In this document: one piece after another, positions 1 to 64,000 of the stretch
Layout: each line of letters starts with the position of its first letter
Numbering within the stretch: the first letter of the stretch is position 1
Source: Flavobacterium tibetense
Lineage (GTDB): Bacteria > Bacteroidota > Bacteroidia > Flavobacteriales > Flavobacteriaceae
Direction: 5' to 3'
DNA length: 64,000 nt
Assembly (NCBI RefSeq): GCF_003293845.1
Contig: NZ_QLST01000009.1
Span: 1-64,000 of the forward strand
The notes under the pieces: generated by a model
What the model was told of the DNA's origin: nothing
What the model saw: the letters and a program-made list of their open reading frames with translations, nothing else
Database searches by the model: none
Position numbers and translations under genes: made by a program

Positions 1-2
1 TT

Positions 3-521
3 AGAAAACCCTCTAACTTTACGTTACTTGGCTTTGGATTTGTGCCCGTTTACAATAAAGGAAACAAGAATCAATACCAACTCGTAGTAGCCGAAAAGGC
101 ATGGAAAAACCTAAAGATGCGATTCAAAAGCATTACCCGAAAAACCACCCCAGCCAAACTAGAAGAACGTATCACCAAGATAAAGGAAATCCAACGAGGA
201 TGGCTAAACTATTTTCGAGGAACCAACATCATGGGAAAACTACGAGATATGGATGGTTGGCTGCGGAATCGCATCCGCTATTGTATTTGGCACGACTGGA
301 AGAAACCTGAAAGGAAAAGGAAAAACCTGATTCGATTGGGGGTTGACCAAGACCACGCCTATGCATGGAGCAGAACTCGAAAAGGTGGTTGGGCGATTGC
401 CCAAAGTCCCATTTTAGGAACAACTATTACCTTGAAACGCTTGAAACAAAAAGGATACGAATCCTTAACGGAAATCTACATTCAACTCAACCCATCTTTT
501 TGCGAACCGCCGAGTACGTGA
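3..521 (+). CDS. ltrA: group II intron reverse transcriptase/maturase, C-terminal part (cut by window edge)
   Basis: This is the C-terminal end of an intron-encoded protein that helps group II intron RNA splice and retrotranspose. The frame is open to the left edge. It contains the end of the RT thumb (LLGFGFVPVYNKG) and the maturase X domain (WLNYFRG, then WKKPERKRKNLIRLG). No HNH endonuclease follows, as in many Bacteroidota introns. A GTG at 42 could be taken as a start but lies inside a conserved motif, so it is not the true start. The stop codon at 519-521 lies within the intron domain V hairpin. The rest of the protein is outside the window. The family assignment is firm; whether the element is active cannot be judged. 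Confidence 0.9.
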   Translation, partial: RKPSNFTLLGFGFVPVYNKGNKNQYQLVVAEKAWKNLKMRFKSITRKTTPAKLEERITKIKEIQRGWLNYFRGTNIMGKLRDMDGWLRNRIRYCIWHDWKKPERKRKNLIRLGVDQDHAYAWSRTRKGGWAIAQSPILGTTITLKRLKQKGYESLTEIYIQLNPSFCEPPST

Positions 522-584
522 CCCGTATGCTCGGTGGTGTGAGAGGCTCACCCTGTCAGTTTCTGGCAGGGCAGTCTACTCGAT
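504..584 (+). mobile_element. group II intron 3' end: domains V and VI
   Basis: Two RNA hairpins follow the maturase. Domain V pairs accgccgag (506-514) with ctcggtggt (530-538) around an inner stem-loop. Domain VI pairs ccctgtcag (551-559) with ctggcaggg (563-571) around a TTT loop. The intron probably ends near 583-584 (...CTCGAT), although the exact 3' splice site is inferred. The end lies about 14 bp from the stop codon of the oppositely oriented DUF3885 gene, so the intron sits in the 3' flank of that gene. Confidence 0.75.
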
Positions 585-597
585 TGGCAATAGTGAT

Positions 598-1236
598 TCA
601 TTTAAATTGTTTTTCCATTTCATTCCGTTGATTTTCCACTATCCAACTGTCAAATTTTTCCAAGTTCTCTTTTAAATCAGATGTCCTATCGCTAAACATT
701 AAGCAACCTCTGTCATCGTACATCCAAAACCATTTTTTCGTTTTCGGTTGAAAAAAATAAATAAGTTGATGTATCGTTGGTGAAAACCCCATTTCGGTAT
801 TCGCTATTCCATTAAATATTTCAGAGTATTTAATTTCATTTCTTTCCGCTCTGCAAATCGTTAATTTTCCTTTTACACGCTCAATATTATCTTCGTGGTC
901 AAAATATCTTGTTGCTAAATTTTCCTCAAACTGTTCAGTTTTTATGTTTTCCGATTTTAATAACTCGTAAATGTGGTTTGGTGTTCGCGCGAACATTTCA
1001 TCTACAAAGTCATAAATTATCAAGTAGATTTCTGAATTTTCGCTAATATGGTTTTCAAATAATTCGGCAGCTCTTTTGGTCGCTTGATTTACTCGCTTTT
1101 TTGTTCCGTTTTCATATGGGTCTCCAAGTTCAAATCTCAAATGATATTTTAATCCACGTTCTATTGTATTAAAATCAGTCAAGTCAATCGCTGAATTCAA
1201 ATATTCTAATTTTATTTCGAGGTCTTTTTTCATCAT
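598..1236 (-). CDS. DUF3885 domain-containing protein
   Basis: A soluble protein of about 212 residues. It matches the DUF3885 pattern from memory: LRFELG near the N-terminus, MGFSPTIHQ in the middle, and the diagnostic MYDDRGCLMFSD followed by WIVENQR near the C-terminus. The function of the family is not known to me. An upstream in-frame ATG at 1275 lies inside a perfect palindrome, so I place the start at the double ATG at 1231-1236 (MMKKDLEI). It stands alone between the group II intron and a palindrome-rich upstream region, which suggests an accessory position. No signal peptide or membrane segment is visible. Confidence 0.75.
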   Translation of the reverse strand: MMKKDLEIKLEYLNSAIDLTDFNTIERGLKYHLRFELGDPYENGTKKRVNQATKRAAELFENHISENSEIYLIIYDFVDEMFARTPNHIYELLKSENIKTEQFEENLATRYFDHEDNIERVKGKLTICRAERNEIKYSEIFNGIANTEMGFSPTIHQLIYFFQPKTKKWFWMYDDRGCLMFSDRTSDLKENLEKFDSWIVENQRNEMEKQFK

Positions 1237-1252
1237 TATTGCCAACTTGTTT

Positions 1253-1277
1253 ATATGTATGACTGCGTCATACATAT
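1253..1277. promoter_or_regulatory. perfect palindrome upstream of the DUF3885 gene (proximal copy)
   Basis: An 11-bp perfect inverted repeat, atatgtatgac (1253-1263) and gtcatacatat (1267-1277), separated by tgc. It lies 17-41 bp before the chosen start codon. It shares its half-site (ATGTATGA) with a second palindrome at 1298-1319. The pair looks like two operator sites for one dimeric regulator, but no regulator gene is adjacent. Confidence 0.5.
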
Positions 1278-1297
1278 CTCTCTATTTTTGGGTAGAT

Positions 1298-1319
1298 ATG
1301 TATGATAAAGATCATACAT
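1298..1319. promoter_or_regulatory. perfect palindrome upstream of the DUF3885 gene (distal copy)
   Basis: A 9-bp perfect inverted repeat, atgtatgat (1298-1306) and atcatacat (1311-1319), separated by aaag. Its centre is about 43 bp, roughly four helical turns, from the centre of the proximal palindrome. The remaining region, 1320-1490, is AT-rich. It shows only a 10-bp direct repeat AATCGGTTAA (1371-1380 and 1424-1433) and no gene. Confidence 0.5.
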
Positions 1320-1491
1320 TATTTCAATTGTAAATATATAAAAATTATTACAATTCATCAACTGAGATTTAATCGGTTAAAAACAAAAACGGTATTAAAA
1401 GTAAAAGTAATTCCTATAACTCCAATCGGTTAATGCGAATAATGAAATTGTTTTGGTAATTAAACGAATACTTCTATATATATGTTTAGAT

Positions 1492-1520
1492 AAAAAAAAA
1501 TCCCGATTCATTCGGGATTT
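1492..1520 (-). terminator. rho-independent terminator of the superoxide dismutase operon
   Basis: The 9-bp stem aaatcccga (1498-1506) pairs with tcgggattt (1512-1520) around a 5-base loop. Read on the minus strand it is followed by a run of T (1492-1500). It lies directly after the stop codon at 1523. Confidence 0.85.
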
Positions 1521-1522
1521 AT

Positions 1523-2296
1523 TTATGCAGGATTTTGAGTTTTTGTATTGGCTTCCAATTTTTTCTCAACTACTTCCCAATTGATTACTTCAAAGAAAGC
1601 GTCAATATAATCGGCTCTTTTGTTTTGGTATTTTAGATAATAGCTGTGTTCCCATAAATCTAATCCTAAAATTGGAGTTCCTTTTACAGTTGCATTTGGC
1701 ATCAACGGATTGTCTTGGTTGGTTGTAGTTGTGATTGCTAATTTTCCGTCATTGGTTACAACTAACCAAGTCCAACCTGAACCAAAATGATTAGTAGATG
1801 CTTGTATAAATTTTCGCTTAAACTCATCAAAAGAGCCAAAGTTACTATTTATAGCTTCAAGGGTTTTGTTATTTGGTTTTTTGGTACTTTTTGGAGTTAA
1901 AATCTCAAAAAACAAGCTGTGATTGTAATAACCGCCAGCATTATTTTTTAAAGTAGGATTAACATCTGAAACCAAAGCCAAAACTTCTTCAATATTTTTA
2001 GTTTCAATTTTAGCTTCTTTTAAAGACGCATTCATTTTATTGGTATAACCCACATAATGTTTAGAAAAGTGAATTTCCATAGTTTTTCCATCAAAATGCG
2101 GTTCTAAATCACCAAACTGATACGGGATTTCTACCAATGCAAATGTTCCAACATCAATTTTTACGTTTTTAGGTTCAATGTATGTTGGTGCTGAAATTTC
2201 TTCCGGTTCTGGAAGTTCAACTTCAACTAATCCGTTATTGTTATTGCAAGAAATAAAAAGAAATAAGAAACTTAAAGAATAGAAAATAGGTTTCAT
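1523..2296 (-). CDS. sodA: superoxide dismutase (Mn/Fe family), lipoprotein
   Basis: Converts superoxide to hydrogen peroxide and oxygen. The 257-residue protein starts with a lipoprotein signal ending in LFISC (lipidation Cys17), so it is probably membrane-anchored outside the cytoplasm, unlike ordinary cytoplasmic SodA. The metal ligands are present: His76 (EIHFSKH), His126 (NNAGGYYNHS), Asp213 and His217 (GLDLWEHSYY). The AGG before the second His and Gln194 (TNQDNPL) resemble the manganese-preferring pattern, so Mn is the likely metal. It is the last gene of the LUD-cdsA-psd-ACBP-sod run and overlaps the ACBP gene by 4 bp. It is longer than typical SODs because of the export segment and linker. 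Confidence 0.93.
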   Translation of the reverse strand: MKPIFYSLSFLFLFISCNNNNGLVEVELPEPEEISAPTYIEPKNVKIDVGTFALVEIPYQFGDLEPHFDGKTMEIHFSKHYVGYTNKMNASLKEAKIETKNIEEVLALVSDVNPTLKNNAGGYYNHSLFFEILTPKSTKKPNNKTLEAINSNFGSFDEFKRKFIQASTNHFGSGWTWLVVTNDGKLAITTTTNQDNPLMPNATVKGTPILGLDLWEHSYYLKYQNKRADYIDAFFEVINWEVVEKKLEANTKTQNPA

Positions 2297-2574
2297 AAAT
2301 TTCGTTCTTTCATTAATTGATTAATAATATCGATGTATTGTTGTTTGGCATCGTCAATGCTTAAATGCTTTACTTGCATCCAAGCATTTAGTTTAAAAGC
2401 ATTAATAATATCTTGTGGATTTTGATACATAGTGTTGTGAGCATTACCGCTAGTAGCCTGTTTGTATAGTCCATACAAAATCAACTGTTGGTCTGGCGGA
2501 ACCGAATCTTGTGGAATCAATTGCGCATTGTTAAAAGCTTCATCAAATAAAGTATCTAAATCTTTTTCAGCCAT
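2293..2574 (-). CDS. acyl-CoA-binding protein (ACBP)
   Basis: A 93-residue cytosolic carrier that binds long-chain acyl-CoA esters and buffers their free pool. The ACBP core is visible: DQQLILYGLYKQAT, then FKLNAWMQVKHLSIDDAKQQY, with the usual four-helix length of about 90 residues. It lies between phosphatidylserine decarboxylase (2-bp gap) and superoxide dismutase (4-bp overlap). This fits an operon concerned with acyl chains and phospholipids. Confidence 0.9.
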   Translation of the reverse strand: MAEKDLDTLFDEAFNNAQLIPQDSVPPDQQLILYGLYKQATSGNAHNTMYQNPQDIINAFKLNAWMQVKHLSIDDAKQQYIDIINQLMKERNL

Positions 2575-2576
2575 GT

Positions 2577-3224
2577 TTATTTTTTTGTAATTACTGTTTT
2601 TCCGCCAATAGCTTTTTGACCAAGAACTACATCAATTGGAGTTCCTAAAGGAAAATACATATCTACTCTTGAACCAAATTTGATAAAACCAGCGTCTTTT
2701 CCTTGAATTACTCGCATACCTTCTTCAGCATAATTAACAATTCTTCTCGCTAATGCACCAGCAATTTGGCGGTACATCACTTCTCCGTAGATTCTATTAT
2801 CTATTACAACGGTTGTACGTTCGTTTTCTTCACTTGCTTTTGGATGCCAAGCTACCAAATATTTTCCTGGATGGTATTTGCTGTATTTTACAACACCATT
2901 TAATGCATAACGCGTAACGTGAACATTAATTGGCGACATGAAAATGGAAACCATTAAGCGCTTGTCTTTAAAGTATTCAGGTTCGTAAACTTCTTCAATT
3001 ACTACTACTTTTCCATCAACTGGAGCCAAAACATGATTGTCGCTGTTGTCAATTTCTCTTTTTGGATTTCTGAAAAATTGTAGAACCAATACTAAGAAAA
3101 CAATGGCAATCAAAATTAAAACTGTTTTTAACCAAGGGATTGCGATAAAATCTGTAGCGAAAATTACTCCAACTACCAATAGTAGTGTAATGAAAATGAT
3201 TTTTGAACCTTCTTTATGAAACAT
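2577..3224 (-). CDS. psd: phosphatidylserine decarboxylase, short type
   Basis: Makes phosphatidylethanolamine from phosphatidylserine at the inner membrane, using a self-made pyruvoyl group. At 215 residues it is the short Bacteroidota/archaeal type. Two N-terminal membrane segments (about 9-50) precede the catalytic domain. The catalytic triad is visible: Asp70 (APVDG), His102 (NVHVTR) and Ser185 in FGSRVD. Self-cleavage is expected between Gly184 and Ser185, giving a small C-terminal alpha chain. The start overlaps the end of cdsA, whose product CDP-diacylglycerol feeds phosphatidylserine synthesis. Confidence 0.95.
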   Translation of the reverse strand: MFHKEGSKIIFITLLLVVGVIFATDFIAIPWLKTVLILIAIVFLVLVLQFFRNPKREIDNSDNHVLAPVDGKVVVIEEVYEPEYFKDKRLMVSIFMSPINVHVTRYALNGVVKYSKYHPGKYLVAWHPKASEENERTTVVIDNRIYGEVMYRQIAGALARRIVNYAEEGMRVIQGKDAGFIKFGSRVDMYFPLGTPIDVVLGQKAIGGKTVITKK

Positions 3225-4020
3225 AGCGTAAAATTAAATAAAACAAGTTAATAAAAGGAATTACAAATATAATACTATCTAATCGATCTAAAATACCTCC
3301 ATGACCGGGCATGATTTTGCCGCTGTCTTTGATTCCAGCCACGCGTTTAAATTTGGACTCGATTAAATCGCCAAGTGTACTAAATACACTTACTATAATT
3401 GCAATTATAATCCAAATGTATAAAATATTGGCGCCAATGTAAAATTTAGCGAGTAAAATTCCACTCACAATTGTAAAAAACATACCACCAAAAAATCCTT
3501 CTACTGTTTTTTTAGGTGAAACAAGTGGCAGTAATTTTGTTTTTCCGAAGTTTTTTCCAACCAAATAAGCAAAAGTATCGTTACTCCAAATGAGAATTAA
3601 AATGGAAACCAAAATTTTAGGGTTGTAGCCTTTTGTACCCATTGCAATATAATTGGTAATGACAAAAGGAAAAATGAGGTAACCAAATAAAATTAAATAT
3701 TTAGTTCCTATTTTAAAAGAGGATTCGTTTTGCTTGAAAAGAAATACCAGCAAACCTATAGAAACAATAGTGGTAAAGAGTGTGATGCTGTCGTTGATTG
3801 GGAAATTTTTATGTTGATTCCAAAGCATAACATAAGTCCCAGCGGCTAGCAGTAAACTTAAATAACGATTTATTGTTATAAGTTTTGAAAATTCAAATAC
3901 ACCAATGACTAAAAACATGCCAAAAAGAATTGCTAAACTTTCTTTGGAGTGTAAAATACAGCCTAATAGTACGATAATGTAAACGGCTCCAGATAATGCT
4001 CTTTTTAGCGTTTCATTCAT
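3214..4020 (-). CDS. cdsA: phosphatidate cytidylyltransferase (CDP-diglyceride synthase)
   Basis: Converts phosphatidic acid and CTP to CDP-diacylglycerol, the branch point of phospholipid synthesis, in the inner membrane. The 268-residue protein is strongly hydrophobic with about eight membrane segments. Near the C-terminus it carries the CDP-transferase signature (SKFKRVAGIKDSG, then MPGHGGILDRLDS). It overlaps psd by 11 bp and follows the LUD gene with almost no gap, so the three are surely co-transcribed. Confidence 0.95.
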   Translation of the reverse strand: MNETLKRALSGAVYIIVLLGCILHSKESLAILFGMFLVIGVFEFSKLITINRYLSLLLAAGTYVMLWNQHKNFPINDSITLFTTIVSIGLLVFLFKQNESSFKIGTKYLILFGYLIFPFVITNYIAMGTKGYNPKILVSILILIWSNDTFAYLVGKNFGKTKLLPLVSPKKTVEGFFGGMFFTIVSGILLAKFYIGANILYIWIIIAIIVSVFSTLGDLIESKFKRVAGIKDSGKIMPGHGGILDRLDSIIFVIPFINLFYLILRYVS

Positions 4021-4021
4021 T

Positions 4022-4627
4022 TTAGAGGTCTTCTAACAAAAGCAAATATAAGTTTTTATGAGTACTTCCATAATGAAGGAAATCTTCTTCTTTTGCTTTT
4101 TCAAAATACTTTATAGTGGTAATATTGGTTGGATATTCTTTTTCGTATTTGTTTTTAATGAAGCGCATACCATCACTTTTGTTACCTGCTAACTGACTCA
4201 TAGTAGCAAAAACAACCATATTTGTTGGTAGTTCGTTTGGTTTCAAGTGGCTAATTTGCTTTGATGAAAATAAAATTGAACCTTCGTCAGCAATAAGATT
4301 TTCGCAAGAAGATAGAATGAAATTTGGATTTTTAACGTTTGTATGATTGATTTTGTTTTCGTCTAGCAAATAAAATAATCGAGAATCAAAACACAAAGCT
4401 TCACCTTCAAACCAATCGTTTTCTTCTAAAATATTAAGAAAGTTTTCATTAACTTCTTCGAGAGAGTCACAATAGATAAATTTCCCACCATTTTTCATGA
4501 AATTGTGAGTAAACATTTCGTCTATTGGTAAACTAACTTCTGGAGTGTATGGACTTTTATCTTCGTTTGTCTCATCACTCTTGGAATTGTCTCCTGAGTT
4601 CCCAAAAAATTTTCTAAAAAGGCTCAT
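4022..4627 (-). CDS. LUD-domain protein (LutC/YkgG-like)
   Basis: A 201-residue protein of the LUD superfamily, whose better-known members help assemble or act in lactate oxidation (LutABC). The core ...NFILSSCENLIADEGSI and the later NMVVFATMSQLAG match the short Bacteroidota version. There is no lutA or lutB here, so a role in lactate use is not supported by context. It heads the cdsA-psd-ACBP-sod run and appears to have its own promoter just downstream of the ftsH terminator. Its actual role is unknown. Confidence 0.75.
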   Translation of the reverse strand: MSLFRKFFGNSGDNSKSDETNEDKSPYTPEVSLPIDEMFTHNFMKNGGKFIYCDSLEEVNENFLNILEENDWFEGEALCFDSRLFYLLDENKINHTNVKNPNFILSSCENLIADEGSILFSSKQISHLKPNELPTNMVVFATMSQLAGNKSDGMRFIKNKYEKEYPTNITTIKYFEKAKEEDFLHYGSTHKNLYLLLLEDL

Positions 4628-4659
4628 TAATTTTTTGTAGGTAATTTTCTAATATGAGC

Positions 4660-4667
4660 CAAAGATA
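4660..4667 (-). promoter_or_regulatory. -7 box for the LUD-cdsA-psd-ACBP-sod operon
   Basis: Read on the minus strand this is TATCTTTG, a match to the Bacteroidota -7 consensus TAnnTTTG, 33 bp before the ATG of the LUD gene. It follows the T run of the ftsH terminator. I see no convincing -33 TTG. Confidence 0.5.
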
Positions 4668-4668
4668 A

Positions 4669-4708
4669 AAAAATCTTAGCTCAAATCGTTATTTGAACTA
4701 AGATTTTT
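4669..4708 (-). terminator. strong terminator after ftsH
   Basis: An 18-bp stem with one mismatch (4669-4686 with 4691-4708) around the loop cgtt. On the minus strand a T run follows and leads into the -7 box of the next operon. It separates rsfS-ftsH from the downstream phospholipid genes. Confidence 0.8.
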
Positions 4709-4726
4709 ACAAAATGTGATATTTTT

Positions 4727-6655
4727 TTATTCTACAATTGGATTCTCAGAAAAATCTTCAGTTTTTCCAAAAGGTCTTTTTCCAAAAATAGTCTCTAAAT
4801 CGTCTTTAAAAATAACTTCTTTCTCAATTAAAATATCGGCTAATTGCGTAAGTTTATCTTTATTATCTTCTAATAAACGAATAGCTCTTTGGTATTCTTT
4901 TTCAATGATACCTGAAATTTCCTTATCAATTACTTGTGCTGTTTCTTCAGAATAGGGTTTTGAGAAACTGTACTCACTTTGACCCGTAGAATCGTAGTAA
5001 GTAATGTTGCCTAATTTTTCGTTCAAACCATAAATGGTTACCATGGCACGAGCTTGTTTGGTAACTTTCTCCAAATCACTCAAAGCTCCAGTCGAAATTT
5101 TATTAAACATTACCTTTTCAGCTGCTCTTCCGCCCATTGTAGCACACATTTCATCAAGCATTTGTTCCGGTCTAACAATTAGTCTTTCTTCAGGTAAATA
5201 CCAAGCAGCACCTAAGCTTTGACCACGAGGAACAATAGTTACTTTTACTAATGGAGCGGCATGTTCTAACATCCAGCTCACTGTAGCGTGACCAGCTTCA
5301 TGAACAGCAATAGCGCGTTTTTCATCTGGTGTAACAATTTTATTTTTCTTTTCTAAACCGCCTACAATTCTATCAACGGCATCTAAGAAATCTTGTTTGT
5401 CAACCGCTTTTTTGCCTTTTCTAGCAGCAATTAAAGCCGCTTCGTTACAAACATTAGCAATGTCAGCTCCAGAAAACCCTGGTGTTTGTTTGGCTAAAAA
5501 TTCAGTATCTAATTCTTCTGATTTTTTTATTGGTTTTAAATGGACTTCAAAAATTGCTTTACGTTCTCTAATGTCTGGTAAATCCACATAAATTTGACGA
5601 TCAAAACGTCCCGCACGCATTAATGCTTTATCTAATACATCGGCACGGTTGGTAGCAGCTAATACAATTACATTAGTATTGGTTCCAAAACCATCCATTT
5701 CAGTTAACAATTGGTTTAAGGTGTTTTCTCTTTCGTCGTTTCCGCCTGTCATGTTGTTTTTCCCACGAGCACGACCCACAGCATCAATTTCATCAATAAA
5801 AATAATAGCTGGAGCTTTTTCTTTAGCTTGTTTGAATAAATCTCTTACACGAGAAGCACCAACACCCACAAACATTTCCACGAAATCAGAACCTGATAAA
5901 GAGAAAAACGGAACTTTAGCTTCACCTGCAACGGCTTTCGCTAATAATGTTTTTCCTGTTCCTGGAGGTCCAACTAATAAAGCTCCTTTTGGAATTTTCC
6001 CACCAATGGAAGTGTATTTTTCAGGGTTTTTCAAGAACTCAACAATTTCTTCAATTTCTTCTTTTGCGCCTTCTAATCCAGCAACGTTTTCAAAAGTTAC
6101 TTTAACGTCATTTTTTTCATCAAATAATTTCGCTTTCGATTTACCAATGTTGAAAATTTGTCCGCCACCGCCAGCACCACCACCTGACATTCTACGCATC
6201 ATGAAAATCCACAATGCAGCAATCAGAATGAAAGGCAATAAGAAGCCAAGTAATTCACCCCACATACTCTCTGGTTCTTTGTCGTAGGAAGCAATTGTCC
6301 CTTTTTGACGCGCTTCTTCTATGGTTTTTTGGAACAGTTCTATATTTCCAATTTCAGTAAAATAATGAGGTCCTTTGGTATTGGTTTTTCCAAATACATC
6401 ATCTTTTACTTTTTTGTGTTCTTCAGCAGTAAGTGCTTCTTCTTTCAAGAAAATACTAGCTCTTGTATTGGAAAAAGTTATTTTTTCAATTTGATTAGAA
6501 TCTAAATATTGATAAAATTTAGATAAAGTAGTTGGTTTCGGATTACTAAAATCTAAACCTCTTCCAAATAATGAAATTAGTAATAAAATACCAATGGCTA
6601 ATCCATAGAATAACCAAGGGTTTACCTTAAGTTTTGGATTTTTATTGTCTGACAT
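4727..6655 (-). CDS. ftsH: ATP-dependent zinc metalloprotease FtsH
   Basis: A hexameric membrane protease that removes misfolded membrane proteins and controls short-lived regulators. Of its 642 residues, membrane segments lie near 12-30 and 134-153. The AAA domain has Walker A GPPGTGKT (229-236), Walker B FIDEID (286-291) and an arginine finger region MRAGRFDRQ. The zinc site is HEAGH (452-456). A glycine-rich linker (GGGAGGGGQ) follows the second membrane segment. It lies 6 bp downstream of rsfS and is closed by a strong terminator, so these two form a transcription unit. Confidence 0.98.
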
Positions 6656-6661
6656 ATATTT

Positions 6662-7030
6662 TTAGTATTTACTTGCTATAGATGTAATTTTGGCATCGCC
6701 CCACAAACTTTCAATGTTGTAATATTCACGAATGTGCTTTTGAAATACATGAACTACTACATTCACATAATCCATTAAAACCCATTCGCCATTTTCTGTT
6801 CCTTCCACGTGCCATGGCTTTTCTTTAAGTTCTTTAGAAACTGCTTTTTGTATGGAATTTGTAATTGCTACCACTTGTGTGTTGGAATTTCCATTACAAA
6901 TAATGAAGTAATCACATACCGTGTTGTCTAATGCTCTTAAATCTAAGATATCAATGTTTTCTCCTTTAACGTCTTCTATTCCTTTTAAGATATTCGCTAC
7001 TAAATCGTCGTTGCTCGTATTTTTTGTCAT
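6662..7030 (-). CDS. rsfS: ribosome silencing factor RsfS
   Basis: A 122-residue RsfS/Iojap protein that binds ribosomal protein L14 on the 50S subunit and blocks subunit joining in starvation. The family core is visible: LDLRALDNTVCDYFIICNGNS, then WHVEGTENGEWVLMDYVNVVVHVF. It is the first gene of the rsfS-ftsH unit and is divergent from birA. Confidence 0.95.
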   Translation of the reverse strand: MTKNTSNDDLVANILKGIEDVKGENIDILDLRALDNTVCDYFIICNGNSNTQVVAITNSIQKAVSKELKEKPWHVEGTENGEWVLMDYVNVVVHVFQKHIREYYNIESLWGDAKITSIASKY

Positions 7031-7051
7031 CTAATATTATTAAGTTTTATG

Positions 7052-7059
7052 CAAAGTTA
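7052..7059 (-). promoter_or_regulatory. -7 box for rsfS-ftsH
   Basis: On the minus strand the sequence reads TAACTTTG, matching TAnnTTTG, 22 bp before the rsfS ATG. No clear -33 element is seen. Confidence 0.45.
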
Positions 7060-7125
7060 TCAAATTTTGTCTTTAATTTTGAACCTTAACATAACATTAA
7101 AATTAATTCAAGTTATTTTTTCTTC

Positions 7126-7857
7126 ATGAACATCATCAAACTCAGTGCCATTCCTTCTACAAATACTTTTTTAAAAGAGCTGTCAGCTACCGAAAATTTA
7201 CCTGAATTCACTATTGTTGTAGCTGAAAACCAGCAAGAAGGCAAAGGACAACGAGGTAGTAATTGGGCTTCAGAAGGAGGTAAAAACTTGACTTTTAGCG
7301 TATTGGTTAAGAATTTTACAACAAAACACGATTCTGTTTTTGTGTTAAACATTTTGGTTGCCAATGCTTTACTAAACACGTTAAATAAATTTCAAATTCC
7401 AAATGTATCCATCAAATGGCCAAACGACATTTTGTCAGGGAAAAAGAAAGTGGCTGGAATTTTAATCGAAAATAGCTTTAAATCTGCAAACGAGATTACT
7501 TCTATCATTGGAATAGGATTAAATGTAAACCAAACGAATTTCGAAAACTTACCACTAGCAAGTTCATTGGCAGTTGTTGCTAATACATTATTTGATAAAG
7601 ACCAACTTTTAACCGAAATTGTAACTGAAATCAAATTGCTTTTGGAAGAATTAAGTCATTCTAATGCAGAATTTCTTTGGAAAACGTATCATCAAAATCT
7701 TTTCATGAAAGACAAAGTCGCTAGTTTTCAAGTGGGTAATGAAAAACCGTTTAGTGCTGTTATTCAGGGTGTTTCGGTTGAAGGAAAATTACTTTTGCTA
7801 CAAGAAGATGATTTGGTTCACGAATATGATATCAAAGAAATTAAGTTACTGTATTAA
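7126..7857 (+). CDS. birA: biotin--[acetyl-CoA carboxylase] ligase
   Basis: Attaches biotin to the carrier protein of acetyl-CoA carboxylase. The 243-residue protein has the ligase core: STNTFLKEL near the start, biotin-binding loop GKGQRGSNWASEGGKNL, and KWPNDILSGKKKVAGILIE. It has no N-terminal DNA-binding domain, so it is a group I enzyme and not a repressor. The ATG follows an AT-rich leader. It is transcribed divergently from rsfS. Confidence 0.93.
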   Translation: MNIIKLSAIPSTNTFLKELSATENLPEFTIVVAENQQEGKGQRGSNWASEGGKNLTFSVLVKNFTTKHDSVFVLNILVANALLNTLNKFQIPNVSIKWPNDILSGKKKVAGILIENSFKSANEITSIIGIGLNVNQTNFENLPLASSLAVVANTLFDKDQLLTEIVTEIKLLLEELSHSNAEFLWKTYHQNLFMKDKVASFQVGNEKPFSAVIQGVSVEGKLLLLQEDDLVHEYDIKEIKLLY

Positions 7858-7905
7858 ACAAAAATAAACCTTTGTTAAACTTCTTAAAATGTTTTGCAAT
7901 TTGAG

Positions 7906-7913
7906 TAACTTTG
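7906..7913 (+). promoter_or_regulatory. -7 box for the cytochrome c biogenesis gene
   Basis: TAACTTTG lies 21 bp before the chosen ATG at 7935. Its overlap with the upstream ATG at 7911-7930 region supports the later start for the gene. No good -33 element is visible. Confidence 0.45.
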
Positions 7914-7934
7914 CAATCGTTTAAATTATGCCTC

Positions 7935-10900
7935 ATGGACAAAAAAATATTTTCTTTCTTGTTTTCCACGCGTTTAATGGCCGTTTTGTTTATTGCTTTT
8001 GCTGTTGCAATGGCGGTTGGAACTTTTATAGAAAACGAATACAATACAGATACAGCTCGAATTTTAGTCTACAACGCTTGGTGGTTTGAAGCTATCATGG
8101 GAATTTTCGCGATTAACTTCATTGGAAATATCAAACGTTACCAATTACATAAAAAAGAAAAATGGGCTACTTTATTGTTGCACTTGTCTTTCATTTTCAT
8201 TTTGGTTGGCGCTTTTGTTACGCGCTATATTAGCTACGAAGGCATGATGCTAATTCGTGAAGGCGAAACGGAAAATCGAGTATATTCAGACGTGCCGCAC
8301 ATTACTGCTTTTGTTGATGGTGATTTTCAAGGCGAAACAAGACGTAGATTTTTTGAAAAGAAAAAATACTTTTCACCTGTTACCAATAACAATTTCACGA
8401 TGAAAGGTGAATTTAATAGTATTCCTTTTGAAATTGTGTACGAAGATTACATCATGAATGCTACCGAAACACTTGTGCCATCAGAAGATGGTGAATTGTA
8501 CTTGAAAATGGTAGAATCAGGAACGGGAAGTCGCCACGAGCATTATTTGAAAGCAGGTGAAGTGCAAAATATTCATAATGTGTTGTTTGCTTTCAATAAA
8601 TTTACAGAAGGAGCAATTAATATTTCTATAGTTAACGGTGCTTACTTGTTGCAAACGCCATTCGAAGGAAATTATATGATTATGGCATCGCAAACGCAAG
8701 GAGCAGTAGTGAAAGATTCGGTACAACCTTTAAATTTACGTTCGTTGTATAGTTTAGCTGGAACCCAATTTGTGTTTCCAGAACCTGCTATTAAAGGAAA
8801 AATGGAATTGAAATCGAATAATGATTTCAAAGACAAAATGACAAATGATGCTTTGTTAGTAAAAGTAAAATCGCAAGGTGAAGAACAAGTTTTAACCTTA
8901 ATGGGCGCTCGTGGTATGCAAGGAATTCCGCAAAGTGTGAAAGTAGGGGCTTTAGATTTTACGTTGTTTTTTGGTAGTAAAGTATATGAATTGCCTTTTA
9001 AAATCAAATTAGAAGATTTTATTGCAGATAAATATCCAGGAACTGAAAATAGTTATTCGGCATTTAAATCGAAAATTGAAATTATTGACCAAGAAAAAAA
9101 CAAAACCTTCCGCGATAGTGTTTTTATGAATAATATTTTAGACTACAGAGGCTATCGTTTCTTCCAAGCTGGTTTTGACCAAGACGAAGGCGGAACGCAT
9201 TTATCTGTAAATCACGATGGACTTGGAACTGGATTAACTTACATTGGTTACTTTCTTCTGTATTTTGGTTTGATGGTTATTTTATTTGATAAAAATACCC
9301 GTTTTGGCGATTTAAAAACGAAAATCGAGAAAATCAAACAGAAAAAGGCTTCGATGTTGACTGTATTGGCGTTTTTTGTCTTTGGAAGTACTATTGCGCA
9401 AAATCATTCGCACCAACCTACAGACCAAAAACAAATTCTAGAGTTTTTACAGAAATTTAAAGTTTCGGAAGAACATGCGGCTAACTTTGGAAAAGTAGTC
9501 ATTCAAGATAGAGGAGGCCGTATGAAGCCTATCAATACATTTTCTTCAGAATTACTTCGTAAAGTTTCTAAAAGTGATACCTATGAAGGAATGACTTCGG
9601 ATCAGGTTTTCATTTCTATGACGCAATTTCCACAGTATTGGTATAATGTGCCGATTATTTACTTGAAAAGAGGAAATGATAGCATCAGGAAAATTGCCAA
9701 TATTGAATCGTCTGCTAAATATGCTTCATTGATAAACTTTTTTGATGAGCAAGGCGCTTATAAATTAGCTCCGTATTTAGATGATGCTTATGGAGCTGCT
9801 ATTCCAAATCAATTCCAAAAAGATTTTATTGAGACTGATAAAAAAGTAAACTTATTGTATTCGGCATTAACAGGCGAAATCATGCGTGTTTTCCCCATTC
9901 CAAACGATAAGAATAACAAATGGGTTTCTTATTTGGAATTAAATGAACCAACAGGAACTGCTCTGGATTCTATCAAAAACGTAATGCCATTTTATTTGGA
10001 CGCGGCAAGTAAAGCTTCGCAATCAAACAATTATGAAATAGCGAATAGTTTATTGGTAGGATTAAAAAAATACCAAGAGAAATTTGGTGCAAAAGTAGTT
10101 CCATCAGAAGATAGAATCAATTCGGAAATTTTGTACAACAAATACGATATTTTCAAACGTTTGTTTTATTTGTATTTAATTGGAGGTGTTTTCATGATGA
10201 TTTTCACTTTGTTCCAAATGTTTTCAAATAACAAAGTAGTGCGTTATGGTGTGAATTTCTTCTTTGGTGTAGTTGGATTTTTCTTCCTTTTGCATACTTT
10301 GGGATTAATCGCTAGATGGTATATTTCAGGTCACGCACCATGGAGTGATGCTTATGAAAGTATGATTTATGTAGCTTGGGCAACCATGTTGTTTGGTTTA
10401 TTATTTGGAAATCGTTCAAAATTAACCGTTGCTTCAACAGCATTTGTAACTTCAATGATTTTGATGATTGCACATTGGAATTGGATGGATCCAACGATTG
10501 CCAACTTACAACCAGTTTTAAATTCGTATTGGTTAATGATTCACGTTGCGGTTATTGTAGCTAGTTACGGACCATTTACTTTGGGAATGATTTTAGGAAT
10601 TGTTACCTTGTTCTTGATTTTGTTTACAAATGAAAAAAACAAAGCCAAAATGAAGCTTTCTATTGATGAATTAAGTTATATCAATGAAATGGCGCTTGTG
10701 GTTGGTTTAGTGATGTTAACCATTGGAAACTTCTTAGGTGGTCAATGGGCAAATGAGAGTTGGGGACGCTACTGGGGTTGGGATCCAAAAGAAACTTGGG
10801 CATTAATTAGTATTATGGTGTATGCCTTTGTAATTCACGCAAGATTAGTTCCAGGATTAAGAAGCAGATGGGTTTTCAATGTAATGGCAGTATTTGCTTT

Positions 10901-11072
10901 TTATTCTATTTTGATGACGTATTTTGGAGTGAATTTCTACTTATCAGGATTGCATTCGTATGCTAGCGGTGATAAAGTGGTAACGCCAACATTTATATAC
11001 GTTTCATTAGCATTAGTGACATTATTAAGTGTGTTGTCTTACTTTAAGTTTAAAAAGTATTATAAGAAATAG
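7935..11072 (+). CDS. ccsBA: cytochrome c biogenesis protein CcsBA (ResB-CcsA fusion)
   Basis: System II cytochrome c synthase, which moves heme across the inner membrane and attaches it to apocytochrome c. The N-terminal part is ResB/CcsB-like, with membrane segments near the start and at about residues 430-450 and a large periplasmic region. The C-terminal part is CcsA-like with many membrane segments. It holds the tryptophan-rich WWD heme-handling motif (WANESWGRYWGWDPKETWA). Histidine-bearing segments such as SGHAPWSDAYES flank it. I use the ATG at 7935 (MDKKIFSF, 1,045 residues), because an upstream alternative at 7911 overlaps the -7 box. Confidence 0.93.
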   Translation: MDKKIFSFLFSTRLMAVLFIAFAVAMAVGTFIENEYNTDTARILVYNAWWFEAIMGIFAINFIGNIKRYQLHKKEKWATLLLHLSFIFILVGAFVTRYISYEGMMLIREGETENRVYSDVPHITAFVDGDFQGETRRRFFEKKKYFSPVTNNNFTMKGEFNSIPFEIVYEDYIMNATETLVPSEDGELYLKMVESGTGSRHEHYLKAGEVQNIHNVLFAFNKFTEGAINISIVNGAYLLQTPFEGNYMIMASQTQGAVVKDSVQPLNLRSLYSLAGTQFVFPEPAIKGKMELKSNNDFKDKMTNDALLVKVKSQGEEQVLTLMGARGMQGIPQSVKVGALDFTLFFGSKVYELPFKIKLEDFIADKYPGTENSYSAFKSKIEIIDQEKNKTFRDSVFMNNILDYRGYRFFQAGFDQDEGGTHLSVNHDGLGTGLTYIGYFLLYFGLMVILFDKNTRFGDLKTKIEKIKQKKASMLTVLAFFVFGSTIAQNHSHQPTDQKQILEFLQKFKVSEEHAANFGKVVIQDRGGRMKPINTFSSELLRKVSKSDTYEGMTSDQVFISMTQFPQYWYNVPIIYLKRGNDSIRKIANIESSAKYASLINFFDEQGAYKLAPYLDDAYGAAIPNQFQKDFIETDKKVNLLYSALTGEIMRVFPIPNDKNNKWVSYLELNEPTGTALDSIKNVMPFYLDAASKASQSNNYEIANSLLVGLKKYQEKFGAKVVPSEDRINSEILYNKYDIFKRLFYLYLIGGVFMMIFTLFQMFSNNKVVRYGVNFFFGVVGFFFLLHTLGLIARWYISGHAPWSDAYESMIYVAWATMLFGLLFGNRSKLTVASTAFVTSMILMIAHWNWMDPTIANLQPVLNSYWLMIHVAVIVASYGPFTLGMILGIVTLFLILFTNEKNKAKMKLSIDELSYINEMALVVGLVMLTIGNFLGGQWANESWGRYWGWDPKETWALISIMVYAFVIHARLVPGLRSRWVFNVMAVFAFYSILMTYFGVNFYLSGLHSYASGDKVVTPTFIYVSLALVTLLSVLSYFKFKKYYKK

Positions 11073-11079
11073 TTTTAAA

Positions 11080-11110
11080 CAAGAAACCAACTTTTAAAGT
11101 TGGTTTCTTG
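11080..11110. terminator. bidirectional terminator
   Basis: A perfect 14-bp stem, caagaaaccaactt (11080-11093) with its complement (11097-11110), and a loop of three bases. The stop codon of the minus-strand K+ channel (11094-11096) forms the loop. T-rich sequence follows on the plus strand. Confidence 0.8.
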
Positions 11111-11453
11111 CTTTTGTTGATAATGTAGTTTTCTTTTTTCGTTCTTTAATTTTGTTTAGTTTTTCATCTCTGTAATGATTGTGAACGGTATTGATAAAAC
11201 CTAAAATAATTCCTAATCCTAAAATGATGTAGAAAATAGTAAAAAGCTTTCCTTCATCGGTTTGAGGAGAAAAATCACCATAACCCACAGTTGTTAATGT
11301 AATTACACAGAAATAAAGTGAATCAATGTAATTCCATCCTTCTAAATAATGGTATACAATAGTTCCAAAAACAATTATTCCAATTGTTGTAAGTAATAAA
11401 TCTCTATACTCGTCATCTTCTAAGAATGATAATAAGGTCTTTAGGAAAAACAT
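11094..11453 (-). CDS. two-transmembrane potassium channel
   Basis: A 119-residue minimal K+ channel of the KcsA type. It has a first membrane helix (about 19-38), a pore helix and the selectivity filter TTVGYGDFSP, then a second helix (IFYIILGLGIILGFI). A lysine-rich cytosolic tail ends the protein, with no RCK or cyclic-nucleotide domain. It would work as a tetramer in the inner membrane. Its stop codon is inside the terminator hairpin shared with ccsBA. A universal stress protein gene lies just upstream on the same strand. Confidence 0.88.
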   Translation of the reverse strand: MFFLKTLLSFLEDDEYRDLLLTTIGIIVFGTIVYHYLEGWNYIDSLYFCVITLTTVGYGDFSPQTDEGKLFTIFYIILGLGIILGFINTVHNHYRDEKLNKIKERKKKTTLSTKARNQL

Positions 11454-11487
11454 ATAATTTTAAACTATTTTTTAATGAAATTACTAA

Positions 11488-12297
11488 CTAACTAGGCAAA
11501 ATTAACAAAGGTGTTAGCTTTGATTTTAAAACCGAATTAGTCGTAAATTTTCTTGAAATGACATCAACCAAATTTCTCGTTCCTTTTTGAATGATTAACA
11601 GCGTTTCTGGGCTCGTTACATGTTCAATTTCAGAAAAAGAATTGTTAGAATAAATAATTTTTGTCTTGATATCCAAATTTGGAAAATGCGATTTTAGTTC
11701 TTCTAAATGTTGATTTACTTTGGTTTCGTCATCACTATCATTTACAATGGTAAAAAAGGTAATATGATCAATTTTCTTTGATAAAGCATTTATAACCGTT
11801 TCTAATTTTCTGTAGTTCACTGGAAATTTGTAATGCGTAGCAAACTTGATTTTGGTTACAGATGTAATTTCTTTGTCGCAAGGCAAAATTACCTTAATGA
11901 AATCGGTTTCATCAATAATTTTTTGAATGGTTCCTTTGGTAAAATAATGCATAATGGAATCATGTGTTTTTAAACCCGTAACAACCCAATCGTCATAATC
12001 TATTGAAGTGTATTCGGATATGAACTCAACCACATTTCTCTCAGTAACCATTAAATCAAATGCTTTATTTTCAAATGCTTTAGTTTGTAATTCTAGTTTC
12101 TTAATAGCTTCTTTTTTTTCGTCAGACATTAAGGCTCTTTTTTGGTCAGAATCTACAAAAGCTGGAAAAACTCTTGTAACTTCGTGTGCTAAAACAATAT
12201 CACCATCTATCAATGAAGAAAAATGTTGGATAGAAGGATATAACGGTTTAGTCTCTTCTGAAAGATCGACTAATGCAACAAGTCTATTTTTTCTCAT
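11488..12297 (-). CDS. universal stress protein-like protein (tandem UspA-type domains)
   Basis: A 269-residue cytosolic protein. The N-terminal half begins RLVALVDLSEETKPLYPSIQ, a variant of the Usp strand-loop opening, and the second half repeats the fold (KIKFATHYKF ... FTIVNDSDDE ... LLIIQKGTR). The ATP-binding glycine motif G2xG9xG(S/T) is not clear, so nucleotide binding is uncertain. It lies 34 bp upstream of the K+ channel gene on the same strand, so the two may be co-transcribed. Assignment rests on overall pattern and is moderate. Confidence 0.6.
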   Translation of the reverse strand: MRKNRLVALVDLSEETKPLYPSIQHFSSLIDGDIVLAHEVTRVFPAFVDSDQKRALMSDEKKEAIKKLELQTKAFENKAFDLMVTERNVVEFISEYTSIDYDDWVVTGLKTHDSIMHYFTKGTIQKIIDETDFIKVILPCDKEITSVTKIKFATHYKFPVNYRKLETVINALSKKIDHITFFTIVNDSDDETKVNQHLEELKSHFPNLDIKTKIIYSNNSFSEIEHVTSPETLLIIQKGTRNLVDVISRKFTTNSVLKSKLTPLLILPS

Positions 12298-12386
12298 GAT
12301 AAAAAGTTTTAAAGTTTACCTAGCTAATTTACAAAAATTAAACTACTTTTAATAACTGTTTAAGTTAATTTTTACTTAATTAATAC

Positions 12387-12394
12387 TAACTTTG
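12387..12394 (+). promoter_or_regulatory. -7 box for the glutathione peroxidase gene
   Basis: TAACTTTG lies 14 bp before the ATG at 12409. The surrounding 110 bp are very AT-rich and show no clear -33 element. Confidence 0.4.
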
Positions 12395-12408
12395 GTTAAA
12401 AATAGAAT

Positions 12409-12996
12409 ATGAAACATTTAATAACTTTGTTAATGATAACTCCGTTTATTTGGAGTTGTTACAACCAAGCTCAAAAGAAAACCAATAACGAATCTTCAAG
12501 CAGTCAAACGATGAGCAAACAAACTATTTACCAATTCCAAGTAGAAGATTTAGAAGGAAATACTTTCGATTTTTCTACTTTAAAAGGAAAGAAAATTTTA
12601 GTGGTAAATACCGCATCAGAATGTGGATTAACACCGCAATACGAACAATTACAAGCGATTTACGAAAAACACAAAGACAAAAATTTTGTAATTATAGGTT
12701 TTCCTGCTAATAATTTTGGGTCGCAAGAACCAGGAACCAACCAACAAATTGCTACTTTCTGCCAAAAGAATTTCGGTGTTTCATTTCCAATGATGTCAAA
12801 AATATCGGTGAAAGGAAATGACATGCATGCTGTTTACCAATTTTTAACACAAAAAGCTAAAAATGGTTTAGAAGATAGCGAAGTACAATGGAATTTCCAG
12901 AAATATCTAATCAACGAAAAAGGGGAATTAGATAAAGTAGTGTCACCAAGAACGTTGCCAACAGACGCTGAAATAGTGAATTGGATTGAAAGTTAA
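12409..12996 (+). CDS. glutathione peroxidase family thiol peroxidase, lipoprotein
   Basis: Reduces hydroperoxides by a cysteine thiol, probably with thioredoxin-like partners. The N-terminus is a lipoprotein signal ending in FIWSC (Cys17), so the enzyme is anchored to an envelope membrane. The GPx signature is clear: NTASECGLTPQYEQL with catalytic Cys72, FPANNFGSQEPG with Gln106, and WNFQKYLI near the end. The last codons overlap by 4 bp, tail to tail, with the GNAT gene on the other strand. Like the superoxide dismutase at 1.5 kb, it is an antioxidant enzyme sent to the envelope. Confidence 0.92.
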   Translation: MKHLITLLMITPFIWSCYNQAQKKTNNESSSSQTMSKQTIYQFQVEDLEGNTFDFSTLKGKKILVVNTASECGLTPQYEQLQAIYEKHKDKNFVIIGFPANNFGSQEPGTNQQIATFCQKNFGVSFPMMSKISVKGNDMHAVYQFLTQKAKNGLEDSEVQWNFQKYLINEKGELDKVVSPRTLPTDAEIVNWIES

Positions 12997-13490
12997 TCAA
13001 GCATTTTCTGCATAAAAACAGAATGCAACCAGCGATTAAACTTAAAGCCTGATTCTTTAATAATACCAACGGTTTCAAAGCCAAGTTTTTCATGAAACTT
13101 CACGCTACCCTGATTTTCCGAATCAATAACGGCAATCATAGTGTGAAGTTTTTGGTTTTTAGCTAGAGCAATTAAAGCTTCTAAAAGTTGATGACCAATT
13201 TTTAATCCTTGAAAATTGGGATGCACATAAACCGAATGCTCAACAGTAAACCGATATGCCTCACGAAAACGAAATTCGCTATAATAACCAAAACCTACAA
13301 TTTTATTGTCTAAAACAGCCACTAAAATCGGAAAATCCTTTTGTAACTTATCATCAAAAATGGCTTCTTGTTGGGCAAGTGTTCGCGGATGATAATCATA
13401 CAAAGCAGTAGAATGGATGATGTTATAATTGATGATTTCCAAAATAGCAGCACAATCGGTTACTACATAAGGTCGGAGTTCTAATTGCAT
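12993..13490 (-). CDS. GNAT family N-acetyltransferase (phosphinothricin acetyltransferase-like)
   Basis: A 165-residue acetyl-CoA-dependent acetyltransferase resembling the Pat/Bar group: LRPYVVTDCAAILEIIN, YSEFRFREAYRFTVEHSVYV, and C-terminal SVKFHEKLGFE. The acetyl-CoA loop reads NFQGLKIGHQLL, where the usual middle glycine of the R/Q-x-x-G-x-G pattern is Lys. That may be a real substitution. The natural substrate is unknown. It is divergent from menD and overlaps the glutathione peroxidase gene by 4 bp at the 3' end. Confidence 0.85.
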   Translation of the reverse strand: MQLELRPYVVTDCAAILEIINYNIIHSTALYDYHPRTLAQQEAIFDDKLQKDFPILVAVLDNKIVGFGYYSEFRFREAYRFTVEHSVYVHPNFQGLKIGHQLLEALIALAKNQKLHTMIAVIDSENQGSVKFHEKLGFETVGIIKESGFKFNRWLHSVFMQKMLD

Positions 13491-13535
13491 TATTAAATTA
13501 TTTGCTGTAAAAGTACTAAAACCTTTGCAATTTTG

Positions 13536-13543
13536 TAAATTTG
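13536..13543 (+). promoter_or_regulatory. -7 box for menD
   Basis: TAAATTTG lies 19 bp before the menD ATG. A TTTG at 13524-13527 is too close to serve as -33. The next candidate at 13501-13504 is too far. Confidence 0.4.
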
Positions 13544-13562
13544 TATTTTATTTCCAAGAAAA

Positions 13563-15212
13563 ATGATATATCCCAAAATTCCTTTAGCTCAAAGCGTTAT
13601 CGAAATTTGCAAAGCCAAAGGAATCCAACACATCGTAATTTCACCAGGTTCAAGAAATGCACCGCTAACTATTGGGTTTACCAATAATCCGTATTTTACT
13701 TGTTACAGTATTGCAGATGAGCGTTGTGCGGCTTTTTTTGCTATGGGAATTGCCCAACAAATCCAAAAACCTGTTGCCGTAGTTTGTACTTCGGGTTCGG
13801 CGGTTTTGAACTATTACCCAGCAGTAGCCGAAGCTTTTTATAGCCAAATTCCATTGGTGATTTTAAGCGCTGATAGACCACAAAATAAAATTGATATTGG
13901 CGACGGACAAACCATTCGTCAGGAAAATGTATTTGCAAATCATATCTTATTTTCAGCAAATTTGACCGAATTAACTTCCAAAGAAAACGATAGTTTAATC
14001 AATCAAGCGATAAATTCGGCTGTTGAAAATCGTGGACCAGTTCATATTAATATTCCTTTTGAAGAACCACTTTATGATACGGTGGAAATATTGGAAGTAC
14101 AACCAGAATTAATTCCTAATTTAAAGCCTTCGAATGATTTTGAATTAGAGAAAACGTTTATTTCCCAATGGAATCTAGCCAAAAAGAAATTGATTTTGGT
14201 TGGTGAATTATTTCCAAATACATTAGAAAAAGAAATTATCCAAAAATTAGGCGAAGATGAAAGTATTGTAGTAGTAACAGAAGCTACTTCTAATTTGCAT
14301 CATCCCAATTTTATTACCAATATCGATTCTTTAATAACGCCATTTTCAACCGAAGATTTTGAGGCTTTTCAACCTGAAATTCTAGTAACTTTCGGCGGAA
14401 TGGTAGTTTCCAAACGAATCAAAGCGTTTTTGAGAAAATTTCAACCCAAAAATCATTGGCATGTTGATAAATTGCGAGCTTATGATACTTTTGGTTGTTT
14501 GACCCAACATTTCAAAACGCATCCGAATTTGTTTTTTAACCAACTTTTGACTGAAAATACAGCATCAGATTACCAAAAACACTTTCTTACGATTCATAAT
14601 TTCAGAAAGCAAAAAAGGGAAATTTATACCTATGAAATTCCGTTTTCTGATTTCAAAGTATTTGATTTTTTATCAAAACATTTGCCTGAAGTTTGTCAGT
14701 TGCAAATTAGTAACAGTTCGGCTATTCGTTACATGCAATTATTCGACTTGAACCCAAATACAACTGTTTTCTGTAATCGTGGTACTAGTGGCATCGACGG
14801 AAGTTCATCAACAGCAATTGGAGCGGCTTTAGTTTCGCCAAAATCAACCATTTTGATTACAGGCGATATTAGTTTCTTTTATGATAGTAACGCGCTTTGG
14901 AACAATTATATCCCGAAGAATTTTAAAATTATATTAGTTAATAACAGTGGTGGCGGGATTTTCAGAATTTTACCTGGTCATCAAGAAACACCAACATTCA
15001 ATACTTTTTTTGAAACTTCGCACCATTTGAATGCTTCACACTTGGCAAAAATGTTTGATTTTCAGTATTTCAATGCTAATTCATCGGAAGATTTAGAGAG
15101 AAATTGGGAAGCATTTATTACTAATGAGAATCAACCTTCAATTTTAGAAATCTTTACACCAGAAAAGGAAAACAATAAGATTTTACTTGAATTTTTCAAA
15201 AAAATAACTTGA
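13563..15212 (+). CDS. menD: 2-succinyl-5-enolpyruvyl-6-hydroxy-3-cyclohexene-1-carboxylate synthase
   Basis: A thiamine diphosphate enzyme that joins isochorismate and 2-oxoglutarate in menaquinone synthesis. The 549-residue length is normal. Visible marks are HIVISPGSRNAPLTIGF at the N-terminus, VCTSGSAVLNYYPAVAEA, the central VHINIPFEEPLY, and the ThDP/Mg binding region ITGDISFFYDSNALWNN. Menaquinone is the usual respiratory quinone in this phylum, consistent with the ccsBA gene nearby. It has its own -7 box and no other men gene is adjacent. Confidence 0.95.
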   Translation: MIYPKIPLAQSVIEICKAKGIQHIVISPGSRNAPLTIGFTNNPYFTCYSIADERCAAFFAMGIAQQIQKPVAVVCTSGSAVLNYYPAVAEAFYSQIPLVILSADRPQNKIDIGDGQTIRQENVFANHILFSANLTELTSKENDSLINQAINSAVENRGPVHINIPFEEPLYDTVEILEVQPELIPNLKPSNDFELEKTFISQWNLAKKKLILVGELFPNTLEKEIIQKLGEDESIVVVTEATSNLHHPNFITNIDSLITPFSTEDFEAFQPEILVTFGGMVVSKRIKAFLRKFQPKNHWHVDKLRAYDTFGCLTQHFKTHPNLFFNQLLTENTASDYQKHFLTIHNFRKQKREIYTYEIPFSDFKVFDFLSKHLPEVCQLQISNSSAIRYMQLFDLNPNTTVFCNRGTSGIDGSSSTAIGAALVSPKSTILITGDISFFYDSNALWNNYIPKNFKIILVNNSGGGIFRILPGHQETPTFNTFFETSHHLNASHLAKMFDFQYFNANSSEDLERNWEAFITNENQPSILEIFTPEKENNKILLEFFKKIT

Positions 15213-15280
15213 AAAAAATCGTTTGTAATATTTTTTTAATTAAATTTGGGTAAATCAAAAAAACAATTAAATTAAAAATT

Positions 15281-15622
15281 ATGAGTAAAAGAGATGAATT
15301 AATCGCAAAATATGCGGCAGATTTAAAAGACAAATGTGGTGTTACACCAGATATGGATTTGTTAACAAAAGTTACGATTGGTTGTGGGCCATCAATTTAT
15401 AATGCAGATTCATCAACTGTTGCTGGTTCTGATCAAAAAGAGTTAGATACAGTTAAAAATAATTTCTTAATCAAGAAGTTAGGTTTAAAAGATAGTGCTG
15501 ATTTAGATAAAGCTATTGATGCAGTTATGGAACAATATGGTCGTTCAAATAAGAGTAAATACAGAGCAGTAGTTTACTATTTATTAGCAAAACACTTCAA
15601 AAAAGAAGCTATTTATAAATAA
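15281..15622 (+). CDS. DUF2853 family protein
   Basis: A 113-residue soluble protein of unknown function matching DUF2853: MSKRDELIAKYAADLKDK at the start, TKVTIGCGPSIYNADSS in the middle, and SKYRAVVYYLLAKHF near the end. It is a single-gene unit with its own terminator directly after the stop codon. No membrane segment or signal peptide is seen. Confidence 0.8.
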   Translation: MSKRDELIAKYAADLKDKCGVTPDMDLLTKVTIGCGPSIYNADSSTVAGSDQKELDTVKNNFLIKKLGLKDSADLDKAIDAVMEQYGRSNKSKYRAVVYYLLAKHFKKEAIYK

Positions 15623-15640
15623 GATTTTCTTTTTCTAATA

Positions 15641-15664
15641 AAAAGCTCGGTTTTCCGAGCTTTT
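15641..15664 (+). terminator. rho-independent terminator after the DUF2853 gene
   Basis: Stem aaaagctcgg (15641-15650) with ccgagctttt (15655-15664), loop tttt, followed by a T-rich run. Confidence 0.88.
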
Positions 15665-15718
15665 CTTTTTTACATTGCTACTTATTTTTTAATTTAGCCT
15701 TTTAAAATCTATAACTTG

Positions 15719-16576
15719 ATGATTACACAAGAACAATTTCAAGCCGAGTTACAAATTATCATTGAAAACGCCATAAGAGAAGATGTTGGAGATGGTGATC
15801 ATAGTTCGTTAGCTTGTATTCCAAGTTTGGTTACTGGAAGAGCCAAATTGCTTGTAAAAGATCAGGGAATTATTGCAGGAGTAGATTTTGCTAAAATGAT
15901 ATTTCAGTATGTGGATCAATCATTAAAAGTTGAAACTTTTATAAACGACGGAACTCCAGTAAAATATGGCGATATTGTTTTTCATGTTTCGGGAAGTTCG
16001 CAATCCATTTTAAAAGCAGAACGTTTGGTTTTAAATTCCATGCAACGAATGAGTGCCATTGCTACCAAAACTAAATCATTCGTAGACTTATTGGAAGGAA
16101 CAACTACCAAAGTTTTAGATACCAGAAAAACGACTCCAGGAATCAGAGCGATTGAAAAATGGGCGGTTAAAATTGGTGGTGGCGAAAATCATCGTTTTGC
16201 GTTGTACGACATGATTATGTTGAAAGACAATCATATCGATTTTGCAGGAGGCATTCCGCAAGCCATTCAAAAAACGAAAGAATATCTAAAAGCAACGAAT
16301 CGCGATTTAAAGATTATTGTTGAAGCAAGAAATTTAGATGAAGTTACTCAAATTTTGACTGCTGGCGGCGTGTATCGTATTTTGTTAGATAATTTTGATT
16401 ATGAAACTACAAAAGATGCCGTGAAGCTAATTGGCGACCAATGTTTAACTGAATCTTCAGGAAATATCAACGAGAAAACCATCAGAAACTATGCTGAATG
16501 TGGTGTGAATTATATTTCATCAGGAGCTTTAACACATTCCATTTATAACTTAGACTTAAGTTTAAAAGCTTTCTAA
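15719..16576 (+). CDS. nadC: nicotinate-nucleotide pyrophosphorylase (carboxylating)
   Basis: Quinolinate phosphoribosyltransferase, which forms nicotinate mononucleotide in de novo NAD synthesis. The 285-residue protein has the family landmarks: IREDVGDGDHSSLACIP at the start, LNSMQRMSAIATKT, DTRKTTPGIRAIEKWAV with phosphate-binding residues, GGGENHRFALYDMIMLKDNH, and a C-terminal YISSGALTHS. A TTG directly before the ATG would add one residue; I use the ATG at 15719. Its stop overlaps the start of the next gene as TAATG, so the two are translationally coupled. Confidence 0.95.
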   Translation: MITQEQFQAELQIIIENAIREDVGDGDHSSLACIPSLVTGRAKLLVKDQGIIAGVDFAKMIFQYVDQSLKVETFINDGTPVKYGDIVFHVSGSSQSILKAERLVLNSMQRMSAIATKTKSFVDLLEGTTTKVLDTRKTTPGIRAIEKWAVKIGGGENHRFALYDMIMLKDNHIDFAGGIPQAIQKTKEYLKATNRDLKIIVEARNLDEVTQILTAGGVYRILLDNFDYETTKDAVKLIGDQCLTESSGNINEKTIRNYAECGVNYISSGALTHSIYNLDLSLKAF

Positions 16577-17502
16577 TGTCGGAAGTAATAGAAAATAAAC
16601 TCGAAAAAATTCCAGTTGTGAAACAATTGGTTCGTTTTGCTAAGAAAATTTCGGTTTCTTCTTTGCAAGGATTGAGTTTGTATGATATTTTAGAATTATA
16701 TGTTTTAGGAATTTTTAAAGGCGCATTTTCCTATAGAGCAAGTGCTATTGCTTTTAGTTTCTTTATGGCATTATTTCCGTTTGCGTTGTTTATTTTAAAT
16801 TTGATTCCGCACATTCCAATAGAAAATTTTCAGCAAGATTTCTTGCAATTTGTTGAGCAAGGCGTTCCACCAAATACATATGATGCTATTTATCTAATCA
16901 TTGAAGATATTTTAAATAATAGTTACCAAGGCTTGTTGTCTTCTGGTTTTATTTTGTCAATTTTTTTAATGACAAATGGGGTTAATGCTATTTTAGGAGG
17001 TTTTGAAATGTCAAGTCATATCACCATTACAAGAAGTTTTTTCAAGCAATATTTCATTTCACTAGCAATATCTATCGCACTTTCATTGATTTTATTGGTT
17101 ACAGTAGCAGCTATTATTGTTTTTGAAGTTGTTATTCAAAAGATAAAACATCAAGGTTTTATTAGTAATGATTTGTTTTTATTGGAATACGGACGCTATT
17201 TGTTTGTGATTTTAATGATTTTATTTACAACTTCAATCTTATATAAATTTGGAACAAAAGAAGTTAGTAACATTTCTTTTATAAGCTATGGAGCTGTTTT
17301 TACAACGTTATTAATTGTTTTATCTTCCTATATTTTCGGAATTTATGTAGAGAAATTTGCCAATTATAATGAGTTGTATGGTTCTATTGGCACACTTCTT
17401 GTTTTGATGTTTTATATCTGGATTAACTGCATGGTTTTGCTTTTAGGTTTTGAATTAAATGCAACTATCAGTAAATTGAAAAGAAAAAATTTATATATTT
17501 AA
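16576..17502 (+). CDS. YihY/virulence factor BrkB family membrane protein
   Basis: A 308-residue inner membrane protein with about six membrane segments. The N-terminal cytosolic stretch is followed by the family motif GAFSYRASAIAFSFFMALFPF, then FILSIFLMTNGVNAILGGF. The C-terminus has the conserved YNELYGSIGTLLVLMFYIW. The family was once called ribonuclease BN, but that link is wrong and the function is unknown; transport has been proposed. Start overlaps the nadC stop by one base. Confidence 0.9.
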   Translation: MSEVIENKLEKIPVVKQLVRFAKKISVSSLQGLSLYDILELYVLGIFKGAFSYRASAIAFSFFMALFPFALFILNLIPHIPIENFQQDFLQFVEQGVPPNTYDAIYLIIEDILNNSYQGLLSSGFILSIFLMTNGVNAILGGFEMSSHITITRSFFKQYFISLAISIALSLILLVTVAAIIVFEVVIQKIKHQGFISNDLFLLEYGRYLFVILMILFTTSILYKFGTKEVSNISFISYGAVFTTLLIVLSSYIFGIYVEKFANYNELYGSIGTLLVLMFYIWINCMVLLLGFELNATISKLKRKNLYI

Positions 17503-17522
17503 CACAATTAAAAATTACTATT

Positions 17523-18083
17523 ATGAAAAAACAAATGATTACCTTTTTTGTATTGATTGCAACAGCAATGACAATGAATGCTCAAAAAACCGTAGCTGGC
17601 GTTAAAGTAGATGACAAACTAGCTATTGAAGGTCAAAACTTAGTGCTGAACGGAGTAGGAACAAGAGTAAAAATGTTCATGGACATGTATGTTGGTGCTT
17701 TATATGTAGAGAAAAAAAGTACTAATGCCAATGAAATTATGGCTAGTAAAGATGGATCAGCGATTCGTTTAACAATCGTTTCTGGATTAATCAGTTCAGA
17801 TAAAATGATTGATGCGGTTACTGAAGGTTTTGAAAATTCAACTGGAGGGAAAACAGCGCCATTAAAATCAAAAATTGATAAATTCATCAGTTTCTTTAAA
17901 GATGAAATCAAAAAAGGCGATGTGTTCACTATGGTAAATACTGATGAAGGTGTTGTAGTTTACAAAAACAATACTAAAAAAGGAACCATCGAAGGAAACG
18001 ATTTCAAAAAAGCCTTATTCGGAATTTGGTTGTCAGCAAAACCAGCTGACAAAAACTTGAAGAAAGCGATGTTAGGACAATAG
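17523..18083 (+). CDS. chalcone isomerase-like domain protein, exported
   Basis: A 186-residue protein with a Sec signal peptide (about 1-20, ending TMNAQ). The mature part follows the chalcone isomerase-like pattern: LNGVGTRVKMFMDMYVGALYVE, then LTIVSGLISSDKMIDAVTEGF, then a C-terminal KKALFGIWLSAKPADKNLKKAMLG. Bacterial members of this type lack evidence for flavonoid chemistry and may bind lipids or fatty acids. It stands 20 bp after the YihY gene and ends in a terminator. Confidence 0.82.
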   Translation: MKKQMITFFVLIATAMTMNAQKTVAGVKVDDKLAIEGQNLVLNGVGTRVKMFMDMYVGALYVEKKSTNANEIMASKDGSAIRLTIVSGLISSDKMIDAVTEGFENSTGGKTAPLKSKIDKFISFFKDEIKKGDVFTMVNTDEGVVVYKNNTKKGTIEGNDFKKALFGIWLSAKPADKNLKKAMLGQ

Positions 18084-18106
18084 TCTTAAATAAAAATAAT
18101 TAAAAG

Positions 18107-18129
18107 AACACTTTCATTTTGGAAGTGTT
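18107..18129 (+). terminator. rho-independent terminator
   Basis: Stem aacactt (18107-18113) with aagtgtt (18123-18129) around a 9-base loop, followed by a run of T. It closes the nadC-YihY-chalcone isomerase run. Confidence 0.75.
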
Positions 18130-18168
18130 TTTTTATACTAAAATCTTTCGTTGTTCTGATTTTCAAAT

Positions 18169-18176
18169 TATCTTTG
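18169..18176 (+). promoter_or_regulatory. -7 box directly before priA
   Basis: TATCTTTG ends 4 bp before the priA ATG. If used, transcription would begin at or next to the start codon, giving a leaderless mRNA. A TTCG at 18147-18150 is a weak -33 candidate at 18-bp spacing. Confidence 0.4.
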
Positions 18177-18180
18177 TTTC

Positions 18181-20628
18181 ATGTTGTACTTTGTTGAAGT
18201 GGTTTTGCCTTTAGCAGTTCCCAAAAATTTTACTTACCAAATTTCTGAAACCGAGTTCCATTATATTCAAATTGGAATGCGAGTGGCGGTGCCTTTTGGT
18301 AAAAGTAAAATTTACACCGCATTAGTCATTACTAAACATCACAATCCGCCGCAATTATATCAAGCCAAAGAAATTCATCAAATTTTAGATGAAAAACCCA
18401 TTGTAAATGAAACTCAAATTGCACATTGGCAATGGATAGCTTCATATTATATGTGTTCGTTGGGAGAAGTTTTTAGAGCTGCGTTGCCAACGGGTTATAT
18501 TTTGGAAAGTGAAACCATAGTAACTGCATCAAAAAATCAAACCGAAACTAATGGACTTCAAGATGATGAGTTTTTGATTTTTGAAGCTTTACAACAACAA
18601 TCATCGATTTCGATTCAAGATGTGGTGAAGATTTTGGGTAAAAAAACGGTTTTGCCAGTTATTAATAGAATGTTAGCCAAAGGGGCTTTGGAATTGCAAG
18701 AAGAAATCAACGAGCAATACAAACCCAAGTTAATGCGCTACATCAAAATGCCCGAACATTTGTTGCAACCAGAAGCTTTAACCCAAGTTTTAGCAATGGT
18801 AACCAAAGCCAAAAAACAACACGAATTGGTTTTGAAATACTTCCAATTGCAAGCCCAACATAAAAAACCAATTTCGGTTAAGCATTTACTAGATTTTTCC
18901 GGAAGTGCTGCTGCTATTGTGAAGGCTTTGGTAGAAAAAGAAATTTTTGAAGAATACTATTTACATCAAGACCGCGTAGTTTTTGAGAAAAAAAATGATG
19001 CCGATTTTACTCTAAGTGAACACCAACAAACCGCTTTTGATGCCATACAAACTAATTTTAATTCTAATGACGTTTGTTTGCTTCATGGTGTAACCGCTTC
19101 GGGTAAAACAGAAATTTACATCAAATTGATGGAGCAGTATTTGCATCAAGACAAACAAGTGTTGTTTTTATTGCCTGAAATTGCACTAACTTTTCAATTA
19201 GTGCAACGATTAACGGCTTATTTTGGAAATCAAGTAGCTGTTTTTCATTCCAAATATACCAATAACGAACGCATTGAAGTTTGGAATCAATTAGTAGCCA
19301 ATTCCGAAAAAGCGAAAATTGTCATTGGTGTTCGAAGTGCATTGTTTCTACCGTTTTCAAATTTGGGTTTATTAGTCATTGATGAAGAACATGAAGCTAC
19401 ATTCAAACAGCAAGATCCAGCGCCACGTTATCATGCGCGTGATGCTGCAGTAGTTTTAGCCAAAATGCATCAAGCAAAAGTGCTTTTAGGAAGCGCCACA
19501 CCAAGTTTGGAAACGTATTACAACACCAAAAATGGGAAATACGGTTTAGTAACTTTAAAAGAGCGTTTTGGAAATGTAGTGTTGCCTGAAATTGAATTGG
19601 TAGATTTAAAAGATTGTTATTTCCGTAAGCGAATGTCAGGACATTTTTCAGATACTTTATTGAAAGAAATCACAGAAACATTGGCTTTGGGTGAACAAGT
19701 TATTTTGTTCCAAAACCGCAGAGGTTATTCGTCTTATGTGGAATGTATTCCGTGTGGTCATGTGCCGCATTGCCCGAGTTGTGATGTGAGTTTAACGTAT
19801 CATAAATTCAAAAACCAATTGCGTTGTCATTATTGTGGTTATTCGATTGCGAATCCAACGCATTGTCACAGTTGTCAATCAGTAGATTTAACAACCAAAG
19901 GTTTTGGAACGGAGCAAATTGAATTGGAATTAAAAACCTTATTTCCAGAGAAGAAAATTGGTAGAATGGATCAAGATACCACTCGAGGAAAATTTGGCTA
20001 CGAAAAAATCATCGATGCTTTCAAAAATCAAGAATATGATATTTTGGTAGGAACGCAAATGTTAGCTAAAGGATTGCATTTCGATAATGTTACATTAGTT
20101 GGAGTAATGAATGCCGATAATTTATTGAATCAACCGCATTTTAGAGCGTATGAAAGAGCATTTCAAATGCTAACTCAAGTCGCAGGTCGAGCAGGAAGAA
20201 AAGCCAAAAAAGGGAAAGTGATTATTCAAACGTATAATCCGTATCACAATACCATTCAGCAAGTGGTTTCTAATGATTATTTGGCCATGTTTAAAGAACA
20301 GTTGTACGAGCGACAAAATTTCAATTATCCGCCGTTTTGCAGAATTATCCGAATTACAGTAAAACATAGAGATTTTGAAAAATTGAAAGAAGGTGCTATG
20401 TGGTTGTACAATGTATTGCAACAACAATTACAAATTCCAGTTTTAGGTCCAGAAGAACCAGCCATAAACAGAATTAGAAATGAATATATTAGAACGATTT
20501 TGATTAAAATTCCAACAACTGCCAATTTGGGGCAAAAGAAGCAAGTTGTAGCGAAGTGTTTGTCAAGTTTTGAAGCCATTGCGGCTTATCGTTCTATTAA
20601 AGTTACTTTGAATGTTGATTACAGTTAA
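18181..20628 (+). CDS. priA: primosomal protein N' (replication restart helicase PriA)
   Basis: A 3'-to-5' helicase that recognises stalled forks and reloads the replicative helicase. The 815-residue protein has an N-terminal 3'-DNA-binding domain. The helicase motifs follow: Walker A GVTASGKTE, DEEHEATFKQ, GSATPSLETY, and the late LAKGLHFDNV and QVAGRAGR motifs. Between the lobes is the zinc module (CIPCGHVPHCPSCD, then CHYCGYSIANPTHCHSC), eight cysteines in four pairs. The stop codon overlaps the stop of the LytTR gene on the opposite strand. Confidence 0.97.
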   Translation: MLYFVEVVLPLAVPKNFTYQISETEFHYIQIGMRVAVPFGKSKIYTALVITKHHNPPQLYQAKEIHQILDEKPIVNETQIAHWQWIASYYMCSLGEVFRAALPTGYILESETIVTASKNQTETNGLQDDEFLIFEALQQQSSISIQDVVKILGKKTVLPVINRMLAKGALELQEEINEQYKPKLMRYIKMPEHLLQPEALTQVLAMVTKAKKQHELVLKYFQLQAQHKKPISVKHLLDFSGSAAAIVKALVEKEIFEEYYLHQDRVVFEKKNDADFTLSEHQQTAFDAIQTNFNSNDVCLLHGVTASGKTEIYIKLMEQYLHQDKQVLFLLPEIALTFQLVQRLTAYFGNQVAVFHSKYTNNERIEVWNQLVANSEKAKIVIGVRSALFLPFSNLGLLVIDEEHEATFKQQDPAPRYHARDAAVVLAKMHQAKVLLGSATPSLETYYNTKNGKYGLVTLKERFGNVVLPEIELVDLKDCYFRKRMSGHFSDTLLKEITETLALGEQVILFQNRRGYSSYVECIPCGHVPHCPSCDVSLTYHKFKNQLRCHYCGYSIANPTHCHSCQSVDLTTKGFGTEQIELELKTLFPEKKIGRMDQDTTRGKFGYEKIIDAFKNQEYDILVGTQMLAKGLHFDNVTLVGVMNADNLLNQPHFRAYERAFQMLTQVAGRAGRKAKKGKVIIQTYNPYHNTIQQVVSNDYLAMFKEQLYERQNFNYPPFCRIIRITVKHRDFEKLKEGAMWLYNVLQQQLQIPVLGPEEPAINRIRNEYIRTILIKIPTTANLGQKKQVVAKCLSSFEAIAAYRSIKVTLNVDYS

Positions 20629-21320
20629 AGTGCTGCGATTGCAGTAGTAATTACATCTTTTTTGTTTCTACTAATAGGGATTTTTGTTGGACCAACTTCA
20701 GCAAATTTACTATTGAATTTGTCGATGCGTTCTACATTAACGATATAGGATTTGTGCACTCTAACAAATTTTCCTTCAGGTAATTCACTCTCAAAAGATT
20801 TCATTGTCGATAAAACCAAATGGTTTTCATCATCAGTTATGATTTTGATGTAATCACCGTATGCTTCAATCCATTTAATTTTTGAAGTGTAAATTTTTAA
20901 TTTTTTCAGATTGCTTTTAATAATGATAGATTCACCATGATCTTCGGGTGCTTCATTACGCAATTGATGCAATTCCAAAGCTTTTTTAACCGCTTTTAGA
21001 AAACGTTCTTTGGAAATAGGTTTTTGTAAGAAATCTGTGGCTTCATAGTCAAACGCTTTTACTGCATAATCCGCTTTGGAAGTAATAAAGACAATTTGTG
21101 GTTTTACTTTCAATCCATCCAATAAATCAAATCCATTGATTAAAGGCATTTCAATGTCAAGAAAAATCAAATCAACTTTGTTGTGATTTAAACTGTTTTT
21201 TGCTTCCAATGCATTTGCAAAGTCGCCAACAAGATGTAAACTAGTAGAGTCATTTACAAGTTTAGTTATAGTCATTCTTTGAATGGTGCTATCGTCAACT
21301 ACTATACAATTCAGTTTCAT
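20625..21320 (-). CDS. LytTR-type response regulator
   Basis: A two-domain transcription factor. The receiver domain (about 1-120) has acidic VVDDS and the phosphoacceptor Asp55 (LIFLDIEMP). The LytTR DNA-binding domain follows (about 135-231), with IIIKSNLKKLKIYTSKIKWIEA and RVHKSYIVNVERID. I use the ATG at 21320 (MKLNCIVVDD, 231 residues) because the upstream extension in the same frame is low-complexity and unlike the family. No LytS-type kinase gene is adjacent, so the partner lies elsewhere. Confidence 0.9.
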   Translation of the reverse strand: MKLNCIVVDDSTIQRMTITKLVNDSTSLHLVGDFANALEAKNSLNHNKVDLIFLDIEMPLINGFDLLDGLKVKPQIVFITSKADYAVKAFDYEATDFLQKPISKERFLKAVKKALELHQLRNEAPEDHGESIIIKSNLKKLKIYTSKIKWIEAYGDYIKIITDDENHLVLSTMKSFESELPEGKFVRVHKSYIVNVERIDKFNSKFAEVGPTKIPISRNKKDVITTAIAAL

Positions 21321-21407
21321 AGGCTCGTATTTTATGTCATAAATATACTGTAAAAAAAAATATAAATTTAGTTTTTTTATAAAAAATGTGAAATAATTCA
21401 TGTTGAG

Positions 21408-21438
21408 TTTGAAAGTTCTAATAAAATGCTTACTTTTG
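21408..21438 (+). promoter_or_regulatory. promoter of the S6-S18-L9 operon
   Basis: A -33 TTTG (21408-21411) and a -7 TACTTTTG (21431-21438) are separated by 19 bp, close to the Bacteroidota housekeeping sigma consensus. Predicted transcription start is about 30 bp before the rpsF ATG. This is the best-formed promoter in the window. Confidence 0.65.
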
Positions 21439-21472
21439 CACCCAATTTAAAATAATTTAAATCATTATTATT

Positions 21473-21814
21473 ATGAATCATTATGAAACTGTTTTCATCT
21501 TGAATCCCGTTTTATCTGAACAACAGGTAAAGGAAACAGTAAGCAAATTCGAAGATTTTCTTACTTCTAGAGGGGCTGAGATGGTATCAAAAGAGGATTG
21601 GGGCTTAAAAAAATTAGCTTATGAAATCCAACACAAGAAAAGTGGTTTTTATCACTTATTTGAGTTCAAAGCACCAGGAGAAATTATTATCGGTTTTGAA
21701 ACGGAATTCCGTAGAGATGAGCGTATTATGCGTTTCTTAACAGTAGCTTTAGATAAGCACGCTGTTTCTTGGGCAGAAAGAAGAAGAACAAAGTTAAAAT
21801 CTAAATCAAACTAA
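21473..21814 (+). CDS. rpsF: 30S ribosomal protein S6
   Basis: A 113-residue primary rRNA-binding protein of the small subunit platform, which assembles together with S18. The start [18 protein letters not shown] and the middle [20 protein letters not shown] are typical. First gene of the rpsF-rpsR-rplI operon, 2 bp before rpsR. Confidence 0.98.
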
Positions 21815-21816
21815 TT

Positions 21817-22113
21817 ATGTCTACACTAGAGCAATCTGCAAAAGGGAAAAAAGAGGGTGATATTAGATATCTAACTCCTTTAAATATTGAGACAAACAAA
21901 CAAAAGAAATATTGTCGTTTCAAAAAATCAGGTATCAAGTATATCGATTATAAAGATGCTGATTTCTTATTGAAATTCGTTAACGAGCAAGGTAAAATTT
22001 TACCAAGACGTTTAACTGGAACTTCATTAAAATACCAAAGAAAAGTTTCTGTAGCTGTTAAAAGAGCTCGTCACTTAGCTTTAATGCCATACGTGGCCGA
22101 TTTATTAAAATAA
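21817..22113 (+). CDS. rpsR: 30S ribosomal protein S18
   Basis: A 98-residue protein that binds S6 on the platform of the small subunit. The C-terminal half has the family core [18 protein letters not shown] and [13 protein letters not shown]. The zinc-type cysteines found in some S18 forms are absent apart from Cys in KYCRFKK. It is followed by a 65-bp gap with strong secondary structure before rplI. Confidence 0.97.
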
Positions 22114-22126
22114 TAATTAACGAATA

Positions 22127-22178
22127 GTTGTTGTCTCGATAACAATCGGGACTAACTTCTAAAATAAAGGACAACAAC
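22127..22178 (+). promoter_or_regulatory. candidate rplI leader with two exclusive RNA folds
   Basis: gttgttgtc (22127-22135) is perfectly complementary to gacaacaac (22170-22178), which directly precedes the rplI ATG. The left arm also takes part in a hairpin, gtctcgat (22133-22140) with atcgggac (22145-22152), with the loop aaca. Only one of these can form at a time, so one state could hide the ribosome entry site. Regulation is inferred from structure only. Confidence 0.4.
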
Positions 22179-22622
22179 ATGGAACTTATTTTAAAACAAG
22201 ACGTTGCTAACTTAGGATTTAAAGACGATGTAGTTACTGTAAAAAACGGTTACGGACGTAACTTTTTAATTCCTCAAGGTTTTGCTATTTTAGCAACGCC
22301 TTCAGCTAAAAAAGTATTAGCTGAAAACTTAAAACAAAAAGCACACAAAGAAGCTAAAATTGTTGCTGATGCAAAAGCTTTAGCTGAATCTTTGAAAGCT
22401 TTGGAAATCAAAATTACTGCTAAGGCTGGTGGTGATAAATTATTTGGTTCTGTATCTAATGCAAACATCGTTGAGGCGTTGGCTGCTAATGGTCACTCAA
22501 TCGATAGAAAATTTGTTACTAGCGGATTAGTGAAACGTGTTGGTAAATATACTGCAAGTATTAGACTTCACAGAGATGTAATCGTTGAATTACCATATGA
22601 AATTGTTGCTGAAAAAGCATAA
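22179..22622 (+). CDS. rplI: 50S ribosomal protein L9
   Basis: A 147-residue two-domain protein near the L1 stalk. The N-terminal domain MELILKQDVANLGFKDDVVTVKNGYGRNFLIPQG is shown in part by its conserved GYGRNFLIP. A long helix rich in Ala/Lys connects to the C-terminal domain (GGDKLFGSVSNANI). Last gene of the S6-S18-L9 operon and followed by a terminator. Confidence 0.98.
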   Translation: MELILKQDVANLGFKDDVVTVKNGYGRNFLIPQGFAILATPSAKKVLAENLKQKAHKEAKIVADAKALAESLKALEIKITAKAGGDKLFGSVSNANIVEALAANGHSIDRKFVTSGLVKRVGKYTASIRLHRDVIVELPYEIVAEKA

Positions 22623-22642
22623 TTTTATAAAAAATATGAATT

Positions 22643-22672
22643 AGCCTTCCTTTTTTGGAGGGCTTTTTTTTT
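22643..22672 (+). terminator. rho-independent terminator after rplI
   Basis: Stem agccttcc (22643-22650) with ggagggct (22657-22664), one G-U pair, T6 loop and a long T run after it. Confidence 0.88.
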
Positions 22673-22683
22673 ATATTTACCAC

Positions 22684-25839
<3,156 letters not shown>

Positions 25840-25850
<11 letters not shown>

Positions 25851-26541
25851 AGATATTGCTCTTGTTTTGTTTTTCATTGCCAATGCATGTTATCTTTTTT
25901 TCTTTAGAATTATGGAAAACAAAGACATGTCTTTAGTGTTTAAACCTATGATAATTCCTTTTATTTTTCTGTATTATACTATTGAATCTAAAAAGAAAAA
26001 AAATCCATTGCATTTATTGCTTTTGGGTTTAATTTTTATTGCAGATAATATCAATTTATTGCTTGAAACTATTTTTTATCAATTCGCAATTTTGATTTAT
26101 CTAATTGTCTTAGTGATTTTGTTTTTCTTAATTGTTAAAGATGCTAAAATCATTAATCAAAACTCTAAATTGTCCAAATATCTCGGACTTCTTTTTATAG
26201 TTGCTATAGCTTTTGCTTTAATTACCAAAATAACGTCAGTTTTCATTGTGAAAACAAAGTTTCATAGCTACTATTTAATTTTAAATTACATAGTATTTTT
26301 TGTAGGGGTTTTAGCAATGAGCTTTTATAATTTTATAAAGTTTAAGAGTAAAAGCGCTAAATTTTTATTGTTAGCTCTTGGTTTTATGTTTTTGTCAGAT
26401 ATGTTATCAGTAACAAAAACCTATTATTTGAAATATGATGTCTTTGTTTATCTGAGTATGTTATTAGAGTTGCCTGTATATTACTTTTTTGCTCAATTTT
26501 TCATTGAGCGAGACAAAAATGCTGAAAAAATTAAAGAATAA
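25840..26541 (+). CDS. YhhN-like polytopic membrane protein, copy 2
   Basis: A 233-residue protein with about eight membrane segments and the same layout as its upstream neighbour. The marks in common are FKPMIIPFIFLYYTIESK near residue 35, IADNINLLL, and the late GFMFLSDMLSVTKTY. The two copies are clearly diverged, which points to an old tandem duplication. The 3' end overlaps by 11 bp with the metallophosphatase gene on the other strand. Family assignment is tentative. Confidence 0.6.
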
Positions 26542-27445
26542 TATTTCTTGTTTTTGTATCGTAATGTTTGTCACTTGAGAAATAGAAATCAATTCTTCCT
26601 AAGTTTATTCCAAAACAACCTACTTGATTAATTAAAACCGGTTGACCATCGCGATTGGTTTCTACAATTGGTTTATCTAAAAAGGTATGTGTATGACCAC
26701 CAATAATCAAATCGATGTTTTTTGTTTTTTGAGCCAATAACACATCACAAACTTTTTCTGGGGCGTTAGTGTATTTAAAACCCAAATGCGAAAGACAAAT
26801 GACCAAATCACATTTCTCTTGTTCTTTCAAAGTTTGTGTCATTTCTTCAGCAATTTCAATTGGATTTAGATATTTGGTTTCTTTGTAAAGTTTTTTGTCC
26901 ACTAAACCATTCAACTCAACGCCTAATCCAAATATCCCGATTTTAATTCCGTCTTTTTTGATGATTTTATAGGGTTTCACTATTCCGTCTAAAATAGTGT
27001 TTTTGAAATCATAATTAGCGGATACAAAATCAAATTTCGCATGAGGTAATTGCGCATAAAAACCATCAATTCCATTGTCAAAATCATGATTTCCCATGGT
27101 TGCTACATCATATTGCATCATGCTCATTAATTTGAATTCCAATTCGCCGCCATAATAATTAAAATACGGAGTTCCTTGAAAAATATCACCAGCATCTAAA
27201 AGCAAAACATTCTCTTCTTCTTGTCTGATTTTTTGAATGGCATTTGCTCTTCTCGCTGCTCCGCCCATTCCAGGATTTTTAGGATGATCAACTGGAAAAG
27301 GATCAATGTGACTATGCGTATCATTGGTATGAAGAATAGTTATTTTTTTAGTTTTTTTGGTAGTAAAACTACTCAAAGTTAAACCGCTAAAACTTAGAAA
27401 AGCCGAACTACTTACGGTTTGCTGTATAAAATTTCTTCTTTTCAT
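26531..27445 (-). CDS. 5'-nucleotidase-type metallophosphatase, exported
   Basis: A 304-residue metallophosphoesterase corresponding to the N-terminal catalytic domain of UshA-like 5'-nucleotidases. It starts with a Tat-like signal (MKRRNFIQQ followed by a hydrophobic stretch). Metal-binding motifs are all visible: HTNDTHSHID, LLDAGDIFQG, TMGNHDFDNG, SHLG and GGHTHTF. The nucleotide-binding C-terminal domain is absent but is encoded by the gene just upstream (3-bp gap). So a normally single enzyme is split across two genes, probably acting together on periplasmic nucleotides. Confidence 0.9.
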   Translation of the reverse strand: MKRRNFIQQTVSSSAFLSFSGLTLSSFTTKKTKKITILHTNDTHSHIDPFPVDHPKNPGMGGAARRANAIQKIRQEEENVLLLDAGDIFQGTPYFNYYGGELEFKLMSMMQYDVATMGNHDFDNGIDGFYAQLPHAKFDFVSANYDFKNTILDGIVKPYKIIKKDGIKIGIFGLGVELNGLVDKKLYKETKYLNPIEIAEEMTQTLKEQEKCDLVICLSHLGFKYTNAPEKVCDVLLAQKTKNIDLIIGGHTHTFLDKPIVETNRDGQPVLINQVGCFGINLGRIDFYFSSDKHYDTKTRNIIL

Positions 27446-27448
27446 AAG

Positions 27449-28231
27449 TTACTCGATGATGATTTTAGGTTCAGTTAGATTAGGAATGGTATCCACTCGT
27501 TTGAAGTAGTCAATAAATACATTTCTGAGTTTGTAATCCAAATCATAATTTTTGGAACTCGATTTTAAAAAAATCATGTTGTCACCGCCATTAGCTAAAT
27601 AATCGGAAGTTAGAACATAGTATATTTTGTTTTGGTCGAGCGGTTGTTGGTTTATTTCGATTCGCTTAATCGTTTTTTCGTCCTTTTCAAGGAAAATTTT
27701 AATTCCTGCCAATGGATGAGGTTTCTTGTCCAAAATCATATAATTTGCCAATTCAGCTATTGCTTTTCCATCTAATGTTAAAACTACTATACTATTTTCA
27801 AAAGGCATGATTTCGTATGCTGTTCTAGTGGTTACATTTCCTTTTGGAATTATAGCCCTAATTCCACCATGATTTAAAATGCAGATGTCGATTGTTTTAT
27901 TTTCTCTTTGAAAAAAAATGGGATTGCTCATCAATAGTGTCGTTTCTGCAAAAAAGTTTCCAATATTGGTTTCCCATTTGCCTTTACTTTTATCTTGAGT
28001 GATTGGGTTGTAGGCTAAAATACTATCTAAATCTTTATTGATGTGATTTTTATAGGGTGACACAAAAGCGTCAATTTCTGCATCAGTTTCAAAGCTCTCA
28101 TTAATGTTGATTTGCTTGCCTTGAATCTCATATAAATGATTTATTTTTGACTTACAAGAAGCAATCAAAGTAAATGTTAATAATATAACAAAATAGCACA
28201 AATAATATTTTTTCTTTTTTACATTTACCAT
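27449..28231 (-). CDS. 5'-nucleotidase C-terminal domain protein, lipoprotein
   Basis: A 260-residue protein with a lipoprotein signal ending in LIASCKSK. The mature part is the substrate-specificity domain of UshA-type nucleotidases: ETNIGNFFAETTLL, DICILNHGGIRAIIPKG, TAYEIMPFENSIVVLTL, and the late YYVLTSDYLANGGDNM. It lacks the metallophosphatase half, which the next gene supplies. Divergent from the gene at 28280. Confidence 0.9.
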   Translation of the reverse strand: MVNVKKKKYYLCYFVILLTFTLIASCKSKINHLYEIQGKQININESFETDAEIDAFVSPYKNHINKDLDSILAYNPITQDKSKGKWETNIGNFFAETTLLMSNPIFFQRENKTIDICILNHGGIRAIIPKGNVTTRTAYEIMPFENSIVVLTLDGKAIAELANYMILDKKPHPLAGIKIFLEKDEKTIKRIEINQQPLDQNKIYYVLTSDYLANGGDNMIFLKSSSKNYDLDYKLRNVFIDYFKRVDTIPNLTEPKIIIE

Positions 28232-28279
28232 TCCTTTGTAGCTTTAAATATTTAATTTTGTTCAATTCGTAAATTTACT

Positions 28280-28798
28280 ATGTTTTCTAAAATAATAAAG
28301 GAGTTTTTTCTAAAAAAGTTGGTTAACAAAAAGCTAACGCAACATGAACTAAATGAAGCTGATGGCAAAATAACGACCATCGGAATTTTAGTAGATGAAA
28401 CCTATTTTGAGAACAAAGAACATTTATACCAACAATTTTTAGCTCAAGGATTTTTACCTGAAAACATAGTTTTGTTGTCTTTTAAAAACAAATACAAAGC
28501 CAAAGAAACGGTAAAAGAACCTTATTTTTCGCTAACCAATGTGGGTTTGTCTGGAAGAATAAACAAAAAGGAAGTTCAAGATTTCATCAAAACACCTTTC
28601 GATATGTTGGTTAGTTTTTACGATGAACGAAAAGCACCATTAATGTTGGTAACCAAACAATCCAAAGCTAAGTTTAAAGTTGGTTTTTCATCAGTCGACA
28701 AACGAATGTTTCATTTGATGATAGCATCACAAGTGGAAAAGCAAGAAGAGTTTACATCAGAATTATTCAAATATTTGAGAATATTAAATAAAATTTAA
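28280..28798 (+). CDS. conserved Bacteroidota protein (probably DUF6913)
   Basis: A 172-residue soluble protein of unknown function. From memory it matches DUF6913, often found next to dapA in this group. Visible features are a basic N-terminal helix (IIKEFFLKKLVNKKL), a beta-alpha core (ITTIGILVDETYF) and a conserved FDMLVSFYDE. The start of dapA follows its stop codon directly, so the two are co-transcribed. Confidence 0.65.
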   Translation: MFSKIIKEFFLKKLVNKKLTQHELNEADGKITTIGILVDETYFENKEHLYQQFLAQGFLPENIVLLSFKNKYKAKETVKEPYFSLTNVGLSGRINKKEVQDFIKTPFDMLVSFYDERKAPLMLVTKQSKAKFKVGFSSVDKRMFHLMIASQVEKQEEFTSELFKYLRILNKI

Positions 28799-29677
28799 AT
28801 GCAAAAGTTTATTGGTACTGGAGTGGCATTGGTAACTCCTTTTAAAAATGATTTTTCGGTTGATGTTGAGGCGTTAACTAGAATTGTGAATTACGTTATT
28901 GATGGTGGAGTAGAATATTTAGTTGTTTTAGGAACTACTGCTGAATCTGCAACACTTTCAGTTGAAGAAAAAGAATTGGTTATTGCAACCATTGTAAACG
29001 CCAATGCTGGAAGATTGCCTTTGGTATTAGGTGTTGGTGGAAATAACACTGCTAAAGTAATTGAAGAGTTAAAATCAAGAGATTTCTCAAATTTTGATGC
29101 TATTTTGTCGGTTTCGCCGTATTATAATAAACCTACACAAGAAGGAATATACCAACATTTCAAAGCAGTAGCTGATGCATCACCAATTCCAGTGATTTTG
29201 TATAATGTTCCTGGAAGAACTGCTAGTAATATGTTACCAACAACCGTAGCAAGAATTGCTAATGATTGCAAAAATGTTATTGGAATTAAAGAAGCGGCGG
29301 GTGATATTGTTCAAGCTATGAAATTAATTCAAATCACTCCAAAAGGGTTTTTAGTGATTTCAGGAGATGATATGATTACGTTACCAATGGTTTTAGCGGG
29401 TGGAGCAGGAGTGATTTCTGTGATTGGAGAAGGTTTTCCAAAGGATTTTTCTGAAATGGTACGTTTAGGATTGCAAAGAAAAGTAGATGAAGCTTATCAA
29501 TTGCATTACAAATTAGCTGACGCTATTGATATGATTTTTGAACAAGGAAATCCAGCTGGAATTAAGGAAGTGTTTAAATCATTGGGATTATCGGAAAACA
29601 CAGTGCGCTTGCCTTTAGTTTCTGTAAATGACGACTTGGCTAACAGATTGGATAACTTCACCAAAATTAATAGCTAA
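28799..29677 (+). CDS. dapA: 4-hydroxy-tetrahydrodipicolinate synthase
   Basis: Condenses pyruvate with aspartate semialdehyde in the pathway to diaminopimelate and lysine. The 292-residue TIM-barrel enzyme shows GTTAES (substrate loop), ILYNVPGRT with the catalytic Tyr, and [11 protein letters not shown] with the Schiff-base Lys. Its start codon is adjacent to the preceding stop. No lysine riboswitch is apparent upstream. Confidence 0.96.
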
Positions 29678-29708
29678 AAAAAGATTTTCGTAGTATTTAA
29701 ATAATGCC

Positions 29709-29716
29709 TAAATTTG
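29709..29716 (+). promoter_or_regulatory. -7 box for bamD-rpoZ-coaBC
   Basis: TAAATTTG lies about 40 bp before the bamD ATG. A TTCG at 29687-29690 is a weak -33 candidate at 18-bp spacing. Confidence 0.4.
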
Positions 29717-29755
29717 CAGTTGCTTTTTAGCGAATAAAAAACAAGTAGAAATAGA

Positions 29756-30550
29756 ATGAACAAAATATTAATTGTTTTACTAGCATTAACAACACTAACT
29801 TCCTGCAGTGAGTATCAAAAAGCTTTAAAGAGCGAAGATCCTGCTGTTAAAGCTGAAGTTGCCAAGAAATTGTATGATGATGGTAAGTATACCAAAGCTA
29901 TTCGTTTATATGAACAAGTAGCGCCTTCTTACAAAGGAAAACCGCAAGGAGAACAAGTATTTTATTACTTTTCAAAGTCTTATTATGCTACTAAACAATA
30001 TTATTTAGCAGGTTATCAATTAGAAAATTACGCTGCAACATATCCAAAAAGCGAGAAAAGAGAAGAAGCTGCTTTTTTAGGTGCTGAATGTTATTACAGA
30101 TTATCACCTATTTACAGTTTGGATCAAATAGATACACAAAAAGCATTAAGCAAACTACAAAAGTTTATTGATACGTATCCAAACTCTGAATATCTTCCAA
30201 AAGCAAATGAATATGTAAAAGAATTGCGAGAAAAAGAAGAAAAAAAGGTGTTTGAAGTTGCTAAACAATACAATTTAATATCTGATTATAAGGCAGCAAT
30301 TAAAGCTTTTGACAATTTTATAGCTGATTATCCTGGAACACCATTCAAAGAACAAGCCTTGTTTTATAGATTTGATGCGGCTTACAAATTAGCAATTAAT
30401 AGTGTCCCAAATAAAAAACAAGAAAGATTGAACTTTGCATTAAATGCGTATTCAAGTTTACTAAAGTTTAAAAGCGATACTGAATTTAAAGAGAAAGCAG
30501 ACAAAATGTTTGCTGCTATTGAAACCGAGTTACAACAATTTTCTAAATAA
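29756..30550 (+). CDS. bamD: outer membrane protein assembly factor BamD
   Basis: A lipoprotein of the BAM complex that inserts beta-barrel proteins into the outer membrane. The signal ends in LTTLTSCSEY, with the lipidated Cys near residue 17. The 264-residue protein is built of TPR-like helix pairs: KLYDDGKYTKAIRLYEQVAP, FYYFSKSYYATKQYYLAGYQ, and ALSKLQKFIDTYPNSEYL. It leads a tight run with rpoZ and coaBC (gaps of 9 and 2 bp). Confidence 0.93.
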   Translation: MNKILIVLLALTTLTSCSEYQKALKSEDPAVKAEVAKKLYDDGKYTKAIRLYEQVAPSYKGKPQGEQVFYYFSKSYYATKQYYLAGYQLENYAATYPKSEKREEAAFLGAECYYRLSPIYSLDQIDTQKALSKLQKFIDTYPNSEYLPKANEYVKELREKEEKKVFEVAKQYNLISDYKAAIKAFDNFIADYPGTPFKEQALFYRFDAAYKLAINSVPNKKQERLNFALNAYSSLLKFKSDTEFKEKADKMFAAIETELQQFSK

Positions 30551-30559
30551 AATTAAATC

Positions 30560-30874
30560 ATGGATTTAAAAAAAACCACTGCTCCAGTAAATACAATTAC
30601 GTATAACAAAAATGTAATTGAAGAGCCAACAGGAAATGTTTATGAAGCAATTACTATTATTGCAAAAAGAGCAGGTCAAATCAATACGGAGATTAAAAAA
30701 GAGCTTATCGAGAAGTTAGAAGAATTTGCTACTTACAACGATAGTTTAGAGGAAATCTTTGAAAATAAAGAACAAATTGAAGTTTCTAAATTCTATGAAA
30801 AATTACCTAAACCACATGCTTTAGCAGTTCAAGAATGGTTAGAAGGTAAAATCTATCATAGAGAAGCAAAATAA
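30560..30874 (+). CDS. rpoZ: DNA-directed RNA polymerase subunit omega
   Basis: A 104-residue Bacteroidota-type omega (RPB6-like) subunit that helps fold the beta' subunit. The family core is NVYEAITIIAKRAGQINTEIK. A longer acidic C-terminal part follows, including YEKLPKPHALAVQEWLEGKIYH. Located between bamD and coaBC as in related genomes. Confidence 0.9.
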   Translation: MDLKKTTAPVNTITYNKNVIEEPTGNVYEAITIIAKRAGQINTEIKKELIEKLEEFATYNDSLEEIFENKEQIEVSKFYEKLPKPHALAVQEWLEGKIYHREAK

Positions 30875-30876
30875 TA

Positions 30877-32094
30877 ATGACTATGTCTGTTTTACGCGGT
30901 AAAAAAGTTTTGCTAGGAGTTTCTGGTGGAATTGCCGCTTATAAAACGGCGCATTTAGTCAGACTTCTTATTAAAGCAGGTGCTCAAGTACAAGTTGTAA
31001 TGACGCCTGCTTCAAAAGATTTTGTTACCCCTTTAACATTAGCTACGCTTTCAAAAAATCCTGTTTATTCTACATTTTTAAATGAAGAAGCAGCAGATGC
31101 CTCATGGAATAATCACGTAGAATTAGGACTTTGGGCTGATTTGATGTTAATCGCACCCGCTACAGCGAATACACTTTCTAAAATGGCAAATGGGAATTGT
31201 GATAACTTATTAATCGCAACGTATTTGTCAGCAAAATGTCCAGTTTATTTTGCACCAGCAATGGATTTGGACATGTACAAACATCCATCAACTTTGGATA
31301 GTTTTTTTAAGTTAAATAAATTTGGTGATATCATTATTCCTGCTGAATCTGGAGAATTAGCAAGCGGACTTTCAGGTGAAGGTCGAATGGCAGAACCCGA
31401 AAATATTATTGCCTTTTTAGAACAAGATTTAGCTTCAAAATTACCACTAAATACAAAAAAAATTCTAATTACTGCAGGTCCAACCTACGAAGCCATTGAT
31501 CCAGTTCGTTTTATTGGAAATCATTCCTCTGGAAAAATGGGGTTTGACATCGCTCAAAAAGCTGCAGAGAGTGGAGCGGAAGTTATTTTAGTAAGTGGAC
31601 CAACACATCAAAAGATTTCGCATCCCAATGTAAAAGTAATTCCAGTAGTTTCTGCTGAAGAAATGTATGAGGCTTGTCATCAGTATTTCAATGAAGTAGA
31701 TGTAGCTATCGCAGCTGCAGCTGTTGCAGATTACCGACCAAAAAATAAAGCCGCTCAGAAAATAAAAAAGTCAGATGCTGCGTTTGTAATTGAAATGGAG
31801 AAGACAAAAGATATTTTAGCTTCTTTAGGTGAAATTAAAAAAAATCAGTTTTTAATTGGTTTTGCATTGGAAACAGAAAATGAAATTGAACATGCAAAGC
31901 AGAAAATTCAGAAAAAAAACTTAGATTTGATAGTTTTAAATTCATTAAATGATACGGGAGCAGGTTTTGGACATGCAACCAATAAAATCACGTTTATTGA
32001 TAAAAATTTCAATATTGAGCCAATGGATTTGAAATCAAAAGAAGCTGTGGCGCAAGATATAATCAACAAAATTATCCAACATTATGAAATATAA
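30877..32094 (+). CDS. coaBC: bifunctional phosphopantothenoylcysteine decarboxylase/phosphopantothenate-cysteine ligase
   Basis: Carries out two successive steps of coenzyme A synthesis. The N-terminal CoaC flavoprotein domain (about 1-180) has LLGVSGGIAAYKTAHLVRLL, then LMLIAPATANTLSKMANG and PAMDLDMYKHP. The C-terminal CoaB ligase domain has ILITAGPTYEAIDPVRFIGN and the AAAVADYRP motif. ATGs at 30877 and 30883 are both possible starts and differ by two residues. It overlaps the next gene by 11 bp. coaE lies further on at 39.7 kb. Confidence 0.96.
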   Translation: MTMSVLRGKKVLLGVSGGIAAYKTAHLVRLLIKAGAQVQVVMTPASKDFVTPLTLATLSKNPVYSTFLNEEAADASWNNHVELGLWADLMLIAPATANTLSKMANGNCDNLLIATYLSAKCPVYFAPAMDLDMYKHPSTLDSFFKLNKFGDIIIPAESGELASGLSGEGRMAEPENIIAFLEQDLASKLPLNTKKILITAGPTYEAIDPVRFIGNHSSGKMGFDIAQKAAESGAEVILVSGPTHQKISHPNVKVIPVVSAEEMYEACHQYFNEVDVAIAAAAVADYRPKNKAAQKIKKSDAAFVIEMEKTKDILASLGEIKKNQFLIGFALETENEIEHAKQKIQKKNLDLIVLNSLNDTGAGFGHATNKITFIDKNFNIEPMDLKSKEAVAQDIINKIIQHYEI

Positions 32095-32977
32095 AGGGTT
32101 AGCTTTTCTGTTTGTTTTATTCGTTTCTCATTGGACAATTGGGCAAGAATTGAATTGCACTGTCACGGTCAATGCAGATAGAATGACAGATGTTAATCCG
32201 CAAATATTCAGGAATTTAGAGAAGCAAGTCTCTGAATTTTTGAATAATACCAAATGGACAAATTTGGAATACCAGCAACAAGAAAAGATTGCTTGTAACT
32301 TTTTTATTAATGTTTCTGAGTTTAAAAATAATAACATGGCAGCCACGATTCAAGTGCAATCGTCTAGAGCTGTTTTTAATTCTACTTATGCTTCGCCCAT
32401 TTTAAATATAAACGATAAAGACTTCAATTTTAGATATTTAGAATTTGAACAATTGGTGTTTGATCAAAATTCTTTCAATTCCAATTTAACTTCCGTTTTA
32501 GCCTTTTATGCCAATATTATTATCGGTTTGGATATGGATTCTTTTGCAGAAAATGGAGGTTCAAAGTATTTAGAAATTGCATCCAATATCATGAACGTAG
32601 CGCAATCAAGTGGTTTTAAAGGTTGGACACAAGCCGAAGGAAATAACAATAACCGATATTTTCTTATTTCAGATATCTTATCGAATACCTTTGCTCCTTA
32701 CAGAAAAGCATTGTATGAATATCATTTCAAAGGATTGGACGTAATGAGTGAGGATTTACAAAAAGGAAAAGAGAATGTGATGTTAGCCATTACAATATTA
32801 AGTGATATTCATAAAGTTAGACCCAATTCATTTGTGATGCGAACCTTTTTTGATGCAAAAACAGATGAAGTGGTAAGTATCTTTTCTGGCGGACCAAGAG
32901 TGGATGTGGTGAAACTTTCAGAAACTTTAAATAGGATTTCGCCTTTGAATTCGGTAAAATGGAATAGAATTCGATAA
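32084..32977 (+). CDS. DUF4835 family exported protein (T9SS-linked)
   Basis: A 297-residue protein with a Sec signal peptide (cleavage after IGQ, about residue 20). The mature N-terminus LNCTVTVNADRM and the later FRYLEFEQLVFDQNSFNSNL match DUF4835. I recall that this family is associated with the type IX secretion system and has been labelled PorD, but I cannot confirm that here. It would act in the periplasm. It overlaps coaBC by 11 bp and precedes recN by 23 bp. Confidence 0.75.
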   Translation: MKYKGLAFLFVLFVSHWTIGQELNCTVTVNADRMTDVNPQIFRNLEKQVSEFLNNTKWTNLEYQQQEKIACNFFINVSEFKNNNMAATIQVQSSRAVFNSTYASPILNINDKDFNFRYLEFEQLVFDQNSFNSNLTSVLAFYANIIIGLDMDSFAENGGSKYLEIASNIMNVAQSSGFKGWTQAEGNNNNRYFLISDILSNTFAPYRKALYEYHFKGLDVMSEDLQKGKENVMLAITILSDIHKVRPNSFVMRTFFDAKTDEVVSIFSGGPRVDVVKLSETLNRISPLNSVKWNRIR

Positions 32978-33000
32978 TTTTTTTCTTAAATTGCAATTCT

Positions 33001-34653
33001 ATGTTGTTATCTCTCTCTATTAAGAATTACGCACTTATTGAACATTTGGAAGTTGACTTTTCCAATCAATTTTCTATAATTACTGGTGAAACTGGAGCCG
33101 GAAAATCTATTTTATTAGGTGCTTTAGGATTGGTTCTAGGAAACAGAGCGGATTTATCTTCATTAAAAGACGACCAACAAAAATGCGTGATTGAAGCGCA
33201 ATTCCAACTTTCAAAATACCAATTACAAACTGTTTTCGAATCCAATGATTTGGATTATGATGACAATACCATTATTCGTAGAGAAATTTTACCAACAGGA
33301 AAATCAAGAGCTTTTGTAAATGATAGTCCGGTGAATTTGCAACAATTGCAAGAGTTGGCAACCTATTTAATTGATATTCATTCGCAAAATGAAACGCGAG
33401 CTTTGGTAAATGAAGCGTATCAAATTGAAGTTTTGGATTTGGTAGCCCAAAATGAAGCTTTTTTGAAGCAATACCAAAACGAATTAAAGCAATACAAATT
33501 ACTTCAAAAACAATACAACCAACTAGTTTCTGACAAAGATTCGTTGGTAAAAGAACAGGAATACAATCGCTTTTTGTTGGAAGAATTACTGCAAGCCAAT
33601 TTAACTTCGGGAGAACAAGAACTTTTGGAAGAAGAATTGGAAAAGTTAAGTAATGTAGAATTCATCAAGGAAAATCTCGATAAAATTCTAGCTGTTGCCA
33701 ATGAAGAACAAATCGGATTGTTATCTTTATTGAGTGAAACCAAACAAGCTTTTGGAAGAATTCAAGGATTTTCAACTAGTTTTAAAGATTTGTCAGAGCG
33801 AATTAATAGCATAGGAATTGAATTTCAAGATGTTTTGGATGAAACTTTCCGCGAATCTGACAAAATTATTAATGATCCAGAACGTTTGGAATGGGTTCAG
33901 AACAAACTACAAGCGATTTATAATTTGCAGAAAAAGCATCAAGTTACTTCGGTTGATGATTTATTAATAATCCAAAATCAATTGGATGACAAGGTTGTTT
34001 TGGTTGACGAATTAGATACTACAATTCAAAAATTAGAACAAGAAATTGCATCCCAATTAGAAAAAGTAAAGGATATTGCTAATTTGATTTCTGACCAACG
34101 AAAGAAAGTTGCCCCAAAATTAACTGCTGAAATGGAAGTTGTTTTGACTCAATTGGGAATGCCCGATGCGCAATTAGTTTTTGATTTCCAAAAGGCCAAT
34201 TCTTTCTTATCAACTGGAAACGATTTGGTTATTTTGCAATTTTCTGCCAATAAAGGAATGCCTTTAGGAACGCTGAAGAAAGTAGCATCAGGTGGAGAAA
34301 TGTCGCGAATTATGTTGGCATTAAAAGCGGTTTTAGCTAATTATTCCAATTTACCAACTATTATTTTCGACGAGATTGACACCGGAGTTTCAGGAGAAAT
34401 TGCCATCAAAATGGGTGAAATTATGAAAACAATGAGTCAGCGCTTACAAGTATTTGCGATTACACATTTACCTCAAATTGCTGCCAAAGGAAACCAACAC
34501 TATAAAGTATTTAAATTTAATCAAGGAGAAACTACGATTTCTGAATTGAAACAACTTTCAGAAAACGAAAGAATTACTGAGATTGCAGAAATGTTATCAG
34601 GAAAAGCCATTACAGATTCAGCAATTGTTCACGCAAAAGCCTTGTTAAATTAA
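33001..34653 (+). CDS. recN: DNA repair protein RecN
   Basis: An SMC-like ATPase of 550 residues used in double-strand break repair. Walker A is GETGAGKS (29-36) and is preceded by the usual LSIKNYALIEHLEVDF. A long coiled-coil region (about 155-370) follows. The C-terminal lobe has the ABC signature VASGGEMSRIMLALKA and Walker B TIIFDEIDTGVSGEIA. Length is typical. Confidence 0.97.
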   Translation: MLLSLSIKNYALIEHLEVDFSNQFSIITGETGAGKSILLGALGLVLGNRADLSSLKDDQQKCVIEAQFQLSKYQLQTVFESNDLDYDDNTIIRREILPTGKSRAFVNDSPVNLQQLQELATYLIDIHSQNETRALVNEAYQIEVLDLVAQNEAFLKQYQNELKQYKLLQKQYNQLVSDKDSLVKEQEYNRFLLEELLQANLTSGEQELLEEELEKLSNVEFIKENLDKILAVANEEQIGLLSLLSETKQAFGRIQGFSTSFKDLSERINSIGIEFQDVLDETFRESDKIINDPERLEWVQNKLQAIYNLQKKHQVTSVDDLLIIQNQLDDKVVLVDELDTTIQKLEQEIASQLEKVKDIANLISDQRKKVAPKLTAEMEVVLTQLGMPDAQLVFDFQKANSFLSTGNDLVILQFSANKGMPLGTLKKVASGGEMSRIMLALKAVLANYSNLPTIIFDEIDTGVSGEIAIKMGEIMKTMSQRLQVFAITHLPQIAAKGNQHYKVFKFNQGETTISELKQLSENERITEIAEMLSGKAITDSAIVHAKALLN

Positions 34654-34669
34654 ATTTTTACTACTTTTG
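34642..34669 (+). promoter_or_regulatory. promoter for fabI
   Basis: TTG at 34642-34644 and TACTTTTG at 34662-34669, 17 bp apart, partly inside the end of recN. The fabI ATG is 38 bp downstream. The spacing is slightly short. Confidence 0.45.
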
Positions 34670-34706
34670 TTTTATAAAATACGAACAACAAATAAACCAG
34701 AATACT

Positions 34707-35519
34707 ATGTATAACTTATTAAAAGGAAAAAGAGGAATTATATTTGGAGCTTTAGATGAAAATTCAATTGCTTGGAAAACAGCGGAACGCGTTCATGAAG
34801 AAGGAGGAACTTTCGTTTTAACTAATGCGCCTATCGCTATGCGAATGGGAACTATCAATCAGTTAGCTGAAAAAACAGGTTCACAAATTATTCCAGCAGA
34901 TGCTACTTCAGTTGCGGATTTAGAGAATTTGGTAGAAAAAGCAATGGAAATTTTAGGTGGTAAAATTGATTTTGTTTTACACTCAATTGGAATGTCAGTA
35001 AACGTAAGAAAGGGAAATCATTATACGAATCAAAATTACGATTTCACACATAAAGGTTGGGATGTTTCTGCAGTTTCTTTTCATAAAGTAATGCAAGTGT
35101 TGTACCAAAAAGATGCCATGAGCGAGTGGGGAAGTATTGTAGCACTAACGTATATGGCTGCGCAACGTGTTTTTCCAGATTATAACGATATGGCGGATAA
35201 CAAGGCGTATTTAGAGTCAATTGCTAGAAGTTTTGGTTATTTCTTTGGTAGAGATAAAAAAGTAAGAGTAAATACCATTTCTCAATCACCAACACCAACA
35301 ACGGCTGGTCAAGGCGTTAAAGGTTTTGACGGCTTTATCGCTTATGCAGATAAAATGTCGCCATTAGGAAATGCAACAGCTATGGATTGTGCTAATTATA
35401 CAGTAGCTATGTTCTCTGATTTAACAAAAAGAGTAACACTTCAAAATTTATACAACGATGGCGGTTTCTCTAATATGGGAGTAAGTCAAGCCGTTATGGA
35501 GACTTTTATTGAAGAATAA
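34707..35519 (+). CDS. fabI: enoyl-[acyl-carrier-protein] reductase (NADH)
   Basis: Final reduction of each cycle of fatty acid elongation. The 270-residue SDR-type protein begins LLKGKRGIIFGALDENSIAWK, an atypical cofactor loop usual for FabI. The catalytic pair is visible in LTYMAAQRVFPDYNDMADNK: a Tyr (PDYND) and, seven positions later, Lys. Monocistronic, with its own promoter and a terminator. The acyl-ACP it makes links functionally to the thioesterase at 43 kb. Confidence 0.95.
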   Translation: MYNLLKGKRGIIFGALDENSIAWKTAERVHEEGGTFVLTNAPIAMRMGTINQLAEKTGSQIIPADATSVADLENLVEKAMEILGGKIDFVLHSIGMSVNVRKGNHYTNQNYDFTHKGWDVSAVSFHKVMQVLYQKDAMSEWGSIVALTYMAAQRVFPDYNDMADNKAYLESIARSFGYFFGRDKKVRVNTISQSPTPTTAGQGVKGFDGFIAYADKMSPLGNATAMDCANYTVAMFSDLTKRVTLQNLYNDGGFSNMGVSQAVMETFIEE

Positions 35520-35548
35520 AAATCACATTTTATAATTATTTTGTTACA

Positions 35549-35570
35549 AAAACCGCTTATTAGCGGTTTT
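35549..35570 (+). terminator. rho-independent terminator after fabI
   Basis: Stem aaaaccgct (35549-35557) with agcggtttt (35562-35570), loop tatt, and T-rich sequence after it. Confidence 0.88.
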
Positions 35571-35674
35571 TGTCGTTTTTTTAGGTAATTGAACAGTTTT
35601 GTAGTAATTTTCATTTATTAGTTGTGTTTTTTTTTTTGTAATTTTACACTTGCTTAACAATTAATTAATTTAAT

Positions 35675-38620
35675 ATGAAGAAAATTACTTTTATGATTTT
35701 AGCTATTTTTTCTTTTGCATTTATCAATGCTCAAGTTAATGGCTATGTCTTTACTCAAACAGCGGGTACCTTTACCCCAATAACTGGTGGTACTGTATTA
35801 GTTACTCCAGCTTCTGATGATGCCCAATATTCAGTTGTTTTACCAACAGCATTCACTTTTAACGGTGTCCCTTACACAGATGTTAGGGTTAGTTCTAATG
35901 GATTTTTAACTTTTGGTACTACAAATCCAGGTACAACAAATTATACCCCACTAAGTTCAACAACTGCTTATGGTGGAGCTGTTGCAGGTTATGGTAGAGA
36001 TTTAAATTCTGCAGGAGCAGGTTCTGAAATTAGATGGGAGCAAGTGGGAGATGAGATTGTTTTCCAATGGCTTAATGTTAGAAGATATAATGTTACGGGT
36101 GAACAAATGAATTTTCAAATCCGATTAAATACGGTAAATAGTGAAGTTAAAGTTGTTTATGGTGTAGTTGTTGCAGGATCAAATACTACATATCCTCAAG
36201 TAGGTTTGAGAGGTGCAACAAACGCTGATTTCAATAATAGAACTGTAGTTGCTGCAACTGGAGATTGGATTAATTCAACAGCTGGAGCTGCAAATACTTC
36301 TACATGTTATATTAATTCAGCTAATTCGGCTACAATTCCTTCAAATGGATTGACTTATACTTGGGCTTTACCTTCATGTCCAGCCCCAACAAATGTAGTT
36401 GTATCAAATGTAACTACAACAACAGCAGATTTTTCTTGGACAGCAGGAGGTACAGAATTTGACTGGGAATATTTAATTTTACCAGCAGGTTCTCCGGCAC
36501 CAACGGGTTCAGGTAATGATATAGATGCAGATTCGTTTACTGAATCAGGTTTGTCTCCAGCAACAGCTTATGCATTCTGGATTAGAGCTTATTGTAGTTT
36601 CTCTGATCAAAGTAACTGGGTAGGGCCTTTTAATTTTACTACACCTTGTGATTCTTTTAATACTTTCCCGTTTACTGAAACTTTTGAAGTGGCTTCTCCT
36701 TCAAGAACATGTTGGTCAAACTTACAAGTAGCTGGTGCTGCAAACTGGACATATGCTACAGGGTCTTCTGGAGGTCTTATTACTACAGCTTTTGAGGGAA
36801 CTTTAAATGCACGTTTTGTTTCTGTTTCAGGTACTAATACTCCTATTACTAAATTAGTTTCTCCAGTATTTGATATGTCAACTTTAACAAATCCTAGATT
36901 AAAGTTTCATTACGCTCAAGAAGTTTGGTTTGGAACCCAAAATGAGTTAAAAGTATACTACAGAGTTTCATCTACAGACCCTTGGGTGGAAATAGCTCAT
37001 TATACGACAAATGTTACTGCTTGGACTGAAGTTATTTTAACTTTACCAAATCCATCAGCAACTTATCAAATAGCATTTGAAGGAATTAATAATTGGGGTA
37101 GAGCAAATGTCGTTGATAATGTAATCGTTGAAGAATCTCCTTTATGTGTAGAGCCAACAGCTTTAAATGTTTCTGGAATTACAGCTTCGTCGGCCATTTT
37201 AGGTTGGACAGAAACAGGTTCTGCTACTTCTTGGGATATTGAATGGGGAACATTAGGATTTACTCCAACAGGAACACCAACTATTTCTGGCGCAACAAAT
37301 CCTCAAGCTATTTCTGGATTAAGTTCTAATACAGCTTATAGTTTCTATGTAAGAGCTAATTGTGGAGCAAATGGTTTTAGTACTTGGGTAGGTCCATTTA
37401 ACTTTACAACAAATATTGAAGTTGTTTGTGGTACGCCTGTTAATACAACCCATTGTTATACTAACAATGATGCTACTACGTGGACTTTTACTTCAGATGA
37501 TGCAAGTCCATTAAGAATCACTTTCAACGCTGGTGGTATGGAAGCTTGTTGTGATGAGATTATTATTTATGATGGGACAGATGCGACTGGAACCATATTA
37601 TATCAAGGCAATAATGGTGGGAATTTAGCCGGATTGACTGTTGACTCAACAACTGATTCAATTCACATTGTTATTGATGCTGATGGTTCGGTAAGTTGTG
37701 GTTCAGGAAGTACATGTTGTACGGCTCAATTTGATTTTACTGTAACTTGTGCAACTTGTGTAAACCCAACAGCTACTTTCACAAGTGTGCCTGATTGTGT
37801 AAATAGTGAATTTTCAATTGATGTAAATTTAACTAACTTAGGTTCGGCAACTTCTGTTTCAATATCTGATGGTACAACAACATTAACAAATATTTCAACA
37901 ACAGGAATTCAAACTTTTGGTCCTTATACAGATGCTTCTAATGTAACAATCGTTATAACTAATGAACAAGATGGTGCCTGCACAATAAATTCAGGTAACA
38001 TTACGAATATTTGTCCTCCAACAAATGATACTTGTGCAACGGCAATTCCAGTTGATTGTAGTGATGTTGTTGTAGGTTCAACATCAAATGGTGCTACTGA
38101 TACAGGTAATAATGCTTCTGCCGATGTTTGGTATTCTTATTCTGGGGCAGCAGGAAATATTACTGCTAGTTTATGTACAAACACATCATTTGACACAATT
38201 ATAAGAGTTTTTGATTCATGTGGAGGTACTCAGATTGCTGTGAATGACGATTCATGTGGGTTACAATCTAGTGTTACTTTTGCTGCAAATGGAACTTCTA
38301 CATATTATATTATGGTTGAAGGTTTTGGAACGGCAACTGGTAACTTTGAATTAACTGTGTCATGTGTATTGAATGCAAATTCTTTTGACAACAACAATTT
38401 TATGGTGTATCCAAACCCTGTGAAAGATGTATTGAATTTGTCTTACACTTCTGAGATTTCTACTGTAAGAGTAATGAATATGTTAGGTCAAGAAGTAATT
38501 TCTAGAAGATTAAATGCAGCTAATGCTCAAGTTGATATGTCACAGTTAAGTGCAGGTACTTACATTGTAAATGTAACTATCGGTGATACTGTTAAAACAA
38601 TTAAAGTTGTTAAGCAATAA
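35675..38620 (+). CDS. T9SS-exported multidomain protein with type A sorting domain
   Basis: A 981-residue secreted or surface protein. In order: Sec signal (1-19, ending INAQ); an N-terminal beta-rich domain to about 235; a fibronectin type III domain (about 236-322, ending WVGPFNFTT); a MAM/cleaved-adhesin-like domain (about 330-488); a second FN3 (about 492-578, again ending WVGPFNFTT); a CUB-like domain with CCDEIIIYDGTD (to about 690); a Cys-flanked repeat unit; and a PPC-like domain (DVWYSYSGAAGNITASLC). The C-terminal sorting domain starts at VYPNPVKDVLNLSY and ends TYIVNVTIGDTVKTIKVVKQ in two parts. No catalytic domain is seen, so adhesion is the likeliest role. Confidence 0.88.
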   Translation: MKKITFMILAIFSFAFINAQVNGYVFTQTAGTFTPITGGTVLVTPASDDAQYSVVLPTAFTFNGVPYTDVRVSSNGFLTFGTTNPGTTNYTPLSSTTAYGGAVAGYGRDLNSAGAGSEIRWEQVGDEIVFQWLNVRRYNVTGEQMNFQIRLNTVNSEVKVVYGVVVAGSNTTYPQVGLRGATNADFNNRTVVAATGDWINSTAGAANTSTCYINSANSATIPSNGLTYTWALPSCPAPTNVVVSNVTTTTADFSWTAGGTEFDWEYLILPAGSPAPTGSGNDIDADSFTESGLSPATAYAFWIRAYCSFSDQSNWVGPFNFTTPCDSFNTFPFTETFEVASPSRTCWSNLQVAGAANWTYATGSSGGLITTAFEGTLNARFVSVSGTNTPITKLVSPVFDMSTLTNPRLKFHYAQEVWFGTQNELKVYYRVSSTDPWVEIAHYTTNVTAWTEVILTLPNPSATYQIAFEGINNWGRANVVDNVIVEESPLCVEPTALNVSGITASSAILGWTETGSATSWDIEWGTLGFTPTGTPTISGATNPQAISGLSSNTAYSFYVRANCGANGFSTWVGPFNFTTNIEVVCGTPVNTTHCYTNNDATTWTFTSDDASPLRITFNAGGMEACCDEIIIYDGTDATGTILYQGNNGGNLAGLTVDSTTDSIHIVIDADGSVSCGSGSTCCTAQFDFTVTCATCVNPTATFTSVPDCVNSEFSIDVNLTNLGSATSVSISDGTTTLTNISTTGIQTFGPYTDASNVTIVITNEQDGACTINSGNITNICPPTNDTCATAIPVDCSDVVVGSTSNGATDTGNNASADVWYSYSGAAGNITASLCTNTSFDTIIRVFDSCGGTQIAVNDDSCGLQSSVTFAANGTSTYYIMVEGFGTATGNFELTVSCVLNANSFDNNNFMVYPNPVKDVLNLSYTSEISTVRVMNMLGQEVISRRLNAANAQVDMSQLSAGTYIVNVTIGDTVKTIKVVKQ

Positions 38621-38638
38621 TAAATAAAAGTTAAGTTG

Positions 38639-38667
38639 AAAAGTCCCGATTTATTCGGGACTTTTTT
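38639..38667 (+). terminator. rho-independent terminator
   Basis: Stem aagtcccga (38641-38649) with tcgggactt (38655-38663), followed by a T run. It closes the T9SS cargo gene. It resembles the terminator at 1492-1520. Confidence 0.88.
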
Positions 38668-38681
38668 ATTGGTAGATAATG

Positions 38682-38689
38682 TATCTTTG
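38682..38689 (+). promoter_or_regulatory. -7 box for the glycosyltransferase-coaE unit
   Basis: TATCTTTG ends 14 bp before the ATG at 38704. No clear -33 element is present, since the terminator of the previous gene occupies that space. Confidence 0.4.
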
Positions 38690-38703
38690 TTAAAAGTTTT
38701 GTT

Positions 38704-39705
38704 ATGTTTTCTTTTATTATTCCAGTTTATAATCGACCTGATGAAATTGATGAACTTTTGGAGAGTCTGTCGCAATTAGACTATGAACATCCTTTTGAAG
38801 TGGTTATTGTTGAAGATGGTTCAACAGTTACTTGTGACTTTGTTTTAGGAAAATATAAAGGGAAATTAGATATTGCTTACTACTACAAAGAAAATTCAGG
38901 ACCAGGTGATTCTAGAAATTATGGCATGCGATTGGCAAAAGGAAATTATTTCCTAATTCTTGATTCCGATTGTATTTTACCTAAGGAATATTTAACCCAA
39001 GTTTCAAAAAGTTTAGAAAACTCTTATGTGGATTGCTTTGGTGGTCCAGATCAAGCATTGGAATCTTTTTCAGTTATTCAAAAAGCGATTAATTTCAGTA
39101 TGACTTCTTTTTTAACTACTGGTGGTATTAGAGGCGGAAGTGAACAAGTAGCTAAATTTCAGCCGAGAAGTTTCAACATGGGATTGTCTAAAAAAGCTTT
39201 TGAAGCTTCAAATGGCTTTGGAAACATTCATCCTGGGGAAGATCCTGATTTATCTATTCGTTTGTGGAAATTGGGTTTTGAAACGAAACTAATACCTGAA
39301 GCTTACGTCTATCACAAAAGAAGAATTGATTGGAATAAATTTTTTATCCAAGTAAATAAATTTGGAAAAGCACGCCCAATTTTGAATTATTGGTATCCAG
39401 AATATACAAAGTTCACCTTTTGGTTACCAACTTTGTTTTGCATCGGTTTATTAATGAGTATTATATTTGCTTTGTTTGGTATTAAAATATTTTTACAACT
39501 TTATGTTACTTATTTTGTTGTACTTTTTTTAGCAGCACTTTGGAATACCAAAAAGTTAAAAATTGCGTTATATAGTCTAGTGGCGGTAACTATACAATTT
39601 TATGGCTATGGAACTGGATTTTTAATTGCTTATTGGAATATTTTCATTAGAAAATTAAAACCAGAGATAGTACATCCAGAATTGTTTTTTAAAATAAACA
39701 AATGA
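38704..39705 (+). CDS. family 2 glycosyltransferase, membrane-anchored
   Basis: A 333-residue GT-A enzyme that transfers a sugar from a nucleotide donor. The N-terminal catalytic domain has FSFIIPVYNRPDEIDELLES, VVIVEDGS and the metal-binding LILDSDCIL. A later GEDPDLSIRLWKLGF is the usual acceptor/catalytic region. Two or three membrane segments near the C-terminus (about 235-310) anchor it to the inner membrane. Its substrate is unknown; envelope polysaccharide or protein glycosylation is plausible. It overlaps coaE by 4 bp (ATGA). Confidence 0.9.
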   Translation: MFSFIIPVYNRPDEIDELLESLSQLDYEHPFEVVIVEDGSTVTCDFVLGKYKGKLDIAYYYKENSGPGDSRNYGMRLAKGNYFLILDSDCILPKEYLTQVSKSLENSYVDCFGGPDQALESFSVIQKAINFSMTSFLTTGGIRGGSEQVAKFQPRSFNMGLSKKAFEASNGFGNIHPGEDPDLSIRLWKLGFETKLIPEAYVYHKRRIDWNKFFIQVNKFGKARPILNYWYPEYTKFTFWLPTLFCIGLLMSIIFALFGIKIFLQLYVTYFVVLFLAALWNTKKLKIALYSLVAVTIQFYGYGTGFLIAYWNIFIRKLKPEIVHPELFFKINK

Positions 39706-40295
39706 CAAAAATAATAGGTTTAACAGGCGGAATAGGAAGCGGAAAATCAACCGTAGCTAGTTACATAGCTTCAAAAGGAATTCCTGTTTACATTGCTGAC
39801 GAAGAAGCTAAAAAAATCATGGAACTACCTGAGGTTATTTCGGAAGTACAGCAATTGTTTGATGAAGATGTTTTGTTAGAAAATAATCAATTGAATCGCA
39901 CTAAAATTGCGGAAATCGTTTTTAAAAATCCTCAAAAACTCCAAGAGTTAAATGCTGTTATTCATCCCAAAGTAAAACTGCATTTTATAAATTGGCTCAA
40001 GCAATATGAAGATTTTCCGTTTGTAGTAAAAGAAGTTGCCATTTTATTTGAAACAGGTGGCGATGCATCATGTGATAAAATTATTTTAGTTACAGCTCCA
40101 GAAGAAGTTAGAATTCAAAGAGTGATGCAACGCGATAAAACCAATAGTATTAACGTTAAAAATCGTATTAAAAACCAACTTTCAGATAAAGAGAAAAAAG
40201 CAAAAAGTGATTTTGTTATCGAGAATATTGACATGAATAATACTATGAAACAAGTAGACAAAGTATTGAAAATATTGAATGAAAACGGATTATAG
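39702..40295 (+). CDS. coaE: dephospho-CoA kinase
   Basis: Last step of coenzyme A synthesis: phosphorylation of dephospho-CoA. The 197-residue P-loop kinase has GLTGGIGSGKST (6-17) and DEEAKKIM. The conserved VHPKV-type segment reads VIHPKVKLHF, followed by RVMQRDKTNSINVKNRI. The start overlaps the glycosyltransferase stop as ATGA, which implies translational coupling. Confidence 0.95.
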   Translation: MTKIIGLTGGIGSGKSTVASYIASKGIPVYIADEEAKKIMELPEVISEVQQLFDEDVLLENNQLNRTKIAEIVFKNPQKLQELNAVIHPKVKLHFINWLKQYEDFPFVVKEVAILFETGGDASCDKIILVTAPEEVRIQRVMQRDKTNSINVKNRIKNQLSDKEKKAKSDFVIENIDMNNTMKQVDKVLKILNENGL

Positions 40296-40323
40296 GCTAA
40301 TGTTAATGTTTGGTTAATGTTGC

Positions 40324-40353
40324 TTTGCCTCAAATGTTAAAATGTTAAATTTG
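40324..40353 (+). promoter_or_regulatory. promoter of the two-component system
   Basis: TTTG (40324-40327) and TAAATTTG (40346-40353) are 18 bp apart, a near-consensus Bacteroidota promoter. The box ends 5 bp before the ATG of the kinase, so the transcript may be leaderless. Confidence 0.55.
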
Positions 40354-40358
40354 TATCA

Positions 40359-41942
40359 ATGAATAAGAAAAGATTTCGACTCTTAGTGTTTTTAATGAGT
40401 TTGTCGTTAATAGGTATAATTGTAGTGCAATTGTACTGGATTTCGAGTTCGTTAGACCAAAGTGAGGAACAATTCAAGTTTCATGTACAACAAGTTATTG
40501 GTAATGTTGCTGAAAAAATTAATAGTGAAGAATTAAAATCTTTCATTGTTGAATTCAATAAAATTAAAGATAGTACGGGTAAAACACCAGATTCAAGTGT
40601 GTTGAGAGAAATTTTTTTCTACGAAAAAGATGCAAAAACCAACGAAACTATCATTTATACCAATACTATAATTGCTGAAAATTACGGAATTACAGGCTCG
40701 TTCTTTGATAAAAATGCTGATTCAATAAAAATTAGAAATATTATTGCTAATCGAAAAACGGAAGTATACAATGGTTCTTTTATAGATAATCCAAGCTTAC
40801 AAATGAATAAAAAGCCGGATCAAACCATACAAAAGATTGGAAATTTGTCAGCTCTTGATAAAGCTAATTTTGAGGTTATGTTCAAAGATGTAGTATCTTT
40901 TCGTTCACTTCAAGACAGAATTACTAATGAAAAGTTGGAGCAATATTTAAGAGAAGAATTGGACAATTATGGTGTAAAAACGCCGTTCGAATACGGAATT
41001 TATAGCAATGGTTTAGCAACTAAAATTCGCTCAACTAAATTTAAATATGACAGAGAATTAACATACGGAATTCCTATTTTTAAAGATAATGAAGGCGCAA
41101 CCCAATACCAGCTATTGGTTTCTTTTCCTCAGAAAAGTAAGTTTCTTTTCTCTTCTTTAATTGGGATTTCTTTAATTTCATTATTGTTTACCTTGGTAAT
41201 TATTTTAACCTATTCAAGTGCGTTGAACCAATTAATCAAACAAAAACAGATTTCTGAAATTAAAACAGATTTCATTAATAACATGACGCACGAGTTTAAA
41301 ACGCCAATTGCGACAATCAATCTAGCTTTGGACGCTATTAAAAATCCAAAAATTATTGACGATAAGGAAAAAGTACAGCGTTATTTGCAAATGATTAAAG
41401 ACGAAAACAAACGTATGCATGCGCAAGTAGAAAATGTACTTAGAATTTCTAAATTAGAAAAAAATGAATTAGACATTTCTAAAGAACCTGCAGATGTTGT
41501 AGAAGTATTAGAAAACGCTATTGAACATATTAGCTTGATTGTGGAAGACAGTCAAGGAAAAATAACAACGCATTTTAAAGCTACTAGAACAACAATTTTA
41601 TTAAATGAAGTTCATTTTACTAATGTTTTAGTAAACATATTAGATAACGCAGTAAAATACTCAACAGAGGCTCCTGTAATTGATATTTTTACCGAAAATA
41701 TCAAAGATTACATTTTGATTAAAATTCAAGATCAAGGTGCCGGAATGAGTAAAGTAGCTCAAAAAAGAGTTTTTGAAAAATTCTATCGCGAACATACTGG
41801 TGATTTACATAACGTGAAAGGTCACGGTTTAGGTTTGGCTTACGTAAAACAAATCGTGGAAGATCACAACGGACAAATCACGGTAGAAAGTGAAAAAGGA
41901 AAAGGAAGTACATTTACATTGAAAATGCCATTAATAAATTAA
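40359..41942 (+). CDS. sensor histidine kinase
   Basis: A 527-residue inner membrane kinase. Membrane segments lie at about 8-29 and 262-285, enclosing a periplasmic sensor of about 230 residues with no domain I recognise. There is no clear HAMP domain. The dimerisation/phosphoacceptor motif is NNMTHEFKTPIATI with His311. The ATPase domain has the N box VNILDNAVKYS, G1 QDQGAGMS, the F box RVFEKFYRE and G2 GHGLGLAYV. It is followed 21 bp later by its response regulator. The signal is unknown. Confidence 0.95.
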   Translation: MNKKRFRLLVFLMSLSLIGIIVVQLYWISSSLDQSEEQFKFHVQQVIGNVAEKINSEELKSFIVEFNKIKDSTGKTPDSSVLREIFFYEKDAKTNETIIYTNTIIAENYGITGSFFDKNADSIKIRNIIANRKTEVYNGSFIDNPSLQMNKKPDQTIQKIGNLSALDKANFEVMFKDVVSFRSLQDRITNEKLEQYLREELDNYGVKTPFEYGIYSNGLATKIRSTKFKYDRELTYGIPIFKDNEGATQYQLLVSFPQKSKFLFSSLIGISLISLLFTLVIILTYSSALNQLIKQKQISEIKTDFINNMTHEFKTPIATINLALDAIKNPKIIDDKEKVQRYLQMIKDENKRMHAQVENVLRISKLEKNELDISKEPADVVEVLENAIEHISLIVEDSQGKITTHFKATRTTILLNEVHFTNVLVNILDNAVKYSTEAPVIDIFTENIKDYILIKIQDQGAGMSKVAQKRVFEKFYREHTGDLHNVKGHGLGLAYVKQIVEDHNGQITVESEKGKGSTFTLKMPLIN

Positions 41943-41963
41943 AAAAAAAATATAAAAAAGACT

Positions 41964-42662
41964 ATGGAAGCTAAAAAGATTTTATTAGTTGAAGACGATC
42001 CCAACTTTGGTGCAATATTGAAAGATTATTTAATTATAAACGATTTCGATGTTACATTGGCTAAAAACGGAATGGAAGGTTTCGAAAAATTCAAAAAAGA
42101 TACTTTCGATTTGTGTATTTTAGACGTGATGATGCCCTACAAAGATGGCTATACTTTAGCAAGAGAAATTCGTGAGAAAAATCAAGAGGTGCCAATTATA
42201 TTCTTAACCGCTAAAACATTAAAAGAAGATGTTTTAAAAGGGTATAAAGTAGGTGCTGATGATTACCTAAATAAACCATTCGATTCAGAAGTTTTGCTAA
42301 TGAAAATCAAAGCGATTATTCAACGTAAAGCCACCGAAGTTAAACCAGATAATAACAAATTTGAGTTCATAATTGGAAGCTTTCATTTGAATTCAAAATT
42401 ACGTTTCTTATCTTTCAACGGACAAGAACCAGTAAAATTGTCGCCAAAAGAATGCGAATTATTGAAAATGTTAGCTTTACACGAAAATGATTTAATGCCT
42501 AGAGAACTTGCATTAACAAAAATTTGGAGAGACGATAACTACTTCACATCAAGAAGTATGGATGTTTACATTGCCAAATTAAGAAAGTATTTGAAGCAAG
42601 ACGAAAACGTAGAAATCCTAAACATTCATGGCGAAGGTTTTAGATTAGTAATAAAAAAATAA
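41964..42662 (+). CDS. OmpR/PhoB-type response regulator
   Basis: A 232-residue DNA-binding regulator and partner of the upstream kinase. The receiver domain has LLVEDDPNFG and phosphoacceptor Asp54 (LCILDVMMP), with Lys in NKPFDSEVL. The winged-helix domain (about 135-232) includes LSPKECELLKMLALHENDL and SRSMDVYIAKLRKYL. Its targets are unknown. A terminator follows. Confidence 0.95.
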   Translation: MEAKKILLVEDDPNFGAILKDYLIINDFDVTLAKNGMEGFEKFKKDTFDLCILDVMMPYKDGYTLAREIREKNQEVPIIFLTAKTLKEDVLKGYKVGADDYLNKPFDSEVLLMKIKAIIQRKATEVKPDNNKFEFIIGSFHLNSKLRFLSFNGQEPVKLSPKECELLKMLALHENDLMPRELALTKIWRDDNYFTSRSMDVYIAKLRKYLKQDENVEILNIHGEGFRLVIKK

Positions 42663-42669
42663 ACAATTA

Positions 42670-42692
42670 AGCTCTGAATAATCAGGGCTTTT
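42670..42692 (+). terminator. rho-independent terminator after the response regulator
   Basis: Stem agctctga (42670-42677) with tcagggct (42682-42689), one G-U pair, loop aata, followed by a run of T. Confidence 0.82.
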
Positions 42693-42701
42693 TTTTTGGA
42701 A

Positions 42702-42832
42702 CGTAATCCTGCTATACATTACAACTCCTCACAAAAAAAGGGTTTTAGTAAACTATAAAATGTGCTTCTTAGGTCGCAATTGTATAGCAACAAAAACTCC
42801 TTTTTTTCATTGCTATCAGGCGTAGCAAATTA
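42702..42832 (+). repeat. dispersed intergenic element, copy A
   Basis: One of three related intergenic sequences in the window. Conserved parts are CATTACAA near the left end, GCTTCTTAGGTCGC in the middle (42763-42776), AGCAACAAAAA, and TTTCATTGCTATCAGGC at the right end. It shares these in order with copy C (same strand) and copy B (opposite strand). It fills the gap between the response regulator and thioesterase genes. No ORF is seen. Confidence 0.6.
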
Positions 42833-42850
42833 GTTTTCAGTAGATTTTTA

Positions 42851-43576
42851 TTATAAAATCAATTCCAAAGCAAAACAAACTTTATCGTCCTTTGAAATAG
42901 TATATGTATTTTCGTTCTTCGAAATCGCAACTTCATCATTTAAGTTTAATTCTTTTAAGAAATTCATTTCAAACCCTTTAATTTGCTGTTTTAAAACGAA
43001 TTTTCTATCCATTAGATTCAGACACCATTCTAAGTATTTTACATTGTTAGCATGATTTACAATATCTAAATCCGATAGTTGAACCGTATAATCTACAATT
43101 TTTTCAAACGGAACATCTAAATTAATACGTTGCACCGATTTTTCAGTAGCGCTGTTTTCAGGATATTTAATGAAATGTTCGTGCGGCAAAGCCAAGTTTT
43201 CTGGTCTTCTAATTTCGGTATTTAAAACCGCCCAATAGGTTTCACAACCCGCTAATTTTTCATCGCCTAAATACAATTCCAAACATCTTGTTGAACGCGA
43301 ATTTTCTAACGATTTAATCCAAGTTTTAACACGAACTTTATCGCGCCATTTAGGCAATCGGTTGATTTCTAAACGCATTTTACTCATTACCCAAGCTTGA
43401 TGATGCGATTGCATATCGCTAAAACTTATGCCGCCTAAATCAGCATGTAAACCAGCTGTAATTTGAAAAATATTGCACAAATCGGTATATTTCAACAAAC
43501 CGTTTGGGTAGCATTGTAGAAAATTAATTTCGTAGTCTAATTCTAAAATTGAAGTAAATTGGGTTGATATGGGCAT
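42851..43576 (-). CDS. acyl-ACP thioesterase family protein
   Basis: A 241-residue double hot-dog protein that probably releases fatty acids from acyl carrier protein. The first hot dog has YPNGLLKYTDLCNIFQITAG and QAWVMSKMRLEINRLPKWRD. The second has DLDIVNHANNVKYLEWCLNL, where the Asn-His pair corresponds to the catalytic region of plant FatA/FatB-like enzymes. It lies 3 bp after miaA and is co-transcribed with it. The acyl chain preference is unknown. Confidence 0.85.
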   Translation of the reverse strand: MPISTQFTSILELDYEINFLQCYPNGLLKYTDLCNIFQITAGLHADLGGISFSDMQSHHQAWVMSKMRLEINRLPKWRDKVRVKTWIKSLENSRSTRCLELYLGDEKLAGCETYWAVLNTEIRRPENLALPHEHFIKYPENSATEKSVQRINLDVPFEKIVDYTVQLSDLDIVNHANNVKYLEWCLNLMDRKFVLKQQIKGFEMNFLKELNLNDEVAISKNENTYTISKDDKVCFALELIL

Positions 43577-43579
43577 TTT

Positions 43580-44503
43580 TTATTTTTTAATTATATCATT
43601 TATAAAATTTATAATCTCTTTTCTATCAGCTAAATAATCAAACCAACTTACATTTTCAGTTCGTTTGAACCACGTAATTTGACGTTTGGCAAAACGTCTG
43701 GTGTTCATTTTGATTTGTTCGATAGCGAAATCTAAGGTAGTTTTTTCATCGAAATAATCAAATAATTCGCGGTAACCAACGGTTTGTAACGCATTCAACT
43801 GTTTGTTTGGATACAAATTTTTAGCTTCTTCCAAAAGTCCTTCTTTTAGCATGATATCCACACGTTGATTGATTCTTTCGTACATTTTTTCTCTATTAGC
43901 TTCTAAACCAATGATAATAGGAGTGAAGTTACGCTTGTTTTTTCTAATTCCAATGAAGCTAGAATACGGTTTTCCAGTTCCCAAACAAACTTCTACAAAG
44001 CGTTTCATCCGTTGCGGATTTTGCAAGGTTTGCGGATTTTCAGTTTGTAATTTTTGATAATATTCTGAATCTAGCTTTTGAAGTTGTTCTTGTAAATATT
44101 CGATTCCTAGAATATCAAATTTTGCATTTATTTCAGCTCTGACTGAAGCATCTATGTCTGGAAACTCATCAAATCCTTTTAAAACGGCATCCACATACAA
44201 TCCAGAACCGCCAACCATAATTTGTACGTTATTTTTCTCAAATAATTCGTCCAATTTAGCTAACGCTTCTTGTTCAAAATCACCAACCGAATACGATTCA
44301 AAAATGGATTTATTTTGGATAAAATGATGCGGTGCTCCAGCCAATTCTTTTTCATTTGGAACAGCGGTGCCAATTTTCATTTCTTTAAAAAATTGTCGAC
44401 TATCACAAGAAATAATATCGCAACCAAAATGTTGAGCCAAGGCAATACTTAATGCAGTTTTGCCAATAGCTGTTGGTCCGATAATGGTGATAAGATAGTT
44501 CAT
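43580..44503 (-). CDS. miaA: tRNA dimethylallyltransferase
   Basis: Adds a dimethylallyl group to A37 of tRNAs that read codons starting with U. The 307-residue P-loop enzyme has IGPTAIGKTAL (8-18), CDIISCDSRQFFKEM, GGSGLYVDAVLKGF, and the C-terminal LNALQTVGYRELFDY and RRFAKRQITWFK. Upstream lies the intergenic element copy B. It is followed by the thioesterase. Confidence 0.96.
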   Translation of the reverse strand: MNYLITIIGPTAIGKTALSIALAQHFGCDIISCDSRQFFKEMKIGTAVPNEKELAGAPHHFIQNKSIFESYSVGDFEQEALAKLDELFEKNNVQIMVGGSGLYVDAVLKGFDEFPDIDASVRAEINAKFDILGIEYLQEQLQKLDSEYYQKLQTENPQTLQNPQRMKRFVEVCLGTGKPYSSFIGIRKNKRNFTPIIIGLEANREKMYERINQRVDIMLKEGLLEEAKNLYPNKQLNALQTVGYRELFDYFDEKTTLDFAIEQIKMNTRRFAKRQITWFKRTENVSWFDYLADRKEIINFINDIIKK

Positions 44504-44520
44504 GAAAAAACGATAATAAC

Positions 44521-44671
44521 GATTTTTTAGCCCAGATTAAAATGGAAAGCTTTTTGTGGTTGTGTGCCAATTTTTCTTGATTTGCAAAAGCGACCCAAGA
44601 AGCTCTTTGCAAAGCTATAGAAAAATGGTGCAAAAGCGCAAAAACTTGTAATGAAAAGCTGGAAATAGCTT
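44521..44671 (-). repeat. dispersed intergenic element, copy B
   Basis: Same family as copies A and C but on the minus strand. Reading the minus strand, it runs from TTTCCAGCTTTTCATTACAAG, through GAGCTTCTTGGGTCGC, to a right end with CATTTTAATCTGGGCTAAAAA. It fills the gap between miaA and the ion channel gene and starts 17 bp from the miaA start codon. Confidence 0.6.
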
Positions 44672-44675
44672 CTGA

Positions 44676-45506
44676 TTATAATTCATGACCGCATTCTGAA
44701 CAAAATTTAGCCGAAATACTGTTTTCTTCTGAAGCACAATTTTTGCAAATTCTTTTGTTCTTTTGTTCTCTAATAAGATTATTTTTAGCAATTTCAGCCG
44801 TTACAATACCTGTTGGAACTGCAATGATTCCGTATCCCATAATCATTACGAACGAAGCTATAAATTGGCCTAATGGTGTAATGGGTGAAATATCGCCATA
44901 ACCAACTGTTGTTAATGTAACAATGCACCAATAAATAGCTGTTGGAATGCTTGTAAATCCAGATTCTGGTCCTTCAACCACATACATAATGGAACCAATT
45001 AGAATACAACTAATCAATACGAAATACATAAAAACTAAAATACGACCTCGACTGGCCATAATAGATTCACGTAAATGAACAGACTGACTTGAAAATTGCG
45101 GATGATTTAATATTTTGAACAAACGCAATAAACGCAACGCTCTAACAACAGTTAAAACACTTGTTCCTGTAATGAAGAAAGACAAATACATGGGTAAAGT
45201 AGCAATCAAGTCAATAATTCCGTAAAAGCTAAAAATGTATTTTGTAGGTTTTTTTATAGTTAGGATTCGTAAAATATATTCAATACTAAAGAAAATAGTA
45301 ATTATCCATTCTAAAAACACCAATTCATCATGGTACTTTACATCGAATCCTTGAATGGTTTCGAGCATGACCAAAATCACGCTCAAAAGGATTAAACCCA
45401 ATAAGATTAAGTCGAATAAACGACCAGCGAACGTATTTGTACCATAAATAATGATATACGTTTTTTGCCTAAAAAGCTCATATTTTGATTTAAATGCTTC
45501 TCTCAT
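44676..45506 (-). CDS. voltage-gated-type potassium channel with C-terminal zinc ribbon
   Basis: A 276-residue six-helix ion channel. S4 carries a run of regularly spaced arginines (VVRALRLLRLFKIL). The pore has the K+ filter TTVGYGDISP. After S6 comes a cytosolic tail ending in a zinc ribbon-like Cys quartet (CKNCASEE ... CSECGHEL). Such a tail may bind zinc and regulate gating; that is inference. It is the second K+ channel in the window besides the two-helix one at 11.1 kb. Confidence 0.9.
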   Translation of the reverse strand: MREAFKSKYELFRQKTYIIIYGTNTFAGRLFDLILLGLILLSVILVMLETIQGFDVKYHDELVFLEWIITIFFSIEYILRILTIKKPTKYIFSFYGIIDLIATLPMYLSFFITGTSVLTVVRALRLLRLFKILNHPQFSSQSVHLRESIMASRGRILVFMYFVLISCILIGSIMYVVEGPESGFTSIPTAIYWCIVTLTTVGYGDISPITPLGQFIASFVMIMGYGIIAVPTGIVTAEIAKNNLIREQKNKRICKNCASEENSISAKFCSECGHEL

Positions 45507-45522
45507 ACTACAAAGTAACGCA

Positions 45523-46884
45523 TTAAAAATGAATTATTTTCATCACTTTTCTTTTTCGCAAATACGTTTGAATGATGGTTTTAGTATCTCTATTGTGTTG
45601 CATTGAAATAATTATATTTTTTAAAATTTCAATGTTATTGATTTGATAATTTAAATGGTAAAAGCAATACCCTTTGTAAATTCCGTTTTCGATTAAAACA
45701 GCACTTCGCTCATTGTGAGTTCGACCGCGATCAACAATAACCATATTTTGATTTTCAAAGCTATTCTCAGCTAAAAATTCCTTTACTTTTTCGTTATAAA
45801 TTTCAGGACTTTCTTCACCAATACAAGCACCGTTACATTCTTTTATTTTGTATTGAAAACAAGCATTTTTAGTTTCATATAAACCGTTTATTTTTTGACA
45901 CAAATGGTATTTTTCTGTAATGCGAAACAAAGCATTTTTGCCTTCTTGTAAGCTGGTGAACGAAGTAATTTCTTTCTTTCTGCCATCGGCTTTTTCCACT
46001 CGAAGTGCTAAATAACCCTTTTCATTTTTAAATGAATATAAAGCATATTGGAAAATACTTTTGCGTTGTGCCCTGTTGTAAATAGGTTTATTCACTTTAA
46101 TTTCTTCACTTTCTTTTAATAATGCAATCAATTCATTACCCGTTTCTTCATAGGTAACGGCATAAACATCGCGTTGTATTTTTTTAGATTTGCTATTGGT
46201 TCCAGTGAAGTGTTGGTTGACTCTTTTCTTGATGTTTTTACTTTTTCCAATGTAAATCAAATCGCCATTTTCGTTGTGAATGTAGTAAATACCCGTTTTT
46301 GATGGCAGTGCTTCAACAATATCCAAAAGCTTGGGCAACATACCCGGTTTAATCTCAGTTTTGACAAAACTTTTAACGATTTCTTTCTCAGTATCTTTAG
46401 CTAATAACAATTTGAATAATTGTACAGTTGCCAAAGCGTCGCCACTTGCACGATGTCTATCCGCCATTGGAATTCCCAATGAACGTACTAATTTACCCAA
46501 ACTATAGGAGGGTTGTTCCAAAATTAATTTTTTGGAAAGTTCAACGGTACAAAGCGTTGGCATTTTAAAATCATAACCCAAACGATTGAATTCAGTACGT
46601 AAAATGCGGTAATCGAAAGAAGCATTGTGCGCCACTAGAATACAACCTTCGGTAATTTCGATGATGCGTTTGGCTACTTCATAAAATTTAGGAGCAGAGC
46701 GCAACATAGCATTGTTAATCCCTGTAAGTTTAACAACAAAAGGTTGGATTGGCTTCTCAGGATTGATTAAGCTTATGAATTGGTCAATTACTTCATGGCC
46801 ATCAAATTTATAAATGGCGATTTCCGTAATACCTTCTTCATTGTATTGTCCTCCGGTGGTTTCTATGTCGAGTATTGCGTACAA
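45523..46884 (-). CDS. DEDDh exonuclease / GIY-YIG nuclease fusion (DnaQ-Cho type)
   Basis: A 453-residue protein. The N-terminal DnaQ-like 3'-5' exonuclease (about 1-165) has YAILDIETTGG (acidic ExoI), LVAHNASFDYRIL (ExoII) and HRASGDALAT (ExoIII). A UvrC/Cho-type GIY-YIG domain follows (about 193-275): GIYYIHNENGDLIYIGKSKNIKKRV. The rest resembles the UvrC linker with a Cys-rich segment (CFQYKIKECNGACIGEE). Likely role is nucleotide excision repair or DNA processing. The start codon must be TTG: an in-frame TAA lies four codons upstream and the conserved N-terminus begins here. Confidence 0.9.
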   Translation of the reverse strand: MYAILDIETTGGQYNEEGITEIAIYKFDGHEVIDQFISLINPEKPIQPFVVKLTGINNAMLRSAPKFYEVAKRIIEITEGCILVAHNASFDYRILRTEFNRLGYDFKMPTLCTVELSKKLILEQPSYSLGKLVRSLGIPMADRHRASGDALATVQLFKLLLAKDTEKEIVKSFVKTEIKPGMLPKLLDIVEALPSKTGIYYIHNENGDLIYIGKSKNIKKRVNQHFTGTNSKSKKIQRDVYAVTYEETGNELIALLKESEEIKVNKPIYNRAQRKSIFQYALYSFKNEKGYLALRVEKADGRKKEITSFTSLQEGKNALFRITEKYHLCQKINGLYETKNACFQYKIKECNGACIGEESPEIYNEKVKEFLAENSFENQNMVIVDRGRTHNERSAVLIENGIYKGYCFYHLNYQINNIEILKNIIISMQHNRDTKTIIQTYLRKRKVMKIIHF

Positions 46885-46888
46885 ATTA

Positions 46889-46918
46889 GTTTACAGTATT
46901 CAGTCTCAGTTTACAGTT
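46889..46918. repeat. ACTG-core degenerate repeat
   Basis: On the minus strand the sequence is ACTGTAA ACTGAG ACTGAAT ACTGTAA, units of six or seven bases sharing ACTG. It directly precedes the TTG start of the exonuclease fusion. The same kind of sequence recurs at 49.3, 52.05 and 60.27 kb. Confidence 0.55.
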
Positions 46919-46941
46919 AATTGGCACATTGACAAATTGCC

Positions 46942-47616
46942 TTATTGATAATTTCTCGTTCCAAAGATACTACTTCCAATTCGAACCATCGTACTTCCAC
47001 ATGAAATTGCCAGTTGATAATCGCCCGACATTCCCATTGAAAGAGTGTTCAGTTGGCAGTTTTCAGTGCTCAGTTGACTTACTTTGTCGAAAATGGATTT
47101 TAAATTTTGGAATTCTTTTTCGATTTGGTTTTGGTTTTCGGTGAACGTTGCCATTCCCATTAACCCTACAATTCGAATGTTTTTATAGTTTTCATTGTCA
47201 TTCTGAACTTGTTTCAGAATCTCGTCTAATTCTTGTTCATCTAATCCAAATTTACTTTCTTCTTCTGCAATATGAATTTGCAACAAACAAACAATCACAC
47301 GATTATTTTTAGCCGCTTGTTTATTGATTTCTTGTAATAATTTCAAACTATCCACTCCGTGAATTAAGCTTACAAACGGAGCAATGAGTTTCACTTTTCT
47401 AGATTGTAAATGCCCAATAAAATGCCATTGTATATCTTTTGGCATTTGCTCGTGTTTTTCCACTAATTCTTGGACATAATTTTCTCCAAAAATACGTTGC
47501 CCAGCATCATATGCTTCCATTAAATCCGCCACAGGTTTGGTTTTTGAAACCGCTACTAAGGTAACGTGAGGTGGAATTTGGGATTTTATTTGAGTTAGGT
47601 TATTTGAGATTGACAT
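46942..47616 (-). CDS. yggS: PLP-binding protein YggS/PROSC family, with repeat-derived loops
   Basis: A 224-residue single-domain alanine racemase-fold protein involved in pyridoxal phosphate homeostasis. Landmarks: VAVSKTKP with PLP Lys25, GENYVQEL, WHFIGHLQSRK, EESKFGL, GLMGMATF, and LSMGMSGDYQLAI followed by MVRIGSSIFG. Two loops are unusual. Residues 132-140 (EILKQVQND) are encoded by sequence with an 8-bp inverted repeat that resembles a common Bacteroidota intergenic repeat. Residues about 180-191 (SQLSTENCQLNT) are encoded by ACTG-core heptads like those in the neighbouring gaps. Both keep the frame and fall between conserved motifs, so the protein is probably functional. Confidence 0.92.
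   Translation of the reverse strand: MSISNNLTQIKSQIPPHVTLVAVSKTKPVADLMEAYDAGQRIFGENYVQELVEKHEQMPKDIQWHFIGHLQSRKVKLIAPFVSLIHGVDSLKLLQEINKQAAKNNRVIVCLLQIHIAEEESKFGLDEQELDEILKQVQNDNENYKNIRIVGLMGMATFTENQNQIEKEFQNLKSIFDKVSQLSTENCQLNTLSMGMSGDYQLAISCGSTMVRIGSSIFGTRNYQ
47045..47078 (-). repeat. ACTG-core heptad repeat inside yggS
   Basis: On the minus strand: ACTGAGC ACTGAAA ACTGCCA ACTGAAC ACT, four 7-base units in frame with yggS. The 12 bases ACTGAGCACTGA also occur in the intergenic copy at 60.27 kb. Confidence 0.6.
47200..47220. repeat. palindromic intergenic-type repeat inside yggS
   Basis: attctgaa (47200-47207) and ttcagaat (47213-47220) are perfect complements around cttgt. The sequence closely resembles a short palindromic repeat often found between genes in Flavobacteria (from memory), but here it codes for part of YggS. 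Confidence 0.55.
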
Positions 47617-47646
47617 TTTTTAATTGAGTTTTCTTCTACAAAAATA

Positions 47647-47898
47647 CTATTTAGGGAAATTATAAGACAACCAAATCATAAATATAATTATTAAACCTAA
47701 AGAAGCTAAAGAACCAAACAAAATTCCATTTCCAATTTGATGTATATTTGATTTTTTGAATACTATTTTTAAAAATAATCCAATTAATAAGCAAGCAGAA
47801 AATAAAAAAAGAATTAGATATGTATTATCTAATAGTTTTAGATTTAAAACTAATAAAAATTGAAAAAAAATTGTACCAATAAAGGAAATTTTTGACAT
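47647..47898 (-). CDS. small hydrophobic membrane protein, unknown function
   Basis: An 83-residue protein with three predicted membrane segments (about 5-20, 24-46 and 58-80) and the basic loop KKSNIHQIGNG between the second and third. I do not recognise a family. It lies 30 bp upstream of yggS on the same strand. The regular hydrophobic pattern and lack of overlap with another gene favour a real gene. Confidence 0.55.
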   Translation of the reverse strand: MSKISFIGTIFFQFLLVLNLKLLDNTYLILFLFSACLLIGLFLKIVFKKSNIHQIGNGILFGSLASLGLIIIFMIWLSYNFPK

Positions 47899-47988
47899 GC
47901 TTGAATTTATTAATGTGATTTCTCTTTCGTCGAAATGACAAAATTGTGTCTTTTTTCTTTTCTCTTGATTCTTTTTTCTAAAAAAAAT

Positions 47989-49257
47989 CTACAACTCATA
48001 CACCACCAAACCACTTCTAAATTTCGGTTCGATATACGTTGATTTTGGAGGCATGATTAAATTGTTATCGGCTAATACTTTGATTTCGTTGATGTCGGAA
48101 GGGTAGAGTAGGAAGCCCACTTCAAATTCGCCTTCGTCTATTTTGTTTTTTATGGTTGAAATCGGTTGTTTTCCTGGAAGATAGGAAATGCGTTCATCGG
48201 TTCGTAAATCTTCAATTCCTAGTAGTGGATTTAGTACTTTTTCGTATAAAATTTGGGCGTCCAAGTTATTTAAAATAGATTCTCCTAATCTCGATTTCGT
48301 TAGTTCGGAACAGGCTTCCGCTTGATTTGACAATTCTGTATCTAACTGTTTGTAAAACAAAGCATAAAAATTTCCATCCAAATACATACCAAATTCAAAT
48401 TTGTTTTCAGGCTTCCATAATTCTTGTTTTTTGTTTTCTATGGTGAAGTTTTTGGCTAATTCCATAAGAAAATCAGCGTTGGAATGTCCGTTCAAGTCGC
48501 GAATCAATCGGTTGAATTCGTAAATTTTGACGTTACTTTCGGCAATTAAGAAACTCATGAAATAATTCAGGTTTTCGTTGCCCAAATGTTTGTTTTCTTC
48601 CAATAATAATTCCGCCGAAGCCGAACGATGATGTCCGTCAGCTATATATAAGTTGGGAATATTCTCGAAATGTTCTTGTAACCAATCAATTTCACTTTGG
48701 GTATCAATTTTCCAAAGCGTGTGTTTTTCCTTATTGGTAGTTGAAAATTCGTAAACTGGTTCACTTTGTTTTCGTAAATGAATGAAGGTATTGATTGCTA
48801 CACTATCAGGATACGTAATCAAAACAGGTTCGGTGTTGAATTGGGTTTGATGTAAATAATCTTTGAACATTTCCACACGATATTGCAAGGTGTCTTCGTG
48901 TTTTTTTATGACATTGTTTTGGTAATCTCCCACAGCAGTTCCAGCTATAATTCCAGTAAATGTGTTGGTTTTCTGTTTGATTTCGTATAAATAAAAAACG
49001 GGCGTTTCTTCTTGCATAAAAACACCTTCGGTTTTGAAATCTTGGTATTTTAAGGCAACACCTTTAAAACGCTTTTCCGAATTCACTTTATGTGCATGCA
49101 AATAAGCAGGATTAATCACATGCAAAAATGAATACGGATTAAAATCTAACCATGCAGCAAGCTCAGCCGGACTGTAATCATCATAATTTCTGCAAGTTAC
49201 CAAACTTACTTTGTCTCGAACGGGTCGGAGCGCTTTGAAAGGTTTTATTTTGGCCAT
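47989..49257 (-). CDS. DUF1015 family protein
   Basis: A 422-residue cytosolic protein matching DUF1015: MAKIKPFKALRPVRDKVSLV at the start, then NPYSFLHVINP, FYLYEIKQ, and the strongly conserved LYIADGHHRSASAELL in the middle. The His-rich ADGHHR segment suggests a metal or phosphate site but no activity is established to my knowledge. It follows hbd in the same direction, with ACTG repeats in the gap. Confidence 0.88.
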   Translation of the reverse strand: MAKIKPFKALRPVRDKVSLVTCRNYDDYSPAELAAWLDFNPYSFLHVINPAYLHAHKVNSEKRFKGVALKYQDFKTEGVFMQEETPVFYLYEIKQKTNTFTGIIAGTAVGDYQNNVIKKHEDTLQYRVEMFKDYLHQTQFNTEPVLITYPDSVAINTFIHLRKQSEPVYEFSTTNKEKHTLWKIDTQSEIDWLQEHFENIPNLYIADGHHRSASAELLLEENKHLGNENLNYFMSFLIAESNVKIYEFNRLIRDLNGHSNADFLMELAKNFTIENKKQELWKPENKFEFGMYLDGNFYALFYKQLDTELSNQAEACSELTKSRLGESILNNLDAQILYEKVLNPLLGIEDLRTDERISYLPGKQPISTIKNKIDEGEFEVGFLLYPSDINEIKVLADNNLIMPPKSTYIEPKFRSGLVVYEL

Positions 49258-49264
49258 TTGTTTA

Positions 49265-49324
49265 GTTTACAGTCTCAGTCACAGTAAACAGTTTATACTG
49301 CGACTGAAAACTGTGACTGTTTAC
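49265..49324. repeat. ACTG-core degenerate repeat
   Basis: Contains ACTGCG ACTGAAA ACTGTG ACTGTTT and, to its left, inverted copies (CAGTCTCAGTCACAGT). It fills the gap between hbd and the DUF1015 gene and touches the hbd stop codon. Confidence 0.6.
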
Positions 49325-50211
49325 TTTGTAAATTGTTTCGAAACTTTTTCTGCTTTTTTGCTTTCAGAGTAATCGTAGAAACCTTCACCTGATTTTACGC
49401 CTAATTTTCCAGCCATTACCATGTTTACTAATAACGGACATGGCGCGTATTTTGGATTTTTGAATCCGTCGTACATTACGTTTAAGATCGACAAACAAAC
49501 GTCTAATCCTATGAAATCAGCTAATTGTAATGGTCCCATTGGATGAGCCATTCCTAATTTCATTACCGTGTCGATTTCGTAAACACCACCAACACCGTTG
49601 TATAACGTTTCAATAGCTTCGTTAATCATTGGCATTAAAATTCTATTTGCCACGAAACCTGGGTAATCGTTCACTTCTGTTGGCGTTTTTCCTAATTTCA
49701 CTGATAAATCCATGATGATTTTGGTCACTTCATCAGAAGTATTGTAACCGCGAATAATTTCTACCAATTTCATAATCGGCACTGGATTCATAAAATGCAT
49801 TCCAATAACTCGTTCTGGATGCACTACATGAGCGGCTATTTGCGTAATAGAAATGGAAGAAGTATTGGTTGCTAAAATTACGTTATGATCACAAACTTCA
49901 CTCAATTGTTTGAAAATATTGAATTTCAATTGTACGTTTTCAGTAGCCGCTTCAACAACTAAATCACAACCTACAACGCCATCTTTAACGTCGGTATACG
50001 TGATGATATTTCCAATGGTTTTGTGTTTGTCTTCTTCGGTGATACTTCCTTTGGCTACCATTCTGTCAAGGTTAGCGGCAATAGTTGCCATTCCTTTTTC
50101 GATTGATTTTTCTGAAATATCGATTAATTTTACGGTAAATCCGCTTTGTGCGAAAGTATGAGCAATTCCGTTACCCATAGTTCCTGCTCCTATAACTGCG
50201 ATTGTGTTCAT
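49321..50211 (-). CDS. hbd: 3-hydroxybutyryl-CoA dehydrogenase
   Basis: NAD(P)-dependent oxidation or reduction of short-chain 3-hydroxyacyl-CoA. The 296-residue protein has the Rossmann motif AVIGAGTMGNGIAHTFAQSG. The catalytic His-containing VIGMHFMNPVPIMKLVEII follows, and the C-terminal helical domain has NRILMPMINEAIETL and GPLQLADFIGLDVCL. It lies just downstream of the Gfo/Idh/MocA gene (33-bp gap), probably in one unit. Confidence 0.93.
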   Translation of the reverse strand: MNTIAVIGAGTMGNGIAHTFAQSGFTVKLIDISEKSIEKGMATIAANLDRMVAKGSITEEDKHKTIGNIITYTDVKDGVVGCDLVVEAATENVQLKFNIFKQLSEVCDHNVILATNTSSISITQIAAHVVHPERVIGMHFMNPVPIMKLVEIIRGYNTSDEVTKIIMDLSVKLGKTPTEVNDYPGFVANRILMPMINEAIETLYNGVGGVYEIDTVMKLGMAHPMGPLQLADFIGLDVCLSILNVMYDGFKNPKYAPCPLLVNMVMAGKLGVKSGEGFYDYSESKKAEKVSKQFTK

Positions 50212-50244
50212 TATATTATTTTGTTTCAGGTTTAAAGTTTCAAG

Positions 50245-51222
50245 TTAATTTTTTAGTCTACTTTCCATCGATTCAATAATCATATAAGCTACTCTTAAAG
50301 CTTCGGTTCCATCTTCTAAAGTTACAATTGGAGTAGTATCATTATTGATAGCATCTGCGAAAGTTTCCAATTCGTCTAAAATGGCGTTATTTGGACTCAC
50401 AGATGGATTGTCAAAATAGATTTGTTTTTTTACGCCTTCTGCATTTTGTAAAATCATGTCGAAATCACCGGGAACTTCTGGTGCATCTTTCATTTTTACA
50501 ACTTCACACACTTTGTCCAAATAATCTACAGAAATGTAAGCATCTTTTTGGAAGAAACGCGATTTACGCATATTTTTCATCGAAATTCGGCTTGAAGTTA
50601 CATTAGCAACACAACCATTTTCAAATTCAATTCTAGCATTACAAATATCTGGAGAATCCGAAATTACAGCAACACCACTAGCACGAACGGCTTTTACCTT
50701 GGATTTAACCACACTCAATATCGCATCAATATCGTGAATCATTAAATCTAAAACCACAGGAACATCCGTACCACGTGGATTAAATTCAGCCAAACGATGC
50801 GTTTCTATAAACATTGGGCTTTGAATTTTATCTTTCACCGCTGTAAATGCTGGATTGAAGCGTTCTACATGTCCGACTTGTCCTTTTACGTTGTGTTTTT
50901 TTGCTAAAACGATGATTTCTTCGGCTTCTGCAACAGTGTTTGAAATCGGTTTTTCTAAAAAAACATGTTTTCCAGCTTGAATGGCTTCTTTGGCACATTC
51001 GTAGTGTGATAGCGTTGGAGTTACAATATCAACAACATCAACAGCAGCTATTAGTTCCGAAATCGTGTCGAACTTTTTATATCCAAACTCTGCCGCAACT
51101 TTATTGGCATTTTCTTCAAAAGGATCATAAAAACCTACTAATTCATATTTATTGGATTGATTTAATAATCGCAAATGTATTTTTCCAAGATGACCAGCAC
51201 CTAAAACTCCAACTTTTAGCAT
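50245..51222 (-). CDS. Gfo/Idh/MocA family oxidoreductase
   Basis: A 325-residue NAD(P)-binding oxidoreductase. The N-terminal Rossmann fold has VGVLGAGHLGKIHLRLL, DIVTPTLSHYECAKEAI and the family motif GKHVFLEKPISNTVAEAEE, whose Lys is catalytic. The C-terminal alpha/beta domain includes DVPVVLDLMIHDIDAIL. The substrate cannot be deduced; sugars or inositol are usual in the family. Divergent from pcm. Confidence 0.9.
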   Translation of the reverse strand: MLKVGVLGAGHLGKIHLRLLNQSNKYELVGFYDPFEENANKVAAEFGYKKFDTISELIAAVDVVDIVTPTLSHYECAKEAIQAGKHVFLEKPISNTVAEAEEIIVLAKKHNVKGQVGHVERFNPAFTAVKDKIQSPMFIETHRLAEFNPRGTDVPVVLDLMIHDIDAILSVVKSKVKAVRASGVAVISDSPDICNARIEFENGCVANVTSSRISMKNMRKSRFFQKDAYISVDYLDKVCEVVKMKDAPEVPGDFDMILQNAEGVKKQIYFDNPSVSPNNAILDELETFADAINNDTTPIVTLEDGTEALRVAYMIIESMESRLKN

Positions 51223-51355
51223 AAAAAATTAATTTTATCAAAAGTACAATTTTAGTTTAAAGTTCAAAAGTTTAATGTTTAAAAGTTAGTATATTTTATG
51301 ATTTGCTTTTTGATATTTTTCAATCTAATTTTACCCAATCAAATTACTACCCAAA

Positions 51356-51997
51356 TTGAAAGATACTAATAAACATCAAGGACTTAGAAATCAGTTGGTC
51401 AAACAATTGCAGGACAAAGGAATTACTGATAAAAACGTATTAGATTCTATTAGTAAAATTCCGCGTCATTTGTTTTTAGAGTCTAGTTTTGAAGATTTTG
51501 CTTACCAAGACAAAGCATTTCCAATTGGTGCAGGCCAAACCATTTCACAACCGTATACAGTTGCTTTCCAAAGTCAGTTATTGGAAGTGAAAAAAGAAGC
51601 AAAAATATTAGAAATTGGAACGGGTAGCGGTTATCAAACGGCTGTTTTGTGTAAAATGGGAGCGAAAGTATATTCTGTAGAACGTCAGAATGAATTGTTT
51701 AAAACGACTTCATTGTTATTACCTAAATTAGGTATTCGGCCTAAATTTTTATCCTTTGGTGATGGTTATAAAGGATTGCCTCAATATGCACCATTTGATG
51801 GAATTATCGTAACAGCCGGCGCTCCATTTATTCCGCAAGCATTGATGGCTCAATTGAAAATTGGTGGTCGATTGGTCATTCCTGTTGGTGAAAACGAACA
51901 AATTATGACACTTTTAATCAGAAAAAACGAAACCCAATTTGAAAAACACGAATACGGTGATTTTCGATTTGTTCCACTTTTGGAAGATAAAAATTAG
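51356..51997 (+). CDS. pcm: protein-L-isoaspartate O-methyltransferase
   Basis: Methylates isoaspartyl residues in aged proteins so that they can be repaired. The 213-residue SAM-dependent enzyme has IPRHLFLESSFEDFAYQDKA, FPIGAGQTISQPYTVAFQ, the SAM motif ILEIGTGSGYQTAVL and IIVTAGAPFIPQAL. The start codon is TTG: no ATG or GTG occurs between it and the in-frame stop at 51326, and the N-terminus KDTNKHQGLRNQLV looks conserved. The upstream gap (51223-51355) has degenerate AGTTTAAA-type direct repeats. Confidence 0.93.
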   Translation: MKDTNKHQGLRNQLVKQLQDKGITDKNVLDSISKIPRHLFLESSFEDFAYQDKAFPIGAGQTISQPYTVAFQSQLLEVKKEAKILEIGTGSGYQTAVLCKMGAKVYSVERQNELFKTTSLLLPKLGIRPKFLSFGDGYKGLPQYAPFDGIIVTAGAPFIPQALMAQLKIGGRLVIPVGENEQIMTLLIRKNETQFEKHEYGDFRFVPLLEDKN

Positions 51998-52040
51998 GTG
52001 AAAGAAGTTAGAAATTAGGAATTGACAATTAGATTTTTTC

Positions 52041-52073
52041 TGTAAACTGCGACTGCGACTGAAAACTGGATAC
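52041..52073. repeat. ACTG-core degenerate repeat
   Basis: Reads ACTGCG ACTGCG ACTGAAA ACTGGAT ACT, between the convergent pcm and XRE regulator genes. It ends at the stop codon of the regulator. Confidence 0.6.
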
Positions 52074-52435
52074 TACTTCAAGCTCGTAAGTTTTTGTTTT
52101 AGAATTTCGAGTTCGTCTAAAATTTCGGTAATTTGATTTTCTTTTTTATCGTTACCAACTTCAATTCCTTTTTCTTGAAGAATTTCAGTAATGGCTTGAA
52201 TGGCAAACGAATTTAAGTCGAAATTTTTATCTAATTTCACTTTGTACCAAGCTACTAATAGCTTTTTTAAGTCTATTTTCAGAATTTGCGCTAAAGTTTG
52301 CACTTGTTTTTTGGTAGGAATACGAAAGCCATTTTCAAACTTACTAATCAAAGCTTGATCAATTTTGGAAAGTTCAGCCAATTTTCTAGTTGATAATTTT
52401 TGGTCTAAACGAGCTTGTTTTAATAAGTCTTTCAT
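52073..52435 (-). CDS. XRE-family helix-turn-helix regulator
   Basis: A 120-residue DNA-binding protein. The N-terminal HTH (about 1-60) is clear: LKQARLDQKLSTRKLAELSKIDQALISKFENGFRIPTKKQ in part, with the recognition helix near QALISKFENG. The rest is helical and ends in a short coiled coil (ITEILDELEILKQKLTSL). It lies 10 bp after smpB on the same strand. Its targets are unknown; no phage or toxin gene adjoins it. Confidence 0.85.
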   Translation of the reverse strand: MKDLLKQARLDQKLSTRKLAELSKIDQALISKFENGFRIPTKKQVQTLAQILKIDLKKLLVAWYKVKLDKNFDLNSFAIQAITEILQEKGIEVGNDKKENQITEILDELEILKQKLTSLK

Positions 52436-52445
52436 TGGTAAAACC

Positions 52446-52898
52446 TTAGAAGCGTTTCTTAACTCGGTCTAAATCGCGTTGGGTATCTTTTTCTTTTAGT
52501 GTTTCGCGCTTGTCGTAATTTTTCTTTCCTCTACACAATGCAATTTCTATTTTCGCCAATCCTTTTTCATTGGTAAATAAACGTAGAGGGACAATAGTTA
52601 AACCTTTGTTATCACTGTCTTTTTCAAGCTTTTTTAATTCTTTTTTGTTCAATAGCAATTTACGCTCGCTTTTGGCTTTGTGGTTGTAATGTGTGCCGTA
52701 TAAATATTCTTCAATTGTGGCATTGATTAAGAATAGTTCGTGGTTACTGAATTCGCAAAAACTTTCTGCAATAGAAGCTTTTCCAAGTCGGATGGATTTG
52801 ATTTCGGTTCCAGTTAATACAATACCAGCGGTGTATTTGTCTAGTATTTCGTAGTCAAACTTAGCTCTCTTATTTAATATGTTAATCGTTTTTTGCAT
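52446..52898 (-). CDS. smpB: SsrA-binding protein SmpB
   Basis: Partner of tmRNA in rescuing stalled ribosomes. The 150-residue protein has the OB-fold core [29 protein letters not shown] in part, then [18 protein letters not shown], and the basic C-terminal tail [21 protein letters not shown] in part, which enters the mRNA channel. No tmRNA gene was recognised nearby. Confidence 0.97.
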
Positions 52899-53042
52899 AG
52901 GAGTGCAAATTTAGCATAAAATGCTTGAGTTTGAAACCCTTTCTATATTTAGTGTTAAAATAATTTTCAATCTATGATTTATGTCAGGATTTCTGGTTTT
53001 TTTCTAAAATACATTTGTACTATAATTTTAAAAACAAGAAAC

Positions 53043-53705
53043 ATGAAAAGAATAATTTTTGCTGTAATGGCAGTGTCTTTATTAGCTGTGAATTTTGTAA
53101 ATGCACAAGAAGAAGAAACAAAATCAGATGATTTCAAAAGATGGCAAGTACGTTTTAGAGGTGTTGGAGTGGTACCAAATGAAAGTGCTACTATTGGAGT
53201 AATTGGTGGTGATGTATCCATTTCAAATGCTTTAATTCCTGAATTAGATTTCACTTATTTCTTTACCAAAAATATTGCTGCAGAGCTAATTTTAGGAACT
53301 GCTAAACACGATGTTCAAGCTATTGAAACGGCTGCTGGAACAGTTGATTTAGGAAGTGTTTGGTTATTACCGCCAACTTTAACCGTGCAATATCACTTTT
53401 TAGGTCATAAAGAGACTACTTTTAAACCTTATGTTGGAGCTGGAGTTAATTACACCTTATTTTATAATGCAAAATCAGGAATTGTTAAAGATGTTTCGTA
53501 TGATAATGCTTTAGGTTATGCTGCTCAACTAGGATTTGATTTAATGTTAGACGATAAGTTCTTCATTAACATGGATGTAAAGCATATTTTCTTATCAACA
53601 GATGTTACGGTTGATGCATCTAATTTGGTACCAGATTTAAGTATTCCTGCTGAGGTGGATATTAATCCTTGGTTGATTGGAATAGGCTTTGGAATGAAGT
53701 TTTAG
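53043..53705 (+). CDS. OmpW family outer membrane protein
   Basis: A 220-residue eight-stranded beta-barrel. The signal peptide begins at MKRIIFAVMAVSLLA and is cut near VNAQ. Barrel features include RWQVRFRGVGVVPNESATI, LDFTYFFTKNIAAELILG, LPPTLTVQYHFLGH, FKPYVGAGVNYTLFY, and a final aromatic Phe (GFGMKF). An earlier ATG at 52974 would place 23 residues before the signal, so I use 53043. Barrel proteins of this type pass small hydrophobic molecules. Ends in a terminator. Confidence 0.9.
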   Translation: MKRIIFAVMAVSLLAVNFVNAQEEETKSDDFKRWQVRFRGVGVVPNESATIGVIGGDVSISNALIPELDFTYFFTKNIAAELILGTAKHDVQAIETAAGTVDLGSVWLLPPTLTVQYHFLGHKETTFKPYVGAGVNYTLFYNAKSGIVKDVSYDNALGYAAQLGFDLMLDDKFFINMDVKHIFLSTDVTVDASNLVPDLSIPAEVDINPWLIGIGFGMKF

Positions 53706-53727
53706 TATTTAAGAATAAAAATCTTAT

Positions 53728-53765
53728 TAAACCGCTTAATTTTTTTGAGCGGTTTATTTTTTTTG
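53728..53765 (+). terminator. rho-independent terminator after the OmpW gene
   Basis: Stem taaaccgct (53728-53736) with agcggttta (53748-53756) and a T-rich run after it. Confidence 0.85.
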
Positions 53766-53815
53766 TCATTTTTTTTTGTACTTTTAAACTTAGCAAACCA
53801 ACTTAACTGAAGAAC

Positions 53816-54094
53816 ATGAACGAGTACCAATTAATTGACAAGGAAAGTATAGTAGACTTACATTTTCCAAAAAATGAAGTCTTAGAAGATATTGACGATA
53901 TCAAACAAAGAAAACAAGATTTAGATCGCGCCTTAACTTTAGGTAATTTGGAGCACGTAAAAATGAAAATTTACTTTGAAGATGACGCGGGCAATAAAAT
54001 GGTAGAAACCACCATTTGGGGAGTTACAGATAGTAGAGTAATTTTGAAACAAGGTGTTGTTATTCCTGTTAATCGTATTCATAAGATAATTTAG
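53816..54094 (+). CDS. small conserved-looking protein, unknown function
   Basis: A 92-residue acidic soluble protein, with a helical N-terminal part (EVLEDIDDIKQRKQDLDRAL) and a beta-rich C-terminal part (VKMKIYFEDDAGNKMVETT, then VILKQGVVIPVNRIHKI). I do not recognise a family, although the composition and clean start and terminator indicate a real gene. It may be a small nucleic-acid or ligand-binding fold; that is speculation. Confidence 0.65.
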   Translation: MNEYQLIDKESIVDLHFPKNEVLEDIDDIKQRKQDLDRALTLGNLEHVKMKIYFEDDAGNKMVETTIWGVTDSRVILKQGVVIPVNRIHKII

Positions 54095-54110
54095 AAACAG
54101 ATTAAAATTT

Positions 54111-54144
54111 AAAAAGCCGATTTTCATTTGAAAATCGGCTTTTT
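54111..54144. terminator. bidirectional terminator
   Basis: A perfect 14-bp stem, aaaaagccgatttt (54111-54124) with its complement (54131-54144), loop catttg. It serves the plus-strand small gene and the minus-strand YdeI gene, both of which end beside it. Confidence 0.9.
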
Positions 54145-54148
54145 GCTT

Positions 54149-54724
54149 TTATCTGTATTTATCATTCAATCCTTTTTCGGCTAGAATCATCGGGATGATT
54201 TTTTCCAAGCGGGTGATTTGTGTTTTTTCTTGTTTGGCAGAAATAATGTGTTCAATGAATTCGCGTTGTTTGTAAGGAGAAAAAGCTTGAAATTTTGTAG
54301 CCAATTCCGAATTAACATCGAGTGCTTTCTGAAGGATTTCAGGAATAATCGTTTCTTTTTTAGCTTTTGGAATGGATAAACCTTTTTCTTCTATTGCTAT
54401 TGCTTCTGAAAGGTATTCCAAAATTATTTTTTCATCAATTTCTTCTTTCGATTGAAAACGCATTTGACGCAATGATTTCGTGTTATCTTCATTGGCGTTG
54501 ATTAGCAATTGCTTTTCATCTTTCAAGAAAACACCATTGTAAAACCAAATCCCAAAATACGATTTGAAACCACCAATGCCAACCACATTTTTATCTTTAT
54601 AAGTGTAAACAGGTCCGCCCCATTTAGTAGTTTCTACCAAAGGCATTTTTCTTACTATAGCATGAAGCATTTCAATTTCTTCATCCCATTGATTGGTTTT
54701 ATTCCAAGCGTTTTTTACTTCCAT
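54149..54724 (-). CDS. YdeI/OmpD-associated family protein with DUF1801 domain
   Basis: A 191-residue soluble protein. The N-terminal half is DUF1801-like: MLHAIVRKMPLVETTKWGGPVYTY, then FKSYFGIWFYNGVFLKD. The C-terminal half resembles YdeI/OmdA: LQKALDVNSELATKFQAFSPYKQREFIEHI with a Lys/Arg-rich ending. The function is uncertain. Its start overlaps the pepT stop by one base, so it is translated from the same mRNA. Confidence 0.82.
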   Translation of the reverse strand: MEVKNAWNKTNQWDEEIEMLHAIVRKMPLVETTKWGGPVYTYKDKNVVGIGGFKSYFGIWFYNGVFLKDEKQLLINANEDNTKSLRQMRFQSKEEIDEKIILEYLSEAIAIEEKGLSIPKAKKETIIPEILQKALDVNSELATKFQAFSPYKQREFIEHIISAKQEKTQITRLEKIIPMILAEKGLNDKYR

Positions 54725-55968
54725 TATTGGTCTTTTTTTGCCGTTAACTCCGCAATTTTCACAATGACTTCAGTTGCTTTTACCATACTTTCTACTGGAA
54801 CATATTCATATTTTCCGTGGAAATTATGTCCTCCAGCAAAAATATTGGGACAAGGTAATCCCATATACGATAATTGCGAACCATCTGTTCCACCGCGAAT
54901 AGGTTTGATTATTGGTGTAATTCCTAATTCTTTCATCGCTTTTTCTGCAATTTCTACGATGTGAAAAACAGGTTTCACTTTCTCTTTCATGTTGAAATAT
55001 TGGTCTTTGATTTCAGTAATTACAATGTCTTCACCAAATTGCTTTGCCCATTTTTTATTCATTTTTTTGGTCAATTTATGAATGAACTCTTTCCTTTTAG
55101 TGAATTTCTTCATGCTGTGATCGCGAATTATCAAGGAAACCGTAGTTTCTTCAATACTTCCAGCAATATCCGTTACATGGAAAAAGCCTTCGTAATCTTT
55201 TGTTTTTTGTGGAACTTCTTTCTTCGGTAATTTGCTGATGAATTGGTTGGCCAATAACATCGAGTTAATCATTTTTCCTTTGGCATAACCAGGATGTACG
55301 CTTTTTCCTTTGAAAGTCACTTTCACACCAGCAGCATTGAAGTTTTCGTATTCCAATTCACCAATTTGACTGCCATCCATAGTGTAAGCCCAATCGCAAC
55401 CAAATTTTTCCACGTCAAATTTATGAGCACCACGACCAATTTCTTCATCAGGCGTAAACCCAACACGAATTTTTCCATGTTTGATTTCCGGATGTTGAAT
55501 CAAATATTCCATTGCCGACATAATTTCAGTAATTCCAGCTTTATCATCAGCGCCAAGAAGCGTTGTGCCATCGGTTGTAATTAGCGTTTGTCCTTTGTAT
55601 AATAGTAAATCTTCAAAATAATTGGGAGACAACACGATATTTTGTTCTTTGTTCAAAATAATATCACCACCATCATAATTTTCTACAATTTGCGGTTTTA
55701 CATTGGCTCCCGTAAAATCAGGCGTTGTATCAAAATGAGAAACAAAACCAATAGTTGGCACTTCATGTTCCACATTACTTGGAAGCGTTGCCATAATGTA
55801 AGCGTGTTCGTCAATGGTAACGTCTTGCATGCCCATTGCTTTTAATTCTTCCACTAATTTATTGGCCAAATCCCATTGTTTTGCCGTACTTGGCGTGGTT
55901 GGTGAATTAGGATCTGATTCCGTATCTATAGTAACGTAGCTGATGAAGCGATCGATGATATGTTGCAT
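54724..55968 (-). CDS. pepT: peptidase T (tripeptide aminopeptidase)
   Basis: A zinc aminopeptidase of the M20 family that takes the N-terminal residue off tripeptides. The 414-residue protein has the metal-site motifs [29 protein letters not shown] and [15 protein letters not shown], and a late [17 protein letters not shown]. It has no signal peptide and is cytosolic. The upstream box CAAAGATA (TATCTTTG on this strand) at 55991-55998 is a good promoter candidate. Confidence 0.96.
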
Positions 55969-55990
55969 GATTTTTGATTTTATTCGTTTA

Positions 55991-55998
55991 CAAAGATA
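55991..55998 (-). promoter_or_regulatory. -7 box for pepT
   Basis: On the minus strand: TATCTTTG, 22 bp before the pepT ATG. No strong -33 element is visible. Confidence 0.45.
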
Positions 55999-56066
55999 CT
56001 ATTTCTACCGAAAACAGAAAGCCGTAAAATCTTAAAACTTAGTATCATTTTGTAATTCCGAATTAC

Positions 56067-56074
56067 TATTTTTG
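56067..56074 (+). promoter_or_regulatory. -7 box for pyrD
   Basis: TATTTTTG lies 18 bp before the ATG at 56093. A TTTG at 56049-56052 is only 14 bp upstream, which is shorter than usual. Confidence 0.4.
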
Positions 56075-56092
56075 CACAAACAACAACACAAC

Positions 56093-57109
56093 ATGTACAA
56101 ATTGCTAATCCGTCCGTTACTTTTTCTTTTTGATCCTGAAAAAGTGCATTATTTCACGTTTTCATTAATTCGTTTTTTCAATAAAATTGGTTTTGGTTCA
56201 CTATTTAAAGCTATTTATGAAGTTAAAGACGCTCGATTAGAACGCGAAGTTTTTGGAATAAAATTCAAAAATCCAGTAGGTTTAGCAGCGGGTTTTGATA
56301 AAGATGCCAAATTGTACCAAGAACTTTCGAATTTTGGTTTCGGATTTATTGAAATTGGGACATTAACACCAGTTGGACAAGAAGGAAATCCAAAAAAACG
56401 TTTGTTCCGTTTGAAAGAAGACAATGCTATTATTAATCGAATGGGATTCAATAACGGCGGCGTTTTGGAAGCAGTGGAACGTTTGAAGAAAAATAACGGT
56501 GTTTTAATTGGTGGAAACATTGGAAAAAATAAAGTTACACCAAACGAAGACGCGGTAAACGACTACGAAATTTGTTTTGAAGCCTTGTTTCCGTATGTAG
56601 ATTATTTTGTGGTAAATGTAAGTTCACCAAATACGCCAAATCTTCGCGCACTTCAAGAAAAAGAACCACTAACAAAACTTTTACAAGTTTTGCAAAATTT
56701 AAATTCCAAAAAACAAATTCCAAAACCAATATTACTGAAAATCGCTCCAGATTTAACTGACGAACAACTTTTAGACATCATTGAAATTGTCAATGAAACC
56801 AAAATTGCTGGTGTAATTGCTACTAATACCACGTTATCAAGAGAAGGCTTACAATCCGAAAATAAAGCTGAAATGGGCGGCTTATCTGGAAAACCATTAA
56901 CCAAACGTTCCACAGAAGTAATTCGTTTTCTTTCCGAAAAAAGTAATCAATCGTTCCCGATTATTGGTGTTGGTGGGATTCATTCCGCAGATGATGCCAT
57001 TGAAAAACTAGAAGCTGGTGCTAGTTTGGTACAATTGTATACGGGTTTTATTTACGAAGGGCCAGCTTTAGTGAAAGCGATTAACAAAAAGATTTTAGCG
57101 AAGTTGTAA
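56093..57109 (+). CDS. pyrD: dihydroorotate dehydrogenase (quinone)
   Basis: Oxidises dihydroorotate to orotate in pyrimidine synthesis and passes electrons to the quinone pool. This is class 2, with an N-terminal membrane-associating helix ([20 protein letters not shown]). The FMN barrel shows [62 protein letters not shown] with the catalytic Ser, and [12 protein letters not shown]. The ATG at 56093 is used; a TTG at 56072 would lie inside the -7 box. Confidence 0.95.
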
Positions 57110-57403
57110 TTATAAATGATTTTTCAAATCCATCATTCCATGTAAAAATCGGATGATTTCTATTTCATTTTCAGAAATGATTTGATAAAAAATTAGATGT
57201 TGACCCGTTTTAAAACCTAAAACATCATTTACAACCACATCATAAGATTTTCCTAGATTTGGATTATTTGCTAATTCTTGACAAGAGTTGATGAGAAGTG
57301 AATAGTAAATTTCAGCCTGATTTTCAGACCAAGTTGCAACGGTATAATCCCAGATGGTTTCTAAATCTTCAACGGCTTTGTTAGTTAAGTAAAACTTAGC
57401 CAT
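57110..57403 (-). CDS. parE: ParE/RelE-superfamily toxin
   Basis: A 97-residue toxin of the RelE/ParE superfamily; the ParE branch poisons DNA gyrase. Marks: KFYLTNKAVEDLETIWDYT, the middle NPNLGKSYD, and HLIFYQIISENEIEIIRFLHGMMD, which is the ParE-type ending. It overlaps the antitoxin by 8 bp. Its stop codon is directly beside that of pyrD on the other strand. ParE is more likely than RelE because the partner is ParD-like. Confidence 0.9.
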   Translation of the reverse strand: MAKFYLTNKAVEDLETIWDYTVATWSENQAEIYYSLLINSCQELANNPNLGKSYDVVVNDVLGFKTGQHLIFYQIISENEIEIIRFLHGMMDLKNHL

Positions 57404-57644
57404 TCTTTTTTTTAGATTTAAGAAATTCTAAATGTTTTTTAGAATCAAAGTCTGTAGCTCTTCCACTTTCTATTCCTTCTGTGATGGCATTGCGTAAGTT
57501 GATAATACGATTTTCTTCTTCTTCTAAAAGGCGCAAACCGGCACGTACAACTTCGCTTGCATTGCTATATCTGCCTTTTGAAATAGTAGTTTCGATGAAA
57601 TTTTCGAAATGATTACCTATTGATATTGAGGTGTTTCTTCCCAT
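57396..57644 (-). CDS. parD: ParD-type antitoxin
   Basis: An 82-residue antitoxin with an N-terminal ribbon-helix-helix DNA-binding domain: NTSISIGNHFENFIETTISKGRYSNASEVVRAGLRLLEEEE in part, with RYSNASEVVRAGLRLLE being the ParD signature. The acidic C-terminal tail binds the toxin. I start at 57644 (MGRNTSIS), ten residues inside the longest reading frame. A palindrome 24 bp upstream overlaps the -7 region and is probably its operator. Confidence 0.92.
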   Translation of the reverse strand: MGRNTSISIGNHFENFIETTISKGRYSNASEVVRAGLRLLEEEENRIINLRNAITEGIESGRATDFDSKKHLEFLKSKKKNG

Positions 57645-57661
57645 TATTGACTTAATTTTAA

Positions 57662-57684
57662 GTAAAGTTACCAAAAATTGGTAA
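57662..57684 (-). promoter_or_regulatory. parDE promoter region with overlapping palindromic operator
   Basis: The palindrome ttaccaa (57668-57674), aaa, ttggtaa (57678-57684) is perfect. On the minus strand it runs into TAACTTTA (57662-57669), a near match to the -7 box. A dimeric ribbon-helix-helix protein such as ParD bound here would block transcription. This is inferred from the arrangement. Confidence 0.5.
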
Positions 57685-57777
57685 TTTTCCCGAATTTTTA
57701 ACGGATTATTTTGAAAAATTGTTTAATGGTTAGGATTTAAGGATTATAAAAGGAGATTTTTATAGGTTGTAAAAAAT

Positions 57778-57801
57778 AAAACCTCTTGAGAAAGAGGTTT
57801 T
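57778..57801. terminator. bidirectional-looking terminator
   Basis: Stem aaaacctctt (57778-57787) with aagaggtttt (57792-57801), loop gaga, T-rich on both sides. It lies about 110 bp past the stop of the HEPN-like gene on the minus strand. Confidence 0.7.
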
Positions 57802-57909
57802 ATTGATTTTAAAATTTATTTTTTGGATTTTTGATAGTATTATTTTTTTAATATTATTGCAAAAATCGTAATAGTTGTACTTTTAAGTATTCAATAATAG
57901 TTATGGAAA

Positions 57910-59028
57910 TTATTGATGTGTTTTTTTAATTTCAAATTCAAGTTCAATTGGTTCTCTTTCTTCTACAATTACAAATTCACCAACATCTAAATTAATAAAT
58001 TCAGGTTCATTGTTTCTTGGGACAATTGATAACATGTATATTTTTAATTTTTTATTATTACTTAATAACTTAAACCAAGAGTTTTCTAAATCTTTAGAAA
58101 AAGTTCCTATCATAGAGGATTGAAAACCAATATTTGTTTCAAGTTGATTATTATTAATAGTGAAAAATATTTTGTCAGCCCAATCAAATTTACCGAAATC
58201 ATAAAAGCAACTTAATTGACATACTAACAATACAGGCAAGTCTTCATCATAGTCGAATGCAACTCCTAAAATCCCTGAATTATTTAAATTTTTGTTACAT
58301 ATACTTTTACTAGAAAAGTAATTAAGTAAAAAATTATTAAGAGTTTGTAAAGAATAGATAGATTTAAAAACTTCTTGATTACTTGCAGAAATTTTCCCAT
58401 CTAGTGATACTATTTTGTCGTTAATAATTTTATAATTATTATGACCAATTGTATTTCTTATCTTAGAATTGAATGCAGTTTCGAAAAGATTATAAATTAG
58501 TTGATAGTTCTCTAATTTAGATTTAATATTATTAATTAAAACACCTTTTTTTAAATTTCCATTTCTATCTTTAAAATTAGCTAATTCGATTTCTATTTTC
58601 TCATTTATATTTAATTCAAGAAAAGAAAAAAATACACATAACAAAATTTCTATTTCATAATATTGTTGATATAAAAAACAAGTATTATGATTTAAATTTG
58701 AATTTGTCATTTCTAACGCTATTTCAAAAGTATTTAGTCTTTTTTGAGAAAATATTTCTGAATGCTCATTTCCTGAGTAATGTTTTATTAGATTGTTGTG
58801 CTTTGAAGTTCCAATTCTTAAGTCTAAAATCTTTTTAAATTCCTCAAGTGATTTTTGTTCTTCTTTGTTGAGTAATAAGGTGTATAGCCAATTTCTGTAA
58901 TAGAAAAATGCGTTTTTGTCTTCAGAAAAAAGTTTAAGTAATTCTCTTTGAAATATTTTAGGTTTTTCAAGCTTAAAATCAGAAGAAATCCAATGCTCAA
59001 AATTTAATATTCGGTCTCTTAATCTCAT
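57910..59028 (-). CDS. unknown protein with HEPN-like RNTIGH motif
   Basis: A 372-residue soluble protein that I cannot assign to a family. It is richer in Asn, Ile, Lys and Phe, and more AT-rich, than its neighbours, which suggests recent transfer. The middle part is helical (YQQYYEIEILLCVFFSFLEL, then a second long helix). It contains Arg191-NTIG-His196, matching the R-x(4-6)-H motif of HEPN RNases with the usual polar residue after Arg. The C-terminal third is beta-rich and acidic. It lies between the parDE pair and HMG-CoA lyase. A defence or toxin role is possible but unproven. Confidence 0.6.
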   Translation of the reverse strand: MRLRDRILNFEHWISSDFKLEKPKIFQRELLKLFSEDKNAFFYYRNWLYTLLLNKEEQKSLEEFKKILDLRIGTSKHNNLIKHYSGNEHSEIFSQKRLNTFEIALEMTNSNLNHNTCFLYQQYYEIEILLCVFFSFLELNINEKIEIELANFKDRNGNLKKGVLINNIKSKLENYQLIYNLFETAFNSKIRNTIGHNNYKIINDKIVSLDGKISASNQEVFKSIYSLQTLNNFLLNYFSSKSICNKNLNNSGILGVAFDYDEDLPVLLVCQLSCFYDFGKFDWADKIFFTINNNQLETNIGFQSSMIGTFSKDLENSWFKLLSNNKKLKIYMLSIVPRNNEPEFINLDVGEFVIVEEREPIELEFEIKKTHQ

Positions 59029-59186
59029 ATTTATTTAATGATAATTCATTAGTTTGTTTCAAAATTCAAGAGGAATTTTCTTTACTAATACTAATATACC
59101 AAATATAAACAAAATTTCCTACAACCCTAAAATTTCCCATTTTCAAAAACCCCAAAAAAACCATTTCATAAAAAAGAATTCTTTAC

Positions 59187-59194
59187 TATCTTTG
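59187..59194 (+). promoter_or_regulatory. -7 box directly before the HMG-CoA lyase gene
   Basis: TATCTTTG ends 6 bp before the ATG at 59201, so the transcript would be leaderless or nearly so. It also argues against the longer reading frame from 59054. Confidence 0.45.
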
Positions 59195-59200
59195 GCAACT

Positions 59201-60064
59201 ATGAATCGAGTAAAAATTATAGAATGTCCGCGCGATGCCATGCAAGGTATCAAAGATTTTATTCCAACGGAGAAAAAAGTACAATACATTCAAGCGCTCT
59301 TGCGTGTTGGGTTTGATACTATTGATTTTGGTAGTTTCGTTTCGCCAAAAGCCATTCCGCAAATGCAAGATACCGCTGAGGTTTTAGCCCAACTCGATTT
59401 ATCCCAAACCGAAAGCAAATTACTGGCTATTATTGCCAATACAAAAGGCGCCGAATTAGCTTCGGTTCATAAGGAAATTCAGTATTTGGGTTTTCCGTTC
59501 TCCATTTCGGAGAATTTCCAAATGCGAAACACACACAAAACCATTGCCGAAAGTTTGATTACGCTGCAAGAAATTTTAGAAATCGCTAATCAATCCAATA
59601 AAGAAGTGGTAACTTATATTTCCATGGGCTTCGGAAATCCGTATGGCGATCCATGGAACGTAGAAATAGTAGGCGAGTGGACCGAAAAATTAGCCGCTAT
59701 GGGCGTAAAAATCCTATCGCTTTCTGATACTATTGGAAGTTCAACTCCAGAAGTGATTAACTATTTGTTTTCTAATTTAATATCTAAATATCCAAATGTG
59801 GAGTTCGGCGCTCATTTGCATACAACGCCAGATACTTGGCATGAAAAAATTGATGCTGCCTACAAAGCGGGTTGTTTGCGTTTCGATGGTGCTATAAAAG
59901 GTTACGGCGGCTGTCCTATGGCAAAAGACGATTTGACCGGCAACATGCCAACAGAAAAATTGTTATCCTATTTCACCACTCAAAAAGCCGATACCAATTG
60001 CCACGCCATCAGTTTTGAAAGTGCTTATAATGAAGCTCTAAAAATATTCAACGTCTATCATTAA
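59201..60064 (+). CDS. hydroxymethylglutaryl-CoA lyase
   Basis: Splits HMG-CoA into acetyl-CoA and acetoacetate in leucine and ketone body catabolism. The 287-residue TIM-barrel enzyme has VKIIECPRDAMQGIKDFIP, DFGSFVSPKAIPQMQD, SMGFGNPYGDPW, LSDTIGSS, the metal-binding HLHTTPD, and the C-terminal GAIKGYGGCPMAKDDLTGN with the catalytic Cys loop. I start at 59201 because the 49 residues before it are low-complexity and unlike the family. It is followed by intergenic element copy C. Confidence 0.92.
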   Translation: MNRVKIIECPRDAMQGIKDFIPTEKKVQYIQALLRVGFDTIDFGSFVSPKAIPQMQDTAEVLAQLDLSQTESKLLAIIANTKGAELASVHKEIQYLGFPFSISENFQMRNTHKTIAESLITLQEILEIANQSNKEVVTYISMGFGNPYGDPWNVEIVGEWTEKLAAMGVKILSLSDTIGSSTPEVINYLFSNLISKYPNVEFGAHLHTTPDTWHEKIDAAYKAGCLRFDGAIKGYGGCPMAKDDLTGNMPTEKLLSYFTTQKADTNCHAISFESAYNEALKIFNVYH

Positions 60065-60098
60065 ACCCATTACCAATCACCTATTACCCAATACCAGA

Positions 60099-60243
60099 AG
60101 CCATTCCAGCCATCCATTACAAGATTTTTTCAACAAGTCTTTTTTTGTAAGTTATAAAAAGAGCTTCTTAGGTCGCTTTTTTACAGCAACAAAAAAGAGC
60201 CTTCTTCAAAAAAATGCTTTTCATTCCTGTCTGGGCTAAAAAC
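60099..60243 (+). repeat. dispersed intergenic element, copy C
   Basis: Third copy of the family seen at 42.7 and 44.5 kb. It has CATTCCAGCCATCCATTACAAG at the left in two parts, GAGCTTCTTAGGTCGC (60161-60176), CAGCAACAAAAAAG, and TTTTCATTCCTGTCTGGGCT at the right. The preceding 35 bases are a CCAATACC-type simple sequence. It occupies most of the gap before guaB. Confidence 0.6.
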
Positions 60244-60261
60244 AATCTCGTTTTTTATTGA

Positions 60262-60293
60262 AACTGAATACTAAAAACTGAGCACTGAATACT
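60262..60293. repeat. ACTG-core degenerate repeat
   Basis: Reads ACTGAAT ACTAAAA ACTGAGC ACTGAAT ACT, seven-base units. It shares ACTGAGCACTGA with the copy inside yggS. It lies just before the guaB -7 box. Confidence 0.6.
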
Positions 60294-60302
60294 TTTTTTA
60301 AC

Positions 60303-60310
60303 TATCTTTG
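60303..60310 (+). promoter_or_regulatory. -7 box for guaB
   Basis: TATCTTTG lies 30 bp before the guaB ATG. The ACTG repeat occupies the -33 region, where no clear TTG is found at the right spacing. Confidence 0.5.
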
Positions 60311-60340
60311 CATGCAATTTAACAACTACAACAAATTGCA

Positions 60341-61813
60341 ATGAAAGCACACAATTCAAAAATCGTAGGAGAAGGCCTTACTTACGATGATGTCCTTTTA
60401 ATACCGAATTATTCTGAAATCTTACCGCGTGAAGTTAGTATTCAAACTAAATTTTCTAGAAACATTACGTTAAACGTTCCTATTGTTTCCGCAGCAATGG
60501 ATACCGTTACCGAAAGCTCTATGGCAATTGCTATGGCGCAAGAAGGCGGAATTGGAGTTTTACACAAAAACATGACCATTGCCCAACAAGCAGCAAAAGT
60601 AAAAAAGGTAAAACGTGCCGAAAGTGGTATGATTATCGATCCAGTTACTTTACCATTAACGGCAACTGTTGGTGATGCTAAAAGAGCCATGAAAGAATAT
60701 AGCATTGGCGGCATTCCAGTAGTTGATGAAAACCAAATTTTAAAAGGAATTATCACCAATCGTGATTTGCGTTTCGAAAAAGTGAATGATAGAATTATTA
60801 CAGAAGTAATGACATCAGAAAACTTGGTAACTGCAAAACAAGGCACCACTTTAGCACAAGCCGAAGAAATTCTACAAGAACATAAAATTGAAAAATTACC
60901 AGTAGTAAACGACGATTTCAAACTAATCGGATTAATTACTTTTAGAGATATTACCAAATTAACATTAAAGCCTAATGCTAATAAAGACCAATTTGGTCGT
61001 TTGCGTGTAGCAGCCGCTTTAGGTGTTACTGCTGATGCTGTTGAACGCGCAACCGCTCTTGTAAACGCAGGAGTTGACGCTGTAATCATCGATACCGCTC
61101 ACGGACACACCAAAGGTGTTGTAGATGTTTTAAAAGCAGTAAAAACAGCATTTCCACAATTAGATGTTGTAGTTGGAAATATTGCTACACCAGAAGCTGC
61201 ACAATATTTAGTAGATAACGGTGCTGATGGCGTAAAAGTAGGAATTGGACCAGGTTCTATTTGTACTACTCGTGTAGTGGCTGGAGTTGGTTTTCCACAA
61301 TTTTCTGCGGTTTTAGAAGTCGCTGCGGCTATAAAAGGTAGCGGCGTTCCCGTTATTGCAGATGGTGGTATTCGTTACACAGGCGATATTCCAAAAGCGA
61401 TTGCAGCTGGAGCCGATTGTGTCATGTTAGGTTCGTTATTAGCAGGAACTAAAGAATCACCAGGAGAAACGATTATTTTCGAAGGAAGAAAATTCAAATC
61501 GTACCGTGGAATGGGTTCGGTTGAAGCTATGAAAGAAGGTTCAAAAGACCGTTATTTCCAAGATGTAGAAGATGATGTGAAAAAATTAGTTCCAGAAGGA
61601 ATTGTTGGTCGCGTACCATACAAAGGAGAATTAAACGAAAGCATGCAACAATTCATTGGCGGTTTAAGAGCTGGAATGGGTTATTGTGGTGCAAAAGATA
61701 TCGCAACGTTACAAGAAACAGGAAGATTTGTAAGAATTACAGCAAGCGGCATTGGTGAAAGTCATCCACACAATGTAACGATTACCAAAGAAGCTCCGAA
61801 TTATTCGAGATAG
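60341..61813 (+). CDS. guaB: inosine-5'-monophosphate dehydrogenase
   Basis: Oxidises IMP to XMP, the rate-setting step of GMP synthesis. The 490-residue protein starts with GLTYDDVLLIPNYSEILPREV. A pair of CBS domains interrupts the barrel (about 95-205, IDPVTLPLTATVGDA to FRDITKLTL). The active-site loop is GPGSICTTRVVAGVG with the catalytic Cys. Also visible are IADGGIRYTGDIPKA and the flap motif YRGMGSVEAM. Ends in a terminator. Confidence 0.98.
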   Translation: MKAHNSKIVGEGLTYDDVLLIPNYSEILPREVSIQTKFSRNITLNVPIVSAAMDTVTESSMAIAMAQEGGIGVLHKNMTIAQQAAKVKKVKRAESGMIIDPVTLPLTATVGDAKRAMKEYSIGGIPVVDENQILKGIITNRDLRFEKVNDRIITEVMTSENLVTAKQGTTLAQAEEILQEHKIEKLPVVNDDFKLIGLITFRDITKLTLKPNANKDQFGRLRVAAALGVTADAVERATALVNAGVDAVIIDTAHGHTKGVVDVLKAVKTAFPQLDVVVGNIATPEAAQYLVDNGADGVKVGIGPGSICTTRVVAGVGFPQFSAVLEVAAAIKGSGVPVIADGGIRYTGDIPKAIAAGADCVMLGSLLAGTKESPGETIIFEGRKFKSYRGMGSVEAMKEGSKDRYFQDVEDDVKKLVPEGIVGRVPYKGELNESMQQFIGGLRAGMGYCGAKDIATLQETGRFVRITASGIGESHPHNVTITKEAPNYSR

Positions 61814-61835
61814 ATTCTAGTGTTCGTTGAAATAC

Positions 61836-61868
61836 AAACCTGACAGGTTTCAAAAACCTGTCAGGTTT
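61836..61868. terminator. bidirectional terminator with self-complementary arms
   Basis: Stem aaacctgacaggttt (61836-61850) with its exact complement (61854-61868), loop caa, flanked by T-rich sequence. Each arm is itself an imperfect palindrome (aaacct-gac-aggttt). It lies between guaB and the CAP gene, which end toward each other. Confidence 0.88.
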
Positions 61869-61869
61869 T

Positions 61870-62379
61870 TTATTTTGCACCAAACAACTGCACAACATAA
61901 ATTTTCTTATTCTCCCAATCGATACTAAAACCAATTTCCGTGAAAGTATATTTCGGATTTATCATGTTTTTCAGATGGTTCGGAGATTTTTTCCAGAGTT
62001 GAACTATTTTCAAAGCTAAAGCGTCCAAATCTTCATTGGAATAGATTTGATTTTTAATTCCAGTAAACAAAAGATTTTCTCCTACTAAATTAAAATCATT
62101 TCCACCATAAAAATACACCCGATCTTTTGGGTTTACTTTCTTTGAATTCGCTTGTTCGTGCGTTAGCGTTTGCACTTTCGCGATGTATTTTGCGTGGTCT
62201 TCAGCGGCTTTTAACAAAAAAGTATCCAAAGTCAAAGCTGTAACAGCAAACGCTTTTCGTTCTTCATTAACCAACTGTAGTATTTTTGTTTTAAGTTGAT
62301 TGGTATTGATTTTGGTTTCTTTTTGACCGAAACTTAAAGTTGTTAGGAGAAGTAGGAATATGTTGAAATGGGTTTTCAT
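61870..62379 (-). CDS. CAP-domain (SCP/PR-1-like) exported protein
   Basis: A 169-residue protein with a Sec signal (1-18, ending SFGQ). The CAP fold is visible: ILQLVNEERKAFAVTALTLD, LLKAAEDHAKYIAK, LTHEQAN, VGENLLFTG, and the late WKKSPNHLKNMINPKYTFTEIGF. The His/Glu pair typical of the CAP cavity is present (LTHE, HLKNM, EIGF). Function in bacteria is unclear; protease, lipid or peptide binding has been suggested. It lies 8 bp after the next gene upstream on the same strand. Confidence 0.9.
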   Translation of the reverse strand: MKTHFNIFLLLLTTLSFGQKETKINTNQLKTKILQLVNEERKAFAVTALTLDTFLLKAAEDHAKYIAKVQTLTHEQANSKKVNPKDRVYFYGGNDFNLVGENLLFTGIKNQIYSNEDLDALALKIVQLWKKSPNHLKNMINPKYTFTEIGFSIDWENKKIYVVQLFGAK

Positions 62380-62387
62380 ATCTAAAT

Positions 62388-64000
62388 TTAATAATTTTTG
62401 GTTTTTATGTTATTACATTTTTTGCAAAAATCATCTTTAATTTGTTTATTTCTCATGAGGTTAAAGTTCTCCTTTTGCCATGCACACCACTCATTTTTGT
62501 TGAGTTGGTATACTTTATTTAGAATTTGTTGATTCTGTTTTGTGTTACTTTCATTAAATAAAAGGGTTGCAGTTTGAGCAAGTAACAAAGCTTCTTCTTT
62601 TGAAAATGATGGTTTGTTAATTTCGGGTAATAACAAAGCTACACTATATTGATATGCAGTCCAATGATTCAAAAATAAAGCCAGTTTTAAACGGTCTTCT
62701 TTTGTTTTACAATTTGATTTAAAGCTAGAATAGACTCTGTTAAAGTAAGTATTTATGCTTGAATAATCATTTATATGATTGCTGTAATAAAGTAAAATAT
62801 AATCAAAATTAGATTGTAGCTTTTGATTGCTTTTAAATTTTGAAAAGTGATTTTCTAATGTATTAGGCTTCGTTACATTTGTTAGTTTATTGGTGCTAAT
62901 ATCCCAATTTTCTAATAAATCTTTGTTTATTTTACAATATAATACTAGTAAATTATGTTGTGAATCAATAGAAAGTGTATCGAATTTTTCTAACCAAATT
63001 TTAAGAAATTGAATGGTTTTGAAATCATTATTTTGATTTTTAGAGAGAACAGCTGCAGCATTTTGAACAAGCGTCGCATTCGTTTTAATTTCGTTAAATA
63101 TTAATTCTTCAAAAAGACAATCGGTATATTCGCTTTTATAAAGTTTTGATAGTGCAGCAATTGCTTTATTGTTGTTTTTTTCAAAAATTGCTGTTCTTAA
63201 ATTTAATTCTGCAAATATAGTTTCATAATCAATTTCTTCGATATCATTGGTTAATTCACCATAATAATTCACTACTAATTTTGAAGTTCTTTGCGTGTTT
63301 AAATAGTTATTCCAATATTCCTGATTTGTATTGATATAATTTCTAATTTCTTTTTTGGGCTTACTAATCCATTCATCTAGATTTTCCATTGCAAGTTGGA
63401 GATAACACATTTCCCAGTTTTCTTTAGCAATTTTTAGGGATGGTTTTACTTTAATGTTTAAAGAATCGATAGCAAATTTTTCAATGGCAACAGCTCTTTC
63501 ATTATGAAGTTTAGTGTTGATTGCTTCATTTCCTTCGACTGAACTGAAACTATAAATTTGAATAGAATGAACTTTGTTGTTAGTATTGTAGTAATAATTA
63601 TTTATTGGTTTAATTTTGTTTTTATCAAATTCAAACGTGATTTCATTAGTGTAAATAATTCCTTTATTGCTTAAAATCACATTTTTTGGATTTTCAATAA
63701 TTGGTTCAATTGGGAATAAATCAATAGTATCCGAGTTTACTTTTAAGGGAACAACATATTCGCATGCACAACTATCAAAAATTAGAACAACATTTGCTAA
63801 AATGTCTTTACCAATTAAATGTGAAGGAACTTTTCCAACGGTTGTAATAAGCTTGAATTCATTTTTAGCAATATTATTTTCCAACAGTTCATTTCTAAAA
63901 ACTGGTTTTGCCAAAACGCCATCATATATAGGTGAAATATCAAATTTGTTTGAACTTGTACAACTCATTTGTTCTTTTTCAATAAAATCTATTGCAATTC
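62388..64000 (-). CDS. large protein with OmpA-like segment, partial (window edge)
   Basis: At least 526 residues, open in frame to the right edge (ten more codons), so the start is outside the window and the ATG at 63968 is probably not the true start. The middle part has ITFEFDKNKIKPINNYYYN followed by IQIYSFSSVEGNEAINTKL and NERAVAIEKF. This resembles the OmpA C-terminal (peptidoglycan-binding-type) pattern of an N-D-x-L-x-x-xR region. The C-terminal half is helical with no family I recognise and ends in a Cys-rich tail (DDFCKKCN). It is probably an envelope protein. It is co-directional with the CAP gene (8-bp gap). Confidence 0.65.
   Translation of the reverse strand, partial: IAIDFIEKEQMSCTSSNKFDISPIYDGVLAKPVFRNELLENNIAKNEFKLITTVGKVPSHLIGKDILANVVLIFDSCACEYVVPLKVNSDTIDLFPIEPIIENPKNVILSNKGIIYTNEITFEFDKNKIKPINNYYYNTNNKVHSIQIYSFSSVEGNEAINTKLHNERAVAIEKFAIDSLNIKVKPSLKIAKENWEMCYLQLAMENLDEWISKPKKEIRNYINTNQEYWNNYLNTQRTSKLVVNYYGELTNDIEEIDYETIFAELNLRTAIFEKNNNKAIAALSKLYKSEYTDCLFEELIFNEIKTNATLVQNAAAVLSKNQNNDFKTIQFLKIWLEKFDTLSIDSQHNLLVLYCKINKDLLENWDISTNKLTNVTKPNTLENHFSKFKSNQKLQSNFDYILLYYSNHINDYSSINTYFNRVYSSFKSNCKTKEDRLKLALFLNHWTAYQYSVALLLPEINKPSFSKEEALLLAQTATLLFNESNTKQNQQILNKVYQLNKNEWCAWQKENFNLMRNKQIKDDFCKKCNNIKTKNY

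Follow-up and report, generated by a model that had tools for sequence, protein, structure and literature searches.

Repeat DNA within the yggS gene of the window

The window analysed here is a stretch of 64,000 nucleotides of Flavobacterium tibetense (contig NZ_QLST01000009.1), in which positions 46942-47616 of the minus strand hold an intact open reading frame of 224 amino acids, yggS, of the pyridoxal phosphate homeostasis protein family. The protein matches the TIGR00044 profile with 223.9 bits for a cut-off of 106.25, as well as Pfam Ala_racemase_N, and its closest named relative among the best 80 of 583 loci belongs to Flavobacterium sp. UBA6195 (88% identical). It had been predicted that two loops of this protein are encoded by DNA of the intergenic repeat type. 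The presence of repeat DNA in yggS was confirmed at both segments, referred to here as sites A and B, and the reading frame and protein core are intact at both of them as originally claimed. According to a structure prediction with 33 sequences (mean pLDDT 92.9), site B links helix 162-179 to strand 187-193, whereas site A lies within helix 127-139 and is predicted to be the end of this helix and no loop, so that the description of both segments as loops suits site B but not site A.

Site B (positions 47043-47074, minus strand; residues about 181-192, the LSTENCQLNT region) consists of four ACTGNNN heptads followed by AACACT, the coding strand reading ACTGAGC ACTGAAA ACTGCCA ACTG AAC ACT, which corresponds to the four heptads announced for residues about 180-191. 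All four ACTG units are in phase, an arrangement with a probability of about 0.0004 given the protein and the sampled codon use. The overall self-agreement of the segment at a lag of 7 bases is modest (19 of 41, p 0.039), several relatives being far stronger, and the exact unit TAACTGA is not among its heptads, these being ACTGAGC, ACTGAAA, ACTGCCA and ACTGAAC. ACTGNNNACTGNNNACTG was found with at most one mismatch at 8 places in the window, as compared to 0.12 expected from shuffles. Heptads of the same kind were located in three nearby gaps instead of the four or more anticipated: the gap after yggS, directly ahead of the start of the next gene (46885-46941; 46.9 kb), a gap with one mismatch at 52058-52075 of the plus strand (52.06 kb) and a gap at 60263-60294 of the plus strand (60.27 kb). 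The latter has ACTGAGCACTGA, at 60277-60294, in common with site B, in agreement with the sequence sharing that had been reported for these two places.

As for the gap that follows yggS, ACTG or ACT heptads were seen right before the start of the next gene in many loci of the genus, and other low-complexity repeats, e.g. CAATATCAAAAATCAATTA or CAATGACAATGG, in L049, L091, L024 and others. This gap was considered as a local donor of site B and rejected, since by eye its heptads are independent of the loop type, for example in L012 and L042, which have ATTCACA loops.

Site A is a 23-mer, ATTCTGAAACAAGTTCAGAATGA, at positions 47198-47220 of the minus strand, coding ILKQVQN (residues about 133-139). 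It includes, at 47200-47220, the palindrome ATTCTGAAACAAGTTCAGAAT, that is the perfect 8-bp inverted repeat foreseen for residues 132-140, with a loop of 5 bases. Its probability given the protein is 0.03. The inverted repeat was rejected as evidence by itself, because stems of at least 8 with loops of 3-7 appear in 14 rows of the gene calls of the window, yggS among them (one of these rows, at a gene start, being printed without sequence). The unusual feature of the site A inverted repeat is its match to a dispersed element. The 21-mer palindrome had no match in 100 shuffles, and the 23-mer was found in 24 of 150 genomes of the genus. Within F. tibetense the unit is rare, a finding that had been named as unfavourable to the prediction: the own genome holds one further exact copy of the 23-mer, between genes, and the 15-base core, allowing one mismatch, recurs at 9 other places. 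Seven of these 9 are intergenic, and four of the seven form two pairs in opposite orientation, 38 bases apart, at C34:129.7 kb and C54:121.0 kb. The CGTC tag is missing from the site A unit, whose own-genome copies read TGTCATTCTG or TGTCGTTCTG.

Inspection of 10 loci with the 23-mer placed 7 between genes, one in yggS, one in a KdtA-like gene, where it again codes EILKQVQNDN, and one in the linker of a fused hydroxylase/oxidoreductase, a linker that carries other repeats in L321 and in L383 of the own genome. Among the 144 yggS genes scored at site A (of 146, two being left out), 14 have the KQVQ palindrome, a related second form is present in 16, and of the 114 that remain, 108 have a segment that falls short of the usual KQVQ one by two residues; the palindrome, a unit of 21-28 bases, adds at most 2 residues. 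In the nearest relative, L197, ACTG heptads are present at site B while site A reads ILNEIQQ without palindrome, in a segment equal in length to that of the window. Paired changes in the palindrome arms were rejected as evidence, all six outer pairs being kept in 4 of 14 genes only, and the second form makes a weak candidate for a dispersed element, since it was found elsewhere, with at most one mismatch, in 1 of 8 genomes. At site A of L254 and L264, an inner extra segment (TRGSAEQSEAN and SQGEAEQSNAN, respectively) adds about 10 residues. In the own genome, a nucleotide-sugar dehydrogenase gene (L281:1364-2665; contig C3, 17.1 kb) includes the peptide CHAELVSE, and the strand opposite its codons carries the site A core with one mismatch.

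Repeat classes at site B of yggS orthologues

Site B was compared in 146 distinct yggS genes, mostly of Flavobacterium, obtained by merging 90 genes from the 144 genomes with a match among 150 searched (mostly the top of the match list, some picked for a longer match) with a second sample of 80 named loci, the best 80 of 583; the gene calls of these samples are longest-ORF calls and not annotations. With motif classes drawn up after viewing the sequences, 88 of the 146 genes were assigned to a class, nine of the classes being heptads and two palindromes. The other 58 loops were left unclassified; many of these have TENC but no clean heptads, and one, L079, resembles a decayed GACGC palindrome. 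The heptad classes are ACTG (39 genes), ATTG (TTATCAATTGTCAATT; 9), ACTT (9), ATTC (ATTCACA; 6), ATCT (5, where the assignment of L231, resembling a decayed ACTG loop, is shaky), ACAACC (3) and TTATCC, ACTC and AAACC with one gene each; the palindromes are the GACGC palindrome in 11 genes and another one in 3.

As a neutral measure, a 7-base self-agreement score out of 41 was used with a threshold of at least 24. This threshold was reached by 48 of the 146 yggS sites as compared to 6 of 125,879 control coding windows (in 3 of 410 genes; windows counted without N runs, in view of a masked stretch in L166), and by 235 of 49,696 intergenic windows. The periodicity of site B exceeds what codon use provides, 32 of the 90 genus loops scoring above codon shuffles of their own protein at p<0.01, and the same holds for AroA at the four sites described below. 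On the other hand, codon-shuffled loops already reach 15.4 at lag 7 versus about 10-12 at other lags, and in a family search of 29 loci, 28 from other genera and one (L171) from the same genus, several YggS proteins share TENCxLxT with different codons (L170, L175, L180 and L190), so that the ACTG pattern follows in part from the protein. Among these 29 loci, 3 were above their codon shuffles at p<0.01, which makes the effect a weak one beyond the genus. The original prediction had regarded identical residues with divergent codons at both loops across the family as evidence against it, and at site B such residues do exist in other genera, e.g. KLNTENCKLNT and ELETENCKLET. Hence, the site B residues of the window may be older than the heptads, or may descend from a very old heptad. 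In a search of the class, 26 genes from outside the family were scored, one gene without the motif being left out, and a single one of the 26, L410, has a heptad site; its site B carries ACTCCCT heptads, meaning that the effect is not confined to the genus.

Between close relatives, differences were found at just these segments, with unrelated repeats, as had been expected if the prediction were right. L244 and L068, which are 95.0% identical outside the sites, have AACTTGA and ATTATCC heptads respectively; L015 has the palindrome and L012 ATTCACA heptads (93.6% identical), and L042 has ATTCACA and L016 ACTG heptads (93.4% identical). On a quick tree of the remaining gene (one short gene, with L241 left out), the 88 typed genes require at least 37 class changes, whereas 100 shuffles on the same tree gave a mean of 46.5 and a lowest value of 42, indicating that repeat types follow descent in part and yet turn over often. 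Where the two genes of a close pair differ in heptad class (38 pairs), the agreement is 0.53 in the loop versus 0.91 outside it, and neighbouring heptads of one array agree at 0.70; the units of an array are therefore more alike than counterparts in the sister gene. In the genomes G023, G067, G092 and G044, no ATTCACA triple was found outside yggS, so the donor is not always visible.

The heptads keep one phase relative to LSMGMS in 69 of the 74 heptad-class genes, the five ATCT genes being one base off with the pattern used. One length is shared by 65 of the 66 loops of six heptad classes and by 37 of the 58 unclassified loops. With ATTCACA heptads the loop is three residues shorter, and with the GACGC palindrome it ranges from 19 to 27 in the measure used here. 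Constant length was rejected as proof of a copying mechanism, since selection on length could yield the same result.

Repeats between genes and in AroA

Over 464 kb of the F. tibetense genome, lag 7 is favoured in the intergenic windows with a count of 410, the other lags (4-6 and 8-12) giving 5-163. For the coding windows of the same sequence, lag 7 (45) trails lags 6 (81) and 12 (51), which are multiples of three, and is the highest among the lags that are not. Three ACTG units occur at 11 places of this genome, of which 8 are intergenic, 2 are at gene edges and one is yggS. Copies between genes were found for all four units searched (ACTG, ATTCACA, the GACGC palindrome and the site A palindrome) and, with 8 of 11 ACTG triples and 7 of the 9 other site A core matches being intergenic, the units recur between genes in the way that had been proposed. 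The GTAG-ended form of the site B palindrome was found at 107, 37, 24, 12, 7 and 4 places in six relatives, at 2 places in the own genome and nowhere in G141 and G032, which have a different palindrome in yggS. Of 16 inspected loci with this form, 10 are intergenic, 4 are in open reading frames (2 of them yggS) and 2 were not located. Inspection of 20 loci with four ACTG units gave 18 intergenic places, yggS and a PabB-like gene, and 20 ATTCACA loci were distributed over 10 intergenic places, 4 yggS genes, 5 AroA genes and one DegT-like aminotransferase gene.

AroA, which was picked up via the repeat search and is hence no random gene, was studied in 49 distinct genes (30 best loci and 20 further ones, the own genome included, with one duplicate). 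A score of at least 24 was reached at its four sites in 28 of 49, 16 of 39, 22 of 47 and 19 of 31 genes, sites unrecognised by the patterns used being left out of this scoring, and codon shuffles were exceeded at p<0.01 in 26 of 49, 18 of 41, 19 of 47 and 19 of 48. The F. tibetense aroA (L353:298-1575; contig C54, 149.5-150.8 kb) has four heptad-like sites, three of them near-perfect, and is a stronger case than yggS: (AAAAGTC)x4, (ATCACCC)x4 and a second ATCACCC run score 31, 30 and 32 of 41, and none of 300 codon shuffles was as high at these three sites, the fourth site being weaker (25, p 0.03). Versions of AroA site 1 with heptads are about 5-6 residues longer. At site 2, L331, L341 and L344 have the palindrome-coded peptide HAELVSAS, and these three as well as two decayed look-alikes are all of the common length. 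A model predicted for AroA (mean pLDDT 86.7) puts each of the four sites either between strands and helices or at their edges. The own AroA also has an extra segment around LFKSGNSHPLEGCPKDG that is lacking in the other 20 aligned AroA. Together, YggS and AroA display recurrent in-frame replacement, at the DNA level, by repeats at fixed tolerant sites.

In the own genome, 10 of 425 gene calls reach a score of 24. Clear heptads were recognised by eye in a GSCFA-family gene (L375:14475-15428), in an unnamed gene of 225 amino acids with an ATCACCC run (L380:5945-6622) and in the linker of the fused oxidoreductase (L383:8555-10864). Weaker heptads were seen near the N-terminus of a 5-formyltetrahydrofolate cyclo-ligase (MTHFS; L391:13601-14170) as well as in a cystathionine beta-synthase-like call, at its start, which may lie upstream of the true one.

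Origin of the repeat-coded segments

The explanation that we favour and regard as fairly probable is that repeats of the type found in gaps have recurrently overwritten two tolerant segments of YggS, in frame and for the most part at constant length, through a supplying mechanism that we infer as follows. Palindromes would arrive from copies elsewhere by short-tract template switching or gene conversion, no local route being visible for them. For heptads, the proposed route is spreading inside a segment that already resembles heptads, through copying displaced by 7 bases; this would account for the constant length, the constant phase and the homogeneous arrays. Selection would retain those versions in which the frame, the length and the pattern of residues ahead of the strand LSMGMS are unchanged, and exchange of alleles between species may contribute too. 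In the window, site A would be a captured palindrome, and site B an old segment, its residues being found in other genera, whose DNA was drawn into the ACTG heptad class.

The original prediction is upheld by this explanation as regards repeat DNA at both sites, but not as regards the creation of new loops by in-frame insertion of mobile or expanding intergenic repeats. Insertion, which we consider unlikely, would agree with the different lengths (19-27) of the site B palindrome versions, the longer site 1 of heptad-bearing AroA and the further segment inside site A of L254 and L264. It is opposed by the single length of 65 of the 66 heptad loops, the common length of all five palindromic or decayed AroA site-2 peptides, the addition of two residues at most by the site A palindrome and the equal length of site A in L197 and the window; overwriting of an existing segment fits these data better. 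A further rival explanation would be homologous recombination of yggS swapping loop variants between species, each class having arisen once or a few times long ago. The incomplete clustering of typed genes on the tree (37 changes, as compared to 42 in the lowest of 100 shuffles) would be in line with such swapping, as would the ATTCACA loop shared by L012, L042 and L200, whose remaining gene is 91-93% identical, but perfect heptads of one class look alike anyway. As the main cause recombination appears quite unlikely, since it leaves unexplained why the alleles consist of repeats and why AroA shows the same effect.

The repeats could also be a by-product of the protein, TENCxLxT being a conserved motif whose codons resemble ACTG heptads by chance. 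The motif of other genera with other codons, the raised lag 7 of codon-shuffled loops and the p of 0.039 of the window gene on the general score all point this way, and for the window gene taken alone such a reading may hold. It is opposed by the four exact ACTG units, at p 0.0004 given the protein, and for the genus it is already contradicted by the 32 of 90 genes above their own codon shuffles, by the many relatives with other residues and other repeats at site B and by the same effect in AroA, and as a general account we judge it improbable. Finally, a function of the repeats in DNA or RNA, e.g. regulator binding, would explain why phase and site are fixed and why heptads also lie right before the start of the next gene; it is hardly credible given the variety of sequence at this one site, which ranges from quite dissimilar repeats and palindromes to plain sequence.

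Extending the favoured overwriting to the whole genome, it may tentatively be proposed, as a possibility that we hold rather doubtful, that misaligned copying by 7 bases operates throughout the genome in Flavobacterium and rewrites tolerant segments in place, from class to class, with length and phase kept. If so, AroA, YggS and others would carry fast-turning repeat-coded segments amounting to a mutational route of loop evolution. Such a route to protein loops was not seen in the literature searched, as far as its accessible portions go.

Three known systems were compared. The palindromic elements of Rickettsia, of about 150 bp, are integrated as a block and in frame within protein-coding genes (PMC10969869, available in part). 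They resemble the present case as dispersed palindromic DNA in frame inside metabolic genes, and differ from it in that the palindromes here are of 20-30 bp, codons are mostly replaced, many classes occur per site and tandem heptads predominate at site B (PMC10969869); no block of about 150 bp was found at site A, where the unit of 21-28 bases adds no more than 2 residues. The GTAG- and CGTC-tagged REPs are palindromes of 20-40 bp, mostly intergenic, some as dimers and some inside ORFs, and two Xanthomonas recB genes have different REPs at about the same site (PMC3733652, in the part available). The site A unit is likewise a short, mostly intergenic palindrome with dimers in opposite orientation, and in relatives the palindrome at site B is similar to the GTAG class; unlike the CGTC class, however, the own-genome site A unit shows TGTC, and unlike REPs the site B repeats are tandem heptads (PMC3733652). 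Direct repeats of the heptamer TAACTGA are intergenic in some Bacteroidetes, many just before start codons, where regulator binding was proposed, and those within ORFs are mostly in hypothetical proteins or at protein ends; a proposal cited there is that 7 bases may be the polymerase contact length, favouring slippage (PMC4679880, in the part available). The present heptads share with them the tandem 7-base unit, the mostly intergenic location and, in the gap after yggS, the position right before a gene start, but comprise many classes and lie inside conserved enzymes at fixed sites across species (PMC4679880). Swapping of heptad classes at fixed sites of conserved enzymes is not described in the available parts of PMC3733652, PMC10969869 and PMC4679880. 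Titles and abstract openings, with subscription journals mostly outside, yielded no heptads inside YggS or AroA and no loop replacement in Flavobacterium, and a search combining EPSP synthase, Flavobacterium and tandem repeat found no paper. Palindromes in genes and TAACTGA heptamers being already known, it is the recurrent heptad replacement inside housekeeping enzymes that looks new.

These observations imply that repeats of noncoding type repeatedly serve as coding sequence in conserved enzymes without breaking them. Since the sites are fixed and comparable across more than 100 species, the use of repeats as raw material for proteins, and its rate, become directly testable. They also call for caution, as loop residues may reflect the turnover of DNA repeats instead of selection on the protein.

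One and the same ACTGNNN array was further observed three times in the own genome (C20:2163-2194, C24:2759-2790 and C54:169979-170010), each time right before GGGGGATTAGCTCAGCTGG, which in our reading resembles a tRNA in the spacer of an rRNA operon.
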